Shown here: one piece after another, positions 1 to 64,000 of the stretch
Position numbering within the stretch: position 1 is the first letter of the stretch
Layout of the letters: the number at the start of each line of letters is the position of its first letter
Assembly: GCA_013178305.1 (NCBI GenBank)
Contig: JABLXB010000007.1
Span: forward strand, 1 to 64,000
Direction: 5' to 3'
Source of the DNA: Bacillota bacterium
GTDB taxonomy: Bacteria > Bacillota > Sulfobacillia > JABLXB01
DNA length: 64,000 nucleotides
Made by a program: the position numbers and the translations under genes
Notes under the pieces: generated by a model
What the model was told of the DNA's origin: nothing
Database searches by the model: none
What the model saw: only the letters and a program-made list of their open reading frames with translations

Positions 1-159
1 ATCACTTCCTTAACCTCCTGCATCCGCGTTCTGCCAAGTATGAGGATACAGGATTAGTGGTCGGGGTGGATCACTTTAAGACGAGCGTTTGCGGCATTAC
101 TGGATCACTTTTATTGTAACGAACGCACCATAACAGGCAGTGCCCGCTGCAGCCTCAAA
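1..159. other. Left edge, non-coding, with short direct repeats
   Basis: No gene is seen here. The 11-mer tggatcacttt occurs at 67-77 and again at 101-111 (34 bp apart), and a truncated copy (atcactt) opens the window at 1-7. Regularly spaced copies of a short motif are typical of IS21-family termini (compare the element at 3795-6365), so this could be the end of a second IS whose body lies left of the window. That is inference; no transposase is visible. Confidence 0.3.
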
Positions 160-2997
160 TCATCCTTGCCCGTCACTGCGAATCTGCCTAGACTTTACCA
201 AGCCTTTCTGTCTCATGAGGGTCTCGATGAATAAGTCACGGGTAATGTCGCCTTCAACGACCCTCACATAAAGTTCGCCCAAATCCTGCACAGTCATCAG
301 CTTATATGACTTACCAGGGGCCAACTGCGTATTAATATTAGCCGAGTTCTCTATGGCTAAACGGTGAAATCCCGGCCTTCCAAAAACAACGTAGGATGCC
401 GCATTATAGGCGGCTCCAGATCGGATTATCTCCGCACATTTGCTGTCTGAGATGTTGGTCTTCGACGCTGTAACCGATGCGACCAGGGTCCCTGCATCAA
501 TTGTCATGACAATGTCGGGCTCTCCTTGCCGCTGAGTCTCGATGCGTCTTGCCGGGAGGTTCAGGGGAGGAGCATTCAGGAGGTTGACCACGGCGGCCTC
601 TAGCGCTTTGGATTCCTCCTCATAGATGGCTCGCAACAATGTTGCGTCGTTCCCGCGTCTATTGAGTCGGTTAATCTGCGTATACTTGCTGCGTTCAAGC
701 GAATCCTGAATATCGTTGGTGTACGCTTCCTGAATGCGCTGGGCCAAAGAGGGATTAATGATGTTCTTGAAATCTGCTGGGGGCGTGTCGAGTATTCGAT
801 CCGGTGAGGCAAATCCGTTGTCAACGAGTCTCCGTACTACTGTTCGAGTCACTCCGCGCACGCCCAGCTTACGGAGAGCGATCCCTTCTTCGGGCACGCC
901 GTAGCGCAGTCTCTCACTCAATACGTAGAGTTGCTCCACGAAAGATGCACCGCAGTCCAACTGAAGTGCGATTCGGGCTATAACCTCGACTAACCACGAA
1001 GATCGCTCACTGATAGTCCGAATAGTCGCCGATAGAAAACGATTCCGTACGCCGTACGTATCCTCAATCTTGCTTGTCTCTATTCCGTGAATCCAATCGC
1101 GAAGAATGAGAAAGGCCTTCACCCGCCCTTGTGTTCGTTCGACGCTCTTGGTAGTATTGTTTGACCATGTCAGTAGCCCATTGCGATTAGGAGGGTCAAT
1201 CTCTTCCAGGCGTTGTATTATCATGGGGTCCGATTCCCGGGTAAGGTATATGTCGATGTCCCTGGCCACCTCTCTGGGATGCATGCACGGGAAAATGACT
1301 TCCCAAGGATCCCATCTGGCCGGGTCTATCTTCTCGACAGTCTCTCTGAGAACAACAAAAGTCTCCACTTGGACTCCGCTAACCCCACACAACCTGCCCA
1401 TCTTTGTCGCAGCGAGATCCGTTCCGTCACAACGTTCGATAAGCCCATTTTGAATGAGGAACTCGCAAGACCTCTTTATGGAGTCTTCGAGAGCCTGCCT
1501 AGTCGCCGGCCCCTTGTTCCAAGAAACAAAACCTGTGTAGGAAGCAAGAAGCAGGTTACTTATATCGACCTCATTCTTACACAACCCGCTTGCCAAGAGT
1601 CCCAGTATTATCTTCCTGTGGTCCTTGCCTTCGAGGGGTGGTCTCAGAGATTCGAACTGCCCCTTCACATATGTCTGCCAGTATTGAGACGCTTCGGCTG
1701 CGGAGTTGGCCACCAATATTGAGAGTCCTTCCTCTCCAAACCTTGTCCGACCGGCACGACCGGCCATGTTCTTGTATTCTGAAGTGGTGATGGGGGTTTC
1801 GAGAAGGCGGCCTTCGCTCTGTGAGTCCGGCTTAAGGGTATCTGGGATGACTACTATCGAGCTCGGGAGGTTCACTCCTACAGATAGAGTGCTAGTAGCA
1901 ACCATCACTCCGATCTGCCCTTGGGGGTCTCGAAAGGCCTTTTCAAGGGCGAGCCGTGTCTCCACGGCTAGGTCTGCAGTATGAAACGCCACACCACCGT
2001 TCAGGCATTCGTGCAGGGCGTTCTCGGAATTAGTGCTCTCGACGTCCCGCAGTTCTTGAATGATTCTTGTTGCCGGAGGTAGGCCGAGAGTCTTAGACAG
2101 ATACTGGGCCGTATCACGCGCTATAGGCCTCCACTTTCTGAAAATGAGCACGTGTTTGCCTTCTGAAACTGGCTTTCTGCAGATAATACTCAGACGCTCG
2201 AGAATCGATTGCTCCATTCTGGCTCTGGACGCCGCGCCGAAAGTGTTCTTAGGAATGGCGACCCCCGAAATTCCTTGGAGCACCTCGGTCCGTTCAATCC
2301 CTGTGATGGATTCTCGGATACGAAGGGTTCCGTCCGGTGATAGGACAGCCTCATGCAGCTCCAATGGCCTTGAACGAACGTCGCAATGAGTTGCGCCGAG
2401 CCACCTGTCCAATCCGTTTAGGTCACCCAAGACCGCCGACAAGCAGACGATCTGAATCGGCTCCCTGGCCTTCTCGTTTGCGGTTTTGATTTTGGTGAGA
2501 AGTATCTCTAACTCAGGTCCTCTTTCCGGGTCGTTGAGAGTCTGGATCTCATCAACGACAACTAACCCGCAATTGTTGACAACTGCCGGGTGCTGTGTCA
2601 TCAACACATTCATTTTCTCGAATACCACTACTGCAATATGAAAACGGCCATTTAGAATACTGCTGTCAAATTCTGTTCGGTCGTGGCTAGAAACAGCAAT
2701 TTCGAGTCCAAACGCCTCGTACTTCGACTTGAACTCTGCGTATCTCTCCTCTGCAAGTGCCTTCATCGGGACAAGGAAGAAGGTCCTCTTCCTTTTGTAG
2801 TATGCGTTGATTGCGGCCATTTCTCCCACGAACGTTTTGCCTGACGAGCTTGGGGCGGTAACGAGAAGACTGGCCCCATTCAGCAAGCCATACTCCAGGG
2901 CTTTCACTTGCACCTCTAGTAGAGAATCCCCCACCTCTGCTCGCCAGATGTTGACGACTTCGGGCAAGAATCCAAAGCGGTCAACCAATTGTTGCAT
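160..2997 (-). CDS. Ski2-like superfamily 2 helicase with nuclease-like C-terminal domain
   Basis: A 945-residue protein. Seen: Walker A APSSSGKT (about 48-55), Walker B-type DEIQ (149-152; the family usually has DExH), motif III-like LSAVLG, TSTLSVGVNLP (about 368-378) and motif VI GRAGR (413-417). This order is that of Ski2/Hel308-like DExH helicases, which unwind nucleic acid with ATP. The middle part (about 450-800) has helical and possibly HhH-like stretches. The last 120 residues read like a PD-(D/E)XK fold: PDIV at about 828-831 and ASK at 844-846, where E-x-K is expected, so the catalytic Glu seems lost. The start ATG at 2997 follows an AGAGGGG ribosome site. It stands alone in the island, with no recognisable partner upstream. 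A role in defence or in island maintenance is inference; the helicase call is firm, the nuclease-like tail is not. Confidence 0.85.
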   Translation of the reverse strand: MQQLVDRFGFLPEVVNIWRAEVGDSLLEVQVKALEYGLLNGASLLVTAPSSSGKTFVGEMAAINAYYKRKRTFFLVPMKALAEERYAEFKSKYEAFGLEIAVSSHDRTEFDSSILNGRFHIAVVVFEKMNVLMTQHPAVVNNCGLVVVDEIQTLNDPERGPELEILLTKIKTANEKAREPIQIVCLSAVLGDLNGLDRWLGATHCDVRSRPLELHEAVLSPDGTLRIRESITGIERTEVLQGISGVAIPKNTFGAASRARMEQSILERLSIICRKPVSEGKHVLIFRKWRPIARDTAQYLSKTLGLPPATRIIQELRDVESTNSENALHECLNGGVAFHTADLAVETRLALEKAFRDPQGQIGVMVATSTLSVGVNLPSSIVVIPDTLKPDSQSEGRLLETPITTSEYKNMAGRAGRTRFGEEGLSILVANSAAEASQYWQTYVKGQFESLRPPLEGKDHRKIILGLLASGLCKNEVDISNLLLASYTGFVSWNKGPATRQALEDSIKRSCEFLIQNGLIERCDGTDLAATKMGRLCGVSGVQVETFVVLRETVEKIDPARWDPWEVIFPCMHPREVARDIDIYLTRESDPMIIQRLEEIDPPNRNGLLTWSNNTTKSVERTQGRVKAFLILRDWIHGIETSKIEDTYGVRNRFLSATIRTISERSSWLVEVIARIALQLDCGASFVEQLYVLSERLRYGVPEEGIALRKLGVRGVTRTVVRRLVDNGFASPDRILDTPPADFKNIINPSLAQRIQEAYTNDIQDSLERSKYTQINRLNRRGNDATLLRAIYEEESKALEAAVVNLLNAPPLNLPARRIETQRQGEPDIVMTIDAGTLVASVTASKTNISDSKCAEIIRSGAAYNAASYVVFGRPGFHRLAIENSANINTQLAPGKSYKLMTVQDLGELYVRVVEGDITRDLFIETLMRQKGLVKSRQIRSDGQG

Positions 2998-3607
2998 GAG
3001 CTTGCCCCTCTCTGTTGGTTTTGGGATACCATATTAGACAACATCTCCCAAAGATCCTCCGCTGGACGCCGTTGTGTCGGTTCTTCTGGGCTAAGGTGAC
3101 AGCCACTCACTGCCATCCTTCCTCCGATCAGGTGAGACATTAGGAGTGCATATTGATCCCAAGTCCCGCAATCCTTGTTGGCGCTCCCACTTTCCATACG
3201 CCACAACATCGTGACAAGAGACTCTGAGGATTAATATTGTCGCTGACAATGCGTTGTTCGGGGACATTTGCTTTAAGTCTTTCTGTCGAGGCTGCCGTGT
3301 GCCACAACGCTCGTCTCCATGTAGGGAGTTCGAGGGAATCAATGGAATTCATGTCGGTTGATGGAGGAGTCGTTCGACAAGAACGGCACCGTGTGGTGGC
3401 GTGGTCCTGCAGTCCGCCGCTCGATATGGAATCAGCTGCCATTAGGTCGGCAGGACGGTCTACGGGCTCGATTCCGTGTGGGGCTGTGGGGTTTGGGTTC
3501 GGGCGGCAAACAAGGCTGTGCTGGTGGGGATACTGGACGTTCCTGAGACCACCCCCGACACCCCGCAGAAGCGGATTCAACCACAGGATGCACGATGAGT
3601 CTTCAGA
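2998..3607. other. Intergenic stretch between helicase and TOPRIM remnant
   Basis: About 600 bases with several short open frames on both strands, none with a convincing start, length or domain. It probably holds decayed island DNA. The one piece that reads like coding sequence is listed separately (3446-3598). Confidence 0.4.
3446..3598 (+). pseudogene. Possible 3' remnant of an unidentified gene
   Basis: After an in-frame TAG at 3443, a 50-codon frame runs to TGA at 3596. Its codons look like those of real genes here and the peptide contains NKAVLVGILDVPETT. It has no proper start. An upstream frame beginning at 3361 (MEESFDKNGTVWW) could be the 5' part separated by a frameshift. The family is not recognised. 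It may equally be chance. Confidence 0.22.
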
Positions 3608-3794
3608 TCACCGCCTCCACATCTTCCCAGTCAGGGCGTCGTTCCAGTCCTTATACTCCTTAGGTGGACTCATGTCAATCACGCCGTACCCGAGATTGGT
3701 TAAGTTCAACTCAAACTTCGCTGAGTTGTTGCGCCCTGGGTCGTCGTTGTCGAGGGCAAGAGCTACTGTCCGCACATCACCGTGGTCATCCAGG
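3608..3794 (-). pseudogene. C-terminal fragment of DUF3991-TOPRIM protein (split by IS21)
   Basis: Reading the minus strand from the left IS junction to TGA at 3608-3610 gives a TOPRIM tail: ALDNDDPGR carries the DxD metal motif, and PPKEYKDWNDAL is the PPxxKDWND signature seen at the end of Toprim_2 proteins. Joined to the fragment at 6366-7089 after removing the IS and one 5-bp duplicate, the frame is continuous (906 bp, 301 residues). The fragment has no start of its own and is presumably not expressed. Confidence 0.85.
3790..3794. repeat. Target-site duplication, left copy
   Basis: CCAGG immediately outside the left tip of the IS21 element. It matches 6366-6370, and removing one copy together with the element restores the split reading frame. 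Confidence 0.9.
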
Positions 3795-3802
3795 TGTCAC
3801 AC

Positions 3803-3878
3803 GTCACGTAATTCCCCACCCGTGATCGGCGCCCGCGTCACATAATTCCCCACCCCCGTGTCACGTAATTCCCCACCC
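3803..3878. repeat. Left-end transposase-binding repeats (x3)
   Basis: Three near-identical 19-mers of the type gtcacgtaattccccaccc lie at 3803-3821, 3837-3855 (one mismatch, cataatt) and 3860-3878. They match, in inverted orientation, the three repeats at the right end. In IS21 such arrays bind the transposase. Confidence 0.85.
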
Positions 3879-3948
3879 AAAAGGTGGCACTGTGTTCTTC
3901 TGTAGAACACCGCCTCCCGTACATCTTGTTGGTCTTGGAGGTGTCGGG

Positions 3949-5508
3949 GTGGCACGGAGGTCATGGAACTTGAACCAAATCATCGAGATTCTGGAGCACT
4001 GGCAAGCGGGTCGGAGCGTCAAGTCGATCGCTGAGAGCCTTGGGGTGGATCGCAAGACGGTCCGAAAGTACGTCAACGGTGTGCTCAGCGCAGGCGTCAC
4101 CCGGGAAAGCCATCTCGAGCGCGAGGAATGGGTCGCGTTGCTCAAGCAGCGGTTTTCCGAATTGGACCACGCTCAGCGTTCGCCGACGTATTTGCTTTTG
4201 GAGCCGCACAAGGATGAGATACGCGACGCGCTGGGCAAGAACAGAGTGATCACAGTCTGGAAGAGGCAGGTGGTACCCACGCTGCCCGGGCTGAGCCTCA
4301 GTTCGTTTCGACGCTGGCGGGATGTCATGCCCGAGGTCATAACGGGAAACCAGGTCACGGTATGGAGGCCGGATGTGCCGCCGGGAGAAGAGTCCCAGAT
4401 AGATTTCGGCTATCTGGGCCCCTGGCAGGATCCCGCGACGAACAAGCAGTTGAGGGTATGGGCCTTCATCATGGTATTGAGCTACAGCAGGCATATGTTC
4501 GTGGAGCCGGTGTTTCGGCTGGACAGTCCTACCTGGCTTCATTGCCACATAGAGGCGTTCGAGTTTTTTGGCCGGGCGCCGAGGAGGCTGGTGCTCGACA
4601 ACCTGAAGGACGGCGTGGTCAAGCCTGACATATACGATCCCGAGATCAATCTTGAGTACGCGCGCCTGGCCAGGCACTACGGCACGTTGGTAGACCCTTG
4701 TCGAGCCGGTCATCCAAAAGACAAGCCGCGGGTCGAGAGACAGGTTAGTTACGTTCGGGAAAGCATGTGGACTGGGATGCGGTTCGGCAACGTCGCGCAC
4801 ATGCGGCAACACAGCCGGCGCTGGTGTGTTGAGGACGCCGGCGCCCGCATTCACGGGACAACACGTTGGAGACCGTTCGAGTACTATGAGCAGAACGAGA
4901 AGCAGCATATGCTCCCGTTGCCCGCCGAGCGCTTCGAGGTGTTCGAGTTGACCACAGCAAAAGTGGCCCCTGACTCTCACTGCCAGGTGATGAGGGCCCG
5001 GTACTCAGTGCCGTTCAAGCTCCTGGGCCGGACACTCTCGGTACGCGTGGGCGAGAAGACGGTTGAATTCTACCACGGTGAGGACCTGGTGAAGACGCAT
5101 ATTAGGCGGTTTGACCGGGGAACCAGTACGGACATGACGGACCTGCCCGAGGAGAAGACAGCATTTTTTCTGCACACGCCCCAGGTATGCCTGCATAAAG
5201 CCCGGCAAATCGGGACCCCGGTTCACGATGTGGTGCTCGCACTCCTGAACCAGGGGGCGCTCATCCACCTGAGGCAGGCCCAGGGGATACTGCAGCTCGA
5301 ACAGAAGCATGGAGCCAGAAGGCTCAACACCGCCTGCAAGATGGCGCTCTCCTGTGACGATCCCCACTACCGCACTGTCAAGCGAATCCTCGATAACCGG
5401 ATGGACATGTCCTTTACGGAGGAACCCACGGACCGCAGTGCGCGGATCGGGGCGTACCTCCACGGTTCGAACGCGTTCGCGTTCGACTTACCGCAGAAGG
5501 GGGTATGA
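3949..5508 (+). CDS. istA: IS21-family transposase IstA
   Basis: DDE transposase of about 519 residues. An N-terminal helix-turn-helix (SVKSIAESLGVDRKTVRKYV) recognises the ends. An rve-type catalytic core follows with the three acidic residues in QIDFGYLG (D), LVLDNLKDG (D) and RVERQVSYV (E), then a C-terminal basic region. The frame is open from 3892. GTG at 3949 is preceded by GGAGG at 3937-3941; TTG at 3970, with GGAGG at 3956-3960, is also credible and gives the classical N-terminus. IstB follows 3 bp after the stop, the usual coupled arrangement. Confidence 0.95.
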   Translation: MARRSWNLNQIIEILEHWQAGRSVKSIAESLGVDRKTVRKYVNGVLSAGVTRESHLEREEWVALLKQRFSELDHAQRSPTYLLLEPHKDEIRDALGKNRVITVWKRQVVPTLPGLSLSSFRRWRDVMPEVITGNQVTVWRPDVPPGEESQIDFGYLGPWQDPATNKQLRVWAFIMVLSYSRHMFVEPVFRLDSPTWLHCHIEAFEFFGRAPRRLVLDNLKDGVVKPDIYDPEINLEYARLARHYGTLVDPCRAGHPKDKPRVERQVSYVRESMWTGMRFGNVAHMRQHSRRWCVEDAGARIHGTTRWRPFEYYEQNEKQHMLPLPAERFEVFELTTAKVAPDSHCQVMRARYSVPFKLLGRTLSVRVGEKTVEFYHGEDLVKTHIRRFDRGTSTDMTDLPEEKTAFFLHTPQVCLHKARQIGTPVHDVVLALLNQGALIHLRQAQGILQLEQKHGARRLNTACKMALSCDDPHYRTVKRILDNRMDMSFTEEPTDRSARIGAYLHGSNAFAFDLPQKGV

Positions 5509-5511
5509 ATC

Positions 5512-6279
5512 GTGCACACACATCATCTTGCCACCAAGTTAAAGGCCCTCAAGCTCGGCGGGATGCTCGATTCGCTCGAAACAAGGCTTGAGCAGGCGCA
5601 ACATGACAACCATGGTTACCTGGTTTTCCTGGAATGGCTCCTCGAAGACGAGATACAGCGCAGGAACCAGAAGGCTCTCGCCATGAGAGTGAAGAAGGCG
5701 CGGTTCGATGAGGTGAGAAGCTTGGCCGAGTTCGATTTCAGATACAATCCCAAGATCCCCGCGGAGATGATCCGTGATCTCGCCACGTGTGGCTTTGTGG
5801 AGCGCGCCGAGTCCGTGGTGATCTGCGGGCCGGTGGGCGTCGGCAAGAGCCACGTGGCCCAAGCGATTGGTCATGCCGCTTGCCAGAGGGGATACAGCGT
5901 GCGCTACGTGAAGACAAGCCGTATGCTGGGAGACCTCGCCGGCGGCCGAATCGCCGGCAACTGGGAACAGCGACTGCACGCCTATGTCTCACCTGACCTG
6001 CTCATCCTGGACGACTTCGGGCTCAGGGATTTCGACGCCAGGAACTCCGAGGACCTGTTCGAACTGGTATGCGAAAGGCATCTTAAGCGTTCGACGGTCG
6101 TAGTATCCAACCGCCCTACGCAAGAGTGGTACGCGCTGTTTGCCAACCCCGTGCTCGCCGAGGGCGCGCTCGACCGCCTCATCAACAGCTCACACTACGT
6201 CCTGATGGACGGGCGGAGCTACCGCGCCCGCGGCCGGCCCGATAGGACCCAGGGAGGTGAACCGGATGGACTAGCGTAA
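5512..6279 (+). CDS. istB: IS21-family helper ATPase IstB
   Basis: A 255-residue DnaC-like AAA+ ATPase that chooses the target and activates IstA. Seen: Walker A GPVGVGKSH (about residue 105), Walker B LLILDDFG and the sensor-type VVVSNRP. The GTG start at 5512 follows a G-rich site just after the istA stop. Length and motifs are complete. Confidence 0.95.
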   Translation: MHTHHLATKLKALKLGGMLDSLETRLEQAQHDNHGYLVFLEWLLEDEIQRRNQKALAMRVKKARFDEVRSLAEFDFRYNPKIPAEMIRDLATCGFVERAESVVICGPVGVGKSHVAQAIGHAACQRGYSVRYVKTSRMLGDLAGGRIAGNWEQRLHAYVSPDLLILDDFGLRDFDARNSEDLFELVCERHLKRSTVVVSNRPTQEWYALFANPVLAEGALDRLINSSHYVLMDGRSYRARGRPDRTQGGEPDGLA

Positions 6280-6290
6280 TTACAGGAAAC

Positions 6291-6357
6291 GGGTGAGGAA
6301 TTCCCTGACACACAGGGTGGGGAATTCCTTGACGCGAGCGGTGAGGAATTACGTGAC
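6291..6357. repeat. Right-end transposase-binding repeats (x3)
   Basis: Three copies of gggtgaggaattccctgac-type 19-mers at 6291-6309, 6315-6333 and 6339-6357. They are the reverse complement of the left-end set, with small differences. Confidence 0.85.
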
Positions 6358-6365
6358 GCGCGACA

Positions 6366-6370
6366 CCAGG
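6366..6370. repeat. Target-site duplication, right copy
   Basis: CCAGG immediately outside the right tip of the IS21 element, pairing with 3790-3794. Confidence 0.9.
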
Positions 6371-7089
6371 AACCGCGTCAGAGTCTGCCACCTTAGACCG
6401 TTCAAGCTCAGGAGATGGCCTGCCCTAACGAGTGGTCGAAGCACGGCCAACGACATGGCATCGATCGGGCTCTCTGTCACGGTTGTCAATGTGGAAGGGC
6501 TCTTTGGTGCCCACAGCCAACCATACGAGGAGTCGCTTCCAGCAGCCATACCTTTGAAGGGCCTGTTGGGGTTGCTCCCGCACAGGACAGCCCCCCGCAT
6601 TTGCCCGTTTGAGTCGAGGCACGGAAAGACCGCATTGCACTTGTTGTCTGAGTACAAGAGACCGTCTCTCATGACCTCGGCAACAAGTCGTATGGGGAGG
6701 CCCCTATGCTGAACAAGGTGCTTTAGAACCCGCCTGGAATGGGCAGAAGGGTGCAGTGGCTGGAAACAATGCTTCGGCGCGGAAGTCTCCGTGTGGGGAG
6801 CTGGTGACGAAGTGGCACCGAAAGGGGAATCGTTTCGGAGCAACTCGTCCACGGCCTGTGCGAATCCCATGCCGAAAAACTGCATCAGGAAGTCGATCGC
6901 GTTGCCACCAATGCCTACCGAATGCCAGTACCATGTGTTGCCAGTGATAATGAGGCCTCCATATCCTGCGACCCTGAACTGCTTACCCTCAGGAATGAGA
7001 TTGAAGCCACGTTCGGTCAGATAATCCACCAAGTCAATCCGGCGGGCAAGCTGCACCTGCTGATGCCCATACAAGCCCGTTCCCTCCAT
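6366..7089 (-). pseudogene. N-terminal fragment of DUF3991-TOPRIM protein (split by IS21)
   Basis: About 240 residues before the insertion point. The first 75 match the DUF3991 pattern (DLVDYLTERGF; WYWHSVGIGGNAIDFLM). A Toprim_2 part follows, with the LLYSDNKCNAVFPCLD stretch, GSDSSYGW and the catalytic-Glu segment TESPIDAMS; the DxD part is on the other side of the IS (3608-3794). Such primase-like proteins are typical of Firmicutes conjugative and mobilisable elements. Beyond the junction the frame runs a few residues into the IS and stops. ATG at 7089 has a weak ribosome site; TTG at about 7075 with GGAGGGA upstream may be the real start. The truncated product would lack the metal-binding half. 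Confidence 0.88.
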
Positions 7090-7100
7090 CCCGAGGCAGG

Positions 7101-7134
7101 TGTCCTTTTGGCCTACTTTCCTATTGTCCTTTTG
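7101..7134. repeat. Direct repeats upstream of the TOPRIM gene
   Basis: The 10-mer tgtccttttg occurs at 7101-7110 and 7125-7134, 24 bp apart, with a further partial copy (ttgtcctgg) right after. They lie just upstream of the minus-strand TOPRIM gene, where an operator would sit. Regulatory use is a guess. Confidence 0.25.
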
Positions 7135-7198
7135 TCCTGGTATCCTAGGGTAGGACGTATATCTAAATACAGATCCGTAAGACCGCCTGTTAACAAAA

Positions 7199-7783
7199 TC
7201 ACTGAGCTCCGGTGGTCAACCGGGCCCTCCCCTCCAGGTACTCACAGAACTCAAGAACGGCCAAGGCAAACATGTCCGTGTAGGCATCCGGTATCCAGAC
7301 CGCCGATTGGGCGAGTCCGGCGACCAGTGCGGCTTCGGTGATTGTAGACATCGGGAGGCCGAGATCAAGTGATAGGTTCAGCAGCTCGCCGTGCACCCTC
7401 TCGAACAGCGACGCCTTGAGGTAGGTGGGGCTTCCTTTCAGGGAGCGGAAGCCTCCGTACGACTGGTTCACGAACAGCGGTTCCCGGGCTACGTCTACGC
7501 TCAAGTAGACAGACTCCCGGGCGCGCCTGATCTGCTCGATGGCAGGAACCCGGCGCACAACCCTGAGCCCGCAGCGAGTTGCGTAACGGCATGCAGATGA
7601 GACTTTGCGAAGACTGGAGCTACTGCGAACCAGGTAGAACAGCGTACTCAAGATGTGGCCCGAGACCTGGTTTAGAGTAACCGGGATCTGGTAGGGCATG
7701 TTGAGATCCTTCGCCCTTCTGCGGTCGTCAGAGTCGCCGGCTGCAACAACGTCCTCGAGCGATTCCCCTCCGAACAGCGGCAC
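7199..7783 (-). CDS. Hypothetical protein of the mobile region
   Basis: 194 residues, family not recognised. It has a basic N-terminal half and a C-terminal half with YLKASLFERVHGELLNLSLD followed by STITEAALVAGLAQS, which resembles a short ribbon-helix-helix or other small DNA-binding fold but is too weak to call. The frame begins at GTG 7783, inside the 3' end of the upstream gene (56-bp overlap), which suggests coupled translation. It sits between that gene and the split TOPRIM gene on the same strand. Confidence 0.6.
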   Translation of the reverse strand: MPLFGGESLEDVVAAGDSDDRRRAKDLNMPYQIPVTLNQVSGHILSTLFYLVRSSSSLRKVSSACRYATRCGLRVVRRVPAIEQIRRARESVYLSVDVAREPLFVNQSYGGFRSLKGSPTYLKASLFERVHGELLNLSLDLGLPMSTITEAALVAGLAQSAVWIPDAYTDMFALAVLEFCEYLEGRARLTTGAQ

Positions 7784-8153
7784 AGAATTCCAGCGTGAGA
7801 TGCGGCCGTCGGGCGTTAGCCCCGTTGTTCGGGCCTTTCCGGTTGATTAGCCGTACTCGATATTCATCCTGGAACTTGTCGGCTCCAATAGCACCACAGA
7901 CTGCAGGCATTCTACTCACTAAGCCCATCCGATCGTGAACGTCTCCGGCCCTGATCGTCACCTCGTGTTCACCCCGTAAACGAGCAGGTTCAATGTACTC
8001 TCGGAAGACGAATCTGCGGATTTCGTCTGCAAGCACGGCGCAGCCCTCCTTAAGTGTTGCCGCATCAGTGCGGGGAAGCGCAATGTCCACTGGATCTTCT
8101 CTGGATGCACTAACGGTTTCCTGCCAGTTGTGCAGAGGTACAGAGGTTTGCAA
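7728..8153 (-). CDS. Small conserved-looking protein of unknown function
   Basis: 141 residues. The core reads IRRFVFREYIEPARLRGEHE, then VTIRAGDVHDRMGLVSRMPA and VCGAIGADKFQDEYRVRLI. The pattern looks like a compact nucleic-acid-linked domain I have seen in short bacterial and archaeal proteins near restriction-type genes, but I cannot name it reliably. The last 18 residues are basic and out of character, lying in the overlap with the next gene. The longest start is TTG at 8153; GTG about 20 codons in is an alternative. Confidence 0.6.
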   Translation of the reverse strand: MQTSVPLHNWQETVSASREDPVDIALPRTDAATLKEGCAVLADEIRRFVFREYIEPARLRGEHEVTIRAGDVHDRMGLVSRMPAVCGAIGADKFQDEYRVRLINRKGPNNGANARRPHLTLEFCAAVRRGIARGRCCSRRL

Positions 8154-8509
8154 GATGCCACCGTGCTGAACTGTAGATTGCAGCGCGCCAGAGGGAAGCG
8201 GGTAACAAGACGGAGGAGGTTTTCAAGATTGGCGTCAATAATCGTACACCGAAGTCTTCTTTCCAGCCCCGCGGAGCGGAGGCCCCGAAGGGGCCGACGC
8301 GAACCCCTCTGTCCTCTGCACCCTACTACTTGACTTCGGCCGTATGAAGAGGTGTGAAGCGCCTTTCTTCTACGTGACGAAACCCTTGACGCATGGGGGG
8401 TCTGTCTACGAGTTCACAAATGTAGAATGCTCACAAGGATAGGCGGCGAATTTACAGAAATGACAGAAAGGGTGGCATCGGGACGCCGAGCGGTTGGGGG
8501 GTTTCCGAG
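8154..8509. other. Divergent intergenic region
   Basis: This 356-bp gap separates the minus-strand cassette from the large NTPase gene. It contains a compact hairpin, ggccccgaaggggcc (8281-8295). A TTGACG lies at about 8390, without a convincing -10 at proper spacing. A G-run just before 8510 acts as the ribosome site of the next gene. Nothing else is seen. Confidence 0.4.
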
Positions 8510-11500
8510 ATGTCTAAGGTCAATCAGATACAGAATGGTCTGAAGGGTCTGGGGGACGCGGCGTTTCAGAAACTGGCCGACGCCTATCTCTACAAGAAGG
8601 GCTATGGGTTAGTCAACCCTTTGGGGGCCGTAGCGGGTGCCGACAAAACGCGGGATGGGACGCCTGACACCTATGTACCGCTGCCTAACGGGAAGTATGT
8701 GTTCGCTGAATACACGACTCAACAGAGCCAATTGTTCCCGAAACTCTTGAATGACCTGCGCAAGTGTTTTGACGAGGCTAGGACAGGAATTGCGGTTAAG
8801 AAGGTTCAAGAGGTGGTCTTCTGTCATACGTCAGTCTTGAAGCCAGGTGAGGAGGATGTGCTCAGGCAAGAATGCCAGAAGCATGGTGTCAATCTTTCCA
8901 TCTTTGGCATTGGACCCATCTCCCACGATCTCTACGAGAAATACCCCGAAATAGCCAAGGACTTCTTAGGCATTGAGGTCGATACGGGGCAGGTAATCAG
9001 CCCCGAAGTGTTTGTCGCGGCGTACAATCGCCAATTGATGGCCGCCCCCCTGAATACTCCGTTTCATTTCAGGGAGGAGGAGTTGAAACATGCATTGCGT
9101 GCACTAGAGGAGAGAGAGATGGTCCTTGTATCTGGTCGACCGGGAGTCGGGAAATCAAGGCTGGCGCTGGAGGTCTGTCATCGCTTTGAAGCGGAGCATC
9201 CTGAATACAAGGTCCGCTGCATCTTCAATAGGTATGTCGATCTGTTTCAGGATCTCCGTGTTCATTTCTCTGAGCCGGGGCACTACCTCATCTTTGCTGA
9301 CGATGCCAATCGGGTGAACCGCTTTGAGTACGTTCTTCAACTCCTACACGACCGGGGCGAAGGCAGAGTGGTTAAGATTATTGCCACCGTGCGTGACTAT
9401 GCTGTTGATAGAGTCTGGGAAATGGCTCGACCGTACGGAAAGCCAATTTCGGTCGAGGTGCCGCCCCTCAAGGATGAGCAGATTAAGGAGATCATCATGA
9501 AGGAGTACGGCATAAGTAACCTACTCTATCTTGACAGGATCGCTGACATCTCGGGGGGCAACCCTCGCCTCGCCATCATGGCTGCGCAGGTAGCCAATCG
9601 AGAGAATACACTCCGAAGCATTGTCAATGTATCGGCCTTGTACGATGAGTACTATAGATCTGTCAGGCAAGACCTTACGGATCTGGACGACAAGAACCTC
9701 CTCAGAGTGGCTGGCATTGTGGTCTTCTTCGGGGCGGTAGACCGCACTGACGAAAAAAGGACGAAATCCATTGAAGCAGTATTCGGAGTGCCTACTGAAG
9801 CCTTTTGGGGGCTAGCGAGGCGACTCCACGATCTAGAGATACTTGATATGTATGAATCCGAAGTGGTTCGGGTCTCCGATCAGATCCTTGCCACCTACCT
9901 TTTTAATCTTTGTTTCTTCCGTGATAAAGTGCTCGACTTCTCGATGCTCCTGGCGCACTTCTTCCCAACTCTCAGGGATCAGCTGGTCCACGCCCTGTAT
10001 CCTGTCCTAGACGCATTTTTGAGCGAACAATTGATGGAGCAGTTACGCTCACAGGTTGGCGATTTCTGGCAGGAGCTCAAGGACCGAGAAGACATGAAGG
10101 GCCTGCTCAGCCTCATGGATGTGTTCTGGTTTGTCAAGAGCACCGAGACCCTAGCATGGATCAAGGACTATGTGTCAAAGCTGGAATCCGTGCCATCATG
10201 TCCTCCTGGGCTAGAGATGAAAGCAGACCCATGTGTTCCATCCCCCTCTGTTCTGAGTATCTTGAGTCACTTCTGGAATTCCCCAGACGATGCGGAAGTG
10301 AAAATCGCAGTAGAGCTTGTCCTGGACTATTTGGCAAAGCGACCCAACGAAGTGCAGCGAGTTCTACATGTTCTGGCAATCGATTTCGGGTTCAGACACA
10401 CCTCTTTCATGCGTAGATTCTATATGCAAGAGACAGTAGTGCGTGTTCTGTGGGAGCGGACAAAAGACGGCACGGATGATAGGTTTTTGAAGGTTTTCAT
10501 TGCCGTAGCACAGCAATATCTCCAGACTCAGTTCGAGAGCCTTGAATCGAAGAGAGACAACGCCGTGAGGATAATCAGGTTTCCACTCAGCCTGACTCCT
10601 GATGTTCGAAGACTACGCGCTTTGCTGTGGAATCGTCTCTTTCGATTATGGAGGACACCATCGGCGCGTGGGACTGTACTTGACTTCCTTCTCAACTACG
10701 AGAAGTCACTGCATGAATCTGAGGCCCTAGGGGTCATAACGCACGACGCGCAAGAGGTCATTCGTTTCATTGAAGAAAACCTGGATCCCAACGTCTATCG
10801 TCATTGTGTAGTGGCCCAGGGGTTTCTCCACTTGTTGGACAGAATGGGGATTCCTTTCGACGCGGGTCTGCGCTATAGGTTTAGAAATGCCGTATACAAT
10901 CTCGCAGAAATTCTGACACAGGATGAGTTTGTTATGATGAGATCTGGAATCGACTATGAGGAGTGCCAGCGGTTAAGAAGAAGCCAGATTGAACAGTGCT
11001 TTGCCAACTATGGTTTGACTGAGTATCGGCAATTCTTCAAACATTGCCTTGAGATCTTGAAGTGGCTGGACCAAGGTACGGAGGAATATCGGTTTCGGTA
11101 TTGGGTAACTGAAGTGCTTCTCGTTCTGAGTGAGCGCAAGCCTGCGCTCTACGTTGAAGTACTTGACGATTACCTGTCTCTCGGAGAACCACTCGCGATT
11201 GACCCCACACTGCCGGTAAGCAGGCTCGTAGAGGTTTCTGGGGCATGTCAGGCCTTTGTAATCTTAAGCCGATGTTGCCATCGCTACACTTCAAGAAGGA
11301 GATGGCTGTTTGCCTTATGCATATCAGTTCCTATTGGAGACATTACCGTCAGGCATCTCAGGCTGCTGTATTCTCTTTATCGGAGATCTAGACGGGAAGA
11401 AATGCCACAACGTATGGACTTCCTGACGAAGTATCAGAATCTTGATCCGAAGGTTGTTCTTAAGGTTACTGAGATTGTATTGGCGAAAACTGCGAAGGAT

Positions 11501-12292
11501 TCAAAGAACGCCTTTGCTCTCTGCTCGCTGTTCAATCCGCACACGGAAATCGGCAAGAGTCTAGTAGAGGTATTTGGCGGGAACCCAGCCCTACTCAAGC
11601 GGTGTTACTTGGCTGTGCAAGCAGTTGATGAACATTCTGATTACAACGGAGAGGTCTTCGCCAAGATCTTGGATATGGACCGCACGTTCATTGTTGACTA
11701 CATAGACTGGATGTATGGGCGAAAAGAACATCTTGGGCGTTACGATGACCCCCGCGATTACACCTTTATTTGGGAGCGCGAGGATTTCCAAGAATTGGTG
11801 GAACGAGCAGTTGAACGTATCTACGCGAATGAGAGAAATCGGCGGTGTCTTTGGTCAGCCTACCTAGTAACGTTTTTCCGCACCAGGGAAGACAAGCCTC
11901 CGGACGCGAAGGTACAGGAGAGGCAAGATTGGTGCCTGAGTAGACTAATCGAAAGCAGATCCGGAGACGCTGATTTCATGCAATTCGTTTTCAGTTTGAT
12001 TGCCGAGTTTCCGGCTGAGCGGCGACTCCAGTTTCTCGTGCTATTCCTCGAACGGAACAAGGACTTCGAAGTCTTCAGAAGACTGCCACTTGAGCCGAGT
12101 CTCTGGACTTGGCGGGGAAGCGAAATTCCGGTACTCAAAGGCCGAGTCGAGTACTACGAGGCCATTCTGCCTCACTTGAATACAATAGAGCTTCTCACTC
12201 ACAGGGCGCACGTACAGCATTACGTAGAAGCGCTTCGCCGAAGAATAGAGTGCGAAGAGAAGAGAGATTTCGTCGAAGGACGACCGACATAA
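8510..12292 (+). CDS. STAND-type NTPase with N-terminal PD-(D/E)XK-like nuclease domain (Avs-like)
   Basis: 1,260 residues in three parts. Residues 1-150 read like a restriction-endonuclease fold: GTPDTYV (Asp53) and, after a beta strand, FAEYTTQ (Glu67), with Thr where the usual Lys would be. Residues 185-440 are a P-loop NTPase: Walker A GRPGVGKS (209-216), Walker B YLIFADD (259-265), sensor IIATVRDY and the ISGGNPRLA motif of the STAND/AP-ATPase class. The remaining 800 residues are helical and repeat-like without clear motifs, as expected for a ligand-sensing superhelix. No membrane segment is seen. This is the plan of Avs/AVAST antiviral proteins, which bind a phage protein, oligomerise and cut DNA, but at 1,260 residues it is shorter than the best-known Avs and cannot be placed in a type. 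It stands alone next to the integrase, and its codon use is more AT-rich than the chromosome. Function is inferred from architecture and place. Confidence 0.82.
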   Translation: MSKVNQIQNGLKGLGDAAFQKLADAYLYKKGYGLVNPLGAVAGADKTRDGTPDTYVPLPNGKYVFAEYTTQQSQLFPKLLNDLRKCFDEARTGIAVKKVQEVVFCHTSVLKPGEEDVLRQECQKHGVNLSIFGIGPISHDLYEKYPEIAKDFLGIEVDTGQVISPEVFVAAYNRQLMAAPLNTPFHFREEELKHALRALEEREMVLVSGRPGVGKSRLALEVCHRFEAEHPEYKVRCIFNRYVDLFQDLRVHFSEPGHYLIFADDANRVNRFEYVLQLLHDRGEGRVVKIIATVRDYAVDRVWEMARPYGKPISVEVPPLKDEQIKEIIMKEYGISNLLYLDRIADISGGNPRLAIMAAQVANRENTLRSIVNVSALYDEYYRSVRQDLTDLDDKNLLRVAGIVVFFGAVDRTDEKRTKSIEAVFGVPTEAFWGLARRLHDLEILDMYESEVVRVSDQILATYLFNLCFFRDKVLDFSMLLAHFFPTLRDQLVHALYPVLDAFLSEQLMEQLRSQVGDFWQELKDREDMKGLLSLMDVFWFVKSTETLAWIKDYVSKLESVPSCPPGLEMKADPCVPSPSVLSILSHFWNSPDDAEVKIAVELVLDYLAKRPNEVQRVLHVLAIDFGFRHTSFMRRFYMQETVVRVLWERTKDGTDDRFLKVFIAVAQQYLQTQFESLESKRDNAVRIIRFPLSLTPDVRRLRALLWNRLFRLWRTPSARGTVLDFLLNYEKSLHESEALGVITHDAQEVIRFIEENLDPNVYRHCVVAQGFLHLLDRMGIPFDAGLRYRFRNAVYNLAEILTQDEFVMMRSGIDYEECQRLRRSQIEQCFANYGLTEYRQFFKHCLEILKWLDQGTEEYRFRYWVTEVLLVLSERKPALYVEVLDDYLSLGEPLAIDPTLPVSRLVEVSGACQAFVILSRCCHRYTSRRRWLFALCISVPIGDITVRHLRLLYSLYRRSRREEMPQRMDFLTKYQNLDPKVVLKVTEIVLAKTAKDSKNAFALCSLFNPHTEIGKSLVEVFGGNPALLKRCYLAVQAVDEHSDYNGEVFAKILDMDRTFIVDYIDWMYGRKEHLGRYDDPRDYTFIWEREDFQELVERAVERIYANERNRRCLWSAYLVTFFRTREDKPPDAKVQERQDWCLSRLIESRSGDADFMQFVFSLIAEFPAERRLQFLVLFLERNKDFEVFRRLPLEPSLWTWRGSEIPVLKGRVEYYEAILPHLNTIELLTHRAHVQHYVEALRRRIECEEKRDFVEGRPT

Positions 12293-12355
12293 CAGTGGCT
12301 GTAAGGCGCGTCACCCAGGACTTCACGATTAGGAAGAAGCGGGGGGTCCCCGCTC

Positions 12356-13285
12356 TCACAATCCCCTCATCCTACATCCTTCCTGCTTGACCATTATCAG
12401 CGGGCTCGCCTTACTATGCTCCTTCCTCACATCCCCCTCCGTCAAGTGCACGTACCTCTTCGTCATCTCCAGCGTGCTATGCCCCATAAGCCTCTGTAGC
12501 GCCAGCGCATTGCCTCCCGCCCTCAGGAACTGCGTCGCAAACGTGTGCCTCAGCGCGTATGGGTGGAACTTGACCCCTAGCTCCTTCGCATACTTCTCCA
12601 GCCTGTCGCCCCAGGTATCGTTTCTGAGCGGAGTCCCCTCGGCGCTGCAGAACACAGGAACGCTTGAATCCCAGCTTGGGTGCCTGCTTGACATGAGCGT
12701 CCTGACCGCTTGAGCCGTGATGGGGGAGAGTGGCAAGGTCCGCGATACTCCCGTCTTGGCGACTCCTGGGGGTATTCTGGCTTCAAGCGCCCTGAGGTTG
12801 AAGTCGTCCGGCTTGAGCGAGAAGGCTTCCCCAGGCCTGGCCCCGGTATCCAGCACAAAGCACAGCAAAGCGTAGTCACGAAGCCCGGCAAAGCTTGTAC
12901 GATCAGGCAGAGCGATCAAGCGTCTCACCGTATCAATGTCCAAGCACGTCATGCGGCCATCGTCCTTGCGCTTCTTGAAGCCGTCCAGGGAGTTGTCGGT
13001 GAATACTCCTTCCTTGACGCACCAGTCAAAGAACTGGCGGAGGTAGTTCCGGCGGATGTTGTAGGTGGCTGGCTTGATCCTCTCGCCCATGAACGAGTAG
13101 ACGGACTCGAGGAGCTCACCAGTCCAAGCGTCAGGGTGGCGCCTGAAGAACAGGCCGATGACGTCGCGGTGACCCTTGATAGTGATGTCGCGCAAGCCTT
13201 GAGCCTGCTTGAACCACAGGTACTGCTGCATCGCCTCTTGCCAGGTGGCCGCTGCAGCCTTCCTCAGCCTCAACACTCTCGCCAT
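12356..13285 (-). CDS. Tyrosine recombinase / island integrase
   Basis: A 309-residue Xer-like phage integrase. An N-terminal SAM-like DNA-binding domain (about 1-100) precedes the catalytic domain: GARPGEA (first Arg), a Lys in the beta-hairpin VAKTGVSRTLPL, HPYALRHTFA (H-x-x-R), LMGHSTLEMTKRYVHL (His and nucleophilic Tyr). The catalytic set is complete. The start ATG at 13285 has AAGGAGG nine bases upstream; a longer frame to 13423 runs into the tRNA and is rejected. The gene starts 138 bp from the 3' end of tRNA-Leu and reads away from it, so it is probably the integrase that inserted the region to its left. Confidence 0.93.
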   Translation of the reverse strand: MARVLRLRKAAAATWQEAMQQYLWFKQAQGLRDITIKGHRDVIGLFFRRHPDAWTGELLESVYSFMGERIKPATYNIRRNYLRQFFDWCVKEGVFTDNSLDGFKKRKDDGRMTCLDIDTVRRLIALPDRTSFAGLRDYALLCFVLDTGARPGEAFSLKPDDFNLRALEARIPPGVAKTGVSRTLPLSPITAQAVRTLMSSRHPSWDSSVPVFCSAEGTPLRNDTWGDRLEKYAKELGVKFHPYALRHTFATQFLRAGGNALALQRLMGHSTLEMTKRYVHLTEGDVRKEHSKASPLIMVKQEGCRMRGL

Positions 13286-13422
13286 AATTAAACGCCTCCT
13301 TACCTGGCTAAACAGTGAAGGAGGCTCATCCCAGACCCAAACGTCCCCGCCGCTTGCCCCACGAAAACCAAAACCGGGGTTCCGGCCGTCATCCTGACCG
13401 AAAACCCCGTTAATCTTCGACA

Positions 13423-13470
13423 TGGTGTCGGGAGCGGGACTTGAACCCGCACGGTGTTCACCATACGCCC
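13423..13470. other. Probable attachment site (att) at the tRNA-Leu 3' end
   Basis: Tyrosine recombinases of islands usually recombine in the T-arm to 3'-end part of a tRNA, leaving the gene whole on one side and a duplicate of its 3' end at the far junction. Integrase and tRNA are adjacent here. No second copy of the tRNA 3' end is seen in 1-13,400, so the other att lies left of the window. The exact core is unknown. Confidence 0.45.
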
Positions 13471-13507
13471 CTCAAACGTACGCGTCTGCCAATTCCGCCA
13501 TCCCGAC
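13423..13507 (-). tRNA. tRNA-Leu (anticodon GAG)
   Basis: 85 nt with a cloverleaf by eye. The acceptor GTCGGGA pairs with TCCCGAC, followed by discriminator A and an encoded CCA. The D arm TGGCGGAATTGGCAGACGC is typical of tRNA-Leu. The anticodon stem TACGT/GCGTA encloses loop TTGAGGG, giving GAG. There is a long variable arm (class II), and the T loop GTTCAAGTC is present. It reads CUC/CUU codons. Its 3' end faces the integrase gene, so it is the likely attachment site of the island. Confidence 0.95.
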
Positions 13508-13649
13508 ACGCTCTGAAATTGTGCATTACTTATTATAAGGTTCCCTACCTGCGATGTCAACGACCGGGGCGGCCTGCGCCCGCCCGGCAAAACCCCTCGT
13601 CAGCCACCATTTGCGAGCGCTAGGCCTCCGCTGCCTGCTCGCTACTGGA

Positions 13650-14387
13650 TTACGCTCCGGCCGCCCTGCGCCGCTTGCCGAGATACGCGTCCTGCACCTC
13701 GGGGTTGGCCAGCATCTCGCGGCCCGTTCCCGACATCACGACGCGGCCGGTCTGCATGACGTATGCCCGCGCGGCGAGTCGCAATGCCTGGTTGGCGTTC
13801 TGTTCAACCATGAGCACCGTGACGCCCTGGTGGTTGACGCGCCTGATCTGGCGGAATATCTCCTGCACGAGCACGGGGGCCAGCCCGAGCGACGGTTCGT
13901 CGAGGAGCAGGAGCTTCGGGCGGGACATAAGCCCGCGGCTGATGGAGAGCATCTGCTGCTCGCCGCCCGACAGCGTGCTCGCGACCTGGGTTAGCCGCTC
14001 CTTCATGCGCGGGAAGATCTGGTACACCCACTCGAGGTCCGCCTGGATCTCTTTCTGGTCCCTGCGGAGGTACGCGCCCATGAGTAAGTTCTCGCGCACC
14101 GTAAGAGTGCCGAATATGCGCCTGCCCTCGGGTACGAGCGCGATGCCGGCCTCGACTACCTGGTGGGATGCGCGCGGAACGGGTTTCCCCTGGAACGTGA
14201 TTGACCCCTTCGCGGGTTTGACCAGTCCCGCGATGGTGTTCAGCAGCGTGCTCTTGCCCGCGCCGTTGGCGCCGACGATACTGACGATCTCGCCCTCATT
14301 GACCTCCAGGGAGACGTCCTTGAGCGCCTGGATGGCGCCGTAATTCACGTGTAGGCCTTCGATCTTGAGCATTGCCTTGCCCGCCAT
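13650..14387 (-). CDS. livF: Branched-chain amino acid-type ABC transporter ATPase LivF
   Basis: A 245-residue ABC ATPase. Walker A GANGAGKST (about 37-45), signature LSGGEQQML, Walker B LLLLDEPSLGLAP and the H-loop region are present, and its length is typical of LivF. It energises uptake together with LivG. The start ATG overlaps the livG stop by one base (TAATG). It is the last gene of the livJHMGF operon; substrates of such systems include Leu/Ile/Val but also amides, urea and aromatic acids. Confidence 0.95.
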   Translation of the reverse strand: MAGKAMLKIEGLHVNYGAIQALKDVSLEVNEGEIVSIVGANGAGKSTLLNTIAGLVKPAKGSITFQGKPVPRASHQVVEAGIALVPEGRRIFGTLTVRENLLMGAYLRRDQKEIQADLEWVYQIFPRMKERLTQVASTLSGGEQQMLSISRGLMSRPKLLLLDEPSLGLAPVLVQEIFRQIRRVNHQGVTVLMVEQNANQALRLAARAYVMQTGRVVMSGTGREMLANPEVQDAYLGKRRRAAGA

Positions 14388-15232
14388 TAGCGCCCCACCT
14401 TCCCGGATGAGCCGTTCGAGCCCCCGCCCGCCGCACCCGCAGCAGCAGCGGCGTCTTCCTCGTCATAGTCCTCGACCTCTTCGCCGAGGTAGGCGGTGAT
14501 GACCTCCTGGTTCGCCTGGATCTCGGCCGGGTTGCCGTGGGCGATCGTGGCGCCGAAATTCAATACGAAGATGCGTTCGCAGATACCCATCACGAGCTCC
14601 ATGTGATGCTCGATGACCAGTATCGTCAGATCGAACCTCTTGCGGAGGCCCTGGATGAGGTCCATGAGATCCAGCGATTCGTCGGGATTCATACCGGCCG
14701 CCGGCTCGTCGAGCAGCAGTAGCTTCGGCGACAACGCCAGTGCCCGGGCGATTTCGAGCTTACGCTGCAACCCGTAAGGGAGGCTGCCGGCGTGCGAATT
14801 CCAGTGGCCGCCCAGCCCCACGATTTCGAGGTACTCCATAGCCTTGTCGCGGATCTCGCGCTCCTGCTTCAGGAAGGCCGGAGTCCGGATCAACGCCGAG
14901 GCGAAGTTGTATTTGTAGCCGAGCTGCACGGCGGTCGTCACGTTCTGGATCGCCGGCAGGCCCTTGAATAGCCTGAGATTCTGGAAGGTACGGGCGATGC
15001 CGAGCCGCCCGATCTCGTGGGGGGGGAACCCTGTGATGTCCTTGCCTTCCAGCCGAACACGGCCCTCGGTGGGTTTGTATATCCCCGTAACGAGGTTGAA
15101 CACGGTGGTCTTGCCCGCGCCGTTCGGCCCGATGAGGCCCACCAGTTCACCCTTCTGCATCTGGAGGCTGAAATCGCTGACGGCGGTGAGGCCGCCGAAT
15201 TTCTTCGTAAGGTGTTCGATCTCGAACAACAT
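14387..15232 (-). CDS. livG: Branched-chain amino acid-type ABC transporter ATPase LivG
   Basis: 281 residues. Walker A GPNGAGKTT, signature LPYGLQRKLEIA (LSGG replaced by LPYG, usual for LivG) and Walker B LLLLDEPAAGMNP are seen. The ATG at 15232 follows GGGAGGT eight bases upstream and overlaps the livM stop by one base. A longer in-frame extension to 15460 lies inside livM and is rejected. The C-terminal 35 residues are acidic, then Ala/Gly-rich, longer than usual and probably disordered. Confidence 0.95.
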   Translation of the reverse strand: MLFEIEHLTKKFGGLTAVSDFSLQMQKGELVGLIGPNGAGKTTVFNLVTGIYKPTEGRVRLEGKDITGFPPHEIGRLGIARTFQNLRLFKGLPAIQNVTTAVQLGYKYNFASALIRTPAFLKQEREIRDKAMEYLEIVGLGGHWNSHAGSLPYGLQRKLEIARALALSPKLLLLDEPAAGMNPDESLDLMDLIQGLRKRFDLTILVIEHHMELVMGICERIFVLNFGATIAHGNPAEIQANQEVITAYLGEEVEDYDEEDAAAAAGAAGGGSNGSSGKVGR

Positions 15233-16191
15233 CACTTGCCACCTCCCGAGCGGCCCGGCGTGCGCGGGCCCAAGCCGCCCGTCGCGCCGGCCGCGCCGGC
15301 ACCTGTGCCTGCCGGCGGTCTCGAGCCGGGCGTCCAGTCGCGCGAAACCCCGAACACCTTGAGGATGCCGTTCACCGAGAGCTCCCAGGTGCCGAGCAGA
15401 CCGCTCGGCCTGAGTACTATCGTCAACACCAGCGCCAGGCCGTAGAACACCATACGCCACGTCATCAGTGGTCTGAATACCTCGGGTATGGAGGTCAGGA
15501 TCCCGGCCGCCACGGCTGACCCCGTCAGGCTGCCCAGCCCGCCGAAGACGATGCTCGACGCAAGCTCGGTAGACTTGGCCATGTCGAACATCCGGGGCTG
15601 GACGAAGCTCATGAAGAACGCGAATAGCCCGCCCGCGGTTCCGCAGTAAAACGCGCTTATCGCCAGCGACATCATCTGGCTGTGCGCGACGTTAATCCCG
15701 AGTGACTGCGCCGCGAGCCTGTCCTCGCGGATGGCGATCAGCGCCCGCCCAAAGCGCGAGTAGAGGATGTTGCGCATGAAGTACAGCGCCAGCGCGGCGA
15801 ACACCAGCGCGACCGGGAGCCTGGTCATCGTAGGGATGCCGGGGAACCCGCGCGCCCCGCCGGTGAACGTCCCGCCGTTGTCCATGATGAGGCGCACTGC
15901 TTCACCGAAGCCGAGCGCCGCGATGGCGAAGTAGTCGCCCTTGAGCCGAAGCGTCGGGTACATGATGAGGCTGACGAGGCAGGCCATGGCGCCACCGAGG
16001 GGCAGGGCGAGGAGGAATGGGAGCTTGGCGCGGACCACCAGCATTGCGGCTGTATAAGCCCCGATCGACATGTAGCCCGCGTGGCCGAAACTGAACAGGC
16101 CGGTGAACCCCGTCAGGAGGGCGACGCCGGTGACCGCCACCACGTTTATCGACATCAGCGTCAGTACGCTCTGATGATAGTTAGACAGCAT
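15232..16191 (-). CDS. livM: Branched-chain amino acid-type ABC transporter permease LivM
   Basis: 319 residues with 8-10 hydrophobic segments. The conserved LLTGFTGLFSFGHAGYMSIG near the N-terminus and the cytoplasmic EDRLAAQSLGINV coupling loop are those of LivM. The last 45 residues are Gly/Pro/Arg-rich and probably disordered. It pairs with LivH in the membrane and is separated from it by a 14-bp gap. Confidence 0.94.
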   Translation of the reverse strand: MLSNYHQSVLTLMSINVVAVTGVALLTGFTGLFSFGHAGYMSIGAYTAAMLVVRAKLPFLLALPLGGAMACLVSLIMYPTLRLKGDYFAIAALGFGEAVRLIMDNGGTFTGGARGFPGIPTMTRLPVALVFAALALYFMRNILYSRFGRALIAIREDRLAAQSLGINVAHSQMMSLAISAFYCGTAGGLFAFFMSFVQPRMFDMAKSTELASSIVFGGLGSLTGSAVAAGILTSIPEVFRPLMTWRMVFYGLALVLTIVLRPSGLLGTWELSVNGILKVFGVSRDWTPGSRPPAGTGAGAAGATGGLGPRTPGRSGGGK

Positions 16192-16205
16192 GCTCCACCC
16201 TCCCC

Positions 16206-17093
16206 TCAGACCTTTTCCTCGGTATAGATGCCCATGATGCCGTTGGGCCTGAATAGCAGCACAAGGATGAGCGTGAAGAAAACTATGAGATCGCGCAGGG
16301 TCGTCGAAACGAACGCCGCCGTGTAGGTCTCGAGCAACCCGAGCAGCAACGACCCGACGATGGCTCCGGGCAGGCTTCCCAGCCCGCCGAATATGGCAGC
16401 GACGAACGCCTTGATCGTGAGGTAGCCGAGTTGCGGGTACACCGTGTACTTGACGCCGAGCACCACCCCGGCGATGCCGGCCAGGAACCCCGCGATGAAG
16501 AACACGGTCGTCAGGATCCTGTTCACGTTGACGCCCATGACGCCCGCAACCTGCAGGTCGAACGCGGCGGCGCGTATGGCCATGCCGGTCTTGGTCCTGG
16601 CGATGAAGTACTGCAGCAGGGCAAGGAACACAATAGCAACCGTCGCGGACACGATGTCCAGAATCCCGACGGTGAACTCTCCAAACGAAAACGATTTGAA
16701 GGGGAGCAGCGGGGGATACGTCCTGAACTGCGGGCCAATGCCCGCGATGATGAAGTTCTCGCAGAAAATCGAAATACCCATCGACGCGATTATGAAATAC
16801 AGTGTCTTGGCGCCGTGAGCGCGTATGGGCCTGTATGCAAGCCTCTCAACCACCGTGGCTGTGATTCCGCTGAACACGAATGCGGCAACGACCCCGATAT
16901 ACATAGGGAAAATCTTCATAGACAGGACGAAGAACCCGGCGTAGGCGCCGGCCACCAGGAAACTCCCGTGGGCGAAGTTGCTGAACTGCAGGATGCTGTA
17001 AATTAGTGAGTAACCGACCGCGATCAGCGCGTAGACGGACCCGATCGACAACCCGTTTACCGTCTGCTGCAAGAGCATTGCCACTGCGTTCAC
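16206..17093 (-). CDS. livH: Branched-chain amino acid-type ABC transporter permease LivH
   Basis: 295 residues with about eight membrane segments. LivH landmarks are GLSIGSVYALIAVGYSLIYS near the N-terminus, NFAHGSFLVAGAYAG, and AAFDLQVAGVMGVNVNRI, the ATPase-contact loop. It is the second gene of the operon, 82 bp after livJ. Confidence 0.94.
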   Translation of the reverse strand: MNAVAMLLQQTVNGLSIGSVYALIAVGYSLIYSILQFSNFAHGSFLVAGAYAGFFVLSMKIFPMYIGVVAAFVFSGITATVVERLAYRPIRAHGAKTLYFIIASMGISIFCENFIIAGIGPQFRTYPPLLPFKSFSFGEFTVGILDIVSATVAIVFLALLQYFIARTKTGMAIRAAAFDLQVAGVMGVNVNRILTTVFFIAGFLAGIAGVVLGVKYTVYPQLGYLTIKAFVAAIFGGLGSLPGAIVGSLLLGLLETYTAAFVSTTLRDLIVFFTLILVLLFRPNGIMGIYTEEKV

Positions 17094-17175
17094 CCCTTGT
17101 TCGGGTTCGGGCGGAGAGTATGATTACGGGGCCGGGATCCAGGTCCTCGGCCCCGCAATCTCAACACTCTACGCG

Positions 17176-18381
17176 TCAGTCCTTCGGCGCGTATTTCTTG
17201 TAGAATACGAGTTTGTCGCCCTTGGCCTGCAGGATCGATGCTACCTTGTCCAGCGGGTTGTGGGTCTTCGGATCCATGGTGATCGGGCCCTGCGCAAGCT
17301 TGACGTCTTTCGCGGCCTCCGCTGCGTCGCGGATGGCCTGACCCTCGGCCTTGCCGGCCCTCTTGATGCAGTCGGCGAGGAAGTACGTGAGGTCATAGCC
17401 CATCGTGAAGTTGGACCACTCCTCGCTCTTCCCGAACTTCGCCGTGTACTTCTTGTCGAGCTCGGCGATGGGCGGATCCTCGATCGACATGTGCGTCACC
17501 CAGAAGCTCCCCTGGAGCTCGGGGCCGGCCATCTCGAGCATCTTCACGGATGCGCCGTCGCCACCCATGAACACGGCGTCCTTGATTCCGAGTTCGCGCG
17601 CCTGCTTGGCAGGCAGGGCGATTTCCTTGTACAGGTTCGGAAGTACGATCGCCTCGGGCTTCTTCGCCTTGATCTGGCTGAGCTGCGGCCTGAAGTCGAC
17701 GTCGCCCTCCTTGAACGCCCACTTGCCGACGACCTTGCCGCCGAGCGCCTCGAAGCTCTTGATGAAGTACTCGGTCAGACCGGTGGAGTAGTCGGAGGTG
17801 ACGTCATAGAGGACGGCCGCGCTCTTCTTCCCAATCTCCTTGTAGAGGAAGTGCGCGATGACCTTGCCCTGATACGGGTCGATGAAGCAAAGCCTGAACG
17901 ACCAGGGCTTCGGGTTGCCGGCGTCGTCCACGGTCACCTTCGGGTTGGTGGCGAACGATCCGATCTGCGGGATCTTGGCCTCGGCGACAACCGCGCCGGT
18001 CGCGATGTTCACGCCGCTGTAGTTCGAGCCGAGCAGGGCGACGATCTTGTGCTCGGAAAGGACCTTCTTCACGGCGTTGACAGAGTCGGCTGCGTTGCCG
18101 CGGCCGTCTGCCACGATCATTTCGAGCGGGCGGCCAAGCACGCCACCGGCCTTATTGATCTCTTCAATGGCTATCTTTGCGCCGTTGACTTCCGCCTGGC
18201 CCCAGACAGCGCCATCGCCCGTCACGTGTGCCAGGTAACCGAACTTGATTGGCTCGGGGCCTGCCGGCTTCGGCGGTTCGGCGGGCTTGGCAGGCTCCGC
18301 GGGCTTCGCCGGCTGGCCGCAGCCTGCGAGCAGCGCCACGACGAGCATTAGCGAAACTGCTGCTGCGATGAGTCTCTTCAT
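17176..18381 (-). CDS. livJ: Branched-chain amino acid-type substrate-binding lipoprotein LivJ
   Basis: A 401-residue periplasmic-binding-protein-like lipoprotein. The signal peptide ends in LLAGCGQ (lipobox Cys about residue 21). A short Pro/Ala/Lys repeat spacer follows, then a type 1 binding fold (IKFGYLAHVTGDGA; ALLGSNYSGVNIATGAVVAE; SAAVLYDVTSDYSTG). It captures the substrate outside the membrane and feeds LivHM. It is the first gene of the operon, preceded by GGGAGGTCC. The ligand cannot be told from sequence. Confidence 0.93.
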   Translation of the reverse strand: MKRLIAAAVSLMLVVALLAGCGQPAKPAEPAKPAEPPKPAGPEPIKFGYLAHVTGDGAVWGQAEVNGAKIAIEEINKAGGVLGRPLEMIVADGRGNAADSVNAVKKVLSEHKIVALLGSNYSGVNIATGAVVAEAKIPQIGSFATNPKVTVDDAGNPKPWSFRLCFIDPYQGKVIAHFLYKEIGKKSAAVLYDVTSDYSTGLTEYFIKSFEALGGKVVGKWAFKEGDVDFRPQLSQIKAKKPEAIVLPNLYKEIALPAKQARELGIKDAVFMGGDGASVKMLEMAGPELQGSFWVTHMSIEDPPIAELDKKYTAKFGKSEEWSNFTMGYDLTYFLADCIKRAGKAEGQAIRDAAEAAKDVKLAQGPITMDPKTHNPLDKVASILQAKGDKLVFYKKYAPKD

Positions 18382-18758
18382 TTCGGCGGACCTCCCTCTG
18401 AATGGGCTTCAGAAACCACGATCTAACCTGATGATTTCCGGTTTCCGGGGCTCGTTTTGGGTGAGGCGCAACCCCCCTTCCCTCACGCATGATAGGGCTA
18501 AATTCGACGCAAATGACGTAAAACCTATCGAAAATTTATTGGATTTCACTTCAATTCTTTCGTCCAGTATGTACAGTACGCAGCTCGTGGCCATAATCAT
18601 TCGGTATTCCGCGACAGGGACCTTCACGCGAAAGGATGGAAAGTGGAGGCAGGAGCCGGTCTCCGGCCTGTAGAAGAACACCACCGTTTGGGTTGACGTT
18701 GCGAGTCTGTCCTGCTAGCATAGGGTAGGGTTACAGCGTCCGTAGGGGGGAACGACCG
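18382..18758. other. Divergent intergenic region between livJ and the RnfG-like gene
   Basis: 377 bp, AT-richer than its neighbours around 18500-18560. It must contain the liv promoter (not identified with confidence) and the promoter at 18693-18721. Short frames here look random. Confidence 0.5.
18693..18721 (+). promoter_or_regulatory. Sigma-A type promoter for the RnfG-like gene
   Basis: TTGACG (18693-18698), a 17-bp spacer, and TAGCAT (18716-18721), about 38 bp before the GTG at 18759. Confidence 0.6.
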
Positions 18759-19289
18759 GTGAAAGAAATCCTGAGACTGGGGCTCATCCTGATGATCGTT
18801 TGCGCGGTCGCGGCCGGCAGTCTGGCCTGGGTATACCAGACCACCAGGCCGGTCATTGAAGAGCGGAAGGTCCGGGACTTCAACGCGGCGTTGAACGCCG
18901 TCTTGCCCGAAGCCGATTCTTTCAAAGAAGTGAAGGACGGCGGCGTCTCACTTTACTACGGGACGAAAGGCGGCAAGACCGTTGGCGTCGCCATCCCGGT
19001 TGAGTCGAAAGGCTACGGCTCGAGCCCGATCAGCATGGTTGTGGGCGTTGACCCCACCGGCAAGGTGCTCAAGGTGAAGGTGCTGAGCCACAGCGAGACC
19101 GCGGGCCTGGGCTCGAAGATCGAAGGGGAATCGTTCCTCAAGCAATTCGCCGGCAAAACCCCTGCGTCCGCCCTGGCTGTCGGGCAGGACGTGGACGCGA
19201 TCTCGGGCGCTACGATTTCCTCCAGGGGCGCTACGGCGGGGATCAAGAAGGCGCTGCAGTCGTTTGCGAATGCCCAGAAGACCAAATAG
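18759..19289 (+). CDS. RnfG-like FMN-binding membrane protein
   Basis: 176 residues with one N-terminal membrane segment (about 5-27) and an outside FMN-binding domain ending in AISGATISSRG, the motif whose Ser/Thr carries covalently bound FMN in RnfG/NqrC/NosR-type proteins. No rnfCDEAB genes are nearby, so it is not part of a visible Rnf complex. It may be an extracytoplasmic electron carrier. GTG start with a GGGGGG site eight bases upstream. A hairpin terminator follows, and a two-component pair lies downstream. Confidence 0.85.
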   Translation: MKEILRLGLILMIVCAVAAGSLAWVYQTTRPVIEERKVRDFNAALNAVLPEADSFKEVKDGGVSLYYGTKGGKTVGVAIPVESKGYGSSPISMVVGVDPTGKVLKVKVLSHSETAGLGSKIEGESFLKQFAGKTPASALAVGQDVDAISGATISSRGATAGIKKALQSFANAQKTK

Positions 19290-19327
19290 GGGGAGCAGCC
19301 ACGAGCGGTGGTTGAGTGTTTGACGAT

Positions 19328-19350
19328 GCGGCGGGGTACTCCCCCGCCGC
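19328..19350 (+). terminator. Hairpin terminator after the RnfG-like gene
   Basis: Nine-base GC stem (GCGGCGGGG / CCCCGCCGC) with a 5-nt loop, followed by a weak T-rich tail (tgtgtcttt). Confidence 0.6.
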
Positions 19351-19419
19351 TCGCTGTGTCTTTGGCCCCTCAGGGTGGTACAATTGGGTTGGACTGGCAC
19401 CGCGAAGGAGGAGTATGGG

Positions 19420-20079
19420 TTGGACAAGATCACCGTCCTGCTGGCAGATGACCACACCATAGTCAGAGAGGGCACGCGGGAACTCCTCGAACGGGAACCG
19501 GACATCGAAGTGGTGGCCGAGGCGTCCGACGGCGATGAGGCGGTGGAACTTACACAAAATACCCGGCCCAAGGTAGTCGTAATGGACGTAGCCATGCCGG
19601 GCACCAATGGTCTCGAGGCGACGCGCCTCATCAAGCAGCGCGCGCCGCAGACCGCGGTGCTCGTGTTCAGCGCGTACGACGATGATGCATACGTGTTCGC
19701 GGTGCTGGAAGCCGGGGCGGCGGGATACCTCCTCAAGAACGCCAGGGGCGCCGAGCTCATCCAGGCCATCAGGGCCGTTTCATCCGGTGAGTCGGTATTG
19801 CACCCGTCCGTCGCCAGGAAAGTGCTGTCGCGCATGGCGGCGAGAAGCCGCACCGAGGCCGCCCCGAAAGACGACGAGGAATCGTTGAGTGAAAGGGAGC
19901 TCGAAGTCCTCGGCCTTGCCGCGCGGGGCATGAGCAACAAGGAGATAGCGGGGACTTTGCGGATAAGCCCCAGGACGGTGCAGGTTCACCTCGGTAACAT
20001 ATTCTCCAAGCTCCAGGTGGGGTCGCGCACGGAGGCGGTGATCCTCGGGGTCAAGAGGGGATGGATAAAGCTTGAGTAG
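19420..20079 (+). CDS. NarL/FixJ-type response regulator
   Basis: 219 residues. Receiver domain with LLADDH (acidic pocket), phospho-acceptor Asp in VVMDVAMPG, and the conserved Lys in YLLKNA. A LuxR-type helix-turn-helix ([20 protein letters not shown]) follows. TTG at 19420 is chosen because AAGGAGG lies eight bases upstream; a longer frame to 19375 lacks a site. The next gene, its kinase, overlaps by 8 bp. Targets are unknown. Confidence 0.93.
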
Positions 20080-21736
20080 GGAGGCGGGACGCACGGGCAC
20101 GCTCCGCGCGGGCGTGCTTCTCGAGATGATGGATCTCGTCTCGGGGGTCGTCGACCTCGACGACGCCCTGCCGAGGATCGCGCAGTTCGCGAGGCAGTTC
20201 TTCAACGTGAGCGAGGCGGGCGTATTCCTATACGGGGAAGGCCGGAAGTCCGTCACGCTCGCCGCGGTCGCAGCCTCCGGTGATGCGGACCCGGCCCACT
20301 CGGACGACGCTCCTCCAGGCGACCAGGCCGGTGGTCCCGCTCTAGGCGGCGAGACCATCGCCCTCCGCATCCACGAGCGCAGCGTGTTTGCGCGCGTGCT
20401 GGATCACGATGGGGTATTGGAAATTACCGACCCCGCCGGCCTTCAGGACGTCGTTGACTTCTCAAAGTTCAAGGTGCTTTACCTGGCCCCGATGGTCGCC
20501 GCCGAGGGCGTGCTGGGAGTAATGTTGCTGGGCATGCGGAACGGCGAAACCCCGGACGCCGATTCGCGGTTAGACCGGCAGGGCCTCCGGTTGTTCGCGA
20601 TCATGGCGAGGCAGGCCGCGGTCATAATCAGCCGCGCGAGGCTGTTTGCCAACCTGGAGAAATCCGAGGATCAATACAGGAGGCTGACCGAGAACGCGAG
20701 TGACATAGTGTTCTCGCTCGATGCCAGCGGGCGGTTCGCCTTCCTCAACTCGCGGGTGTACGACATCCTGGGTTACAGGCCCGAGGAACTCGTGGGCCAG
20801 TACTACTCGGAGATCGTCACGCCGGAGTCCTGGGAGGGCGCGAGGAACGCCCTCAAGAGCAGCGTGGATGCCGGTAGCTCGCAGGTGTCGTACGAGTGGG
20901 TCGCAACCCCGAAGGCGGGCTCGGCGAAGGGGGACATGGTACTCCTGGACGTCCGCGCGTCAATCCTGACCCGCGATGGGCAGTACGCGGGGCAGCAGGG
21001 GATAGCGCGTGACGTCACCGAGCAGCGCCGGATGGAGCAGGAGATCCGCCAGTCGAGACAGCGGCAATCGGAAATGCGGGATTATCTGGCCCTCGTGACG
21101 CGGGTGCAGGAAGAAGAGCGTAAACGGGTGGCGCGTGAACTCCACGACGACACCGCCCAGGCGCTCATCGCCCTCTCGCGGAGGCTGGAGATGGCTATCA
21201 GGTACGTGAAGGGTGACCCGGCGGAGGCGTGCCGCCGCCTGGAGGAACTGGCGAAGCTGGTTGACACGACGCTCGGGAACGTTCGGAGGTTTACGAGGGA
21301 TCTGAGGCCCCCGGTCCTGGACGACCTCGGGCTGATACCCGCGCTGGAGTGGCTGGTCTCCGACATACAGGAGCACTATGCCATCAAGAGCGCGGTTGTC
21401 GTGGAGGGCGAGCCGAGGAGGCTCCCGCCGGACCTCGAGGTGGCGTTGTTCAGGATAGCGCAGGAGGCGCTGAACAACGTCACCAAACACGCGCAGGCTG
21501 CTTCGGCGACGGTTCGCGTTGAATACGCCGCCGACACGATCAGGCTCATCATCCAGGACGACGGGACCGGCTTCGACGCCGAAGACGCCCACCGCAAGTT
21601 CGCCGCGCATGGAAGGCTGGGCATAGTCGGAATGAACGAACGCGCACAGCTCATCGGGGGCGAACTCAAGGTGTCATCGAGCCCTTCGCGGGGCACCACG
21701 GTGGGGCTCGAAGTTCCGATACGCAAGAATGCTTAG
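20072..21736 (+). CDS. Cytoplasmic NarL-family sensor histidine kinase (GAF-PAS-HisKA_3)
   Basis: 554 residues without a membrane segment. GAF-like domain at about 20-190, PAS at 195-320 ([16 protein letters not shown]), HisKA_3 with the phospho-His in [14 protein letters not shown] (about 360), and HATPase_c with ALNNVTKHA (N box) and DDGTGFD (G1). It phosphorylates the regulator encoded just upstream. The stimulus is inside the cell or membrane-soluble; no cysteine cluster or haem motif is evident. TTG start overlapping the regulator stop. Confidence 0.93.
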
Positions 21737-21858
21737 CGCCGGCTCATTCCACTAGGCGTCTTTTCCAGGCTTGTTTACGCATAGGATCTAATACCCTGCC
21801 GGGGGCCGCTCTGATAGAGTCATAATTAGGAAACGGCTTTGGGCAGGGGATGATCTGA

Positions 21859-22497
21859 GTGGAAAACGTCGAGCAACTCGTTCACAAGGCGAAATCGGGG
21901 GACAGGGCAGCGCTCGAAGAACTCATAGCGGTCCACGAGAAGCGCATCTATAACTTCATCTACAGGCTGACCGGGAACCCCGACGACGCAGCGGACCTGG
22001 CGCAGGAAACATTCCTGAGGGTGTGCACGTCAATAAGCTGCTTCCGCGGGGATTCGTCTTTTGTATCGTGGCTTTACAGGATCGCGTCGAACGTGTGCGT
22101 AGACCGCGCGAGGCGAAGGTCGAGGAGGCGTACGGTATCTCTGGATGCTCCCGTGAGCGTCGAGGACGGGGAGTTCCTGTGGGCGCTGTCCGATGACTCA
22201 CCGGGCCCTTGCGACGCGGTGGAGGCCGCGGAGGTCGGAGAGGTGGTACGGCGCGCCGTAGCGTCGCTCCCCGTGGACTACCGGACGGTAGTGGTGCTCC
22301 ACGACCTGCAGGACCTCTCGTACCGGGAGATCGCGGACGTGGTCGGTTGCCCGATCGGTACGGTAAAGTCGCGGCTGAACCGGGGCCGGCTGGCCCTGAA
22401 GGAGCGCCTTCTGGCCCGTGGCGCCGACCGCTTTCTCGAGTCCAGGTGGGGTGAAGTCCCCGCGCCGGCGTCTCGCCTGATGCCGTTGGCGGTCTGA
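21859..22497 (+). CDS. ECF-type RNA polymerase sigma factor
   Basis: 212 residues. Sigma region 2 (IYNFIYRLTGNPDDAADLAQ) and region 4 (LSYREIADVVGCPIGTVKSR) are joined by a short linker, with an extra 30-residue tail. It directs polymerase to a small set of promoters. The VanW/G5 protein gene follows after 67 bp. No anti-sigma gene is recognisable beside it. Confidence 0.93.
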   Translation: MENVEQLVHKAKSGDRAALEELIAVHEKRIYNFIYRLTGNPDDAADLAQETFLRVCTSISCFRGDSSFVSWLYRIASNVCVDRARRRSRRRTVSLDAPVSVEDGEFLWALSDDSPGPCDAVEAAEVGEVVRRAVASLPVDYRTVVVLHDLQDLSYREIADVVGCPIGTVKSRLNRGRLALKERLLARGADRFLESRWGEVPAPASRLMPLAV

Positions 22498-22564
22498 CGG
22501 CCGGCGGATTCGCACGGACGCCCGCGCGCCCGCACTGAGAAGGGTTTGGAAAGAGGAGAGCAAC

Positions 22565-24133
22565 ATGTCTGCAAGTATCATCGTGGGAACGCAGACCGTC
22601 CTCGTAACGAGGACCGAGAATAGAAGCAGGGCCAGGCGGAAGGTCAGGCTCGCGGCCACCGCCATAGCCGTTGTCATACTGCTATGCAGCGCCGGCGCCG
22701 CATCGATGGTCGCCGTGGCGCAGCCGAGGATCCCGGGCGGTACATACGTGGCCGGCATCCACGTGGGCGGGCTGACCCGCCCCGAAGCGGTCACAAAGGT
22801 GCGCGAATCGCTCGCCTGGGAGAGCCGCAAGATCACGGTCCGAACGAGCAACCCCGGCCAGGCTTCTGGCCAGGCGTTCCAGGAGGTCGTCACGCTCGCG
22901 CAGCTCGGTTTGAAGCCGAGGATCGAGGACACGGTCAACAGCCTGCCCACGACGTACTTGCCCTCGAAGCCGGAGTCGCGACGCGACTTCAACCTGCTGG
23001 TCACGCTCGACGACGCCAGGTTCAACGAGACCGTCGGGCGATACCGCTCGGCACTCGACAAGCAGGCGTACGACGCGAGGCTATCGGTGGACGACAAGGA
23101 CAACGTCCAGATAATCCCCGAGATCCCCGGAGTATCCGTCAACGGGGAGAATCTGAGGGCGTCGCTTGTGAAGGACGGCAAATGGGCGGCTGTCATATCC
23201 GAGGTGACGATCCCTCTGGATATCGTTACGCCCGAGGTAACAGAGCAGAACCTGAGGGGCCTGGGGATAAGGCGGAAGATATCGTCGTTTTCGACGGCGC
23301 ACAACAAGGACAACGACAGGACCGACAACATCAGGCTCGCGGCGCTCAAGCTGGATAACTACATGCTCGCACCCGGCGAGGTGTTCTCCTTCAACGACGT
23401 GGTGGGGCCGAGGAACGCCGAGGACGGGTACAAGGAAACGCCGGTATACTGGCGCAACGAGGTGAGGAAGGGTCTTGGCGGCGGCGTCTGCCAGTTGTCC
23501 ACGACCCTGTACAACGTCGTCCTGCTGGCGAACCTCGAGGTGGTGGAGCGTCACTCCCACAGCCTGACGGTGGACTACGTCCCGCTCGGGCGCGACGCGG
23601 CTGTCTCGTACGGCGAGGTCGACTTCAAGTTCAGGAACAACACGCCGAACTACGTGCTGCTGAAGTCGAGCGTTTCGGGTGGTAAGGTCAACATCAGTAT
23701 GTTCGGCGACCTGGATGGCGACCCGAAGGTCGCGATAAAGACCGAAGTCCTCAAGAAGGTTGAGTTCGGCGAGGAGACCGTGCAGGACCCCAGGATGCCG
23801 AAGGGGCAGGTCAAGGTCAGGGAAGGCAAGCCCGGGTACGTCGTCAGGTCGGAGCGGCTCGTATACGTGGACGGGAAGCAGGTCAGCAAGGAGTTGCTGG
23901 GGGTCAGCAGGTACTTCCCGCTGAGCAAGCAGATCAAACTGGGGCCCGGCGCCCAGCCGCCCGCTCAGGCAACGCCCGCTCCGGCGACGGCCAACGGGCC
24001 TGCGCAGGTGGCCCGGCCGTCGCAGTCAGTGGGTCAGAACCAGCCGGCCCAGCAGCCGCCCCAGCAGACCCAGCCACCGTCGTCGTCACAGGCGGCTCCG
24101 GGGGATCAGGCGGGACAGCGGCCTACGAGTTAA
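22565..24133 (+). CDS. VanW/YoaR-like membrane-anchored protein with G5 domain
   Basis: 522 residues. A short basic cytoplasmic end is followed by one membrane segment (about 27-52). Next come a peptidoglycan-binding-like region (GGTYVAGIHVGGLTRPEAV), the VanW domain (LAPGEVFSFNDVVGPRNA; GGGVCQLSTTLYNVVLLANL), a G5-like domain (about 395-455) and a Pro/Gln/Ala-rich tail. The family is found at the cell envelope of Gram-positives; its enzymatic role is not settled. ATG start with a good GAAAGAGGAG site. It is probably co-transcribed with the ECF sigma factor. Confidence 0.9.
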   Translation: MSASIIVGTQTVLVTRTENRSRARRKVRLAATAIAVVILLCSAGAASMVAVAQPRIPGGTYVAGIHVGGLTRPEAVTKVRESLAWESRKITVRTSNPGQASGQAFQEVVTLAQLGLKPRIEDTVNSLPTTYLPSKPESRRDFNLLVTLDDARFNETVGRYRSALDKQAYDARLSVDDKDNVQIIPEIPGVSVNGENLRASLVKDGKWAAVISEVTIPLDIVTPEVTEQNLRGLGIRRKISSFSTAHNKDNDRTDNIRLAALKLDNYMLAPGEVFSFNDVVGPRNAEDGYKETPVYWRNEVRKGLGGGVCQLSTTLYNVVLLANLEVVERHSHSLTVDYVPLGRDAAVSYGEVDFKFRNNTPNYVLLKSSVSGGKVNISMFGDLDGDPKVAIKTEVLKKVEFGEETVQDPRMPKGQVKVREGKPGYVVRSERLVYVDGKQVSKELLGVSRYFPLSKQIKLGPGAQPPAQATPAPATANGPAQVARPSQSVGQNQPAQQPPQQTQPPSSSQAAPGDQAGQRPTS

Positions 24134-24159
24134 GACCTGCGAGTCAAGGGCGTGTATAC

Positions 24160-24196
24160 CGGAGGGCGCGTACGCTGGGTGCGCGCCCTCCGCTTT
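24160..24196. terminator. Bidirectional terminator between the VanW gene and the small membrane-protein gene
   Basis: Ten-base stem ggagggcgcg / cgcgccctcc (24161-24170 and 24182-24191), followed by gcttttc. It lies between convergent genes. Confidence 0.75.
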
Positions 24197-24394
24197 TCAG
24201 GTCTTGTGTTCGGTTGGTTGGTCCTTCGATTCCAGCGCCGACGCTATCCTCTCCAGGGCCGTGGTCGCGCGGGATACCAGGACGAAGAAGTAAACGATCA
24301 GCGCGATGTACACCAGGCCGAAGAGTAAACCCATTCCGGAGAACGCTGTTCTCGCAAACAAGGCGTCAGACCTCCCCTGTCGTTGTCTACTCAT
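24197..24394 (-). CDS. Small single-pass membrane protein
   Basis: About 65 residues: a basic N-terminus, one hydrophobic segment (MGLLFGLVYIALIVYFFVLV) and a short amphipathic tail (ALERIASALES). Such tiny proteins recur in clostridia, without known function. The frame is open to 24493; ATG at 24394 gives the most natural protein, but no strong ribosome site decides it. Confidence 0.55.
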   Translation of the reverse strand: MSRQRQGRSDALFARTAFSGMGLLFGLVYIALIVYFFVLVSRATTALERIASALESKDQPTEHKT

Positions 24395-24587
24395 TAGCTT
24401 GAGTTGCTGATTCGCGTAAATTACTTGGTATCCTCCGGAAGACGCAAGGGCGTTTCCAGGGCTGCCCCGATGCGCGGCGGCATCAGCAGCCACGCCGGGC
24501 GAGCAATCCTCGCGGCTCCTTCTGCATGCGGAAAGCCCGCCATGAAAGCCTCAACCCTGCGAATCGTGATCGATTGGCGCATCATCC

Positions 24588-24604
24588 CGGCATGAATATT
24601 GCAT
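24588..24604 (+). promoter_or_regulatory. Sigma-54 (-24/-12) promoter upstream of the CoA-transferase
   Basis: cggcatgaatattgcat has GG (24589-24590) and GC (24601-24602) exactly ten bases apart in the TGGCAy-N5-TTGCw pattern. Just upstream, 24558-24581, is an imperfect dyad around aatcgtgatcgatt. It fits control by the sigma-54 activator at 32949-34523. The rest of the gap 24395-24711 shows nothing else. Confidence 0.7.
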
Positions 24605-24711
24605 TTCATAGTGGGCAGCAAGCCTGGGGAACGAGAGAGCGGAGGCGCATTCCTGCGCCGGTGGTGGGCGCCACGGGCCCTGCCAGGATTTCCTTCGCGG
24701 GAGTGATGCAA

Positions 24712-26277
24712 ATGAAGAACAAACTTATGACCGCCAACGAGGCCGTGCGGCTCATTAACTCCGGAGACACTGTGGGCATCAGCGGCTTCATAGGCATGGG
24801 CCATCCCGAAGAAATCTCAAAAGCAATCGAGAGGCGCTTCCTCGAAACGGGTGAGCCACGCGAGCTCACCCTAACATTCGGCGCCAGCCAGAACGACGGT
24901 AAGTCGAACTGGGGGCTGAACCGCTGGGCGAAGGAGGGAATGGTAAAGCGGGTAATCTCCGGCCACTGGAACCTTCAGCCCGATCTGGTCAATCTGGCGA
25001 TCGAGAACAAGATCGAGGCCTACAACCTGCCGCAGGGTGTGATGATGCACCTTTACCGCGCGATTGCCGGCCGCAAGCCCGGGGTACTGACGCGTATAGG
25101 GCTCCGGACTTTCGTCGACCCGAGGGAAACGGGGGGCAAACTCAACAAGGTCACAACCAGGGACATCGTCGAATTGATGGAGATCGACGGTGAGGAGTTC
25201 CTGTTCTACAAATCCTTTCCCGTAGATGTCTCCGTCATCAGAGGAACTACCGCGGATGAGAAAGGTAACATCGCGATCGAAAAAGAAGGTATCTCCTTGG
25301 AGTTCCTGGCCCTGGCGCTTGCTGCCAAGGGGTCCGGAGGGAAGGTGATCGCCCAGGTGGAAAGGGTCACCCAGGCTGGCACCCTCGACCCGCGCAAAGT
25401 AAAGGTCCCCGGCATCATGGTTGACGCAGTGGTCGTAGCCAAACCCGAGAACCACTGGCAAACCATGGTTGAGCAGTATAACCCGGCTTTCTGCGGGGAC
25501 ATCAAACTGCCGCTGAAAGCGATCGCACCCCTCCCCATGAGCGACAGGAAGATAATCTGCCGGAGGGCGGCAATGGAACTGGTCCCCAATGCCGTGATCA
25601 ACCTGGGCATAGGCATGCCCGAGGGCGTTGGAGCCATCGCCGCCGAAGAGGGACTTGCAGACTACCTTACGATGACCGTGGAGCCCGGGCTTATTGGGGG
25701 AGTCCCACAGTCCGGGCTGAATTTCGGCTGCTCGCTGAACCCCGAAGCGATCATCGACCACCCATACATGTTCGACTTCTACGACGGCGGCGGGCTTGAC
25801 CTCGCGGTGCTCGGACTCGCCGAGGCCGACTGTTCCGGCAACGTCAACGTGAGCAAGTTCGGGCCGAGGATCGCCGGGGCCGGTGGGTTCGTCAACATCA
25901 GCCAGAGCGCGAAGAAGGTGGTGTTCGCGGGGACTTTGACCGCCGGCGGCCTGGAGATCGCCGTTGAAAACGGGCGAGTCACGGTCGTCAAGGAAGGCAA
26001 GATCAAGAAGATGGTCCAAAAGGTAGAGCATATCACGTTCAGCGGCGAGTATGCCCGCAGCATAGGGAGGAGAGTGCTGTACATCACCGAGCGCGCCGTC
26101 TTCGAGCTCAGACCTGAGGGGTTCACGCTGACCGAGATCGCACCCGGCATCGACCTGGAGCGGGATGTGCTGGACCAGATGGATTTCCGGCCGCTCGTCG
26201 CCGCCGGACTGCGCGGAATGGACCCCAGGATATTCGCGGACGGTGCGATGGGCTTGAAGAATGGGTTTCCGTCGTAA
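24712..26277 (+). CDS. Acyl-CoA:acetate/propionate CoA-transferase (family I)
   Basis: 521 residues, the usual length for a fused two-subunit CoA-transferase. The N-terminal half begins MTANEAVRLINSGDTVGISGF; the C-terminal half carries NLGIGMPEGV and the catalytic-Glu segment TVEPGLIGGVPQSG. It would move CoA between acids and so activate a carboxylic acid without ATP. ATG at 24712 has GGGAG eight bases upstream; longer frames to 24526 run through the promoter. It is the first gene of the catabolic cluster, behind a sigma-54 promoter. Confidence 0.9.
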   Translation: MKNKLMTANEAVRLINSGDTVGISGFIGMGHPEEISKAIERRFLETGEPRELTLTFGASQNDGKSNWGLNRWAKEGMVKRVISGHWNLQPDLVNLAIENKIEAYNLPQGVMMHLYRAIAGRKPGVLTRIGLRTFVDPRETGGKLNKVTTRDIVELMEIDGEEFLFYKSFPVDVSVIRGTTADEKGNIAIEKEGISLEFLALALAAKGSGGKVIAQVERVTQAGTLDPRKVKVPGIMVDAVVVAKPENHWQTMVEQYNPAFCGDIKLPLKAIAPLPMSDRKIICRRAAMELVPNAVINLGIGMPEGVGAIAAEEGLADYLTMTVEPGLIGGVPQSGLNFGCSLNPEAIIDHPYMFDFYDGGGLDLAVLGLAEADCSGNVNVSKFGPRIAGAGGFVNISQSAKKVVFAGTLTAGGLEIAVENGRVTVVKEGKIKKMVQKVEHITFSGEYARSIGRRVLYITERAVFELRPEGFTLTEIAPGIDLERDVLDQMDFRPLVAAGLRGMDPRIFADGAMGLKNGFPS

Positions 26278-26326
26278 GGGCGCCACGGGATACCTAACGA
26301 AAAACAGCCTCCAGGGAGGGATTATC

Positions 26327-27790
26327 ATGGCTTTGAAGACGAGACAGGTTTACCTGCAATCGCTCAGGGAAATGAGGCCCAACATCTACAAGTTCGGCCG
26401 GCTGATCGAGGACGTAACCACGGATCAGGCCACGCGGCGGACGGTCGAAAGCCACGCCCGCGCGTTTGACGCCGCATACGATCCAAAATACGCGGATCTG
26501 TTCACCACCACGTCCTCGTTCTCGGGCGAGAAGATCCACAGGTTCAACTCGATGATGACGAGCTTGGACGAGATCATGGCCAATTCCAGGCTCAAGAGGG
26601 CTATGTACAGGTTGACGGGTACGTGCACAGGCGGGTTGTGCGTGGGCTGGAACGCCCAGAACGTCATGTGGGCAGTCTGCCACGACATTGACAGGGAATT
26701 TGGGACCAGGTATCAGGAGCGTTTACGGGACTGGATAACGATGGCCCAGGACAAGGGCCTCGTCGTTGCCGGGGCACTTACCGACGCCAAGGGGGACCGC
26801 AGCCTCAGGCCGTCGCAACAGGCGGATCTGGACAGCAACCTCCGCGTAGTGGAGGTGAGGGAAGACGGCATAGTGATACGCGGCGCCAAGGTAATGATCT
26901 GCGGCGTGGCTGCGTCCAACGAGGTCTTCATCCTTCCCGGCGGTGCTTATGGGGAAGCCGACCAGGATTTCGCCGTCGCCTGCGTCGTGCCGCGCGACAT
27001 AGACGGCCTCACGATAGTGGAAACGCGCCGCCCCAGTGACGGCCGCGAACTCGAGAACGGTTTCGATGTCCCGGAGACCGGTATTACGCAGGCTTACCTC
27101 CTGTTCGAGAACGTGTTCGTCCCGAACGAGAGGGTCTTCATGTGCAAGGAGCACAAGTACACCGGAAAGATCATCGAGTACTTCACCGCAAACTACAGGG
27201 CGTGCATAGGCGCGTGCGTCGCGGGACAGGGCGACGTCATGATCGGGGCGGCCATGCTCATGGCGAGGGCGAACGGCCTCTCGCACAAGACGTTCGCGAA
27301 CAAGCTCGTTGACATGGCTGTAAACAATGAGACCACCTACGGAGTCGGAATCGGCGCGATGGCCCTCGGGCGACAGCATCCCGCGGGCCCCTGGATATCC
27401 GACTCCCTCATGGCCCACACAAACAAGGTTCACGTAGCCACTTTGCCGTATGAGACAAAACGACTCTGCCAGGACATCGGCGGAGGCATCGTCGAGACCG
27501 GCTGCTTCCCATCGTCCGAGGACTTCAACAGCCCATCGTACGGCCATCTTGTCAAGAAGTACGTGAAGGCCGGAGCTCCTTCGGCGGAAACGCGCGCAAG
27601 GGCGGCCCGGCTCGTGGAGTGGCTTACGCTCGGCGCCGGAGTCCCGGGTTGCATGCACGGTGGTGGCTCACCCGACGGCGCAAGGCTCGTCGTGAGGGCG
27701 AGGACCCCCATGGAGGAGTTCGCGGGCTACGCCAAAGCGATCGCGGGTATTGACGAAGACGTGCCTGACCCGACTCCTCCCAGGAAATAG
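26327..27790 (+). CDS. 4-hydroxybutyryl-CoA dehydratase / HpaB-family flavoprotein (variant)
   Basis: 487 residues, the right length and layout for the AbfD/HpaB family (FAD-binding acyl-CoA dehydrogenase-like fold). Known AbfD binds a 4Fe-4S cluster through three Cys and one His. Here two Cys are in TCTGGLCVGWN (spacing differs: C-x4-C) and the third is in NYRACIGACVAGQGDVMIGA. By my alignment the cluster His is replaced by Phe in EYFTANYRAC, and the Lys after the third Cys by Ile. It is therefore probably a paralogue acting on another substrate, dehydrating or isomerising an acyl-CoA, rather than true AbfD. ATG with a GGGAGGG site; it follows the CoA-transferase by 49 bp. Confidence 0.8.
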   Translation: MALKTRQVYLQSLREMRPNIYKFGRLIEDVTTDQATRRTVESHARAFDAAYDPKYADLFTTTSSFSGEKIHRFNSMMTSLDEIMANSRLKRAMYRLTGTCTGGLCVGWNAQNVMWAVCHDIDREFGTRYQERLRDWITMAQDKGLVVAGALTDAKGDRSLRPSQQADLDSNLRVVEVREDGIVIRGAKVMICGVAASNEVFILPGGAYGEADQDFAVACVVPRDIDGLTIVETRRPSDGRELENGFDVPETGITQAYLLFENVFVPNERVFMCKEHKYTGKIIEYFTANYRACIGACVAGQGDVMIGAAMLMARANGLSHKTFANKLVDMAVNNETTYGVGIGAMALGRQHPAGPWISDSLMAHTNKVHVATLPYETKRLCQDIGGGIVETGCFPSSEDFNSPSYGHLVKKYVKAGAPSAETRARAARLVEWLTLGAGVPGCMHGGGSPDGARLVVRARTPMEEFAGYAKAIAGIDEDVPDPTPPRK

Positions 27791-27914
27791 GTCGGGTGTA
27801 GCGAGGTGAGAGACGAAGCTTTAACAATATGCCCCGGGGTTGGTAGAGTAAGACCAGGGGGCGGTGGGGGCAGTTGGTACAATGCCATCACGTGAGGAGA
27901 ATGGAGGGGAGTCT

Positions 27915-29060
27915 ATGCCAGCGGTTCAGTTTACCCAGCAGCAGGATCTGCTGCGCAAGGTAGTGAAGGATTTTGTCGAAAAGGAAATCGCTCCGATCGC
28001 GTCGAGCCTTGACACTGAAGACAAGTGTCCGGTGGATCTTCTCAGGAAGATGGGAGCCATGGGGTTCAACGGCGTTTTCGTTCCTGCCCAGTACGGCGGG
28101 GCAGGCCTCGGCCACACCGAGCGGGCGATCATCCTGGAAGAAATCTCGCGGCACGCGGCCGGGTTCGCGATGGCCTTGATGACCCATCACCTGGGCGTCG
28201 CAGCCATCCTTTATTACGGAACCGAGGAGCAGAAGAAAAAGTACCTGCCCGAACTGTGTTCGGGGGCAAAGATCGGTGGCCTCTCGGTGACCGAGCCGAC
28301 GGGCGGGTCGGACTTCATGGGACAGCAGGCCAGCGCCGAGTTCGTTGACGGGCAGTGGGTGATAAACGGCCGCAAGTGCTTCATCACCAACTCCCACATC
28401 GCCGACATCAACGTTGTTACGGCAAAGACGGGCGTCGACCCGAAAGGGCGTCCACAGCTGACGGCGTTCATTATCAAGGCGGGCACGGAGGGATTCGGGC
28501 CGGGCAGGAAGGAGAGCAAATTCGGCTTGCGCGGGTCCTTCATGGGCGATGTTAACCTCAGCAACGTTAAGGTAGACGAGGACGCTGTCGTGGGCGGCGT
28601 CGGTGGTGGCGCCAAACTGGCGCTCTCAGCGATTGGCGAAGTCGGACGAGCAGGCATGGCGGCGATAAGCGTCGGGCTGCTGCGCGCCTGCCTGGAGGAT
28701 TCGGTGAAGTTCGCAAAGGAAAGGGTTATCTACGGTAAACCCCTTGCGAAGTTGACGAACATCCAGTTTGCGATCGCGGAGAACCGCACGGACTACGAGG
28801 CAGCCAGGCTGATGACTTACAACGCCATGGGCCTCAAGGACAGCGGAGCCCCATGCTCCAACGAAGTAGCCATGGCGAAGTTCTTTGCCACCGAGGCTGC
28901 CGTACGCGCCGCCAAGCGCACGATAGACCTGATGGGTGGCTACGGCGTGGTCAACGACTATCCCGTCGGCCGCTACCTGCGAGATGCTGTGGCTACGATA
29001 CCATCGGGCGGCACTTCTCACATCATGCAGATCATCATCGCCGGCAGCTCCCTGGCGTAG
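27915..29060 (+). CDS. Acyl-CoA dehydrogenase
   Basis: 381 residues. FAD- and substrate-binding signatures are present: SVTEPTGGSDFMG, the WVINGRKCFITN strand, and LMGGYGVVNDYPVGRYLRDA. It oxidises an acyl-CoA and passes electrons to the Etf encoded next. At the place where most members carry the catalytic Glu (YEGTS) this protein has SGGTS, and the alternative position used by isovaleryl-CoA dehydrogenase does not show a clear Glu either. ATG at 27915 has GGAGGGGA upstream. The etfB gene starts 11 bp after the stop. Confidence 0.9.
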   Translation: MPAVQFTQQQDLLRKVVKDFVEKEIAPIASSLDTEDKCPVDLLRKMGAMGFNGVFVPAQYGGAGLGHTERAIILEEISRHAAGFAMALMTHHLGVAAILYYGTEEQKKKYLPELCSGAKIGGLSVTEPTGGSDFMGQQASAEFVDGQWVINGRKCFITNSHIADINVVTAKTGVDPKGRPQLTAFIIKAGTEGFGPGRKESKFGLRGSFMGDVNLSNVKVDEDAVVGGVGGGAKLALSAIGEVGRAGMAAISVGLLRACLEDSVKFAKERVIYGKPLAKLTNIQFAIAENRTDYEAARLMTYNAMGLKDSGAPCSNEVAMAKFFATEAAVRAAKRTIDLMGGYGVVNDYPVGRYLRDAVATIPSGGTSHIMQIIIAGSSLA

Positions 29061-29071
29061 GGGGGAAGACC

Positions 29072-29878
29072 TTGGGCCTGAGCATTGTTGTCTGCGTGAA
29101 ACCGGTCCCGGACCCGTCACACTATGACAGGATCACAATCGACCCGAAAACGAAGCTCCTTGTGAGACAGGGAATCCCGACGGTGATCAATCCGGGCGAC
29201 AAGCATGCTATCGAGGCCGCGTTACAGATCAGGGACGAGATTGGAGGCACGGTCGTCTCCATTACCATGGCGCCCCCCGAGGCCGCGGAGACCCTCCGTG
29301 AGGTCCTGGCCATGGGCGTCGATGAGGCATACCTGCTGAGCGACCGTGCTTTTGCAGGGGCGGATACCCTGGCGACGGTCAGGGCTCTGGCTGCCGGCAT
29401 CACGAAGATCGGCCATTTCGATCTCGTACTCACCGGCAGCGAGAGCGCTGACGGTGGGACGGCTCACGTCCCGTCCCAACTCGGGGAGGTCCTGGGGGTA
29501 GGCCACCTCACCAACGTGCGGGAGATCAAATGGGCGGAAGATGGGACCTTGCTCATGAAGAGCAAGATAGAAAACGGTTTCCTCGAGGTGGAAGGCCGGC
29601 TCCCGCTGGTCCTTGGCATCGCCAGGGACATGAACACCCCGCGATACGCTACCCTGATGGGGATCGTGGCCGCACAGAGCAAGAGACTTCAGGTCTGGCA
29701 ATGCGGCGACCTCCAGGTGGGCGCCGGGTGTTTCGGACTTGCCGGCTCGCCCACTCAGCCAGGCGAGCTTCGAGTCCTGGAGGCAAGGCGTGAGGGGAAG
29801 GTACTCAAGGAGGAACCGGGACAAATAGCCGCGGAGATCATCGCCATTATGCGGGCCGCGGGAGTGCTGAAGGCGTAA
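29072..29878 (+). CDS. etfB: Electron transfer flavoprotein beta subunit
   Basis: 268 residues. IVVCVKPVPDP at the start, the NPGDKHAIEAALQIRD stretch and ADGGTAHVPSQLGE are EtfB landmarks. It pairs with EtfA to take electrons from the acyl-CoA dehydrogenase. Whether it is of the bifurcating type cannot be settled by eye. TTG at 29072 is chosen because GGGGGAAG precedes it; the frame upstream lies inside the dehydrogenase gene. Confidence 0.92.
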   Translation: MGLSIVVCVKPVPDPSHYDRITIDPKTKLLVRQGIPTVINPGDKHAIEAALQIRDEIGGTVVSITMAPPEAAETLREVLAMGVDEAYLLSDRAFAGADTLATVRALAAGITKIGHFDLVLTGSESADGGTAHVPSQLGEVLGVGHLTNVREIKWAEDGTLLMKSKIENGFLEVEGRLPLVLGIARDMNTPRYATLMGIVAAQSKRLQVWQCGDLQVGAGCFGLAGSPTQPGELRVLEARREGKVLKEEPGQIAAEIIAIMRAAGVLKA

Positions 29879-29914
29879 TCCTGGAGCGAGCCGCGGGAAG
29901 GAGGTGAAGAGCAG

Positions 29915-30913
29915 TTGCCCAGTAGTAGTATGGGCATCTGGGTTATCGCGGAACAGATAGGCGGCAGACTTGCCGGTGTAAGCCTGGAGCTCCTCGGCCG
30001 CGCGAGGACCCTGTCGGACCAATCCGGTGGGGCAGAGGTCGTGTCGGTACTCCTCGGCTGTGAGGTCGAATCCCTCGCTCCAGACCTGGCCGCCCACGGT
30101 GCGGACAGGATACTGGTGGTGGATGACCCCCGCCTGCGGATGTATCAGAACGATACATACGGCGTGGTGCTGGAAGAACTCATCCGGCGGGAGAAGCCCG
30201 ATATCGTCCTGTTCGGAGCCACCGCCATTGGCGGGGAACTCGCCCCGACGGTCGCTGCAAAGCTCGGGACCGGACTCGCCGCTCACTGCGTGGACCTCCG
30301 CCTCGGCCCCGGGGGGGAGCTTATACAGGTCGTTCCGGCATTCGGAGGCAAAGTACTGGGGGACATACTGTGTCCCAGCCAGCGGCCGCAGATGGCAAGC
30401 GTGAAGCCCGGCATCTTCCGGCCGGTCAACGAGGCCGGTAAGGGCCTTGTGCTGCGTGAACAGGTCGAGTCGTTGAGTAGACTCAACTCGCCCCTGCGTA
30501 CCAGGGGGATTGTGAAGGAAACGCCGCCTGGTTTGCCTCTGGAACAGGCCGACGTGGTAGTTGCTGGCGGCTGGGGCGTTGGCGGCGCTGAGAACTGGAG
30601 GCTTCTGCAGGATCTCGCGTCGAGGCTTGGGGGCGCGGTGGGGTGTACCAGACCCGCCCTCGACGCCGGCTGGACCGAGGGTGAACACACTATGATCGGT
30701 ACCAGCGGTAAGACAATACGCCCCAAATTTTATATAGGCTTCGGTATCTCAGGGGCCACTCACCATGTCGTCGGGATGAAGGATTCCGGATTGGTTGTGA
30801 GCGTGAATACCGATCCGAAGGCCCCGATATTCGAGGTCTCGGACTACGCCGTCATAGGCGACGCGGCAACTGTTGCGTCTGCCATTCTGGAGAGACTCGA
30901 TGATGCGGGGTAA
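29915..30913 (+). CDS. etfA: Electron transfer flavoprotein alpha subunit
   Basis: 332 residues. The C-terminal FAD domain has GTSGKTIRPKFYIGFGISG and THHVVGM, the conserved EtfA signature. The N-terminal part (IWVIAEQIGGRLAGVSLELL) is also typical. The TTG start follows AAGGAGGTGA. It is the last gene of this transcription unit; a hairpin lies 26 bp downstream. Confidence 0.92.
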   Translation: MPSSSMGIWVIAEQIGGRLAGVSLELLGRARTLSDQSGGAEVVSVLLGCEVESLAPDLAAHGADRILVVDDPRLRMYQNDTYGVVLEELIRREKPDIVLFGATAIGGELAPTVAAKLGTGLAAHCVDLRLGPGGELIQVVPAFGGKVLGDILCPSQRPQMASVKPGIFRPVNEAGKGLVLREQVESLSRLNSPLRTRGIVKETPPGLPLEQADVVVAGGWGVGGAENWRLLQDLASRLGGAVGCTRPALDAGWTEGEHTMIGTSGKTIRPKFYIGFGISGATHHVVGMKDSGLVVSVNTDPKAPIFEVSDYAVIGDAATVASAILERLDDAG

Positions 30914-30938
30914 CCCGCGTTTCTCGCTTCGGATCGTC

Positions 30939-30971
30939 GCGACGCCACCGCCTGAGCGCCGGTGGCGTCGC
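30939..30971 (+). terminator. Hairpin after etfA
   Basis: Stem gcgacgccaccg / cggtggcgtcgc (12 bp) with a 9-nt loop, followed by tgttcc. Strong stem, weak T tail. Confidence 0.6.
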
Positions 30972-31410
30972 TGTTCCCCCACCCTCCTGGACTGTGAAGC
31001 CGGGACGTGACTGATGTTCGACTGCAACAACTGGTGATGCTTACCTGCATCATCCGGCTCCACCATGCCTCCGGCAAAGGTGATATCCCCGGCCCCCTCA
31101 GGCCACTCGGCGGCGCACGTCTCTTCGCATTCCAATCCTGGTCGGCAGCGACCGCTCCCGGTTACCCCGGGCAGGCGTTGCCATTGCCCGGCACAGTACT
31201 TGCTTGGATTTAGTGGTACAGGCGCCCGCGCTCACAACCGCAAACCCCAGGCGGTGCAGTTGCAGGGCAGTGGAAGTCGCGCCAGTCGGGAGTGGCCGGC
31301 CTCCGAAAGGAAGGGGGTGAACTCAACCCGGCCTTCGCAGGAAACGTCGGACTTGTCGTTGTGTTGAGTATCTGCCAGGGGAACCTGGACAAGGAAAGGG
31401 GGCTATTACC
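30972..31410. other. Regulatory gap before the permease
   Basis: 439 bp without a credible gene. It contains the sigma-54 promoter at 31189-31205, about 200 bp before the permease start, so the leader is long. Short frames here have no supporting features. Confidence 0.5.
31189..31205 (+). promoter_or_regulatory. Sigma-54 (-24/-12) promoter upstream of the permease
   Basis: cggcacagtacttgctt: GG (31190-31191) and GC (31202-31203) are ten bases apart, close to the consensus TGGCAC-N5-TTGCT. It matches the site upstream of the CoA-transferase. Confidence 0.75.
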
Positions 31411-32796
31411 TTGTCTCTGCACATCGGTCCCAAGCGCCGGCACGGTGACGAACAGCCCTATATGCTGGGGTCATTGAGGTTGAGAATCCCGTTCGTTCAC
31501 TACGGGATAGAATGGCCCGATTTCATTCAGGGTGCGATCCTGGTAGTCGTGCCGATGGGCGTTACGGCGGTTTTTACCTCGTCCCTCGGGATTCCATTCG
31601 AACTCGGAATTACCATGGTCATCATGAACAACTTCCTTTACCTGTTGCATACGAGTTTCGGGGATCCGGCTGTAGCGGGATGGATTACGCCGGGAATACC
31701 CCTGTATGTCGCGTTTCTGGCGGGCTTCCCCGAAGGGCCGGCGCGCATACAGGCGATGATTGCGTTGCAGATGATAGTGGGTGCTGCCTTCCTGCTGATG
31801 GGCGTTCTGCGGCTTGCCGGGACGGCGGTCAACAGGGTGCCGGTTTCGATGAAGGGTGGAATCCTCCTCGGCGCCGGCATGGCTTCTATCATCGGGGAGT
31901 TCGGGGTTAAGGGCAGGGTCTCACAGTTTCCCAACGCGATTCTGGTCGGCGTGGCGGTGTCCTTCTTCATGCTGTTCTCGAAGACGGTGCAACCGCTGCG
32001 TAAGAGATACCCCATATTCAAGTACATCGCGCAATTCGGTATCGCCGTCCCGTTTGCCCTGTCATACGTGTTCGGGATCCTCATCGGCGAGGTGAAGATC
32101 CCACAGATATCGTGGGGTATGACGCCGTTCAGGTTCTCGGAGTTGGTTCAGAAGGTCTCGTTGTTCAGCGTGGGGTTCCCGCCGGCCGAATACTTCGTTG
32201 CAGCCATTCCGATGGCTATCACCGCATACATAATCGCGTTTGGTGACGTGCTTGTCCTTTCGAGCCTACTCAAGACCGCCGACGAGGCCCGCGACGACGA
32301 GCGGGTCATATTCAATCCGAACCGGAACAGCATTTTCTGCGCGATCCGCAACCTCTTCGAGTCATTTTTCATGCCATATCTACCGCTGGCAGGCCCCCAG
32401 TGGACGGGAGGACAGGCGCTGGTCGTGAACAGGTACATCAACGCCACCAGGGACCAGGAAGACAGCTACTGGGGTGGCGCGACGTCGATCTTCTGGGGGA
32501 TGAGCATCGCCCTTCTGGTAGGACCTGTGGTGAGCGTTTTCAAGCCCGGCGTGGCGATCGGCATGGCACTCACGTTGATGATCCAGGGCTACCTCTGCGC
32601 ATACCTGGCCATGGAGATGTTGCAGACGAATCTCCAGCGCGGGATCGCCGGTGTCATCGGGGCCGTACTCGCCACGAAGGGCGCGGCCTGGGGACTCGGC
32701 GTGGGGATTGCACTGTACCTCCTGCTGGAGCACTCGTGGCACAAGGAGAGTGACGCGGCTCCGGCAGGCGCGGGACCGGCATCCAGGGCAGCATAG
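31411..32796 (+). CDS. NCS2 (xanthine/uracil permease)-like transporter
   Basis: 461 residues with 11-13 hydrophobic segments. The fold looks like the nucleobase:cation symporter-2 group (GAILVVVPMGVTAVFTSSLG; YIIAFGDVLVLSSLLKTADE). Purine-site motifs are not clear, so the substrate may be a carboxylate or other compound used by the neighbouring acyl-CoA cluster. The TTG start has an AAAGGGGG site. It lies behind its own sigma-54 promoter and before the sigma-54 activator gene. Confidence 0.75.
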   Translation: MSLHIGPKRRHGDEQPYMLGSLRLRIPFVHYGIEWPDFIQGAILVVVPMGVTAVFTSSLGIPFELGITMVIMNNFLYLLHTSFGDPAVAGWITPGIPLYVAFLAGFPEGPARIQAMIALQMIVGAAFLLMGVLRLAGTAVNRVPVSMKGGILLGAGMASIIGEFGVKGRVSQFPNAILVGVAVSFFMLFSKTVQPLRKRYPIFKYIAQFGIAVPFALSYVFGILIGEVKIPQISWGMTPFRFSELVQKVSLFSVGFPPAEYFVAAIPMAITAYIIAFGDVLVLSSLLKTADEARDDERVIFNPNRNSIFCAIRNLFESFFMPYLPLAGPQWTGGQALVVNRYINATRDQEDSYWGGATSIFWGMSIALLVGPVVSVFKPGVAIGMALTLMIQGYLCAYLAMEMLQTNLQRGIAGVIGAVLATKGAAWGLGVGIALYLLLEHSWHKESDAAPAGAGPASRAA

Positions 32797-32948
32797 ACCA
32801 ATTCCGGGGATCTGCTTGACGGGCGGGTGAAGAACCGCATCCGCCTGTCCGTGTTTCTGGACAGCGTACGGGTTTGTGATGCCGTTGATCTCCAATCTGG
32901 TGTACAATCGTAGTGACACTGTCGCCGCAATCACGTCCCTATGGGTAG

Positions 32949-34523
32949 GTGATGATCGTGGCTGTACCCGATTGCATGAACCCTGCCCCGGTCAGTTCCC
33001 CCGAGACCTCCCGGAACCGCGATCCCGAAAAGAACCCGTGCTGCAAGAGATTTCAGGCACTGATGGCCTTACTCCCCAAGGGAACGGCTGGCGCCGAGGG
33101 CCCGGGCGAGGAGTCGCCCTGCCCCGATCTGATGAAGGCTCAGCGACTGAGTGAGGAACTGGACAGCATCCTCGAAGCCTCGTACGACGGCATGTTCATC
33201 ACCGACGGGCAGGGAAAAGTGCTGAAGGTCAACGAGGCCTGGGAACGCATTTGTGGGATCTCCCGGGAATACGCGGTGGGCAAGACAGTCAACTATATGG
33301 TGGCCCAGGGGCTCTACTCGCGGTCGGCAGCTGCGGCAGCTATCCAGGCCAGGAAGCGCATGACCGTAATGCTGGAGATGACCGCCGGCAAGAAGAAGGG
33401 CCAGAAGATAATGGCTACGGCCACCCCCATATTCGACGGTAACGGAGAGATGAAGAGGGTCGTCTGCAATATCAGGGACATCACCGAGCTTGTCACCCTG
33501 AAAGCGCAGCTCGAGGAAACGCAGAGGCTCAACATGATGTATACCGCTGAGCTCCAGCACATGCGTGCGCAGCAAGCCAAGCACGAGGGGTTGGTGGCCG
33601 CCAGCCCGGCCATGGAACGAGTCCTGGAGGCGGCCGCTCAGGTAGCCAAGGTTGACTCTACCGTCCTGATTACCGGAGAGTCGGGAGTGGGCAAAGAGGT
33701 CATCGCCAAGACTATACACCGCTTGAGCAGCCGCTCCGGGGGGCCTCTCATCAAGATTAACTGCGGGGCGATTCCAGACAGCCTGCTGGAGTCCGAGCTG
33801 TTCGGGTATGCCTCGGGTGCGTTCACGGGAGCCAGGAAGCAGGGCAAGCCGGGGATGTTCGAACTTGCGGAGACGGGAGTGCTTTTCCTCGACGAAATCG
33901 CGGAGCTGCCGCTATGTCTGCAGGTGAAGTTGCTTCGCGTTCTCCAGGACCACGAGATAATGCGGGTAGGCGGGGTCAAGCTGATCGCAGTGGACACCCG
34001 TATTATTGCTGCTACCAACAAGGATCTGGAGGCTCTGGTTTCCCAGGGGAAATTCCGGGAAGACCTGTTCTACCGCCTCAACGTGATTTCAATTGAGGTC
34101 CCGCCGTTGAGGAACCGCAAGCAGGACATTCCGTCGCTGGCCCTGCACTTTCTCGAGCAGATCAATCAGCGGTATAATCTGCGGAAGTACTTGTGCCCCG
34201 AAGTCATAGACAGATTCATGACCTACAACTGGCCCGGTAATGTCCGTGAGCTTCAAAACGTCATCGAGCGCGTGGTGGTAATGACCAGGGGCGAAGAGAT
34301 CACCGTGGACCATCTTCCCGCTTCCATACGGGGCCAGTCGAAGCCCAGGGACGTTGAGGTCATGGTGATGGGAATCATTCCTTTGCGAACCGCGCTGGAA
34401 GAGGTCGAGAAGCAGCTCATCAGTATGGCGTTGGAGGAATACGGCAGCAGTCGCAAAGCAGCCAGGGCTTTGCAGGTCAACCAGTCCACGGTAGTCAGAA
34501 AAGCGAGACATCTCTGTCTGTAG
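32949..34523 (+). CDS. Sigma-54-dependent transcriptional activator (PAS-AAA+-HTH)
   Basis: 524 residues. A PAS domain (about 75-190) is followed by the AAA+ activator domain, with Walker A GESGVGKE, the intact GAFTGA loop that touches sigma-54, Walker B GVLFLDEIAE and the arginine-finger region. The C-terminal helix-turn-helix (GSSRKAARALQVNQSTVVRK) is of the TyrR-like rather than Fis type. The PAS domain should bind the pathway signal. The two -24/-12 promoters at 24.6 and 31.2 kb are its probable targets. GTG 32949 or ATG 32952 is the start. Confidence 0.94.
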   Translation: MMIVAVPDCMNPAPVSSPETSRNRDPEKNPCCKRFQALMALLPKGTAGAEGPGEESPCPDLMKAQRLSEELDSILEASYDGMFITDGQGKVLKVNEAWERICGISREYAVGKTVNYMVAQGLYSRSAAAAAIQARKRMTVMLEMTAGKKKGQKIMATATPIFDGNGEMKRVVCNIRDITELVTLKAQLEETQRLNMMYTAELQHMRAQQAKHEGLVAASPAMERVLEAAAQVAKVDSTVLITGESGVGKEVIAKTIHRLSSRSGGPLIKINCGAIPDSLLESELFGYASGAFTGARKQGKPGMFELAETGVLFLDEIAELPLCLQVKLLRVLQDHEIMRVGGVKLIAVDTRIIAATNKDLEALVSQGKFREDLFYRLNVISIEVPPLRNRKQDIPSLALHFLEQINQRYNLRKYLCPEVIDRFMTYNWPGNVRELQNVIERVVVMTRGEEITVDHLPASIRGQSKPRDVEVMVMGIIPLRTALEEVEKQLISMALEEYGSSRKAARALQVNQSTVVRKARHLCL

Positions 34524-34531
34524 AACCACTG

Positions 34532-35167
34532 TCACTCTACCCACGGTCTGTTGACGACAGGATCGGTGACTAGCGCGTCGGTGGCCATCGTGCCGGCGCC
34601 GCCGCTGCACAAGCCGCGGTGGCGATAGAGCGACAGCGCGTTCGTCCCGTACGTGTACTTCCTGATCAACACGAGGTCGCCGAATTCCGGCGGTATCTTC
34701 TCCTTGACGTCGTGCTGGACGAAGCACAGCCCGCCTTCGGCGAGCAGCCCGAGCGAGGCCACCTTCTCCATCGCCTTCGGCCCGAGGTGACGGAAGTAGG
34801 GTGGCGCCACCATGATGAAGTCGTAGGCGCTTCCCTCTCGCCGGAGCCGGTTCACGATCCTCAATACGTCACCCTGGATTACCGTTGACTTCCCGGTGAA
34901 ACCACACATCGCCAGGTTCCGCTTGATTACGGCGACGGCGCGCGGGTCCAGGTCGACCAGGGTCGCGTGGCTTGCGCCGCGGCTGAGCGCCTCCACAGAG
35001 TATGCGCCCGTACCGGCGAAAAGGTCCAGGAACCTGCAGTCTTCGACGAACGGCTGCGCTATGTTGAACACGGCCGCGCGGACCCTCGCGAGTGCCGGCC
35101 TGGTAGTTGTGCCCGGCACGCTGTGGAGCCTGCGGCCTTTCGCCGAGCCGGCGATCACCCTCAGCAA
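34532..35167 (-). CDS. RsmD-like methyltransferase with altered catalytic motif
   Basis: 211 residues of the RsmD family (16S rRNA m2G966 methyltransferase). RVIAGSAKGRRL at the N-terminus and the SAM-binding FLDLFAGTGAYSVEALSRGA are clear. Two family hallmarks are changed: motif IV (D/N)PPY reads APPY (in MVAPPYFRH), and the RPTxDRVREALFN stretch reads RPALARVRAAVFN. Activity is therefore in doubt; it may act on another substrate or be decaying. It converges on the sigma-54 activator gene with an 8-bp gap. Confidence 0.8.
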   Translation of the reverse strand: MLRVIAGSAKGRRLHSVPGTTTRPALARVRAAVFNIAQPFVEDCRFLDLFAGTGAYSVEALSRGASHATLVDLDPRAVAVIKRNLAMCGFTGKSTVIQGDVLRIVNRLRREGSAYDFIMVAPPYFRHLGPKAMEKVASLGLLAEGGLCFVQHDVKEKIPPEFGDLVLIRKYTYGTNALSLYRHRGLCSGGAGTMATDALVTDPVVNRPWVE

Positions 35168-35393
35168 TCCAGCACCTCCCCGACGCTACGGAAGACTGCC
35201 TACTAGAGCATTGTCCCCAGGCGCTGAAACAGTTCTTCAGAGCGCCCAGGATTCCCTCGAAATCGCGCGGTGGCGTGCATAACAGAACGTCTTGCCACAA
35301 TGCCTGTGAACATAATTGCCGCATTGCGCGCGAGGATAAGCCGTTTAGACTACCGAAGAGTTATGACAAACCTGCAGCAAGACGAGCCACAAC
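35168..35393. other. Divergent intergenic region
   Basis: 226 bp between the RsmD-like gene and the PTS regulator. The PTS operon promoter should be here, but no box pair with correct spacing is convincing. Confidence 0.4.
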
Positions 35394-37679
35394 TTGGATC
35401 AAAGGCTCGGATCGAACGGGGTGACGACCGGGTTGATAGACGCAAGGCGCGCGAAGATTCTTTCCGTCATCACACTGCAGGGCAACCAGCCCATAACGGT
35501 GTCCCGGCTGGCTCGCAGGCTTGGGGTCAGCCCGAGGACGATCCGATATGACCTGGAGGCGATTGACGACTGGCTTTCGGCAAACGGCTTTTCGGTGCTC
35601 AGGCGGAAACCGCGGACCGGGGTATCGCTCGACGGCGGCAGAGCCGATTTGACAACCATCCTGGGCCGGCTCTCCGAGTCTACGCCACGGGAGTACAACC
35701 TTTCAAAAGACGAGCGACGTCTGGCTATACTCTCGTCTCTCCTCGATGCTACCACTGCGCTTTCCATAGGCAGTCTCGCCCGCAAGCTGATGGTAAGCTA
35801 CAGGACGGTCACGCAGGACCTTCAGGCTGTCTCGGCTTGGCTGGAGTCAAGGGGGCTGACCCTGCAGCGACGCCGTGGGGAGGGCATACTCGTACGCGGC
35901 CCTGAACCGTGCAGGCGGAGGGCGGTTACGGACCTCATAACGGAGTGCCTTGGCGCCGAACAGGTTGCCGAGTGTGTTCAGGGCAAGGAACCCGTCCTGC
36001 CTGCCGGCCTCACGCCGTGGCCGGCCGTGCCCCGCCTCCGCGAGATGTTCTCCGGGGTTGACTTGACCAGACTCGAACATATCATTCGGGCGGCCGAAGC
36101 CGAGCTCGGGGTGACGTTCGCCGATAGGTCATTCGGCACGCTCATGCTGCATCTGGCTGTAGCAGTGAAGCGGCTGTCCGAGGGTCACAAGATCGAAATG
36201 GGCCCTTCGGAGCTTGAAGACCTTTCGCACCGCAAGGAGTTCGAAACCGCAAGGCACATGGTCGCGCAGATCGAGCATGAGTTCGGCATTATTGTCCCCG
36301 ACGCGGAGGCGGGATTCATAACCCTTCACCTCCTCGGCGCCAAAATCCAGGCCAACACGTCCGCTGAGAGCGCCGGCATCGGAGGACCTGCGCACGAGGC
36401 CAGGCTACCCGACCACCTGCAGGACTCCGAGGCGATGCGGGTTGCCGAGGAGATAGCGGAGTACGCCGGACTGCGACTGGGCGTCCGCCTCAGGGACGAT
36501 CAGCAGCTGATGCTGTGGTTGGCCCTTCACCTGAAACCTGCGCTCCACCGGTTGAAATTCGGTTTGCCCATCAGTAATCCCCTGTCCGACTATGTAAAGC
36601 AGAGCTATCCGGCTATCTTCACTGCGACAGCTGAGGCCTGCAGGGGGCTGGAATTCCGCTTCGGCCGTCCGGTCTCCAACGAGGAGATTGGCTACATAGC
36701 CATGCACATCGGCGCCGCGGTTGAGCGGCAACGCAGGGCCCATCCCACGCCCCGGAGGGTTGTGGTCGTGTGCGGAACTGGCGCCGGCACATCCGCGATA
36801 CTGACCTCAAGGCTGGAGGCGGAGTTCGAGGGGGTACAGGTGATCAGGCAGGTTGGATACAGGGACGTTGCCTCGGACACCGCACGCGTCACGGAGGGAG
36901 CCGATGCCGTGGTCACGACAGTCGCTCTTCCGGGACTGCCGGTCCCCGTGGTGGAAGTGAACCCGCTGTTGCTCCCCAATGACATCGCTCGCTTGAGAGA
37001 TGCCGGGTTCAGGCCGGCCGGGGGCGAGTTACCGTGCAACCTTGCCCCACTTGTCAAGGACATTACCGACACCGTAAACGAATTCGCCGAAGTCAAGTGC
37101 GTTGGCCCCATGCAAGGTAAGATAATGGCCCTGCTCCGCAAGTTCCTGTGGTCGAAGGGCGGTCTATTGGGAGGAGTAATGCCGATGCTGTCAGACGTGC
37201 TCACGGAGAGAACTATAAGACTGAAAGTACCTGCAAGCGACTGGCAATCGGCAGTCAGGAGCGCGGGAGAGGTCCTTGTCGGCGATAAAGCCGTGGAGCC
37301 ACGTTATGTTGACGCGATGGTCGACATGATACACGAGCTCGGCTGCTACGTTGTTATCTGCCCCGGAGTCGCCATGCCCCACGCCAGGCCCGAAAACGGT
37401 GTCCACCGTGTCGCGATCAGCCTCATAACGCTCGACAAGCCCGTGGAGTTTGGCCACCCTGAGAACGATCCTGTGGACGTGATCGTGGCCCTGGCAGCAA
37501 CGGACAACAGCAGTCACTTGCTGGCGCTCTCTCAGTTGATGGAGTTTCTCGGTGCTCCCGGAAACCTCGAGACAATCAGGATAGCGAGCTGCCCGGGGGC
37601 AGTGAGTGCACTCGTCCGGAGAGGCGCAAGCGGGGGACCCCAGGCAGCAGGGGCTGCGAAGGAGGGAGCGGCTGAATGA
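35394..37679 (+). CDS. PTS-controlled transcription activator (HTH-PRD-PRD-EIIB-EIIA, MtlR/LicR type)
   Basis: Up to 761 residues. Two N-terminal HTH domains (VSRLARRLGVSPRTIRYDL; GSLARKLMVSYRTVTQDL) and two PRDs with phospho-His regions (LMLHLAVAV; FITLHLLGA; LALHLKPAL; YIAMHIGAA). A BglB-like EIIB with Cys in VVVCGTGAGTS and a full EIIA type-2 domain with active His in GVAMPHARPENG follow. It senses the sugar through phosphorylation. The frame is open from TTG 35394; TTG 35433 with GGGGTGA upstream may be the true start. It overlaps the next gene by 4 bp. No separate EIIA is encoded in the operon. Confidence 0.93.
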   Translation: MDQRLGSNGVTTGLIDARRAKILSVITLQGNQPITVSRLARRLGVSPRTIRYDLEAIDDWLSANGFSVLRRKPRTGVSLDGGRADLTTILGRLSESTPREYNLSKDERRLAILSSLLDATTALSIGSLARKLMVSYRTVTQDLQAVSAWLESRGLTLQRRRGEGILVRGPEPCRRRAVTDLITECLGAEQVAECVQGKEPVLPAGLTPWPAVPRLREMFSGVDLTRLEHIIRAAEAELGVTFADRSFGTLMLHLAVAVKRLSEGHKIEMGPSELEDLSHRKEFETARHMVAQIEHEFGIIVPDAEAGFITLHLLGAKIQANTSAESAGIGGPAHEARLPDHLQDSEAMRVAEEIAEYAGLRLGVRLRDDQQLMLWLALHLKPALHRLKFGLPISNPLSDYVKQSYPAIFTATAEACRGLEFRFGRPVSNEEIGYIAMHIGAAVERQRRAHPTPRRVVVVCGTGAGTSAILTSRLEAEFEGVQVIRQVGYRDVASDTARVTEGADAVVTTVALPGLPVPVVEVNPLLLPNDIARLRDAGFRPAGGELPCNLAPLVKDITDTVNEFAEVKCVGPMQGKIMALLRKFLWSKGGLLGGVMPMLSDVLTERTIRLKVPASDWQSAVRSAGEVLVGDKAVEPRYVDAMVDMIHELGCYVVICPGVAMPHARPENGVHRVAISLITLDKPVEFGHPENDPVDVIVALAATDNSSHLLALSQLMEFLGAPGNLETIRIASCPGAVSALVRRGASGGPQAAGAAKEGAAE

Positions 37680-38524
37680 GCTGGCTCGATGAGATATTCG
37701 GCGTACCCAAGGTCACTATCGGAACGGTCTATCTGCCTGCCCTGCCAGGTGCTCCCGACTACGACAGTTCCACGGGATTGACCGGCGTGGTTGAGGCCGC
37801 GCTTCAAGACGCGCTGGCCCTGAAGGAGGGCGGTGTCGATGGGCTCATATTCGGCAACCACTACGACAGGCCGTGGCTCGAGCGGGTCGGTCCCGAGACT
37901 GCCGCGTGCATGGCCCGAGTCGTCCTGGATATCATCCGCCAGGTGAAGCTCCCGTTCGGGGTGCAGGTCTGGTGGGACCCGCACGCCACGCTGGCCGTGG
38001 CGAAGGCCACAGGGGCCTCGTTTGTACGCGGCCTCTTCTCAGGGTCGTACGCAGGTGAGATGGGACAGATCTCGGTCAACCCGGCAGAGGTCCAGAGGTA
38101 CCGCCGCGCCATCGATGCACGGGGTATCAAGATGATTTACCTGGTCGGCATCATTCTTGGAGCAAGCGTCGCTCCACGAAGCATCTCGGACGTCGTCAAG
38201 GACATGGCGTGGTCTTCGCTGCCCGACGCGCTTGCGCTGCCCGGCCCGGGCCCCGGTAGGGCACCGACGCTGGAGGACCTCGACGTGGCCCGGCGCAATT
38301 CGGGTGGCCTCCCGGTGTTCTGCAACACGGGTTCAACCCAGGAGAACGTGGCGAGCATCCTCTCGGTTGCGGACGGCGTCTTTGCCAGCACCAACCTCAA
38401 AGTTGACAACGTCTCATGGAAACCCGTTGACGTGGCCAAGGTGAAGCGCTACATGTCGGCAGTGAATGCGTTCAGGCAGCAGGACCCGCAAGGACGACCA
38501 GCCCGCGAGGGGGCCCGCCGATGA
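37676..38524 (+). CDS. BtpA/SgcQ-family TIM-barrel protein
   Basis: 282 residues. The pattern IGTVYLPALPGAP, DGLIFGNHYDRPW and FCNTGSTQENV is that of the BtpA family, whose member SgcQ is encoded in the E. coli sgc sugar operon. The reaction is unknown; a sugar-phosphate lyase or isomerase role is plausible from context. ATGA overlaps join it to the genes before and after. Confidence 0.88.
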   Translation: MSWLDEIFGVPKVTIGTVYLPALPGAPDYDSSTGLTGVVEAALQDALALKEGGVDGLIFGNHYDRPWLERVGPETAACMARVVLDIIRQVKLPFGVQVWWDPHATLAVAKATGASFVRGLFSGSYAGEMGQISVNPAEVQRYRRAIDARGIKMIYLVGIILGASVAPRSISDVVKDMAWSSLPDALALPGPGPGRAPTLEDLDVARRNSGGLPVFCNTGSTQENVASILSVADGVFASTNLKVDNVSWKPVDVAKVKRYMSAVNAFRQQDPQGRPAREGARR

Positions 38525-39327
38525 GGATGGGGTTGATATCCAGGGCGTTCCCGTTTGAGATGGATTACCCCGAACGTATCGAGCGGGCTGCCAGGTTCGG
38601 CTACGAGGGCGTGGAGCTCGACGTCGACCACGAGAGGCTGTTGCCGCGACTGTGGCGGGATTCGGAAAGGCGTGAGATCTCCCGACTCTGCAGGCGCGTT
38701 GGGGTGGAAATCCCGTCCATTTGCTGGAGCGCTCACAGGATCTTCAACACATCGAGCCCCGACCCGAGGATGCGTGACCTGGCGGTGTCAATGCTGATAG
38801 AGTGTATACGGCTCGTGGCGGACCTCGGGGGCAGAGTGGTGTTGTTCCCCGGCAGAGATCCGACCAACGAGCGAAGCGGCGACGATTGCCTGCCGCTTTT
38901 CAAGGAAGCTATCTATCGTTCGATCCGGATCGCGGAACGCGAGGGCGTTATCATCGCAATAGAACCAACCACAGTGCCGTTCCTCAATTCGGTCGACAAG
39001 ATCAAGCCCATACTGGATGAGTTCGGCTCGCCGAATCTGGGCATATACCTCGACATCGGCAACGCCATCGCCGCGGGCCTGTCCCCTGTCGAGGAGATAC
39101 GGAAAGCCGCGGGGCACATCGCTTCAGTCCACGTTAAGGACGCTATCCCCGACTACTACCTGGGCAAGTGGTGGGGCGAAGGCCACGTCCCGTTCGAGGA
39201 ATGCGTAAGCTCGCTGGGCGCTGTGGGGTACGATGGCTTCCTTATCGTGGAACTGCTACCCGATCCAGATGACCCCGACCGGGTTCCGAGGGAGAGTAAG
39301 GTCTTCTGGGACAGGCTGCTCACGTAG
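38521..39327 (+). CDS. Sugar-phosphate isomerase/epimerase-like TIM barrel
   Basis: 268 residues of the AP-endonuclease-2/xylose-isomerase-like family. Metal-binding positions are visible in IAIEPTTVPF (Glu), GIYLDIGNAIAAG (Asp), SVHVKDAIPDYY (His) and LIVELLP (Glu). By analogy with UlaE it may epimerise or isomerise a pentulose or hexulose phosphate. Start overlaps the upstream stop (ATGA). Confidence 0.85.
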   Translation: MRMGLISRAFPFEMDYPERIERAARFGYEGVELDVDHERLLPRLWRDSERREISRLCRRVGVEIPSICWSAHRIFNTSSPDPRMRDLAVSMLIECIRLVADLGGRVVLFPGRDPTNERSGDDCLPLFKEAIYRSIRIAEREGVIIAIEPTTVPFLNSVDKIKPILDEFGSPNLGIYLDIGNAIAAGLSPVEEIRKAAGHIASVHVKDAIPDYYLGKWWGEGHVPFEECVSSLGAVGYDGFLIVELLPDPDDPDRVPRESKVFWDRLLT

Positions 39328-39382
39328 GACAGGGCTACACATCACTCGACGGGCCTCCTGGTCACGGAAGGGGATGCCAAAT

Positions 39383-40036
39383 ATGTTGGACGCTCTTCGG
39401 CGCGAGGTACTGGACGCTGCAATGGGACTTGTCAAGTACAGCCTGGTGTCGCTCGCCGGCGGCAATGCGAGCGGGCGCGACAGGAACACCGGCCACGTTG
39501 TCATCACACCGAGTGGAATGGCCTACGACACCCTCAAGCCCGAGGACCTCGTAGTGGTGGACATGTCCGGCAGGGTTGTCGAGGGGCGGTGGCGACCGTC
39601 GGTAGACACCCAGATGCACCTGCGGGCATACGCGCTCAACCCCATGTTCAGTGGCGTAATACACACGCACTCGCCGTGTGCTACCGCGCTGGCCGTGATG
39701 AACAGGCCGCTCCCGGTCATCACGACCACGATGGCCAACGTGCTTGGAGTGGAGGTGCCGGTCAGCGAGCTGGCGGTTGCGGGCACCGATGGGGCCGCGG
39801 ATCTCGTAGAAGGTATTGCAGAAAACCCGGCGATACTCCTGCGATCCCACGGCGTCCTTGCTTTCGGACCCACCGTCACCAGGGCTCTGGCGGTGGCGGT
39901 GACCGTTGAAGAGGCCGCACGGATCTACTTCAAGGCGGCCAGCCTCGGGACGCCACCCGTTCTACCACCGGACGTAGTGCGCGAGGCGAAGCAGTTCTAC
40001 GATACGCAGTACGGCCAGAAAGGGGCGGCAAAGTGA
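39383..40036 (+). CDS. Class II aldolase / L-ribulose-5-phosphate 4-epimerase family
   Basis: 217 residues of the AraD/FucA family. Phosphate- and zinc-site motifs are LAGGNASGRD, GVIHTHSPCA (two His) and LLRSHGVLAFG (third His). It either cleaves or epimerises a sugar phosphate made by the PTS. ATG 39383 is chosen because GGAAGGGG ends nine bases before it; ATG 39374 is less well spaced. The EIIB gene starts inside its stop codon (GTGA). Confidence 0.9.
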   Translation: MLDALRREVLDAAMGLVKYSLVSLAGGNASGRDRNTGHVVITPSGMAYDTLKPEDLVVVDMSGRVVEGRWRPSVDTQMHLRAYALNPMFSGVIHTHSPCATALAVMNRPLPVITTTMANVLGVEVPVSELAVAGTDGAADLVEGIAENPAILLRSHGVLAFGPTVTRALAVAVTVEEAARIYFKAASLGTPPVLPPDVVREAKQFYDTQYGQKGAAK

Positions 40037-40341
40037 GAGAGCTCAAAGTTGTGACCGTTTGCGGCGTGGGCATGGGCAGCAGCCTGATCCTGAGGATGAA
40101 CACGGAGAAGGCTTTGAGAGAGCTGGGAGTCGCCGGGAAAGTGGACGCGATCGACTCCGGCCAAGCGAAGGGGGTGGGTCAGAGAGCCGATATCGTCGTC
40201 ACGTTCAGCCACCTTGCCAAATCCCTGAACCTAGGCGGATGCAGAGTGGTGAGTATCGTCAACGTGATGGACAAGGAGAGCCTCAAGAAGAACCTTGCCG
40301 CCGCAATTGAGGAGATCAAGGAGTCCGAGGGTCAACGCTAG
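40033..40341 (+). CDS. PTS EIIB component, ascorbate/Sga type
   Basis: 102 residues. The phospho-Cys lies in VVTVCGVGMGSSLIL near the N-terminus, the layout of UlaB-like EIIB. It passes phosphate to the sugar bound by the EIIC encoded next. Confidence 0.92.
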   Translation: MRELKVVTVCGVGMGSSLILRMNTEKALRELGVAGKVDAIDSGQAKGVGQRADIVVTFSHLAKSLNLGGCRVVSIVNVMDKESLKKNLAAAIEEIKESEGQR

Positions 40342-40407
40342 GAGGAACTCATACGTCGCGGCTTCTCGGGCCGCGTGCGACCGGCTCCAAGACAAGGAGG
40401 TGTCGAC

Positions 40408-41694
40408 ATGGCAATTCTGAAGTTCATCATAGACCAGCTACTCACAAAACCGCCGATCCTGTTGGGCCTGGTGACCTTGATCGGTCTTGCCCTGCAGGGG
40501 AAGTCCGGAAAGGACACCGCCACCGGCACCATCAAGACAATCCTCGGCATAAGCCTGCTCACCGCTGGTTCGGGCCTGCTAACAGGCTCCTTGAAGCCCG
40601 TCATGAGCATGTTGTACGACAGGTTTGCGCTGACCGGCGTGCAGCTCGAACCATACTCCGGCCAGGCCGCGGCCCTGGCGGCGCTCAAGGACGCGGCGGC
40701 GTTTACCGGCCCCATGATGGTGACCGGATTCGTGGTCAACCTCATCATCGCGCGGACCACGAAGTTTAAGGTCGTGTTCCTGACCGGCCACGTCATGCTT
40801 ATGCACGCGGTCTTCATGACGTGGTTGCTCCAGTACATGTTCGGGCTTACCGGCACGACGGGCGTCGTGGTCGGCGGCATCCTCCTCGGCACCTACTGGA
40901 CGCTGCTACCCTATTTGTGCATCAAGCAGGCGGAAGAGGTCATCGGGGCGCCCGACTTCACGGACGGGCACCAGCAGATGGCCGGCGTGCTGCTCGCGGG
41001 CTGGCTCGCTCCCAAGGTGGGCGACCCGAAGCAGAGCGCGGAGGAGATCCATTTGCCTGGCTGGCTGTCCATACTGGAGGATTTCTCGGTTATGTCGACG
41101 ATCCTGATGACGGTCTTTTTCGGGATCATTGCTGTTCTGGCCGGGCCAGCGATCGTGTCGAAATACTCTGCCGGGCAGCACTGGCTCATCTACGGCTTAC
41201 TCCGCGGCGTTGAGTTCACTGTAGCCCTAACCGTGGTGCTGAGCGGCGTACGTATGTTCATCGCCGAGATAGTACCCGCGTTCAAGGGCATTTCCGAGAA
41301 GGTGATACCCGGCGCGATCCCTGCGGTTGATGTCGCCGCATTCCTGCCTTTCGGCCCGAAGTCGGTCACGCTTGGCTTCCTGTCGAAGTTCCTGGGTGAG
41401 GTGACGGCCATGGCTGTTTTGTTGGGGGTACGTTGGCCGGTAATCCCAATCCCCGGCATGATACCGCTGTTTTTCGATGGTGGGCCCATAGGGGTGTTCG
41501 CTAACAAGAGGGGCGGCGTCCGGGCCGTTATCATCTGCGGTGTGCTGGTTGGCATGATGGCCGTGTTTGGTGTGGCCCTGGTGTTCAGGCTCACCGGGCT
41601 GAGCGGTGGCTACATCGGTAACTTTGACTGGTCGGTGTTCTGGGCTTTGATACTGGGCGGCACCAAGTCGCTAATCGGTCTGGTTCGAGGGTAA
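40408..41694 (+). CDS. PTS EIIC component, ascorbate (UlaA/SgaT) type
   Basis: 428 residues, about 11 membrane segments. GLVTLIGLALQGKS at the start and LTGHVMLMHAVFMTWLLQ are characteristic of UlaA-type permeases. ATG 40408 has AAGGAGGTG upstream. It is the last gene of the operon and is followed by a hairpin at 41727-41752. The sugar is not determinable; no UlaG lactonase is present, so ascorbate itself is unlikely. Confidence 0.92.
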   Translation: MAILKFIIDQLLTKPPILLGLVTLIGLALQGKSGKDTATGTIKTILGISLLTAGSGLLTGSLKPVMSMLYDRFALTGVQLEPYSGQAAALAALKDAAAFTGPMMVTGFVVNLIIARTTKFKVVFLTGHVMLMHAVFMTWLLQYMFGLTGTTGVVVGGILLGTYWTLLPYLCIKQAEEVIGAPDFTDGHQQMAGVLLAGWLAPKVGDPKQSAEEIHLPGWLSILEDFSVMSTILMTVFFGIIAVLAGPAIVSKYSAGQHWLIYGLLRGVEFTVALTVVLSGVRMFIAEIVPAFKGISEKVIPGAIPAVDVAAFLPFGPKSVTLGFLSKFLGEVTAMAVLLGVRWPVIPIPGMIPLFFDGGPIGVFANKRGGVRAVIICGVLVGMMAVFGVALVFRLTGLSGGYIGNFDWSVFWALILGGTKSLIGLVRG

Positions 41695-41726
41695 TACACG
41701 ATCGGTGCGGTCCCGGTCATGATCAA

Positions 41727-41752
41727 GGGCGGCGACCTGCCTGTCGCCGCCC
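41727..41752 (+). terminator. Hairpin after the PTS operon
   Basis: Ten-base stem gggcggcgac / gtcgccgccc with a 6-nt loop, followed by cgatctta. Strong stem, poor T tail. Confidence 0.55.
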
Positions 41753-41872
41753 CGATCTTACTGCACGAGCCAGCGGTCCGGCGGCCCCGGATTCTGCTAC
41801 ATCGGATGGCGTCCGGCCCCTAAAACCGCGCCCTGGGATCGCTTACTGGCGTACCCGGGGTTCCTTTACAGT

Positions 41873-42973
41873 CTACGCGGTTCTGGCAGTGGTGATCGGC
41901 ACATAGTCCTTGGCTTTTTCCTCCCCCCGGAGCACCCGCAACGCGCCGAGCGCCAGCGCCCTCATCTCGTCGGAACCCGGGTAAACCATGACTGGGGCTA
42001 TCCACTCAACCCTCGACTTGACCAGGCTGATGAACATCTTCGAGTGGGCGAGCCCACCGCCGATGACGATGGCGTCGACCTTACCTTCGAGCACGACCGC
42101 CATCTGACCGATCCACTTGGCCACCTGGTACGCTTCGGCGTTATACACGAGCTCGGCGTACTTGTCTCCCGCGGCAATCCTCTTTTCGACTTCAATGACG
42201 CTGTTCGTGCCGAGGTGCGCGACGAGCCCACCCTTACCCATCATCTTCTGGATCATTTCCTTGTGCGTGTACTTACCTGAGAAGCACATGTTGATGAGCC
42301 CCGTGGCCGGTAGGTCTCCCGCGCGCTCCGGAGCAAATGCGCCGCTTGACGATGCGTCGGTGCCGTCCACCATCCGGCCCTTCCTGTGGGCGGTTATCGA
42401 GAAGCCACCTCCGAGGTGCGCCACGACCAGGTTCAAGTCCTCGTATTCCTTGCCGAGGTCGTTCGCCGCGCGCCGCGCTATGGCCTTCAGGTTGAGTGCG
42501 TGGAGGAGTGACTCCCGTGGCACCTCGGGGAGGCCGCTGATCCGCGCGATGTCCTCGAACTCGTCCACGCAGGGCGGGTCCACCACGAACACTGGTATGC
42601 CGAAATTGCGCGCTATCCCCATCGCTATGGGAGCTCCGAGGTTAGACGCGTGCACCCGGCGTGGTCTGTGCAGGCAATCGTCCACCATCTCCGGTGTGAC
42701 CCTGTACGTCCCCCCGGCCATGGGTCTCAGCAATCCGCCCCTGCCTACCACGGTGTCGAGATCCTCAACATTGTAGCCGTGGCGGCCGAGCGCCTCCACG
42801 ACGAACGATTTCCTGTACTCGTACTGATCGGCGAGACCAGGAAATCTCGAGAGATCTTCGACGCTGTGCTGAACCGTCTCTTCGAATATGCGGTTTTCGC
42901 CTTCGAACAGCGCCACCTTCGTCGAGGTGGAACCCGGATTGACCGCCAGGACTAGCGGACCGGCTTTCGTCAT
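41873..42973 (-). CDS. buk: Butyrate kinase family
   Basis: 366 residues of the acetokinase superfamily. VLAVNPGSTSTKVALFEGE (ATP site), VGRGGLLRPMAGGTY, VVAHLGGGFSITAHRKGRMV and DAIVIGGGLAHS are seen. It converts butyryl-phosphate and ADP to butyrate and ATP (or a branched-chain analogue). ATG 42973 has GGGAGGGA nine bases upstream; the frame to 43090 has no site. No phosphate butyryltransferase gene is adjacent. Confidence 0.93.
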   Translation of the reverse strand: MTKAGPLVLAVNPGSTSTKVALFEGENRIFEETVQHSVEDLSRFPGLADQYEYRKSFVVEALGRHGYNVEDLDTVVGRGGLLRPMAGGTYRVTPEMVDDCLHRPRRVHASNLGAPIAMGIARNFGIPVFVVDPPCVDEFEDIARISGLPEVPRESLLHALNLKAIARRAANDLGKEYEDLNLVVAHLGGGFSITAHRKGRMVDGTDASSSGAFAPERAGDLPATGLINMCFSGKYTHKEMIQKMMGKGGLVAHLGTNSVIEVEKRIAAGDKYAELVYNAEAYQVAKWIGQMAVVLEGKVDAIVIGGGLAHSKMFISLVKSRVEWIAPVMVYPGSDEMRALALGALRVLRGEEKAKDYVPITTARTA

Positions 42974-43172
42974 CGAATCGTCCCTCCCGCAATTCAGTGT
43001 CACTTGACTGGCGAGCGGTTCATCAGGTGCAGGCTCACGCCTCATCCCGCCCAGCCTGCTCACAGTTAGCCAAGCTGTACTATTCGTCACCGGTCGCCTC
43101 GAACCTTCCGGACCCCGCCGGGGAAGGTTAGCGCCGGATGGTGACGAAATAACTCCCTGGACCGGAGGGTGA

Positions 43173-44444
43173 ATGGTGGCGTCGCTGCAGCGGTTGTTCC
43201 GGGCGTTCGAGCACCGGCTGGACTGTACGTTCGACGGAAGAGGCAGGGAGTTCTGGGTTATCGGCGTCCTGACCTTCCTTCAAGGCTACGCGTGGTTCCT
43301 GGTCGCTCCTTTCTTTCCGTTGTACGCCCGGCGGCTCGGCGCGGACGACATGCTCGTCGGCCTGTATACGATGTTCCCACCTCTCCTGTCGGTACTCGTG
43401 AGCATACCAGGCGGGGCAATCGCATCGTCGATCGGGTCCAGAGGGGTGTTCCAGTACTCATTGACGGTCGGCTTCCTGGCGGCCGGCGCGTACGCGCTCA
43501 GTCCCGGACACTGGCTGCTGTGTCTCCCGCAAATTCTGTTCGGGATAGCGAATGCCCTGTTCTGGCCCACACAGACCTCGTACATGACCGAGGTAATACC
43601 GGAGCGCAATCGCGGGAAGATGCTCGGCCTCATGATGTCGATCACGGCAATCGGCGCGGCGCTGGGACCGGCCTCGGCCGGCCTTGTGGCGGGCTATCTC
43701 GGGTACCGCACGGTCTTCGTGGTGTACGCCGTGGCATTGGCGTTAAGCCTGCTCGCGTGCGGGCTCCTTCCGGCGTGCAACGACAGGGTTAACCCCGGCA
43801 TGCTGCGGGACGCCGTCGCGGGCTCGGTGGGCTCGGGGCTGGCCGTGCTGTCCAACCCCGCCCTCGTCCTCACGACGCTGGTGTCGTTCACGACATTTAT
43901 GTTCTGGGCCGTGATAGAGACGTTCTTCCCGCTTCACCTGGAGGACCGCGCTTACGCGGTGGCGGCCATCGGCGGAATAATAACGGTGCGCACCACGTCC
44001 ATGACTATGGCGCGCATCGGGCTGGGCACGATACTCGGGACGGTCAGGGTCATCCCGCTGATGTTCGTATCGCTCCTCGCGAGCGCAGTTTTCATGATGT
44101 TCGTGCCGTTGGCCAGGACGCCGCCGCTCCTTGTGGGCGCCACCGCTATAATGGGAGCGGGCTCGGGTATACTCCCGGTACTCACGACCATGCAGATAGC
44201 TATGGCGACGACACCGGAGGAACGACCGATCGCCATGGCCGTGGACTCGACAGCGTGCTCTCTGGGGAGGATAGCGGCCTCGTTCATGCTGGGCGTGGTT
44301 GCCAAGTTCATGGGGTCTGCCGCGAGCCTGGTGGTGGGCGGTGCGCTTGTCGGGGCACTGACGGTGGGCACGGCGCTCTGGTGGAATTACGAATCCCGGG
44401 GAGGAGAGAGGCGTGAAGGGCGATCACATGCTCCTGTCGGTTAG
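43173..44444 (+). CDS. Major facilitator superfamily transporter
   Basis: 423 residues, 12 hydrophobic segments. The typical loop 2-3 pattern is weak (GGAIASSIGSRGVFQYSL); PERNRGKMLGLM follows. Substrate unknown. ATG start with GGAGGGTGA. Its 3' end overlaps the ECF S-component gene by 32 bp, suggesting co-translation. Confidence 0.88.
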   Translation: MVASLQRLFRAFEHRLDCTFDGRGREFWVIGVLTFLQGYAWFLVAPFFPLYARRLGADDMLVGLYTMFPPLLSVLVSIPGGAIASSIGSRGVFQYSLTVGFLAAGAYALSPGHWLLCLPQILFGIANALFWPTQTSYMTEVIPERNRGKMLGLMMSITAIGAALGPASAGLVAGYLGYRTVFVVYAVALALSLLACGLLPACNDRVNPGMLRDAVAGSVGSGLAVLSNPALVLTTLVSFTTFMFWAVIETFFPLHLEDRAYAVAAIGGIITVRTTSMTMARIGLGTILGTVRVIPLMFVSLLASAVFMMFVPLARTPPLLVGATAIMGAGSGILPVLTTMQIAMATTPEERPIAMAVDSTACSLGRIAASFMLGVVAKFMGSAASLVVGGALVGALTVGTALWWNYESRGGERREGRSHAPVG

Positions 44445-44943
44445 GTCCAGGCAGATGGCTATAGCCGCAGTCATGATTGCTCTCACCGTAGCCGCTACCA
44501 CACTCCTGCGTGTGCCCGCGTTCGGTTCGCGGCTGTTCTTCCACTTCGGTGAGGCGGTGATATGCACCGCCGCCCTGCTCGGCGGCAGGCGGATGGGCGC
44601 CACCGTCGGTGCGGTGGGTTCTGCACTGGCGGACGTGGTGCTTGGGCTGATGGTGTGGGCCCCGGTCAGCCTCCTGGTACACGGGTTCGAGGGATACGTG
44701 ATCGGCCGTATGTCCGACGGGCGCGGCGCCCGCAAGGACGTCGTGGCGCTGGCGCACGGCACCGGCGTCATGATCGCCGGCTACGCACTCGGCGCATGGG
44801 TCATCTACGGCGCAGCCGCAGTTCCCATCGAGGTGGCGCGCGACCTGGCCCAGGGCGGCGCCGGCGCGGCCATCGCCTGGTTCGTCACTTCGGCCATCAC
44901 GCGTGCGTGCCCCGCATTGAGCATCAGGGGGTCGGGCGAATGA
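44413..44943 (+). CDS. ECF transporter S component-like protein
   Basis: 176 residues, five to six hydrophobic segments. FFHFGEAVICTAALLGGRRM, GAVGSALADVVLGLMVWAP and HGFEGYVIGRMSD match vitamin-binding S components of the energy-coupling factor group. Ligand unknown. No ECF A or T subunit is in the window, so it would use a shared energising module. GTG 44413 has a GGAGGAGAG site. Confidence 0.82.
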   Translation: MKGDHMLLSVRSRQMAIAAVMIALTVAATTLLRVPAFGSRLFFHFGEAVICTAALLGGRRMGATVGAVGSALADVVLGLMVWAPVSLLVHGFEGYVIGRMSDGRGARKDVVALAHGTGVMIAGYALGAWVIYGAAAVPIEVARDLAQGGAGAAIAWFVTSAITRACPALSIRGSGE

Positions 44944-46046
44944 GCGAGCGTGACCGCTACATGTCATACGATGTCCCCGGCGAATTGAAGACCGGCAAAC
45001 TCCCCGTGGAGGTGCTTGCCCGCAGCGTCCTCAGCCGCAGGGGCAAAGCCAGGAGCGAGGTCGTGCTGCACGCGTCGGTGGGTGAGGATTCGTGCGCCAT
45101 AGACCCTTCACGGGATCTCGTGGTGATGTCGACGGACCCCATCACAGGCGCCGAGGGGGAGATCGGATGGTTGTCCGTGCACATCGCGTGCAACGACGTG
45201 GCGGCCAACGGGGCTGAACCCGTGGGTGTGCTCGTGACCCTTTTGTCTCCCCAGGGTTCCCGGGTAAGCGACGTGGAGAGGGTCATGGCCGGGGTGGACG
45301 CAGCCGCTCGAGAACTCGGGATTGAGGTGCTGGGCGGCCACACCGAGGTGACGGCGGCCGTCGTGCAGCCGGTGATCTCGACCACGGCCGTAGGCCTCGC
45401 GCCGGCGGATGGTCTCGTGACGAAATCGGGGGCCGCTCCGGGTGATGCGATAATAATGACTAAAGGCGCTGGACTCGAAGGGACTGCGATCCTTGCGACC
45501 GATTTCGGCGACGTGCTCGCCGCATCGCTCGGCGAGGAACTCGTCGAGAGAGCGAGGGAGTTCATCCGGGAGATCAGCGTGGTCCGCGAAGGGCTCATAG
45601 CAGCCCGCTGCGGTGCGACCGCCATGCACGACGTCACCGAGGGAGGCGTGCTCGGGGCGCTGTGGGAGATGGCCGGGGCGCCAGCAGCCTCCGGCGCGTC
45701 GATGGGATTCACGATCAGGCTGAACGACGTACCCGTCAGGGAGGAGACCGCCGCCATCTGCCGCGTGGCGGGGGTGGACCCGCTAAGGCTTGTGTCGAGC
45801 GGCGCGATGCTCATAGCGGCCAGGCCCGGCGCGTCGCGGGATATACTGGGATCCCTGCGCGGCGCCTCTATTGAGGCCGCCACAATAGGCGAATTCACAA
45901 CCGGCGGCAGGGTGCTGGTCGCCGGCGGCAGAGAGATCTCCGCGGGCGCACCGGAGTCAGACCACATCTGGGCGGCGAGGAGTCGCCTCGACGGCATGCG
46001 CGACACGCTTCGCGGTGTGGTTCGCGGGCGTCCTACCTCACGATGA
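44940..46046 (+). CDS. AIR synthase-related protein (PurM/HypE/ThiL superfamily)
   Basis: 368 residues. An N-terminal ATP-binding half (VGEDSCAI; VMSTDPITG; ACNDVAANGAEPVGVL) is followed by a C-terminal half with AMHDVTEGGVLGALWEMAGA, as in HypE-like proteins. The last residues lack the HypE carbamoylation Cys. It is the third gene of the MFS/S-component operon, joined by ATGA. A role in salvage or phosphorylation of the transported compound is inference. Confidence 0.85.
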   Translation: MSERDRYMSYDVPGELKTGKLPVEVLARSVLSRRGKARSEVVLHASVGEDSCAIDPSRDLVVMSTDPITGAEGEIGWLSVHIACNDVAANGAEPVGVLVTLLSPQGSRVSDVERVMAGVDAAARELGIEVLGGHTEVTAAVVQPVISTTAVGLAPADGLVTKSGAAPGDAIIMTKGAGLEGTAILATDFGDVLAASLGEELVERAREFIREISVVREGLIAARCGATAMHDVTEGGVLGALWEMAGAPAASGASMGFTIRLNDVPVREETAAICRVAGVDPLRLVSSGAMLIAARPGASRDILGSLRGASIEAATIGEFTTGGRVLVAGGREISAGAPESDHIWAARSRLDGMRDTLRGVVRGRPTSR

Positions 46047-47955
46047 ACTTCGCCTCGCTGGACTCTCCTTTCAGGCGGACGTAAACCCACCCGCCGGAAT
46101 ACTCCGCTGACCACCCGGCCGCGCTGCCCTGGCCGTCTTCGACTTTTTCCCCGCTATCGCCGCAGTATACGGCGACACAGAGTTCGTCCACGCCCTGCGG
46201 CGCCCGCACCGTGAACAGGCGTCCGGCGCCGGAGCCGGGAAGCGGTTCGACTGTCAGGCGCGCCGACTCGTGCTTATCGAGGAACCGCACGTATGCGTTC
46301 ATAGTCCTGCACGTGAGCCGGCCCGACGAAATCGCCTCCTGAATCCTCCCGGTGACCCTCTCCCACATGGCCGGTTCTCTGGCTATCACGCCCGGGTGGA
46401 AGTAGAACAGCCGTACCTGACGCCTTGACTCGATCTCTCCCAGCAAATCCGCCATGTCCAGGGCGATCTGCCGGGGGGTGCGGGCGGCTGTCATGTTCTC
46501 GAAACACAGGCCGTATGCGGTCCCGGTGTAGGGGAAATGCCAGAAGCGGGTATCGGCGCGCCCCGAGAACCAGACCCTGGTCGGGGGTGAGCATGGGGCG
46601 GACGGGAAGGCTGTCGCTTTGAACCCCAGCAGTGCGAGCGCGTCATTCACGGTTTCGTCGTGAGCACCCGCGGGTGCGCTGTACTCCACGACTTCCCCGA
46701 CAAGCGATCTGAGGCCGGAGACGTTGAGCTCGATAAAACGTCGTTTCTCGCCGGGAGCCATCCTGGCGAAGTTGAACGCCCAGTAGTTGTGCATCCACCC
46801 CCCGTGCGCCCCCACTGAACCGAGCCTCGCCAGCGCCCGTACGTAGGGCCTGCCACCTCTGGCGTCCGAAGCGTTGACCCCGAGCCCGTCGCCGTGGCGG
46901 TTGCAGTCGGGCCCGGCGGTAATGTGGCTGGAGAGCGGCATAGACCGTGGGAAGGCGCCCCTGGCGAGCAACCTGCCGAGGTCCGGGGAATAAGCCCCCG
47001 AACACACGTGCATGTTCAGAACGAGACCCGATACGCCGCCGGGTGCGGGTATTATCCTGGGGGCCCTGACCTTGCGGCCGAGGAAGTAGCGAATCACCGG
47101 CCGGCAGATGAAGTCGTTGTTCGACCTCCATTTGTGAGCGAACAGCCTGGCGTTGACGTAGAGCGCGACTCCACCCCCGGTGGTCGGGCATTCGGTGACG
47201 AGCGGCGCCTGCGCTAACACCTGGCCCGAACACGGGGGAGGCTGGCTGGCGACCGGCCGGGTCGTGGCGAGCACCGTCGCTGCGTCACCTGCCACCGAAA
47301 CGGAGGCGTGTTCGTCCTCGACCGGGGGGTAGCCATACGCCTGGACTGCGCCGCGCTGGATTATCGATCTGTCGAACTCGGGAGCGAGCTCCGAACCCGC
47401 GGGGATAATCCACCGGCCCGTGAACGGTGCGGCGGGGGGGAGCGGTTCTCCCGCAACCTCGTGGACTCGCGCCGGTCCCGGGCGGATGCCCAGTACGCGC
47501 CATAGACCCGGGGGCGGGTCGTGCGCAGCGAGGATACTTCCTCCCGCAGCAGCGTAGTCTACCAGAACCCCCGACACCGCGCCGCACGGCGTCCCCTCGG
47601 GAATGATGATCGCCGCGTACTCGCTGGCCAACGCGGGACCGCCCGCGGAGCGTACTGCTTCCTCCGCCAGTACGCGGACGGCATACCCTTCCTCGCTCAG
47701 TAGCTGCGACGCCGCCTGAACCCCCGGCGATGCCGGCCGCTGCCCACACGACAACACCCCGATGACCGCCGGACGATGGTGACGCCTGACCCCGGGTCCT
47801 CTATACTGGGCGGGCGCAACGCCCGCGGCGAACCCGACCACTCCCGCCAGGATCAGGAGCATCACCCGCGCTACCACCTTTGCCGCCGTAGCCCCTGCCG
47901 CGGCTGTGCTGAACCACCGGTCCACAGGCTTCCTCACGAGTAGCATCACACTCAA
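46033..47955 (-). CDS. Membrane-anchored deacetylase-like protein
   Basis: 640 residues. One N-terminal membrane segment (about 26-48). An alpha/beta domain resembling a glutamine-amidotransferase fold follows (PAVIGVLSCGQ; YAAIIIPEGTPCG; GGSILAAHDP). A region from about 340 has polysaccharide-deacetylase-like motifs (LVLNMHVCSG; SVGAHGGWMHNYW; GAHDETVNDALALLGF). A beta-rich tail ends the protein. It probably acts on envelope polysaccharide outside the cell. Deacetylase assignment is moderate because the full metal triad is not certain. Its 3' end overlaps that of the convergent AIR-synthase gene by 14 bp. Confidence 0.65.
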   Translation of the reverse strand: MSVMLLVRKPVDRWFSTAAAGATAAKVVARVMLLILAGVVGFAAGVAPAQYRGPGVRRHHRPAVIGVLSCGQRPASPGVQAASQLLSEEGYAVRVLAEEAVRSAGGPALASEYAAIIIPEGTPCGAVSGVLVDYAAAGGSILAAHDPPPGLWRVLGIRPGPARVHEVAGEPLPPAAPFTGRWIIPAGSELAPEFDRSIIQRGAVQAYGYPPVEDEHASVSVAGDAATVLATTRPVASQPPPCSGQVLAQAPLVTECPTTGGGVALYVNARLFAHKWRSNNDFICRPVIRYFLGRKVRAPRIIPAPGGVSGLVLNMHVCSGAYSPDLGRLLARGAFPRSMPLSSHITAGPDCNRHGDGLGVNASDARGGRPYVRALARLGSVGAHGGWMHNYWAFNFARMAPGEKRRFIELNVSGLRSLVGEVVEYSAPAGAHDETVNDALALLGFKATAFPSAPCSPPTRVWFSGRADTRFWHFPYTGTAYGLCFENMTAARTPRQIALDMADLLGEIESRRQVRLFYFHPGVIAREPAMWERVTGRIQEAISSGRLTCRTMNAYVRFLDKHESARLTVEPLPGSGAGRLFTVRAPQGVDELCVAVYCGDSGEKVEDGQGSAAGWSAEYSGGWVYVRLKGESSEAKFIVR

Positions 47956-48094
47956 TTTCTATTGCGCGGCTGCACGGTGCTGAACAGCGTAGTAGCACCA
48001 GATAGGAACGTGAACCCGCTACGGCGAATTCCCGCCTCTGCGAAACTCACCGCCCGCCGCAAGCGCACGGCGGCGGGGAATGGAGGGCGGACGG

Positions 48095-48589
48095 ATGTCT
48101 TGTTGCAGCAAGGGGACTGTATCAAGGGGCGAACTGACTGAGGCGGTACGCAGGGCAATAGAAGACCGCGCTACCTGGTTCAAGCTGCTCCTCGACAACG
48201 CGCAGAAGGGCGGGGTCAACGCGGAGGAACTCGCCCGCAAGTCCATTTTCGAGTTCGGGAAGATGAAAGGGGCCAGAATGAACCCGACTACCGACCTGCA
48301 GTCCTTCGTCAAGGAGTTTGCGAACCCCATCGTCACGGACGTTTTTCAGATGGAGATAAAGGAGGCCGGGCCGGAAAAGGCGGTCATAGAGTTCAACTAC
48401 TGCCCCCTGATGCAGGCGTGGGACCGGCTGGGCGCAACCCCCGAAGAACACGACAGGCTGTGCGACTGGGCGATGGAAGGCGACCGCGGCCTGATGACCA
48501 GGTTCCCGGGCTTTGACCTGGACATCCAGACGCGCAAGGGCAAGGGCGACCCCGTGTGCAGGCTGGTATTCACGTTAAAGAAGAGGTAG
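48095..48589 (+). CDS. L-2-amino-thiazoline-4-carboxylic acid hydrolase-family protein
   Basis: 164 residues. The C-terminal pattern EFNYCPLMQAWDRLGATPEE, CDWAMEGDRGLMTRFPGFDL and a CRLVF strand is that of the ATC hydrolase family, which opens a thiazoline ring to make cysteine derivatives in the founding member; most homologues are uncharacterised. ATG 48095 has GGAGGGCGG upstream. Single gene. Confidence 0.8.
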   Translation: MSCCSKGTVSRGELTEAVRRAIEDRATWFKLLLDNAQKGGVNAEELARKSIFEFGKMKGARMNPTTDLQSFVKEFANPIVTDVFQMEIKEAGPEKAVIEFNYCPLMQAWDRLGATPEEHDRLCDWAMEGDRGLMTRFPGFDLDIQTRKGKGDPVCRLVFTLKKR

Positions 48590-48727
48590 GCGCAGAAGCA
48601 GGCGACCGCACGCCGCCGTACGCCGGTGCGCGCCGCGCGGTGTATGCCGCCCGTTGAGATACGGGGTGAATACCCCCGCGGGGAATGGTATGATATAGCG
48701 TAGACAACCCGGGAAAGGGGTGTAACG

Positions 48728-48946
48728 GTGAAGGAGAAGGTAGAACAGGCTCTGTCGAGAGTCAGGCCCAACCTGCAGGCGGACGGCGGTGACGTTGAAC
48801 TCGTCGACGTCGCGGACGGGGTTGTTAAGGTGAGACTCAGGGGCGCGTGTGGCTCGTGCCCAATGGCGCAGATGACGCTCAAGAACGCCATCGAGCGGAT
48901 CGTAAAGGCCGAGGTCCCCGAGGTCAAACGAGTGGAAGCAGTCTAA
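48728..48946 (+). CDS. NifU C-terminal domain iron-sulfur scaffold
   Basis: 72 residues, a stand-alone NifU-like domain: VRPNLQADGGDVELVDV and GACGSCPMAQMTLKNAIER with the cluster-binding C-x2-C. It assembles or delivers Fe-S clusters. GTG start with GAAAGGGG site; a perfect hairpin terminator follows. Confidence 0.93.
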   Translation: MKEKVEQALSRVRPNLQADGGDVELVDVADGVVKVRLRGACGSCPMAQMTLKNAIERIVKAEVPEVKRVEAV

Positions 48947-48974
48947 CCGCCAGGCCGCACAGCGTTGGCGCTCG

Positions 48975-48999
48975 AACCCCCCGGACCTCCGGGGGGTTT
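48975..48999 (+). terminator. Terminator after the NifU-like gene
   Basis: Eleven-base stem aaccccccgga / tccggggggtt with a 2-nt loop; the 3' arm ends in a T run. Confidence 0.75.
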
Positions 49000-49108
49000 G
49001 CGTTCCCGCCGCCTTGTTTACATATGTGCTTCAAGGCAGGGAACGACTCCACCATGTCGAATGATGAAACCCAATATCAGATTCTCCCGCTTCAGGAGGT
49101 CACTTTTG

Positions 49109-51895
49109 GTGCCGGCGAAGGCTGAAGGCGATCTTGAATCCGGCACGGAATCCGCGGCAGGGAAACCTGCTCCGTCAGGGCTAAGCCCCGAGAGAGTATA
49201 CCGCACAGTATTTCACAACTCGTCGGACGCGCTGTTCCTGGTGAGGGTGCGCCAGAACGGTGAGATCGTATACGAGGCCGCAAACCCGGCGTTCGAGGAC
49301 CTGACCGGCTTCACGTCCTCCGAGGTAGTCGGTCGTTCACCGTACCACCTCCTCCCGCCGGAGGCCGCCGACAGGGTGGCCGCGAGATACCGGAAGTGCG
49401 CGGGCTGCCGGACCCCCCTGGAATACGAGGACAGTATCCAGTTCCCGGTGGGGAAGCGCATCTACTCCAGCAGACTCGTCCCGCTGCCGCTCAAGGACGG
49501 GGACGTCCGGGTCGTCGGTGTGCTTCACGATGTCACTCTCAACCGCCAGAAAGAGGCCGAGATGGCCGCGCTGGCGGAGTCCCTCAGAAAGCGTGTCTCT
49601 CACCTTTCGTGTCTGCACAGGATACACGATACGCTTGTCAAGTCCGGAGACCTCGACACCGTTCTGGAGCAGGCTTGCCGGTCGCTATCGGTCGCGCTCC
49701 GGGAGGACGGATCGATCGGCGCGAGCATCATCTCCGGCGGGAGGACGTTCGGGCGGCCGTGCGACGGCGCCGTGGTTCTCGGTAAATTTGACGTAGTGGC
49801 GGGCAGCGACGTTACCGCGCAGATTATCATCACGGGACCCGAGCTTCGCGGGAAACCGGACCGGCGGCTATCAGCGGACGACAGGGACCTGATTCAAAGC
49901 ATCGCCGCCGATCTCGGGATGGTCATGGCCGGGTTCCGGCAGCAGGAACGGGTACGACACCTGACGGCCGTACTCAAGGCAATCGCAGACATAAACCAGG
50001 CGATGGTCCGCGAGAGGGACCGCGACAAGCTACTGGTCCGCGCGTGCAAGGTGCTCCTCAGAGTGGGACCCTACTTCAGGGTGTCGTTCTACGTGCCGGA
50101 CGGCGCTACCGGCACGGATAGTGCAGCCGGCGCCGATCGCGCATCCGGCGGCGGTAGCGCACCCGGTGCTCTTGAGCTGTTGTGCGCGAAGACGGCCTCG
50201 GACGCCCCGGGACAGCCGTTCGATGATTCGGTCACCTCCGCTCTCGTGAAGAAGGCATTTGACACCCGTAGAACCCAGGTCAAGACCTCGGGCGAGCACA
50301 GGCTGTGGGCGGTCCCACTGGTCAACCTGGACGACAGGTACGGCGTGATAGCGGTGTGGACGCGTTCGCCCGAGGACGAAGAGGAAAGGAACCTCCTGGA
50401 GGAACTCGCGAGAGACATCGCATTCAGCATGCACTCGTCGGCGGAAGAGGAACGCAGGCGCCAGGCGGAGGCCGCTCTGAAGGCCTCGGAGGAGAGGTAC
50501 AGGCGCCTCGCCGAGAACGCTCCCGACGCCATATACAGGTTCAGGCTCAAACCGGACCCGCGCGTTGAGTACGTTAACCCCGCTATCGAGGGGGTCACGG
50601 GCTACGCACCCGAGGAGTTCTACGCTGATCCCACACTTACGCTGCGAATAACACATCCCGACGACAGGCCGTTGATGGAAAGCGTGATGACCGGCCTTTA
50701 CGAAGCCAGGCCCGGCGCGCAGTACACGGTCCGGTTCTACCACAAGGACGGCCGGCAGATGTGGCTGGAACACAAGGTTATCTACCTGAAAGACGGCGAG
50801 AGCGTCGTAATCGAGGGTATTGGCCGCAACATCACCGACCGTATCGAAGCGGAGGAGAAGATCCGCTTCTACAGCATATACGACCCGCTGACGGGGCTAT
50901 ACAACCGCGCCAGTTTCGAGGAGAAGCTGGACCAGGTCCCGGAGGATTCGAGGATGTGCATGGTCGTTTGCGACCTGAACGGGCTCAAGCTCGTAAACGA
51001 CATCCTGGGACACACCACGGGTGACGAGGTCCTGAAGACCACCGCCTCTATTCTGGGGAAGGTCTTCGACGACGACGTCTTTCTAGCCCGCGTGGGTGGT
51101 GACGAGTTCGTGGCGCTCCTGGCGGCAGGCGAGGACGAGGCGGGGGACAGGTGCAGGAGGCTGCAGGGCGAGATGGACTCGTACAACCGCGAGAACCCTG
51201 ACCTCCCGATCAGCCTTGCGTACGGGTACGCGTGCGGGTCGGGGTCAATGCGGGACCTTTACCGCCTTGCCGACGACGCGATGTACAGGCACAAGCTGCT
51301 CTTCGCCGAGAGCGCCAGGGACTCCATAATCCGCGCGCTGCTGGGGGCCCTCAAAGATCGCGATGACATGACCGAGGAACGCGCCTCGAGGCTCTACGAG
51401 ATGTCCATCAGGTTGGGCGGGGCGGTCGGCCTCTCCGGCACCGATCTACCCAACATCGCCGTGGCTGCGGTGCTGCACGATATCGGGAAGGTCGGGGTTC
51501 CACAGTCGATACTCTCCAAGAAGAGCGGACTCACTCCTGAGGAACGCCGCATGATGGAGCGTCACAGCGAGATCGGATACAGGATCGCAGCATCATCACC
51601 GGAACTCGGCCACATCGCGGAGCTTGTGCTGCAGCACCACGAGCGCTGGGACGGGAAGGGTTACCCGCTCGGACTCCGGGGGACAGCGATATCCCTCGGC
51701 GCCAGGGTACTCGCCGTCATCGACGCGTACGACGCCATGGTATCGGGACGACCGTACCGCCGCGCGATGACGCACGTGGAGGCGGTGCGAGATCTCCAGC
51801 GTAACGCTGGGACACAGTTCGACCCGGTAGTGGTCGCCAAGTTCGTCGCCGTTTTCGGCGGAGCCGGTAGGAATTCGAACCACACCGACGAATAA
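49109..51895 (+). CDS. PAS-GAF-PAS-GGDEF-HD-GYP cyclic-di-GMP protein
   Basis: 928 residues, soluble. An N-terminal PAS (VFHNSSDALFLVRVRQNGEI) is followed by GAF-like parts (about 170-480), a second PAS (about 480-600), a GGDEF domain with intact RVGGDEF (diguanylate cyclase) and an HD-GYP domain with HDIGK, HHERWDGKGYP and other metal residues (phosphodiesterase). Both catalytic sites look complete, so it may make and break c-di-GMP under sensory control. GTG 49109 has AGGAGGT eight bases upstream; the longer frame from 48965 crosses the upstream terminator and is rejected. Confidence 0.93.
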   Translation: MPAKAEGDLESGTESAAGKPAPSGLSPERVYRTVFHNSSDALFLVRVRQNGEIVYEAANPAFEDLTGFTSSEVVGRSPYHLLPPEAADRVAARYRKCAGCRTPLEYEDSIQFPVGKRIYSSRLVPLPLKDGDVRVVGVLHDVTLNRQKEAEMAALAESLRKRVSHLSCLHRIHDTLVKSGDLDTVLEQACRSLSVALREDGSIGASIISGGRTFGRPCDGAVVLGKFDVVAGSDVTAQIIITGPELRGKPDRRLSADDRDLIQSIAADLGMVMAGFRQQERVRHLTAVLKAIADINQAMVRERDRDKLLVRACKVLLRVGPYFRVSFYVPDGATGTDSAAGADRASGGGSAPGALELLCAKTASDAPGQPFDDSVTSALVKKAFDTRRTQVKTSGEHRLWAVPLVNLDDRYGVIAVWTRSPEDEEERNLLEELARDIAFSMHSSAEEERRRQAEAALKASEERYRRLAENAPDAIYRFRLKPDPRVEYVNPAIEGVTGYAPEEFYADPTLTLRITHPDDRPLMESVMTGLYEARPGAQYTVRFYHKDGRQMWLEHKVIYLKDGESVVIEGIGRNITDRIEAEEKIRFYSIYDPLTGLYNRASFEEKLDQVPEDSRMCMVVCDLNGLKLVNDILGHTTGDEVLKTTASILGKVFDDDVFLARVGGDEFVALLAAGEDEAGDRCRRLQGEMDSYNRENPDLPISLAYGYACGSGSMRDLYRLADDAMYRHKLLFAESARDSIIRALLGALKDRDDMTEERASRLYEMSIRLGGAVGLSGTDLPNIAVAAVLHDIGKVGVPQSILSKKSGLTPEERRMMERHSEIGYRIAASSPELGHIAELVLQHHERWDGKGYPLGLRGTAISLGARVLAVIDAYDAMVSGRPYRRAMTHVEAVRDLQRNAGTQFDPVVVAKFVAVFGGAGRNSNHTDE

Positions 51896-51935
51896 CTCAG
51901 TTGCTTTGGCGCTTCAGAAGGGAGGGTATAATGAA

Positions 51936-52109
51936 GTGGCATTCAAGATCAATGATGACTGCGCTGCTTGCGGAGCCTGCCAGTCCGAGTGCCCCTCGGG
52001 AGCGATAGTTGAGGGTGACAAGTACAGCATCGACCCCTCGAAATGCACCGACTGCGGGACCTGCGCCGACGTGTGCCCGGTGGGCGCCATAATCGGCGAG
52101 AAGAAGTAG
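51936..52109 (+). CDS. 2[4Fe-4S] ferredoxin
   Basis: 57 residues with two clusters: CAACGACQSECP and CTDCGTCADVCP, each C-x2-C-x2-C-x3-C-P. It is a small clostridial-type electron carrier. GTG 51936 follows AGGGAGGG; a longer frame to 51906 is unlikely. A 30-bp palindrome lies downstream. Confidence 0.93.
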   Translation: MAFKINDDCAACGACQSECPSGAIVEGDKYSIDPSKCTDCGTCADVCPVGAIIGEKK

Positions 52110-52153
52110 CCCTGGGGCCTGCCCGTGGACGAACGATTTTCGAGGATGATGGC

Positions 52154-52183
52154 AAAGTCCTCAGCCGTACGGCTGAGGACTTT
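52154..52183. terminator. Perfect 30-bp palindrome after the ferredoxin gene
   Basis: Fifteen-base arms aaagtcctcagccgt / acggctgaggacttt without a loop. In RNA it forms a stable hairpin starting with A and ending with T, consistent with a bidirectional terminator. A protein-binding operator for cobT, 35 bp downstream, is the alternative. Confidence 0.6.
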
Positions 52184-52218
52184 CGATTAAGCGACACTGT
52201 CAAAGAGAGGGATTCACG

Positions 52219-53274
52219 ATGGAACTGCTTACGAAGGCGATCTCCGAGGTTGGGCTGCCGGATGATGACGCTGTAGCCCGCTGCAAGGCGAGGCTGGATT
52301 CCCTGACGAAACCGCCGGGGAGCCTTGGCATGCTGGAGGATGTGGCTGTCAAGATAGCCGGCATCACCGGCCGAATAGCGCCGGACCTGTCCAGCAGGGT
52401 GGTCCTCGTGATGGCGGGGGACCACGGAGTTACCGCGGAGGGCGTCAGCGCATACCCGTCCGAGGTGACCCCCCAGATGGTACTCAACTTCCTCAGGGGT
52501 GGCGCGGCGATAAACGTACTCGCGCGGCATGCGGGAGCCGGGGTGGTCGTGGCGGACGTGGGGGTCGCTGCCGACGTCGCCGGCGAAGGGTTGAGGAATG
52601 TCAAGGTGAGGAAGGGTACCGCCAACATGGCCGCTGGACCTGCGATGTCACGAGAGGAAGCGGTAGCCTCCGTCGAGGCCGGGATCAGGCTGGCCCACGA
52701 CGCGATCGACGGCGGCGCGGCCATGATCGCCACCGGCGACATGGGCATCGGCAACACCACCGCGAGCAGCGCGATTCTTGCGGCGTTCAGCGGAATGGAC
52801 GTCGGGGAGATCACCGGTCGTGGCACAGGAGTCGACGACGCGAGGCTAAGGCTGAAGGCGGACGTCATAAGGAAGGCGCTCGCCGTCAACCGGCCGGACC
52901 CCGCGGACCCGCTCGACGTCCTTCACAAGGTCGGCGGGCTCGAGATCGGAGCGATAGCCGGCGCCATCATCAGCGCTGCCGGCCGCAGGGTCCCCGTGGT
53001 GGTCGACGGCTTCATCTCTTCCGCCGGGGCACTGGTGGCCGAGAGGATGCAGCCCAACGTGAGGCATTTCATGGTGGCATCGCACCTGTCCGAGGAGCCA
53101 GGCCACGGGGCGATACTGAAGATAATCGGGCTCGAGCCGATGCTGCACATGAGGATGAGGCTCGGCGAGGGGACGGGGGCGGTGCTCGCGTTCCACCTGA
53201 TAGATGCCTCTATGAAAGTGCTCAGGGAGATGGCAACGTTCGCGGAGGCGGGGGTTTCGGAGCGCTCCACCTGA
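52219..53274 (+). CDS. cobT: Nicotinate-nucleotide:dimethylbenzimidazole phosphoribosyltransferase CobT
   Basis: 351 residues, full length. It makes alpha-ribazole phosphate for the lower ligand of cobalamin. Seen: DSLTKPPGSLGMLEDVAVKI, VMAGDHGVTAEGVSAYP, TGDMGIGNTTASSAI and the catalytic-Glu segment MRLGEGTGAVLA. ATG with a GAGAGGGA site. It heads the cobalamin block; the promoter of the next unit lies 75 bp after its end. Confidence 0.96.
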   Translation: MELLTKAISEVGLPDDDAVARCKARLDSLTKPPGSLGMLEDVAVKIAGITGRIAPDLSSRVVLVMAGDHGVTAEGVSAYPSEVTPQMVLNFLRGGAAINVLARHAGAGVVVADVGVAADVAGEGLRNVKVRKGTANMAAGPAMSREEAVASVEAGIRLAHDAIDGGAAMIATGDMGIGNTTASSAILAAFSGMDVGEITGRGTGVDDARLRLKADVIRKALAVNRPDPADPLDVLHKVGGLEIGAIAGAIISAAGRRVPVVVDGFISSAGALVAERMQPNVRHFMVASHLSEEPGHGAILKIIGLEPMLHMRMRLGEGTGAVLAFHLIDASMKVLREMATFAEAGVSERST

Positions 53275-53348
53275 TCCGCGGAGCGTGGCCGCCCGGCAAC
53301 TGGCGGGCAGCGGCCCCCTCCGTTGCGGCCGGTTGCGGGCGTGCGACG

Positions 53349-53377
53349 TTGCCGCGGGGCTACTGGGCCGGTATAAT
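53349..53377 (+). promoter_or_regulatory. Sigma-A type promoter for the btu/cob operon
   Basis: TTGCCG (53349-53354), a 17-bp spacer and TATAAT (53372-53377), about 58 bp before the permease start. No cobalamin-riboswitch sequence is seen between promoter and gene, and the gap is too short for one. Confidence 0.65.
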
Positions 53378-53434
53378 TCATCTTGAGCGCAGGGACGGTC
53401 GCGCTCGAAGACGGTCCCGAAAACGGGTGATGGA

Positions 53435-54448
53435 GTGCTCCGTGCCAGGCAGGGCGCCACCGTATGGCTGCTGGCGGCGGTCCTGACGTTCGCGTTGTTC
53501 CTGTCTCTTTGCATTGGGGCAGTGAGGATTTCGCCGCTCCAGGTGTTTACGTCTTTGACCGGTGGCGATGGAGGGGACTCGGGGATACTCCTGGGCATCA
53601 GGCTCCCTCGCGTGCTCCTTGCGGGCCTCGTGGGCGCGGACCTCGCCGTGGCCGGGGCCGTACTGCAGGGTGTGTTCATGAACCCCCTGGCGGACCCGTA
53701 CGTACTGGGCGTCTCGTCCGGCGCCTCACTGGGGGCCGTAATCGTAATAGCGTTTAACCCGCAGTTCACGCTCGGAGGCCTGGGCGCGCTCCCGCTGTTC
53801 GCCATGGTGGGCGCGCTGCTCACGATCCTCGTCGTGCAGCATCTCGCGTCGGTGGATGGGAGGGCATCGGTGACCGGCCTCCTGCTTGCCGGCGTCGCCG
53901 CCAGCGCGTTCCTGTCCGCGGCCATCTCCGGGGTCGCCTACGCTTCGGGCAACAGGGTCCATCAGGTTTGGCTGTGGCTGGTGGGTGGGTTCTCGAACGC
54001 GGGATGGGACCTCGTGACCATGGCGCTGCCGTACTCGGTCGCGGGGCTGGCGTGCTCGATCGTCCTGGCGAGGGACCTGAACGCTATGGTCCTGGGCGAG
54101 GAGACGGCTACCCACCTTGGCGTGAATGTCAACCTTGTCAGAAACGTCCTCGTCTGGACGGCTTCGCTGCTCACCGCCGTTTCCGTGGCGTCGTCAGGGA
54201 TTATCGGGTTCGTCGGGATGGTGATCCCCCATATATGCAGGATGGTCGGGCCCGACCACAGGTTCCTGGTGCCGGCGTCCGCGCTTGCAGGCGCGGCCGC
54301 GACCGTGCTGGCCGACACCGCCGGGCGTACGATACTGGCGCCCCAGGAGATCCCCGTGGGGATCATCACCTCGCTCGTTGGAGGGCCGTTCTTCCTGTAC
54401 CTCCTGAGGCAGAACCAGCGCACTCGAAGGGGGAACCCGGGGGCATGA
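53435..54448 (+). CDS. FecCD/BtuC-family ABC permease
   Basis: 337 residues, about ten membrane segments. RLPRVLLAGLVGADLAVAGA, NPLADPYVLGVSSGASLGA and GFVGMVIPHICRMVGPDHR are BtuC/FhuB landmarks. Its place among cob genes suggests cobalamin or corrinoid uptake. No substrate-binding protein gene is next to it. The GTG start is weakly supported. Confidence 0.9.
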   Translation: MLRARQGATVWLLAAVLTFALFLSLCIGAVRISPLQVFTSLTGGDGGDSGILLGIRLPRVLLAGLVGADLAVAGAVLQGVFMNPLADPYVLGVSSGASLGAVIVIAFNPQFTLGGLGALPLFAMVGALLTILVVQHLASVDGRASVTGLLLAGVAASAFLSAAISGVAYASGNRVHQVWLWLVGGFSNAGWDLVTMALPYSVAGLACSIVLARDLNAMVLGEETATHLGVNVNLVRNVLVWTASLLTAVSVASSGIIGFVGMVIPHICRMVGPDHRFLVPASALAGAAATVLADTAGRTILAPQEIPVGIITSLVGGPFFLYLLRQNQRTRRGNPGA

Positions 54449-54452
54449 GCAT

Positions 54453-55757
54453 TTGATAAGGATCGCGGTCAACGGAATCGAGTGCTCTTTCGGCTCAGCC
54501 CCCGTCCTCAACGGACTCACCTTCGAGGTCAGCAAGGGCGACTTCACAGGCATAGTCGGCCCTAACGGCTCGGGTAAGTCCACTCTGTTGAGGGTCATGA
54601 GCCGCGTGCTCCGCCCGACCCGCGGGGCGGTGCTGCTGGACGGCCGCGATGTGTTCGATCAGGATGCCACGAGCGTCGCCAGGCGCATCGCCGTGGTGGG
54701 CCAGGATGCGCGCACCGAGTTCGGCTTCAGCGTGATGGACGTCGTGATTATGGGCCGGTTCCCGCACTTGAACAGGTTCGAGCGGGAGTCGGAGGTGGAT
54801 GTGGGGATCGCGCGGGCCGCGCTCGCCTCCACCGGCATCGCCCACCTGGAGGGTAGAAAGGTCACGGAGCTCAGTTCGGGTGAGAGGCAACGCGTCCTCA
54901 TCGCAAGGGCGCTCGCCCAGCAACCGGAGATCCTGTTGATGGACGAGCCCACCACCTTCCTCGACATAAGCTACCAGGTGGACGTGATGGACCTGGTGTC
55001 GAACATGAACCGCGAGCGTGGCATTTCGGTCGTGATCGTCCTCCACGACCTGAACCTGGCGGCGCAGTACTGCAAGTCGCTGATGCTCCTCCATGGGGGT
55101 AAGGTCCTGAGCAGTGGCACCCCTGAGGAGGTTCTCACCTCCGAAAACATAAGGCTGGCGTACGGCAGCGAGGTGATGATCACGCGTCATCCGGCGCACG
55201 GGCGGCCCCACGTGATCGTCCTGCCGAAGCCGTCCAGGGCGGGGCACGACGCGCGCCCCGAGCGCGTACACGTGATAGGCGGCGGGGGCATGGCGTCCCA
55301 CATTCTGGAGATGCTCTCCGCCCGCGGGTTCCGGATCTCGGCCGGCGCCCTCAACGCGGGAGACGCCGACTGGGTGCAGGCGAAGGCGCTGGGGGCCGAT
55401 CTCGTTGAGGTCCCGCCATTCTCGCCCATCGCGCAGGGCGACCTCGACAAGACGCTCGCCCTGATAAAAGGGGCGTCGGCTGTAATACTCGTCGACATCC
55501 CGTTCGGCCCCGGTAACCTGAAGAATCTCGAGGCCGCGACTTCAGCCATAGAGGCGGGAACACCGCTCATTGTGGTGGACCGCGCGGGGATCTCGTCGCG
55601 CGATTACACCGGCGGGCAGGCAGTGTCGGCGTTCGGCAAGATCGAACGCGCGAGTGAGACGGGTTCCGGCGCGCGCGTGGTCTGGTGTGAACGCGACGAG
55701 GACGCCGTCGCCGCGGTCGAGCGGCTGCTTGCCGGAACACGGGGGGGTTCCTCATGA
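54453..55757 (+). CDS. Cobalamin/iron-type ABC ATPase with extra C-terminal domain
   Basis: 434 residues. The first 255 are a BtuD/FecE ATPase: Walker A GPNGSGKST, signature LSSGERQRV, Walker B ILLMDEPTTFLD. From about 270 an added alpha/beta domain starts with HVIGGGGMASHILEMLSARG, like a nucleotide-binding Rossmann fold, and ends near VAAVERLLAG. Its function is unknown; it may regulate transport or act on the corrinoid. TTG 54453 follows a GGGGG stretch and lies 4 bp after the permease stop. The last bases overlap cobU. Confidence 0.9.
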   Translation: MIRIAVNGIECSFGSAPVLNGLTFEVSKGDFTGIVGPNGSGKSTLLRVMSRVLRPTRGAVLLDGRDVFDQDATSVARRIAVVGQDARTEFGFSVMDVVIMGRFPHLNRFERESEVDVGIARAALASTGIAHLEGRKVTELSSGERQRVLIARALAQQPEILLMDEPTTFLDISYQVDVMDLVSNMNRERGISVVIVLHDLNLAAQYCKSLMLLHGGKVLSSGTPEEVLTSENIRLAYGSEVMITRHPAHGRPHVIVLPKPSRAGHDARPERVHVIGGGGMASHILEMLSARGFRISAGALNAGDADWVQAKALGADLVEVPPFSPIAQGDLDKTLALIKGASAVILVDIPFGPGNLKNLEAATSAIEAGTPLIVVDRAGISSRDYTGGQAVSAFGKIERASETGSGARVVWCERDEDAVAAVERLLAGTRGGSS

Positions 55758-56404
55758 CCGCGCCGCAGGGAGGGCCTCAGGGGGGCGCCGCATCGCTGGT
55801 CTTCATCACCGGAGGGGTCAGGAGTGGCAAGAGCGCTCTCGGGGAGAAGATGGCCGCCGCCTGCGGCCGCGAAGTCCTGTACATCGCGACGGCCAGGCCG
55901 CTGGACCCCGAAATGGCGAGGCGCATCGAGAACCACAGGCGCAGGCGACCCCCTGCGTGGAGAGTCGTCGAGGCGCCGTTCCACCTGGCTCCTGCGCTGC
56001 GCGATTCGGTGAAGGAGGGCGGCGCGCCCTCCGTCGTCCTGCTGGATTGCCTGACGATATTCGTGTCGAACATCTTGCTCGGGGGACTGTGGCTGGGAGT
56101 AGATGACAGGGAGATGGACGAACGAGCCTTCGCCGAGCTTGAGCGCCGCGGCGACGAGTGTGTCGAGAGGGTGCGTGAGTTCATCGCAGAGACCAGGGCA
56201 TCCAGCCTGAACGCCGTGATCGTCGGGAACGAAGTCGGACTGGGCGTCGTCCCCGAGTATCCGGCCGCGCGCGTGTACCGCGACGTAGCCGGTCGCGTCA
56301 ACCAGCTCGTCGCCACCTCGGCTGATGAGGTTTGGGCGGTGTGGTCGGGGATACCCGTGCGAATCAAACCGGCGCCGGTAGTCTCGGGGTGGCCGCCACC
56401 ATGA
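55754..56404 (+). CDS. cobU: Adenosylcobinamide kinase / guanylyltransferase CobU
   Basis: 216 residues. P-loop GGVRSGKSALGEK, the guanylylated-His region IENHRRRRPPAW, VVLLDCLTIFVSN and NEVGLGVVPEYPAARVYRD are all present. It phosphorylates cobinamide and attaches GMP. ATGA overlaps on both sides tie it to the ATPase and cobS. Confidence 0.95.
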   Translation: MTAPQGGPQGGAASLVFITGGVRSGKSALGEKMAAACGREVLYIATARPLDPEMARRIENHRRRRPPAWRVVEAPFHLAPALRDSVKEGGAPSVVLLDCLTIFVSNILLGGLWLGVDDREMDERAFAELERRGDECVERVREFIAETRASSLNAVIVGNEVGLGVVPEYPAARVYRDVAGRVNQLVATSADEVWAVWSGIPVRIKPAPVVSGWPPP

Positions 56405-57156
56405 CGGACGACATCCGCTACTTCTTCCACGATCTGGCCCTGGCGCTGCAGTTCCTGACTCGGCTGCCGGTTCCGCTCAGGACTGCACCCGACCCCGAAA
56501 GGCTGGCCGGCTCGGTCAAGTTCTACCCGTTCGCGGGCGCCCTGATAGGTGTCATTCTCGCGGTGGCGCACGCCACCGCGTCCAGATTCCTGCCTCCGCT
56601 CGTATCGGCAGCCGTCACCGTCGCGGCCTGGGCCACGCTCACGGGCGCAATGCACCTCGATGGGCTCATGGACGCCGCCGACGGGCTGCTCAGCCACAGG
56701 GGCAGGGGGGAATCCCTCGAGATAATGAAGGACAGCAGGGTCGGCGCGATGGGCGTGGTGGCCGGCCTGCTCGTGCTGCTCGTCAAGTTCTCGGCGCTCG
56801 CCTCCGTCCCGGCGGGTCCGCGAAGCGTGGGACTGTTGAGCGCTGTCGTGGCCGGCCGGATATCGATCGTATGCTGCCTCATCCTGTTCCCGTACGCCCG
56901 CGAGCAGGGGATGGGGGCGTTTTCTCGTGGTCTGGCGCCACTGCCGGCGGTCGCCGGGGTGCTGGGTGGCGCCGCGATAGCGTTCGGATCGGCGGGTGCC
57001 ATCGCCCTCCTCACCATCACTGGAGCGGCCACTGTAGGGTTCCTCGCCGCCGCGTCCGCGAACCGGGCGCTGGGGGGGCTGACCGGCGACGTGTACGGCG
57101 CGGTGTGCGAGATAACGGAGGCAGTCGCACTGATCCTGTGGGTGGCATTGATATGA
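56401..57156 (+). CDS. cobS: Cobalamin-5'-phosphate synthase CobS
   Basis: 251 residues, membrane protein with six or more hydrophobic segments. GAMHLDGLMDAADGLLSHRG is the catalytic Asp-rich loop and FLTRLPVP is the usual N-terminal mark. It joins GDP-cobinamide and alpha-ribazole (phosphate). ATG 56401 overlaps the cobU stop; the frame to 56332 lies inside cobU. Confidence 0.95.
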   Translation: MTDDIRYFFHDLALALQFLTRLPVPLRTAPDPERLAGSVKFYPFAGALIGVILAVAHATASRFLPPLVSAAVTVAAWATLTGAMHLDGLMDAADGLLSHRGRGESLEIMKDSRVGAMGVVAGLLVLLVKFSALASVPAGPRSVGLLSAVVAGRISIVCCLILFPYAREQGMGAFSRGLAPLPAVAGVLGGAAIAFGSAGAIALLTITGAATVGFLAAASANRALGGLTGDVYGAVCEITEAVALILWVALI

Positions 57157-57956
57157 CGGCCGACCGCCGCCTTGCTCCCGCGGATGGCGCCGGCGTCGCC
57201 GGCGCCGGTCTCGATGCCCTGCAGCTGGTGCTCGTGCGGCACGGGCAAACGCAGTGGAACGCCGAAGCCCGTTACCAGGGCCACCGCGATATACCGTTGA
57301 GCGCCACGGGCGCCGCACAGGCTGCCGCGCTGGCCTCGTATATGTCACAGTGGGACGTAGCGGCTGTGTACTCGAGCGACCTGAGTCGCGCGTTCGAGAC
57401 TGCGTCACGCATAGCCGCGGCTCACGGCATCACAGTGCTGCGGGACCGCCGCCTGCGCGAGATGTGTTTCGGCGACTGGGAGTCGCTGACTCACGACGAG
57501 ATCGAGTCGAACTATCCGGACCTGTACGGCGCGTGGCTTGAGTCCCCCGCCACGGTTCATCCCCCCAACGGCGAAACACTCGCGGATGTTCGCGACAGGG
57601 CGCTTGCCGCGTTGAGGGACGCCGTCCGCGCGTGGAGCGCAGGGGCCACCGCCGCTGGCGAGGCCGGTCGCGACGCCCGCACCGTCGCGGATCGTAGCGG
57701 CCGCCCCGTCGACGGCCAGGGCACCCGCATCGTAGTTGTCTGCCACGGCGGCCCCATCAGGGCGGTGCTGTGCACCGTCCTCGGCCTGCCCCTCGACCAG
57801 GGTTTCTGGCGACTCGGGGCTCGGCCGGGCACGTTCGCGGTACTGCGAGGGGATACCCGGGCGTGGAGGCGGTTCGTATCGGCCGGTGCGGCTGGCGAGC
57901 CGGAAACGGCATGCTGCGCCCTCGACGTTGAGACTATGGACGCCCTCCCGGAATAG
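57153..57956 (+). CDS. cobC: Histidine phosphatase, probable alpha-ribazole phosphatase CobC
   Basis: 267 residues, longer than usual (about 200) because of Ala/Gly-rich N-terminal and internal inserts. Phospho-His site LVLVRHGQTQWN, RDIPLSATGAAQA, FGDWESLTHDEI and VVVCHGGPIRAVL are complete. It would remove the phosphate in the last step of the cobalamin pathway. ATG 57153 overlaps the cobS stop. Confidence 0.88.
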   Translation: MTADRRLAPADGAGVAGAGLDALQLVLVRHGQTQWNAEARYQGHRDIPLSATGAAQAAALASYMSQWDVAAVYSSDLSRAFETASRIAAAHGITVLRDRRLREMCFGDWESLTHDEIESNYPDLYGAWLESPATVHPPNGETLADVRDRALAALRDAVRAWSAGATAAGEAGRDARTVADRSGRPVDGQGTRIVVVCHGGPIRAVLCTVLGLPLDQGFWRLGARPGTFAVLRGDTRAWRRFVSAGAAGEPETACCALDVETMDALPE

Positions 57957-57959
57957 GGG

Positions 57960-59057
57960 CTACAGCCCGAGCAGTGCGAGAGGGTTTATCGAAGACGCGC
58001 CTACCGTCGCCGACCAGTGCAGGTGCGAGCCGGTCGAGAACCCTGTGGAACCAACCCTTCCGATGACGTCACCCCTCTTTACAGTTCCGCCGGCCTTAAC
58101 GTCAACCCTCGACAGGTGGAGGTACGACGTAAACACGTTCAGCCCGTGGTCGACAATGATGGTATTCCCGCTGAGGAGCAGCGCTTCCGCCAGTACGACC
58201 CGCCCGGCGTTAGCGGCGCGCACCGGCGCGCCGTCGCGCGCCCCGAAGTCGATCCCCCAGTGACGCCCCCACTCGACCCCGTTGACATACCTGATGAACC
58301 CGAACGGCGTTCCCATCGGGGCGTCCACGGGAAGGGTGAACGGCTGGTTCCATAGCGGCTCGGGGCTCGTGCGGGACCTCGCCGCCTTCACCTTCTCCTG
58401 GTCGGCCTTGACGCGCGCCTGATCCTGCGTGAGTTCGACGGTCTTCTTGTCCACCGTGATCCTCGAGGACGGGAATTCCTTTTTCTCGACGGTGAGAGCG
58501 GCAGGTATCACCTTCAGGTCGCCGGCGACCGCATCCACCTTGTACGAGCCCGGCGCCCTGGTCACTCCAACAGGGACAAGCACCCTCGCTGAACCCTCCG
58601 AGACAAACGCCCTGTGCGTCTCGCGGGCGCTGCCAGGACCGGTGATGACTACGGAGACCTCGGCTGCCTCGCCGGTGCCTTCGACCGTGACCAGCACGAC
58701 ATCACCCTGTTTCACGGCAGACGGTTTCGCCGAGACGGCTGCCGGCGGCGGGGTGGGCGGTGCAGGCGGCGGCGCAGTCTGCGGGTCCGCCGGTGCGGGC
58801 GGGGTGGATGGAGCCGCCACCGCGGGCTGGGTGGGCGCGGTTGAACCGGGCGCTGGTGGGGTAGACCTGGCCGGAGGAGGCTCAGCCGTGATGGAGGCGC
58901 GCCAGGCGACGACCCCCAGGGATATACCCACGGCGAACATGACGAGAACGAGTATGAGGACGATCCTGCTTATGGCCAGCTCTCCTCCCGACAACCCTGC
59001 CGACTGTATTCCATGGCGCGGGCGCGGCATCCTTCTCAATTGGGCGTATGCTGGCAC
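57960..59057 (-). CDS. M23-family peptidase (LytM-like), membrane-anchored
   Basis: Up to 365 residues. One membrane segment (about 28-52) leads into a long Pro/Ala-rich spacer, an Ig-like beta region, a short coiled segment (about 205-235) and a C-terminal M23 domain with HWGIDFG (H-x3-D) and HLHW. It cleaves peptidoglycan cross-bridges or acts in envelope assembly. It converges on cobC with a 3-bp gap. The start is uncertain (59057 or a few codons in). Confidence 0.88.
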   Translation of the reverse strand: MPAYAQLRRMPRPRHGIQSAGLSGGELAISRIVLILVLVMFAVGISLGVVAWRASITAEPPPARSTPPAPGSTAPTQPAVAAPSTPPAPADPQTAPPPAPPTPPPAAVSAKPSAVKQGDVVLVTVEGTGEAAEVSVVITGPGSARETHRAFVSEGSARVLVPVGVTRAPGSYKVDAVAGDLKVIPAALTVEKKEFPSSRITVDKKTVELTQDQARVKADQEKVKAARSRTSPEPLWNQPFTLPVDAPMGTPFGFIRYVNGVEWGRHWGIDFGARDGAPVRAANAGRVVLAEALLLSGNTIIVDHGLNVFTSYLHLSRVDVKAGGTVKRGDVIGRVGSTGFSTGSHLHWSATVGASSINPLALLGL

Positions 59058-59896
59058 TAACTCGCCAGGATGGACTGGACGGCCCTCTCCAATATATCGG
59101 CCCGTCGCGACGGATTGAGCCCGTCGCGGGCACGCCCTTCGTACGCCCGCGTCCTGGGCAGTCCCTCAAAGTACGCGAGCGCCTCGGCGCAGTCCCCGAT
59201 GATGGTGTCTGCGATCATCCTCGCGTGCTCGGGCCCGCGGTCGGGCGAACCGAGCGCATCGTGCCTGACCCGCATCCCTACGCCCACCTGTAGCCCGTTG
59301 AGGGCCGCGACGGCCAGAAGGCATGGCGGCACGGCGAACAGAATGGGTCCTGCGCGGCGCAGCAGCTCGGGCGAACAGGCGAACGGCCCGTGGGAGGGAG
59401 AGGCCGCTCCGATCAGGCTGACCAGCCCCAGGCGCCGGTTGAGCTCAAGCCTGGCCTCCGTGACCTCGGCGAACAGTCCGCGCCAGCCCCTGGCGGCAGT
59501 CGTAACAACACCCCCCGTGCAGTCCGTGAGCGCCAGGTCCAACTCGCCCCGCGCGACCGGCTCGACCAGGCCCCGCATCAACCTGCCGACGGGCCCAGCC
59601 ATGTCCCCGTCAAGGAATAGCACGGCTGAGAACCGGCCACCCGCTAGGCACAACGCGGCGCCGATCGCCCTCGGCACGTCGACCCCGAGTGGCTCGGCGA
59701 ACACGTGGACACTCACCGGAGGCCAGATTCCCAGCGCCACCCCGGCGGTCCGGTCGCTCGACCCGTTAACCACCACGTGGACACCACCGGCCCCAGCCGC
59801 CTTCGCGTTGGACACGGCGGCGACGATGGAGTCTTCTTCGTTCCGCACCGGGATGACGGCGCATACACTGGAGTCAGGGCCATCTCCCACCGTCAC
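59057..59896 (-). CDS. GT2-like glycosyltransferase
   Basis: 279 residues. CAVIPVRNEEDSIVAAVSNA at the N-terminus and VLFLDGDMAGPVGRL (DxD) are those of GT-A family 2 enzymes that use nucleotide sugars. There is no membrane segment. It lies just upstream of, and is probably co-transcribed with, the M23 peptidase. Target unknown. Confidence 0.82.
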   Translation of the reverse strand: MTVGDGPDSSVCAVIPVRNEEDSIVAAVSNAKAAGAGGVHVVVNGSSDRTAGVALGIWPPVSVHVFAEPLGVDVPRAIGAALCLAGGRFSAVLFLDGDMAGPVGRLMRGLVEPVARGELDLALTDCTGGVVTTAARGWRGLFAEVTEARLELNRRLGLVSLIGAASPSHGPFACSPELLRRAGPILFAVPPCLLAVAALNGLQVGVGMRVRHDALGSPDRGPEHARMIADTIIGDCAEALAYFEGLPRTRAYEGRARDGLNPSRRADILERAVQSILAS

Positions 59897-60056
59897 GGGG
59901 GACCCCCCCTCAGGTCATCGGCCTGCTTCTCCATCCTATGCTGCGGCCGCGTGGTGCGTGGCGGCGTTCTGTGGCGAAGGGAGGGGGCACGGAATATATA
60001 TTACTGAAGAGGCCTGTGTAGACATAATCCTTCCATGTGAAGAAAGGAGGGGAACG

Positions 60057-61667
60057 ATGAGCGGAATGACGAGCGCAAACATGAGCGGCTGCAAAGTAAT
60101 CACGGAACTCCTCCAGCTCGAAGAGGTCATCGGTGAAAAGACATCCCAGATAAACATCAGCAGCGAGGTCGATATCCCGGAGATCAAGCCGCCGGCTGTG
60201 CAGGTCATTGACAGCATTACAGAGGTCGAGGTCACCAAAGTCGAGATCATCACGGACAAGGTCATAGTCGAAGGTGTCCTGCAACTCAAGGTGGTGTACG
60301 AAGCGGCCGTTCCCGAGCAGACGGTGCACGTATTCCACGCTAACGTCACCTTCAGCACCTTCGTGCATGTCGAGGGCGCTGAGGAAGACATGACCGTTGA
60401 CGCCAAGGTGGACATTGAGAGCGTTTCTTTCGAGGTGATTTCCCCGCCCAGCAGGCGTGTCCAGGTCAGGGCCATCATCCGGCTACGCGCGAAGGTCCTG
60501 AAGCCGACCTGCCTTAAGGTGGTCACCGACGTCCTGGGCATCGCGGGAGTGCATGTCACCAAGCACGTTTTCCGCGCCGAGGACATCGTCGGGCAAGAAG
60601 AGACGCAGATAGTGACGCGCACGGAGATCGTGCTTCCCGACGTCAAGCCGAACGCTCTACAGGTGATCGATTCTGTGACCGAGTGCGAGATCACCGACAT
60701 CGACATCATCAACGGCAAGGCCGTTGTCAGGGGCCAGATCACCGCGCGCATCATCTACGAGAGTGACTCGCCATACCAGACTGTGCACGTCGTCCACGGG
60801 ACGGGATTCTTTGAGGCATTCGTCGAAATACCCGGGCTCGAACCCGACATGACTGTGACCGCGGACTGTGACGTTGAGTTCGCTTCGTTCGAGATCATCG
60901 GCAACGGCAGGGTCATCGTGGCGAGAGTCGTCCTCAGGGTGCATGTGAAGGCCACCAAGACCCGCCTGCTCGAGGTCGTCACCGACGTCAAGGACCTGCC
61001 GCCGGGGTGCAACCTGGAGAAGGAACTCGTACGCATCCAGGAGGTACTCGCCGAGAGGACCAAGCAGGCCATCGTGCAAAGCGTGCTGGACATTCCGGAA
61101 GAGAAGCCGGATGTGGTGTCGGTGGTCAAACACGAGACCTCGATTCAGATCCAGCGGGTCACTGTCATCGACCGCAAGGTTCTCATCGAGGGTGTCATCC
61201 ACCTGAAGACGGTGTACGAAGGTCTCGTGCCCGGACAGACCGTGCACGTCGTCCGCCACGACGTCGCGTTCGCGGACTTCGTGCACATCCCCGAAGCCAA
61301 GAAGGACATGACTGCCACGGTGCAGGTCGACGTGGAGCACGTGTCCTACGACGTCGGAACGGGCGACCCAATCGCCGTGCAGATCGTCCTGAAGATAACG
61401 GCCAGGATCGTCCAGACCAGGCAGGTACAGATCGTCGTCAAGATAATCGCGGTCGAGGCGGTCTGCATGGGCGTCATTACTGGCGATTATGTGAACGTGA
61501 GGCCGACGGCGAGTACCGAAGGGGCGCCGATTGCCACCCTGACCAGGAGTACTGAGGTCGTCATAGTGGGCATGGAGGACCAGTGGTTCAGAGTGAGGTT
61601 GGCGGATGGCAGGATTGGGTTCATCTTCGCGCATCTTGTGAGGAGCGACTGCATGCCGAGAGGTTAG
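60057..61667 (+). CDS. Triple DUF3794 (SipL-like) protein with C-terminal SH3 domain
   Basis: 536 residues. Three copies of a beta-rich module of about 150 residues are seen, each with an EKTSQI-like or ERTKQA start, a VIDS-type strand and a QTVHV-type strand. The DUF3794 module is found in SipL and related clostridial spore-coat proteins. The last 65 residues are a bacterial SH3 domain (GDYVNVRPTASTEGAPIATL) where SipL has LysM. ATG 60057 has AAAGGAGGGG upstream; a much longer frame to 59070 is antisense to the glycosyltransferase and rejected. A terminator follows. Confidence 0.88.
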   Translation: MSGMTSANMSGCKVITELLQLEEVIGEKTSQINISSEVDIPEIKPPAVQVIDSITEVEVTKVEIITDKVIVEGVLQLKVVYEAAVPEQTVHVFHANVTFSTFVHVEGAEEDMTVDAKVDIESVSFEVISPPSRRVQVRAIIRLRAKVLKPTCLKVVTDVLGIAGVHVTKHVFRAEDIVGQEETQIVTRTEIVLPDVKPNALQVIDSVTECEITDIDIINGKAVVRGQITARIIYESDSPYQTVHVVHGTGFFEAFVEIPGLEPDMTVTADCDVEFASFEIIGNGRVIVARVVLRVHVKATKTRLLEVVTDVKDLPPGCNLEKELVRIQEVLAERTKQAIVQSVLDIPEEKPDVVSVVKHETSIQIQRVTVIDRKVLIEGVIHLKTVYEGLVPGQTVHVVRHDVAFADFVHIPEAKKDMTATVQVDVEHVSYDVGTGDPIAVQIVLKITARIVQTRQVQIVVKIIAVEAVCMGVITGDYVNVRPTASTEGAPIATLTRSTEVVIVGMEDQWFRVRLADGRIGFIFAHLVRSDCMPRG

Positions 61668-61750
61668 GGTAGACCCGGAGAACAGCATATCAGGTCAGAA
61701 AATGGCCTCGGCCTGCGAATACGTAAGTAGTCGCGGGCCCCCGTGCGATA

Positions 61751-61780
61751 ACGGCCGCAGCGACGCGGCCATTCCTTTTT
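61751..61780 (+). terminator. Terminator after the DUF3794 gene
   Basis: Six-base stem ggccgc / gcggcc (61753-61758, 61765-61770), followed by attccttttt. Confidence 0.7.
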
Positions 61781-61989
61781 CTTACAGGTGGCAGCATGGC
61801 TTCCTGAGTGACCACCATCCTCCAGCAGGACCATGCATTTACATAAGTGGGTCGCATAACACCGCACTGGAACAAATTTGGTGCTAGATGCGGTTTGTAA
61901 TGTATACAGAATACGGCGTAGGATGTAACTCGTAGGAAGCTACCCAGGCCCTGCCACCCGCGGGGCCCAAACCGAAGGGAGGATGGAGA
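61781..61989. other. Intergenic region before the CAP gene
   Basis: About 210 bp, AT-richer. TATACA at about 61900 may be a -10 box, without a well-spaced -35. No gene is seen. Confidence 0.4.
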
Positions 61990-62757
61990 TTGAGAAAGAC
62001 GGCCAAGGCAGTCGGCATCCTGGTTGTCGCGGCGATGCTTGCGTGTCTAGCGGCCATGCCCGCCGCGGCTGCCACCGTCACAATCGTCCAGGGGCGCGTA
62101 ATCGAGTGCTCCGGCGGGTCGCCGAGCGGATTGTCGGGCGAGTCGCTTACCCGCGCCTCGACAAGCTCATCCGGGTCGTACCGCTACATAGTCATGCGAT
62201 ACCGGGACCCGGTCACCGGAAACGCGGTGTACCGCAAGTTCAGGGTGAGGATACCGGTTACGCCGGACCCCAGGCCCGAGCCACCGCCCGCGCAGCCGCC
62301 CACCAACCCTGACCCACCGCCCGTGCAGCCGCCTGATCCGAAGCCCGAGCCACCGCCCGCGCCTACCGGTTTGACTGCGGAAGAGAAGCAGATGTATGAC
62401 CTCGTCAACAAGGAGCGCGTCGCGGCCGGGCTGAAGCCGCTGGAGATCGACATGAGGCTGGTCGAGCTGGCCAGGCTGAAGAGCCAGGACATGAGCGACA
62501 AGGGTTATTTCGACCATCTCTCTCCAACGTACGGTTCCCCGTTCGACATGATGAAGAAGGCGGGCATAACCTACAGGGCCGCGGGTGAGAACCTCGCCGG
62601 CGCGCCCACTGTCGAGATGGCGCACAACGGGCTCATGAACAGCCCGGGACACAGGGCGAACATACTCAACACCATGTTCACTCACATCGGTATCGGCGTC
62701 GCGAAGAGCAGCAGGTACGGCCTGCTTTTCACCCAGATGTTCATTGCCAAACCCTGA
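61990..62757 (+). CDS. Secreted CAP-domain (YkwD/SCP-like) protein
   Basis: 255 residues. A signal peptide ends near AMPAAAAT, followed by a short domain, a Pro-rich linker (about 95-130) and a CAP domain (YDLVNKERVAAGLKPLEIDM; GYFDHLSPTYGSPFDMM; NSPGHRANILN). Bacterial members are exported and often spore- or envelope-linked; their activity is unclear. The TTG start has AAGGGAGGATGGAGA upstream. A strong terminator lies 88 bp downstream. Confidence 0.92.
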   Translation: MRKTAKAVGILVVAAMLACLAAMPAAAATVTIVQGRVIECSGGSPSGLSGESLTRASTSSSGSYRYIVMRYRDPVTGNAVYRKFRVRIPVTPDPRPEPPPAQPPTNPDPPPVQPPDPKPEPPPAPTGLTAEEKQMYDLVNKERVAAGLKPLEIDMRLVELARLKSQDMSDKGYFDHLSPTYGSPFDMMKKAGITYRAAGENLAGAPTVEMAHNGLMNSPGHRANILNTMFTHIGIGVAKSSRYGLLFTQMFIAKP

Positions 62758-62844
62758 CGGGCGCCGGGCACGAGGGCGTCCGCCAGGCTTTCCGGACCGC
62801 CTGAGAATCCTGCTCGCCGGCTTACACGGCGACCGGATGCTGAT

Positions 62845-62876
62845 GGAAGGGCCCTGCTGCAGGGCCCTTCCATTTT
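62845..62876 (+). terminator. Strong terminator after the CAP gene
   Basis: Perfect 13-base stem ggaagggccctgc / gcagggcccttcc with a 1-nt loop (62845-62871), followed by attttc. Confidence 0.85.
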
Positions 62877-62984
62877 CGCCCAATCCTCGTGCTCGTCGTG
62901 TTCCGCCAGGACCCTCCTTGGCGGGCAGTATTGCATCGCCTGTGTAGCCTGTCACGCGTTGTCCGGCCGTAGTCGCTAACGGTC

Positions 62985-63384
62985 AAAGTCCCGGTGTGGG
63001 CGAAGTGCTCGATGGACAACCTGGTCAAGCCCGGCTTTGTCGACGCGGTTGACCAACAGGCCTCACCTGACGGTTACGATTTCGTCGGTGGCAGGACCCC
63101 TATTCTCGTATAGACGTAGCGACTGGAAAACCGAAATTGCCCGGCAACTTGTTACTCAAGATGGAGAAGGGCCTTCCGATAAGCCCGTCCTGCACGGGTC
63201 CGGTCAAACCGATGACCGTGTTGCACGCTGCGTACATTGCCATGATTACGGACAGCTGATTGCGACGGCGCTGGGCGGCTTCCGGCCGCTCACGCCGGGC
63301 GAGGTGGGCGGCAAGGACGAGAAGGGCGAGAAGCACGTGAGCACGAGCGCGTGGCATTACTTCCTCGAGAAGTTCGGAAAATAG
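62985..63384 (+). pseudogene. Probable frameshifted pseudogene
   Basis: Three pieces in three frames read like one protein in order. (1) KVPVWAKCSMDNLVKPGFVD in the frame ending TAG at 63111. (2) VATGKPKLPGNLLLKMEKGL and TVLHAAYIAMITDS, ending TGA just after 63250. (3) IATALGGFRPLTPGEVGGKD to HYFLEKFGK, ending TAG at 63382. The codon choice in each is that of a normal gene here. No piece has a good start. Either the gene is decayed or the assembly has two indels. The family is not recognised. Confidence 0.45.
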
Positions 63385-63469
63385 CACGACGGGTTTGCAT
63401 CGTCACTGGAACCCTGGCTGCTTCACTCCGTCAGTACTTGTGTGACAACGTGCCGGGGAGTGTGATGTT

Positions 63470-64000
63470 GTGGACCAGATCATACCGGTTTTCGTGAAGC
63501 CTGTCCGCGGCCGCGGACTCGTACGGCTCGCATTGGCCGCCGGCCTCGTGCTGATGATGCTCGCTCTGGCTGGGTGTGGCGCCCCGGGGATGGGACAGTC
63601 CTCCCGCCCGGCCTCGTCTCCGCCTGGAGCGCAGTCGCCGCAGGCGCCGGCAAAGCCTCCTACCACGGGCAAGGGTGAGGCCGGGCCGGCTGACTCGACG
63701 GTCTACGCCGCCTCGCTGGACCGGAAGATCATCAAGAACGCCGACCTGTCCATCGACGTGGAGAACCTCGCCGACGCGCTCCGCCAGATCGAATTGAAGA
63801 CCGAGCAGGCGGGCGGGTACGTGCAGGACTCGTCCTCCGGTTCACGCAGCGGAGACGAGCGGTTCGCCAAGATAACGGCCAGGGTCCCCTCGGAGCGGTT
63901 CCTCGACGTGCTCCAGGCTGTGGAGTCGCTGGGGAAGATCACCAACCGCAGGGTGTTTACCGAGGACGTGACCGAGCAGTACATCGACCTCGAGTCGCGG
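63470..64000 (+). CDS. DUF4349 lipoprotein (3' end outside the window)
   Basis: 177 codons are visible and the frame runs off the right edge. The signal peptide ends in a lipobox (MLALAGCGAPG). A Pro/Ser/Ala-rich spacer follows, then the DUF4349 start: KIIKNADLSIDVENLADALR, TEQAGGYVQDSS and ITARVPSERFLDVL, ending near TEQYIDLESR. Members are membrane-anchored envelope proteins of unknown role. GTG 63470 has GGGGAG nine bases upstream. Confidence 0.85.
   Translation, partial: MDQIIPVFVKPVRGRGLVRLALAAGLVLMMLALAGCGAPGMGQSSRPASSPPGAQSPQAPAKPPTTGKGEAGPADSTVYAASLDRKIIKNADLSIDVENLADALRQIELKTEQAGGYVQDSSSGSRSGDERFAKITARVPSERFLDVLQAVESLGKITNRRVFTEDVTEQYIDLESR

What the first reader, a model, noticed from the sequence alone, without database searches (positions are those of the whole stretch)
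8510..12292. Stand-alone Avs-like STAND NTPase with nuclease-like head
The sequence shows a PD-(D/E)XK-like N-terminal domain (D53, E67 in AEYTTQ), a complete STAND NTPase core (GRPGVGKS, YLIFADD, SGGNPRLA) and 800 helical residues without known motifs. This plan is known from Avs/AVAST antiviral sensors. It sits beside an island integrase and differs in composition from the chromosome. Its smaller size and the Thr in place of the nuclease Lys suggest a distinct subgroup; the C-terminal sensor could recognise an unknown phage protein.
Basis: partly seen in the sequence, partly recalled or inferred. Interest (0 to 1): 0.75.

Follow-up and report, generated by a model that had tools for sequence, protein, structure and literature searches.

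The report
Avs-like phage sensor, shifted nuclease site
This gene, carried on a mobile island in a bacterial genome, most likely encodes a single-protein alarm against viruses, built like the known Avs immune proteins but belonging to a family missing from the defence catalogue searched, whose DNA-cutting head seems to have moved its key lysine to a neighbouring helix.

Summary
Window 8510-12292 (+) is an intact 1260-aa ORF with 50% GC, against 63% in the chromosome. It lies beside a tyrosine integrase that abuts tRNA-Leu(GAG).

AlphaFold2 models built on about 30 homologues are confident. The head (1-160) has the PD-(D/E)XK restriction-enzyme fold; its best PDB matches are EcoT38I and Avs4. 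The best PDB matches of the rest (162-1260) are Avs4 and Avs3, with Avs5 sixth. I recovered about 40 homologues from some ten phyla including archaea, plus full-length copies on Leptospira plasmids. The head and NTPase are conserved (42-44% identity); the helical C-terminus is not (23-27%), as expected of effector, switch and variable sensor.

One correction: E67 is not the family-wide catalytic signature. It is E in 23/23 sequences outside one Bacillota clade but M or A in 7/8 inside it. D53, K78 and D82 are invariant (31/31) and recur in two other protein architectures. The likely site is PD...ExT...K-x3-D, with the lysine moved to the next helix.

No Avs model matched any of 29 members. Homologues sit beside defence genes more often than control regions do, but not always. 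Verdict: a new variant of the Avs kind; antiviral function is inferred, not shown.

The parts
8510..12292 (+). Whole gene: 1260-aa stand-alone Avs-like STAND protein
   Evidence: about 40 homologues
8510..8989 (+). Residues 1-160: PD-(D/E)XK-fold head, the presumed nuclease effector
   Evidence: AF2 pLDDT 86, topology a-b-b-b-a-b-a-b; Foldseek best matches EcoT38I and Avs4
8666..8668 (+). D53, motif II aspartate in GTPD
   Evidence: invariant 31/31
8708..8716 (+). E67-Y-T69: motif III strand, with Thr where the canonical Lys would be
   Evidence: E67 in 23/23 outside one Bacillota clade, M or A in 7/8 inside; T69 in 27/31
8741..8755 (+). K78 and D82, i and i+4 on the helix after motif III: candidate relocated lysine and acid
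   Evidence: invariant 31/31; helix 75-86; K-x3-D also in G179, L059, L060
9062..9949 (+). Residues 185-480: STAND NTPase with lid and winged-helix region
9134..9157 (+). Walker A GRPGVGKS (209-216)
9284..9304 (+). Walker B YLIFADD (259-265)
9386..9403 (+). TVRDYA (293-298), sensor arginine R295
   Evidence: R295 invariant 29/29
9551..9574 (+). SGGNPRLA (348-355), GxP-type STAND motif
9950..12289 (+). Residues 481-1260: helical-repeat C-terminus, the presumed ligand sensor
   Evidence: about 45 helices over 162-1260; 23-27% mean pairwise identity against 42-44% in head and NTPase
12356..13423 (-). Tyrosine integrase of the island (the listed ATG lies at the tRNA end; the true start is probably internal)
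   Evidence: PF00589 E 1.4e-31
13423..13507 (-). tRNA-Leu(GAG), likely integration site of the island
   Evidence: the second island end is not in the window

Best explanation
It is a single-gene, Avs-like antiviral STAND sensor acquired on a tRNA-Leu-integrated island. The C-terminal helical solenoid (481-1260) would bind a conserved phage protein. Binding would let the NTPase (185-480) exchange nucleotide and oligomerise. Oligomerisation would bring the PD-(D/E)XK-fold heads (1-160) together, and these would cut DNA and stop infection at the cell's cost. The head's site is probably D53 + E67 + K78, with the lysine moved from the strand (now T69) to the following helix and D82 as an extra or alternative acid. 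Shown here: intact gene, predicted folds, motif conservation, modular variability, spread across phyla and defence-gene neighbours. Inferred: DNA cleavage, oligomerisation, phage-protein recognition and the role of K78/D82.
For: Head: confident AF2 model, best matches to restriction enzymes and Avs4. Rest: top PDB matches Avs4, Avs3 and, sixth, EfAvs5. Profile comparison with Avs4 aligns residues 141-346 (E 3e-11), and with canonical Avs4 only, residues 4-331 colinearly (E 3e-7). Conserved head and switch with variable C-terminus. Spread across some ten phyla, with P0001 outside the Bacillota clade. Leptospira plasmid copies. Defence neighbours above control. D53, K78 and D82 invariant and kept in a NACHT-like protein beside Gabija and in short Paenibacillus proteins. 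Published precedents for lysine or acid relocation in this fold (PMC551604, PMC1189080). Avs1-4 kill by nuclease activity after sensing phage terminase or portal (PMC12931631).
Against: No sequence-level match of the head to any solved nuclease or to Avs4's head on its own. No Avs model matches. Global TM-scores of the long model are low (about 0.2), so the Avs match rests on E-value and probability. E67 is lost in seven Bacillota members, so nuclease activity may not be universal. Many of the loci sit in ordinary chromosomal surroundings.
Confidence: 0.72

Rival explanations
1. It is an Avs-like antiviral STAND protein, but the head is a catalytically dead nuclease fold that serves as an oligomerisation, DNA-binding or partner-recruiting domain rather than as the killer.
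For: T69 stands where the catalytic Lys belongs, and E67 is replaced by M or A in 7 of 8 Bacillota members while the rest of the head persists. Glutamine replaces it in G179, L059 and L060. No sequence link to a known nuclease.
Against: D53, K78 and D82 are invariant in 31/31, more strictly than a structural scaffold needs, and persist in other architectures; E67 is kept 23/23 in the rest of the family. Lysine and acid relocation are documented in this fold.
Confidence: 0.2
2. It is a STAND regulator or restriction-like protein that limits plasmids or competing mobile elements, not phages; the island uses it for its own maintenance or to exclude rivals.
For: It lies on an integrase island, and relatives lie near the partition genes of Leptospira plasmids.
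Against: Many homologues are chromosomal without mobility genes noticed nearby, and neighbours include antiphage systems. Avs4 and Avs3 are the closest folds.
Confidence: 0.12
3. It is a housekeeping signalling ATPase (for example a STAND transcription regulator) with no defence role.
For: Several homologues lie among housekeeping genes (L024, L028, L034, L052), and generic P-loop models give the only Pfam and PADLOC hits.
Against: Patchy occurrence (at most 6 of 398 genomes of the phylum), incongruent tree, several disrupted copies and a nuclease-fold head instead of a regulator's output domain.
Confidence: 0.05

Closest known systems
Avs4 (AVAST type 4; structure 8dgf with phage portal)
   Same: Single protein with N-terminal PD-(D/E)XK-fold head, STAND NTPase and long helical C-terminus. 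Best PDB match for residues 162-1260 and third-best for the head. Colinear profile alignment over residues 4-331. An Avs4-like split gene is the next gene downstream in L025 and L026.
   Different: About 310 residues shorter. Head has (E/Q)xT plus K-x3-D instead of the FE...GIE...QAK seen in Avs4. No hit to the Avs4 model; head-only profiles do not match; C-termini do not align by sequence.
Avs3 (structure 8dgc with terminase)
   Same: Tripartite STAND plan; third-ranked PDB match of the STAND and C-terminal part.
   Different: Much larger chain (2028 residues); no sequence match.
Avs5 (SIR2-STAND; EfAvs5 9jap)
   Same: STAND NTPase with a helical repeat C-terminus (PMC12931631 assigns nSTAND3 to Avs5).
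   Different: Avs5 has a SIR2 NADase head, not a nuclease fold; the nSTAND3 hit here is weak.
COG4636 nucleases (PD-EXX-K, PMC551604)
   Same: Glutamate kept on the strand while the lysine moved to an adjacent helix.
   Different: Not a STAND protein; here the spacing is E67 to K78, T69 is conserved, and an invariant D82 is added.
Cfr10I/NgoMIV-type restriction enzymes (PD-XXK-E)
   Same: A relocated acid can serve the active site (its place on the helix after motif III is from my own knowledge), as proposed for D82.
   Different: There the lysine stays on the strand; here the helix would supply both.

Membership tests
STAND NTPases | Walker A, Walker B with hhhhD(D/E), sensor Arg and GxP-type motif before a winged-helix region | tested here: met
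   Invariant or near-invariant in 29 homologues; fold matches ORC/RuvB/Avs AAA-STAND cores
nSTAND3 (PF20720) | Specific match to the Pfam model | tested here: inconclusive
   31 bits over the first half only; the model matched frames in 249/249 genomes, many at 28-31 bits
Avs/AVAST, general plan | Tripartite effector, STAND and long helical sensor in one protein, best structural match to solved Avs proteins | tested here: met
Avs4 | Match to the curated Avs4 sequence model along its length | tested here: not met
   No hit at E 1 for P0001 or at 1e-3 for 29 members; only the region up to the NTPase aligns by profile
Avs1, Avs2, Avs3, Avs5 | Match to their curated models | tested here: not met
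Avs/AVAST, function | Phage protection triggered by direct recognition of a phage protein | not testable with these tools
   needs an experiment
PD-(D/E)XK nuclease superfamily | a-b-b-b-a-b core fold | tested here: met
   (predicted structure)
PD-(D/E)XK nuclease superfamily | Canonical D...(D/E)xK motif | tested here: not met
   Lys position is T69, conserved in 27/31; invariant Lys is K78 on the next helix. Relocated-Lys variants of the superfamily are known
PD-(D/E)XK nuclease superfamily | Acidic residues and Lys clustered in space | not testable with these tools
Integrative genomic island | Integrase next to a tRNA, with att repeats at both ends | tested here: inconclusive
   Integrase abuts tRNA-Leu; the far end lies beyond the contig start, no second att copy in the window

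The most novel reading that the evidence does not exclude
A separate, uncatalogued Avs type (beyond types 1-5) that senses a phage protein not known as an Avs trigger and kills with a PD...ExT...K-x3-D nuclease in which the lysine, and in one clade the second acid too, has moved to the helix after motif III; the same head module is reused by NACHT-like proteins and short stand-alone proteins.
Probability: 0.45. Interest if true: 0.65.

Novelty: new variant of a known kind. Interest (0 to 1): 0.52.

Why it matters
If confirmed, it adds a widely but sparsely distributed type to the Avs immune receptors, present from cyanobacteria and archaea to Leptospira plasmids, with a head whose active-site arrangement hides it from motif searches. 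It gives a concrete set of residues (D53, E67, K78, D82) and a natural comparison (Bacillota members without E67) for asking whether Avs-type heads can work with a rearranged active site. Its variable C-terminus points to a trigger still to be found.

Tried and rejected
Filing it under nSTAND3: rejected as proof, because at similar score levels the Pfam model matches frames in all 249 genomes. Filing it as Avs4: rejected, since the Avs4 model does not match and head and C-terminus do not align by sequence on their own. Taking E67 as the family-wide catalytic residue: rejected. Sequence-only search of solved structures with P0001, A4 and A5 found only P-loop or chance hits. Phage records and viral contigs held no relative (the viral scan used only two C-terminal peptide patterns, so it is weak). 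The search for the second island end failed in the window; copies of the tRNA 3' end elsewhere in the genome are a second tRNA-Leu and two decayed tRNA remnants, not a clear attachment site. Literature searches for a later Avs type found none in the open library, which does not exclude one in closed journals.

Full report
What is there. Window 8510-12292 (+) is one intact ORF of 1260 aa, single-copy in its genome. It is the gene next to a tyrosine integrase (12356-13423, -; PF00589 E 1.4e-31) whose reading frame runs into the 3' end of tRNA-Leu(GAG) (13423-13507, -). GC is 50.4% in the ORF and 54.5% over 1-13422, against 63.0% to the right of the tRNA; third-position GC is 57% against 79-87% in six chromosomal genes. 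The left end of the island is beyond the contig start, so its borders are not fully defined.

Relatives. A first search found full-length relatives at about 25% identity on Leptospira plasmids and none in phage records. A profile scan of 85,000 genomes gave 40 loci: cyanobacteria (49-63% identity over residues 1-453), Methanosaeta, Ignavibacteriales, Nitrosospira, Trichlorobacter, Chloroflexota, Chlorobiota, Bacillota, Bacteroidia, Sulfurimonas and others. Within the host's own phylum at most 6 of 398 genomes had any match. In a tree of 29 proteins the eight Bacillota members form one well-supported clade, and the window protein falls outside it, among cyanobacterial, archaeal, Chloroflexota and proteobacterial sequences. 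The contig G314:C5 has the same length (97,641) and gene content as the Bacillus nakamurai contig of L057, so the searched phylum includes Bacillus and the host is probably a member of Bacillota that acquired the gene from elsewhere; this step is inference. Copies interrupted by frameshifts or stops occur in several genomes, as is common for costly defence genes.

Architecture. Residues 1-185 fold with mean pLDDT 86 into a-b-b-b-a-b-a-b. Foldseek against the PDB returns EcoT38I first (E 8e-4), its apo form second, Avs4 third (E 3.1e-3, prob 1.00, TM 0.55 over 178 columns), and VRR-NUC, EcoO109I and Card1 among the next ten: the PD-(D/E)XK fold. Residues 162-1260 fold with mean pLDDT 87 and match Avs4 (1.7e-7), Avs3 (5e-6) and, sixth, EfAvs5 (5.2e-5), besides exportins (solenoid) and ORC/RuvB (NTPase). 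Global TM-scores are low (0.2), expected for long bent solenoids but a real caveat. Sequence profiles do not match any solved chain beyond the P-loop.

The switch. GRPGVGKS, YLIFADD, TVRDYA and GGNPRLA are conserved in all or nearly all homologues. The Pfam nSTAND3 match (31 bits, residues 189-266) should not be leaned on: the same model rings in 249 of 249 genomes, many frames scoring 28-31 bits.

The head. The alignment of 31 heads refines this. F19, Q20, G39, P52, D53, K78 and D82 are invariant. E67 is E in 23/23 outside the Bacillota clade but M or A in 7/8 inside it. T69 is T in 27/31. K78 and D82 are one helical turn apart on the helix directly after motif III. The same GTPD...(E/Q)xT...K-x3-D constellation occurs in a 1093-aa protein with a NACHT-like NTPase (my reading of its sequence) beside clear GajA and GajB genes (L018) and in short Paenibacillus proteins (L059, L060), in both with Q for E. 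In this fold the catalytic lysine is known to relocate to a neighbouring helix in COG4636 (PD-EXX-K), and the acid in Cfr10I/NgoMIV (PD-XXK-E) (PMC551604 and PMC1189080). The simplest reading is a relocated lysine (K78) with D53 and E67, and D82 as an additional acid that could stand in where E67 is lost.

The presumed sensor. Mean pairwise identity is 44% in the head, 42% in the NTPase, 37% in the lid/winged-helix region and 23-27% in the C-terminal 780 residues; within a closer subset the values are 63, 62, 56 and 39-44%. A conserved effector and switch with a fast-changing helical C-terminus fits ligand sensing but does not prove it.

Neighbours. Hand-picked neighbours proved to be SIR2-HerA (L054), type III restriction with a DrmD-like helicase (L053), AbiL (L047), type I restriction (L031, L050), Vsr plus an ATPase hit by HEC-04 (L048), a cytosine methylase (L026), a PDC-M04 candidate (L049) and a split Avs4-like gene immediately downstream (L025, L026). 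For a fairer test, 106 ORFs within 6 kb of 16 homologues were compared with 121 ORFs from 12-kb control stretches of the same 16 contigs: 149 against 21 PADLOC models matched at E 1e-20. Models are not genes (one methylase rings many models; the SspA/DndA hits are probably ordinary cysteine desulfurases), and by locus about 6 of 16 have clear defence neighbours while the others show none. In the window itself the nearest defence candidate is a Hel308/HamB-like helicase at 160-2997.

Comparison with Avs. Five Avs4 or Avs4-like proteins were collected with the PADLOC Avs4 model. Their profile aligns to ours over residues 141-346 (E 3e-11); with the three canonical Avs4 proteins the alignment runs colinearly over residues 4-331, head included (E 3e-7), driven mainly by the NTPase, since the head alone gives nothing. 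Avs4 heads keep an FE...GIE...QAK pattern, ours do not. No member of 29 matches any Avs model. So it works like an Avs protein, with Avs4 the nearest in plan, but it is not a member of Avs1-5 as catalogued. Published work states that Avs1-4 kill through nuclease effectors after sensing terminase, portal or another phage protein (PMC12931631).

Verdict. Novelty: new variant of a known kind. Antiviral activity, DNA cleavage and the trigger are untested.

Noticed in passing
L040:7603-10745, L038:7428-10129 and 13956-14960, also L033, L035, L037 (Okeania genomes): Directly upstream of the homologous gene lie tandem arrays of truncated gene starts (upstream region plus codons 1-30 or 1-55; period 217 bp with about 14 copies in L040, 284 bp in L038); in L038 three copies of the gene's 3' end follow it. 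Origin and role unexplained.
   Followed up: partly
window 160-2997 (-): 945-aa Hel308-like helicase with HHH motif; also hits HamB and PDC-M23B defence models (E about 1e-35), and its C-terminus carries GEPDIV...ASK, which looks like another nuclease half-motif. It lies at the contig edge, so any partner gene is missing.
   Followed up: partly
window 3789-6371: IS21-family element (transposase 3892-5508, IstB 5512-6279) with inverted ends 3789-3820/6340-6371 inserted in the island; one end overlaps the edge of the primase-like ORF 6349-7089, which may be disrupted.
   Followed up: partly
G000:C5:22383, G000:C5:31394, G000:C1:647584 and window 13423: The 3' end of tRNA-Leu(GAG) plus nearby sequence recurs four times in this genome: two full tRNAs and two decayed remnants, suggesting repeated integration or duplication at this tRNA.
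   Followed up: partly
L018:7060-10341 (-): 1093-aa protein with the same head module (GTPD...FQYTT...K-x3-D) but a NACHT-like NTPase, directly beside Gabija GajA/GajB; no PADLOC model matches it.
   Followed up: partly
L059:10007-10630, L060:9998-10834: Short Paenibacillus proteins (207 and 278 aa) consisting mostly of the head module, with QxT in place of ExT; partners unknown.
   Followed up: no
L010:12881-16675 (Leptospira plasmid pLiSL2): A second protein of 1264 aa follows the homologue directly; it shares only a weak GGN-type motif and may be another STAND-like sensor.
   Followed up: no
L025:13871-19055, L026:13873-19045: Two overlapping ORFs together cover an Avs4/PDC-M54A-like protein, apparently split in both Hydrococcus and Nostoc at the same place.
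   Followed up: no
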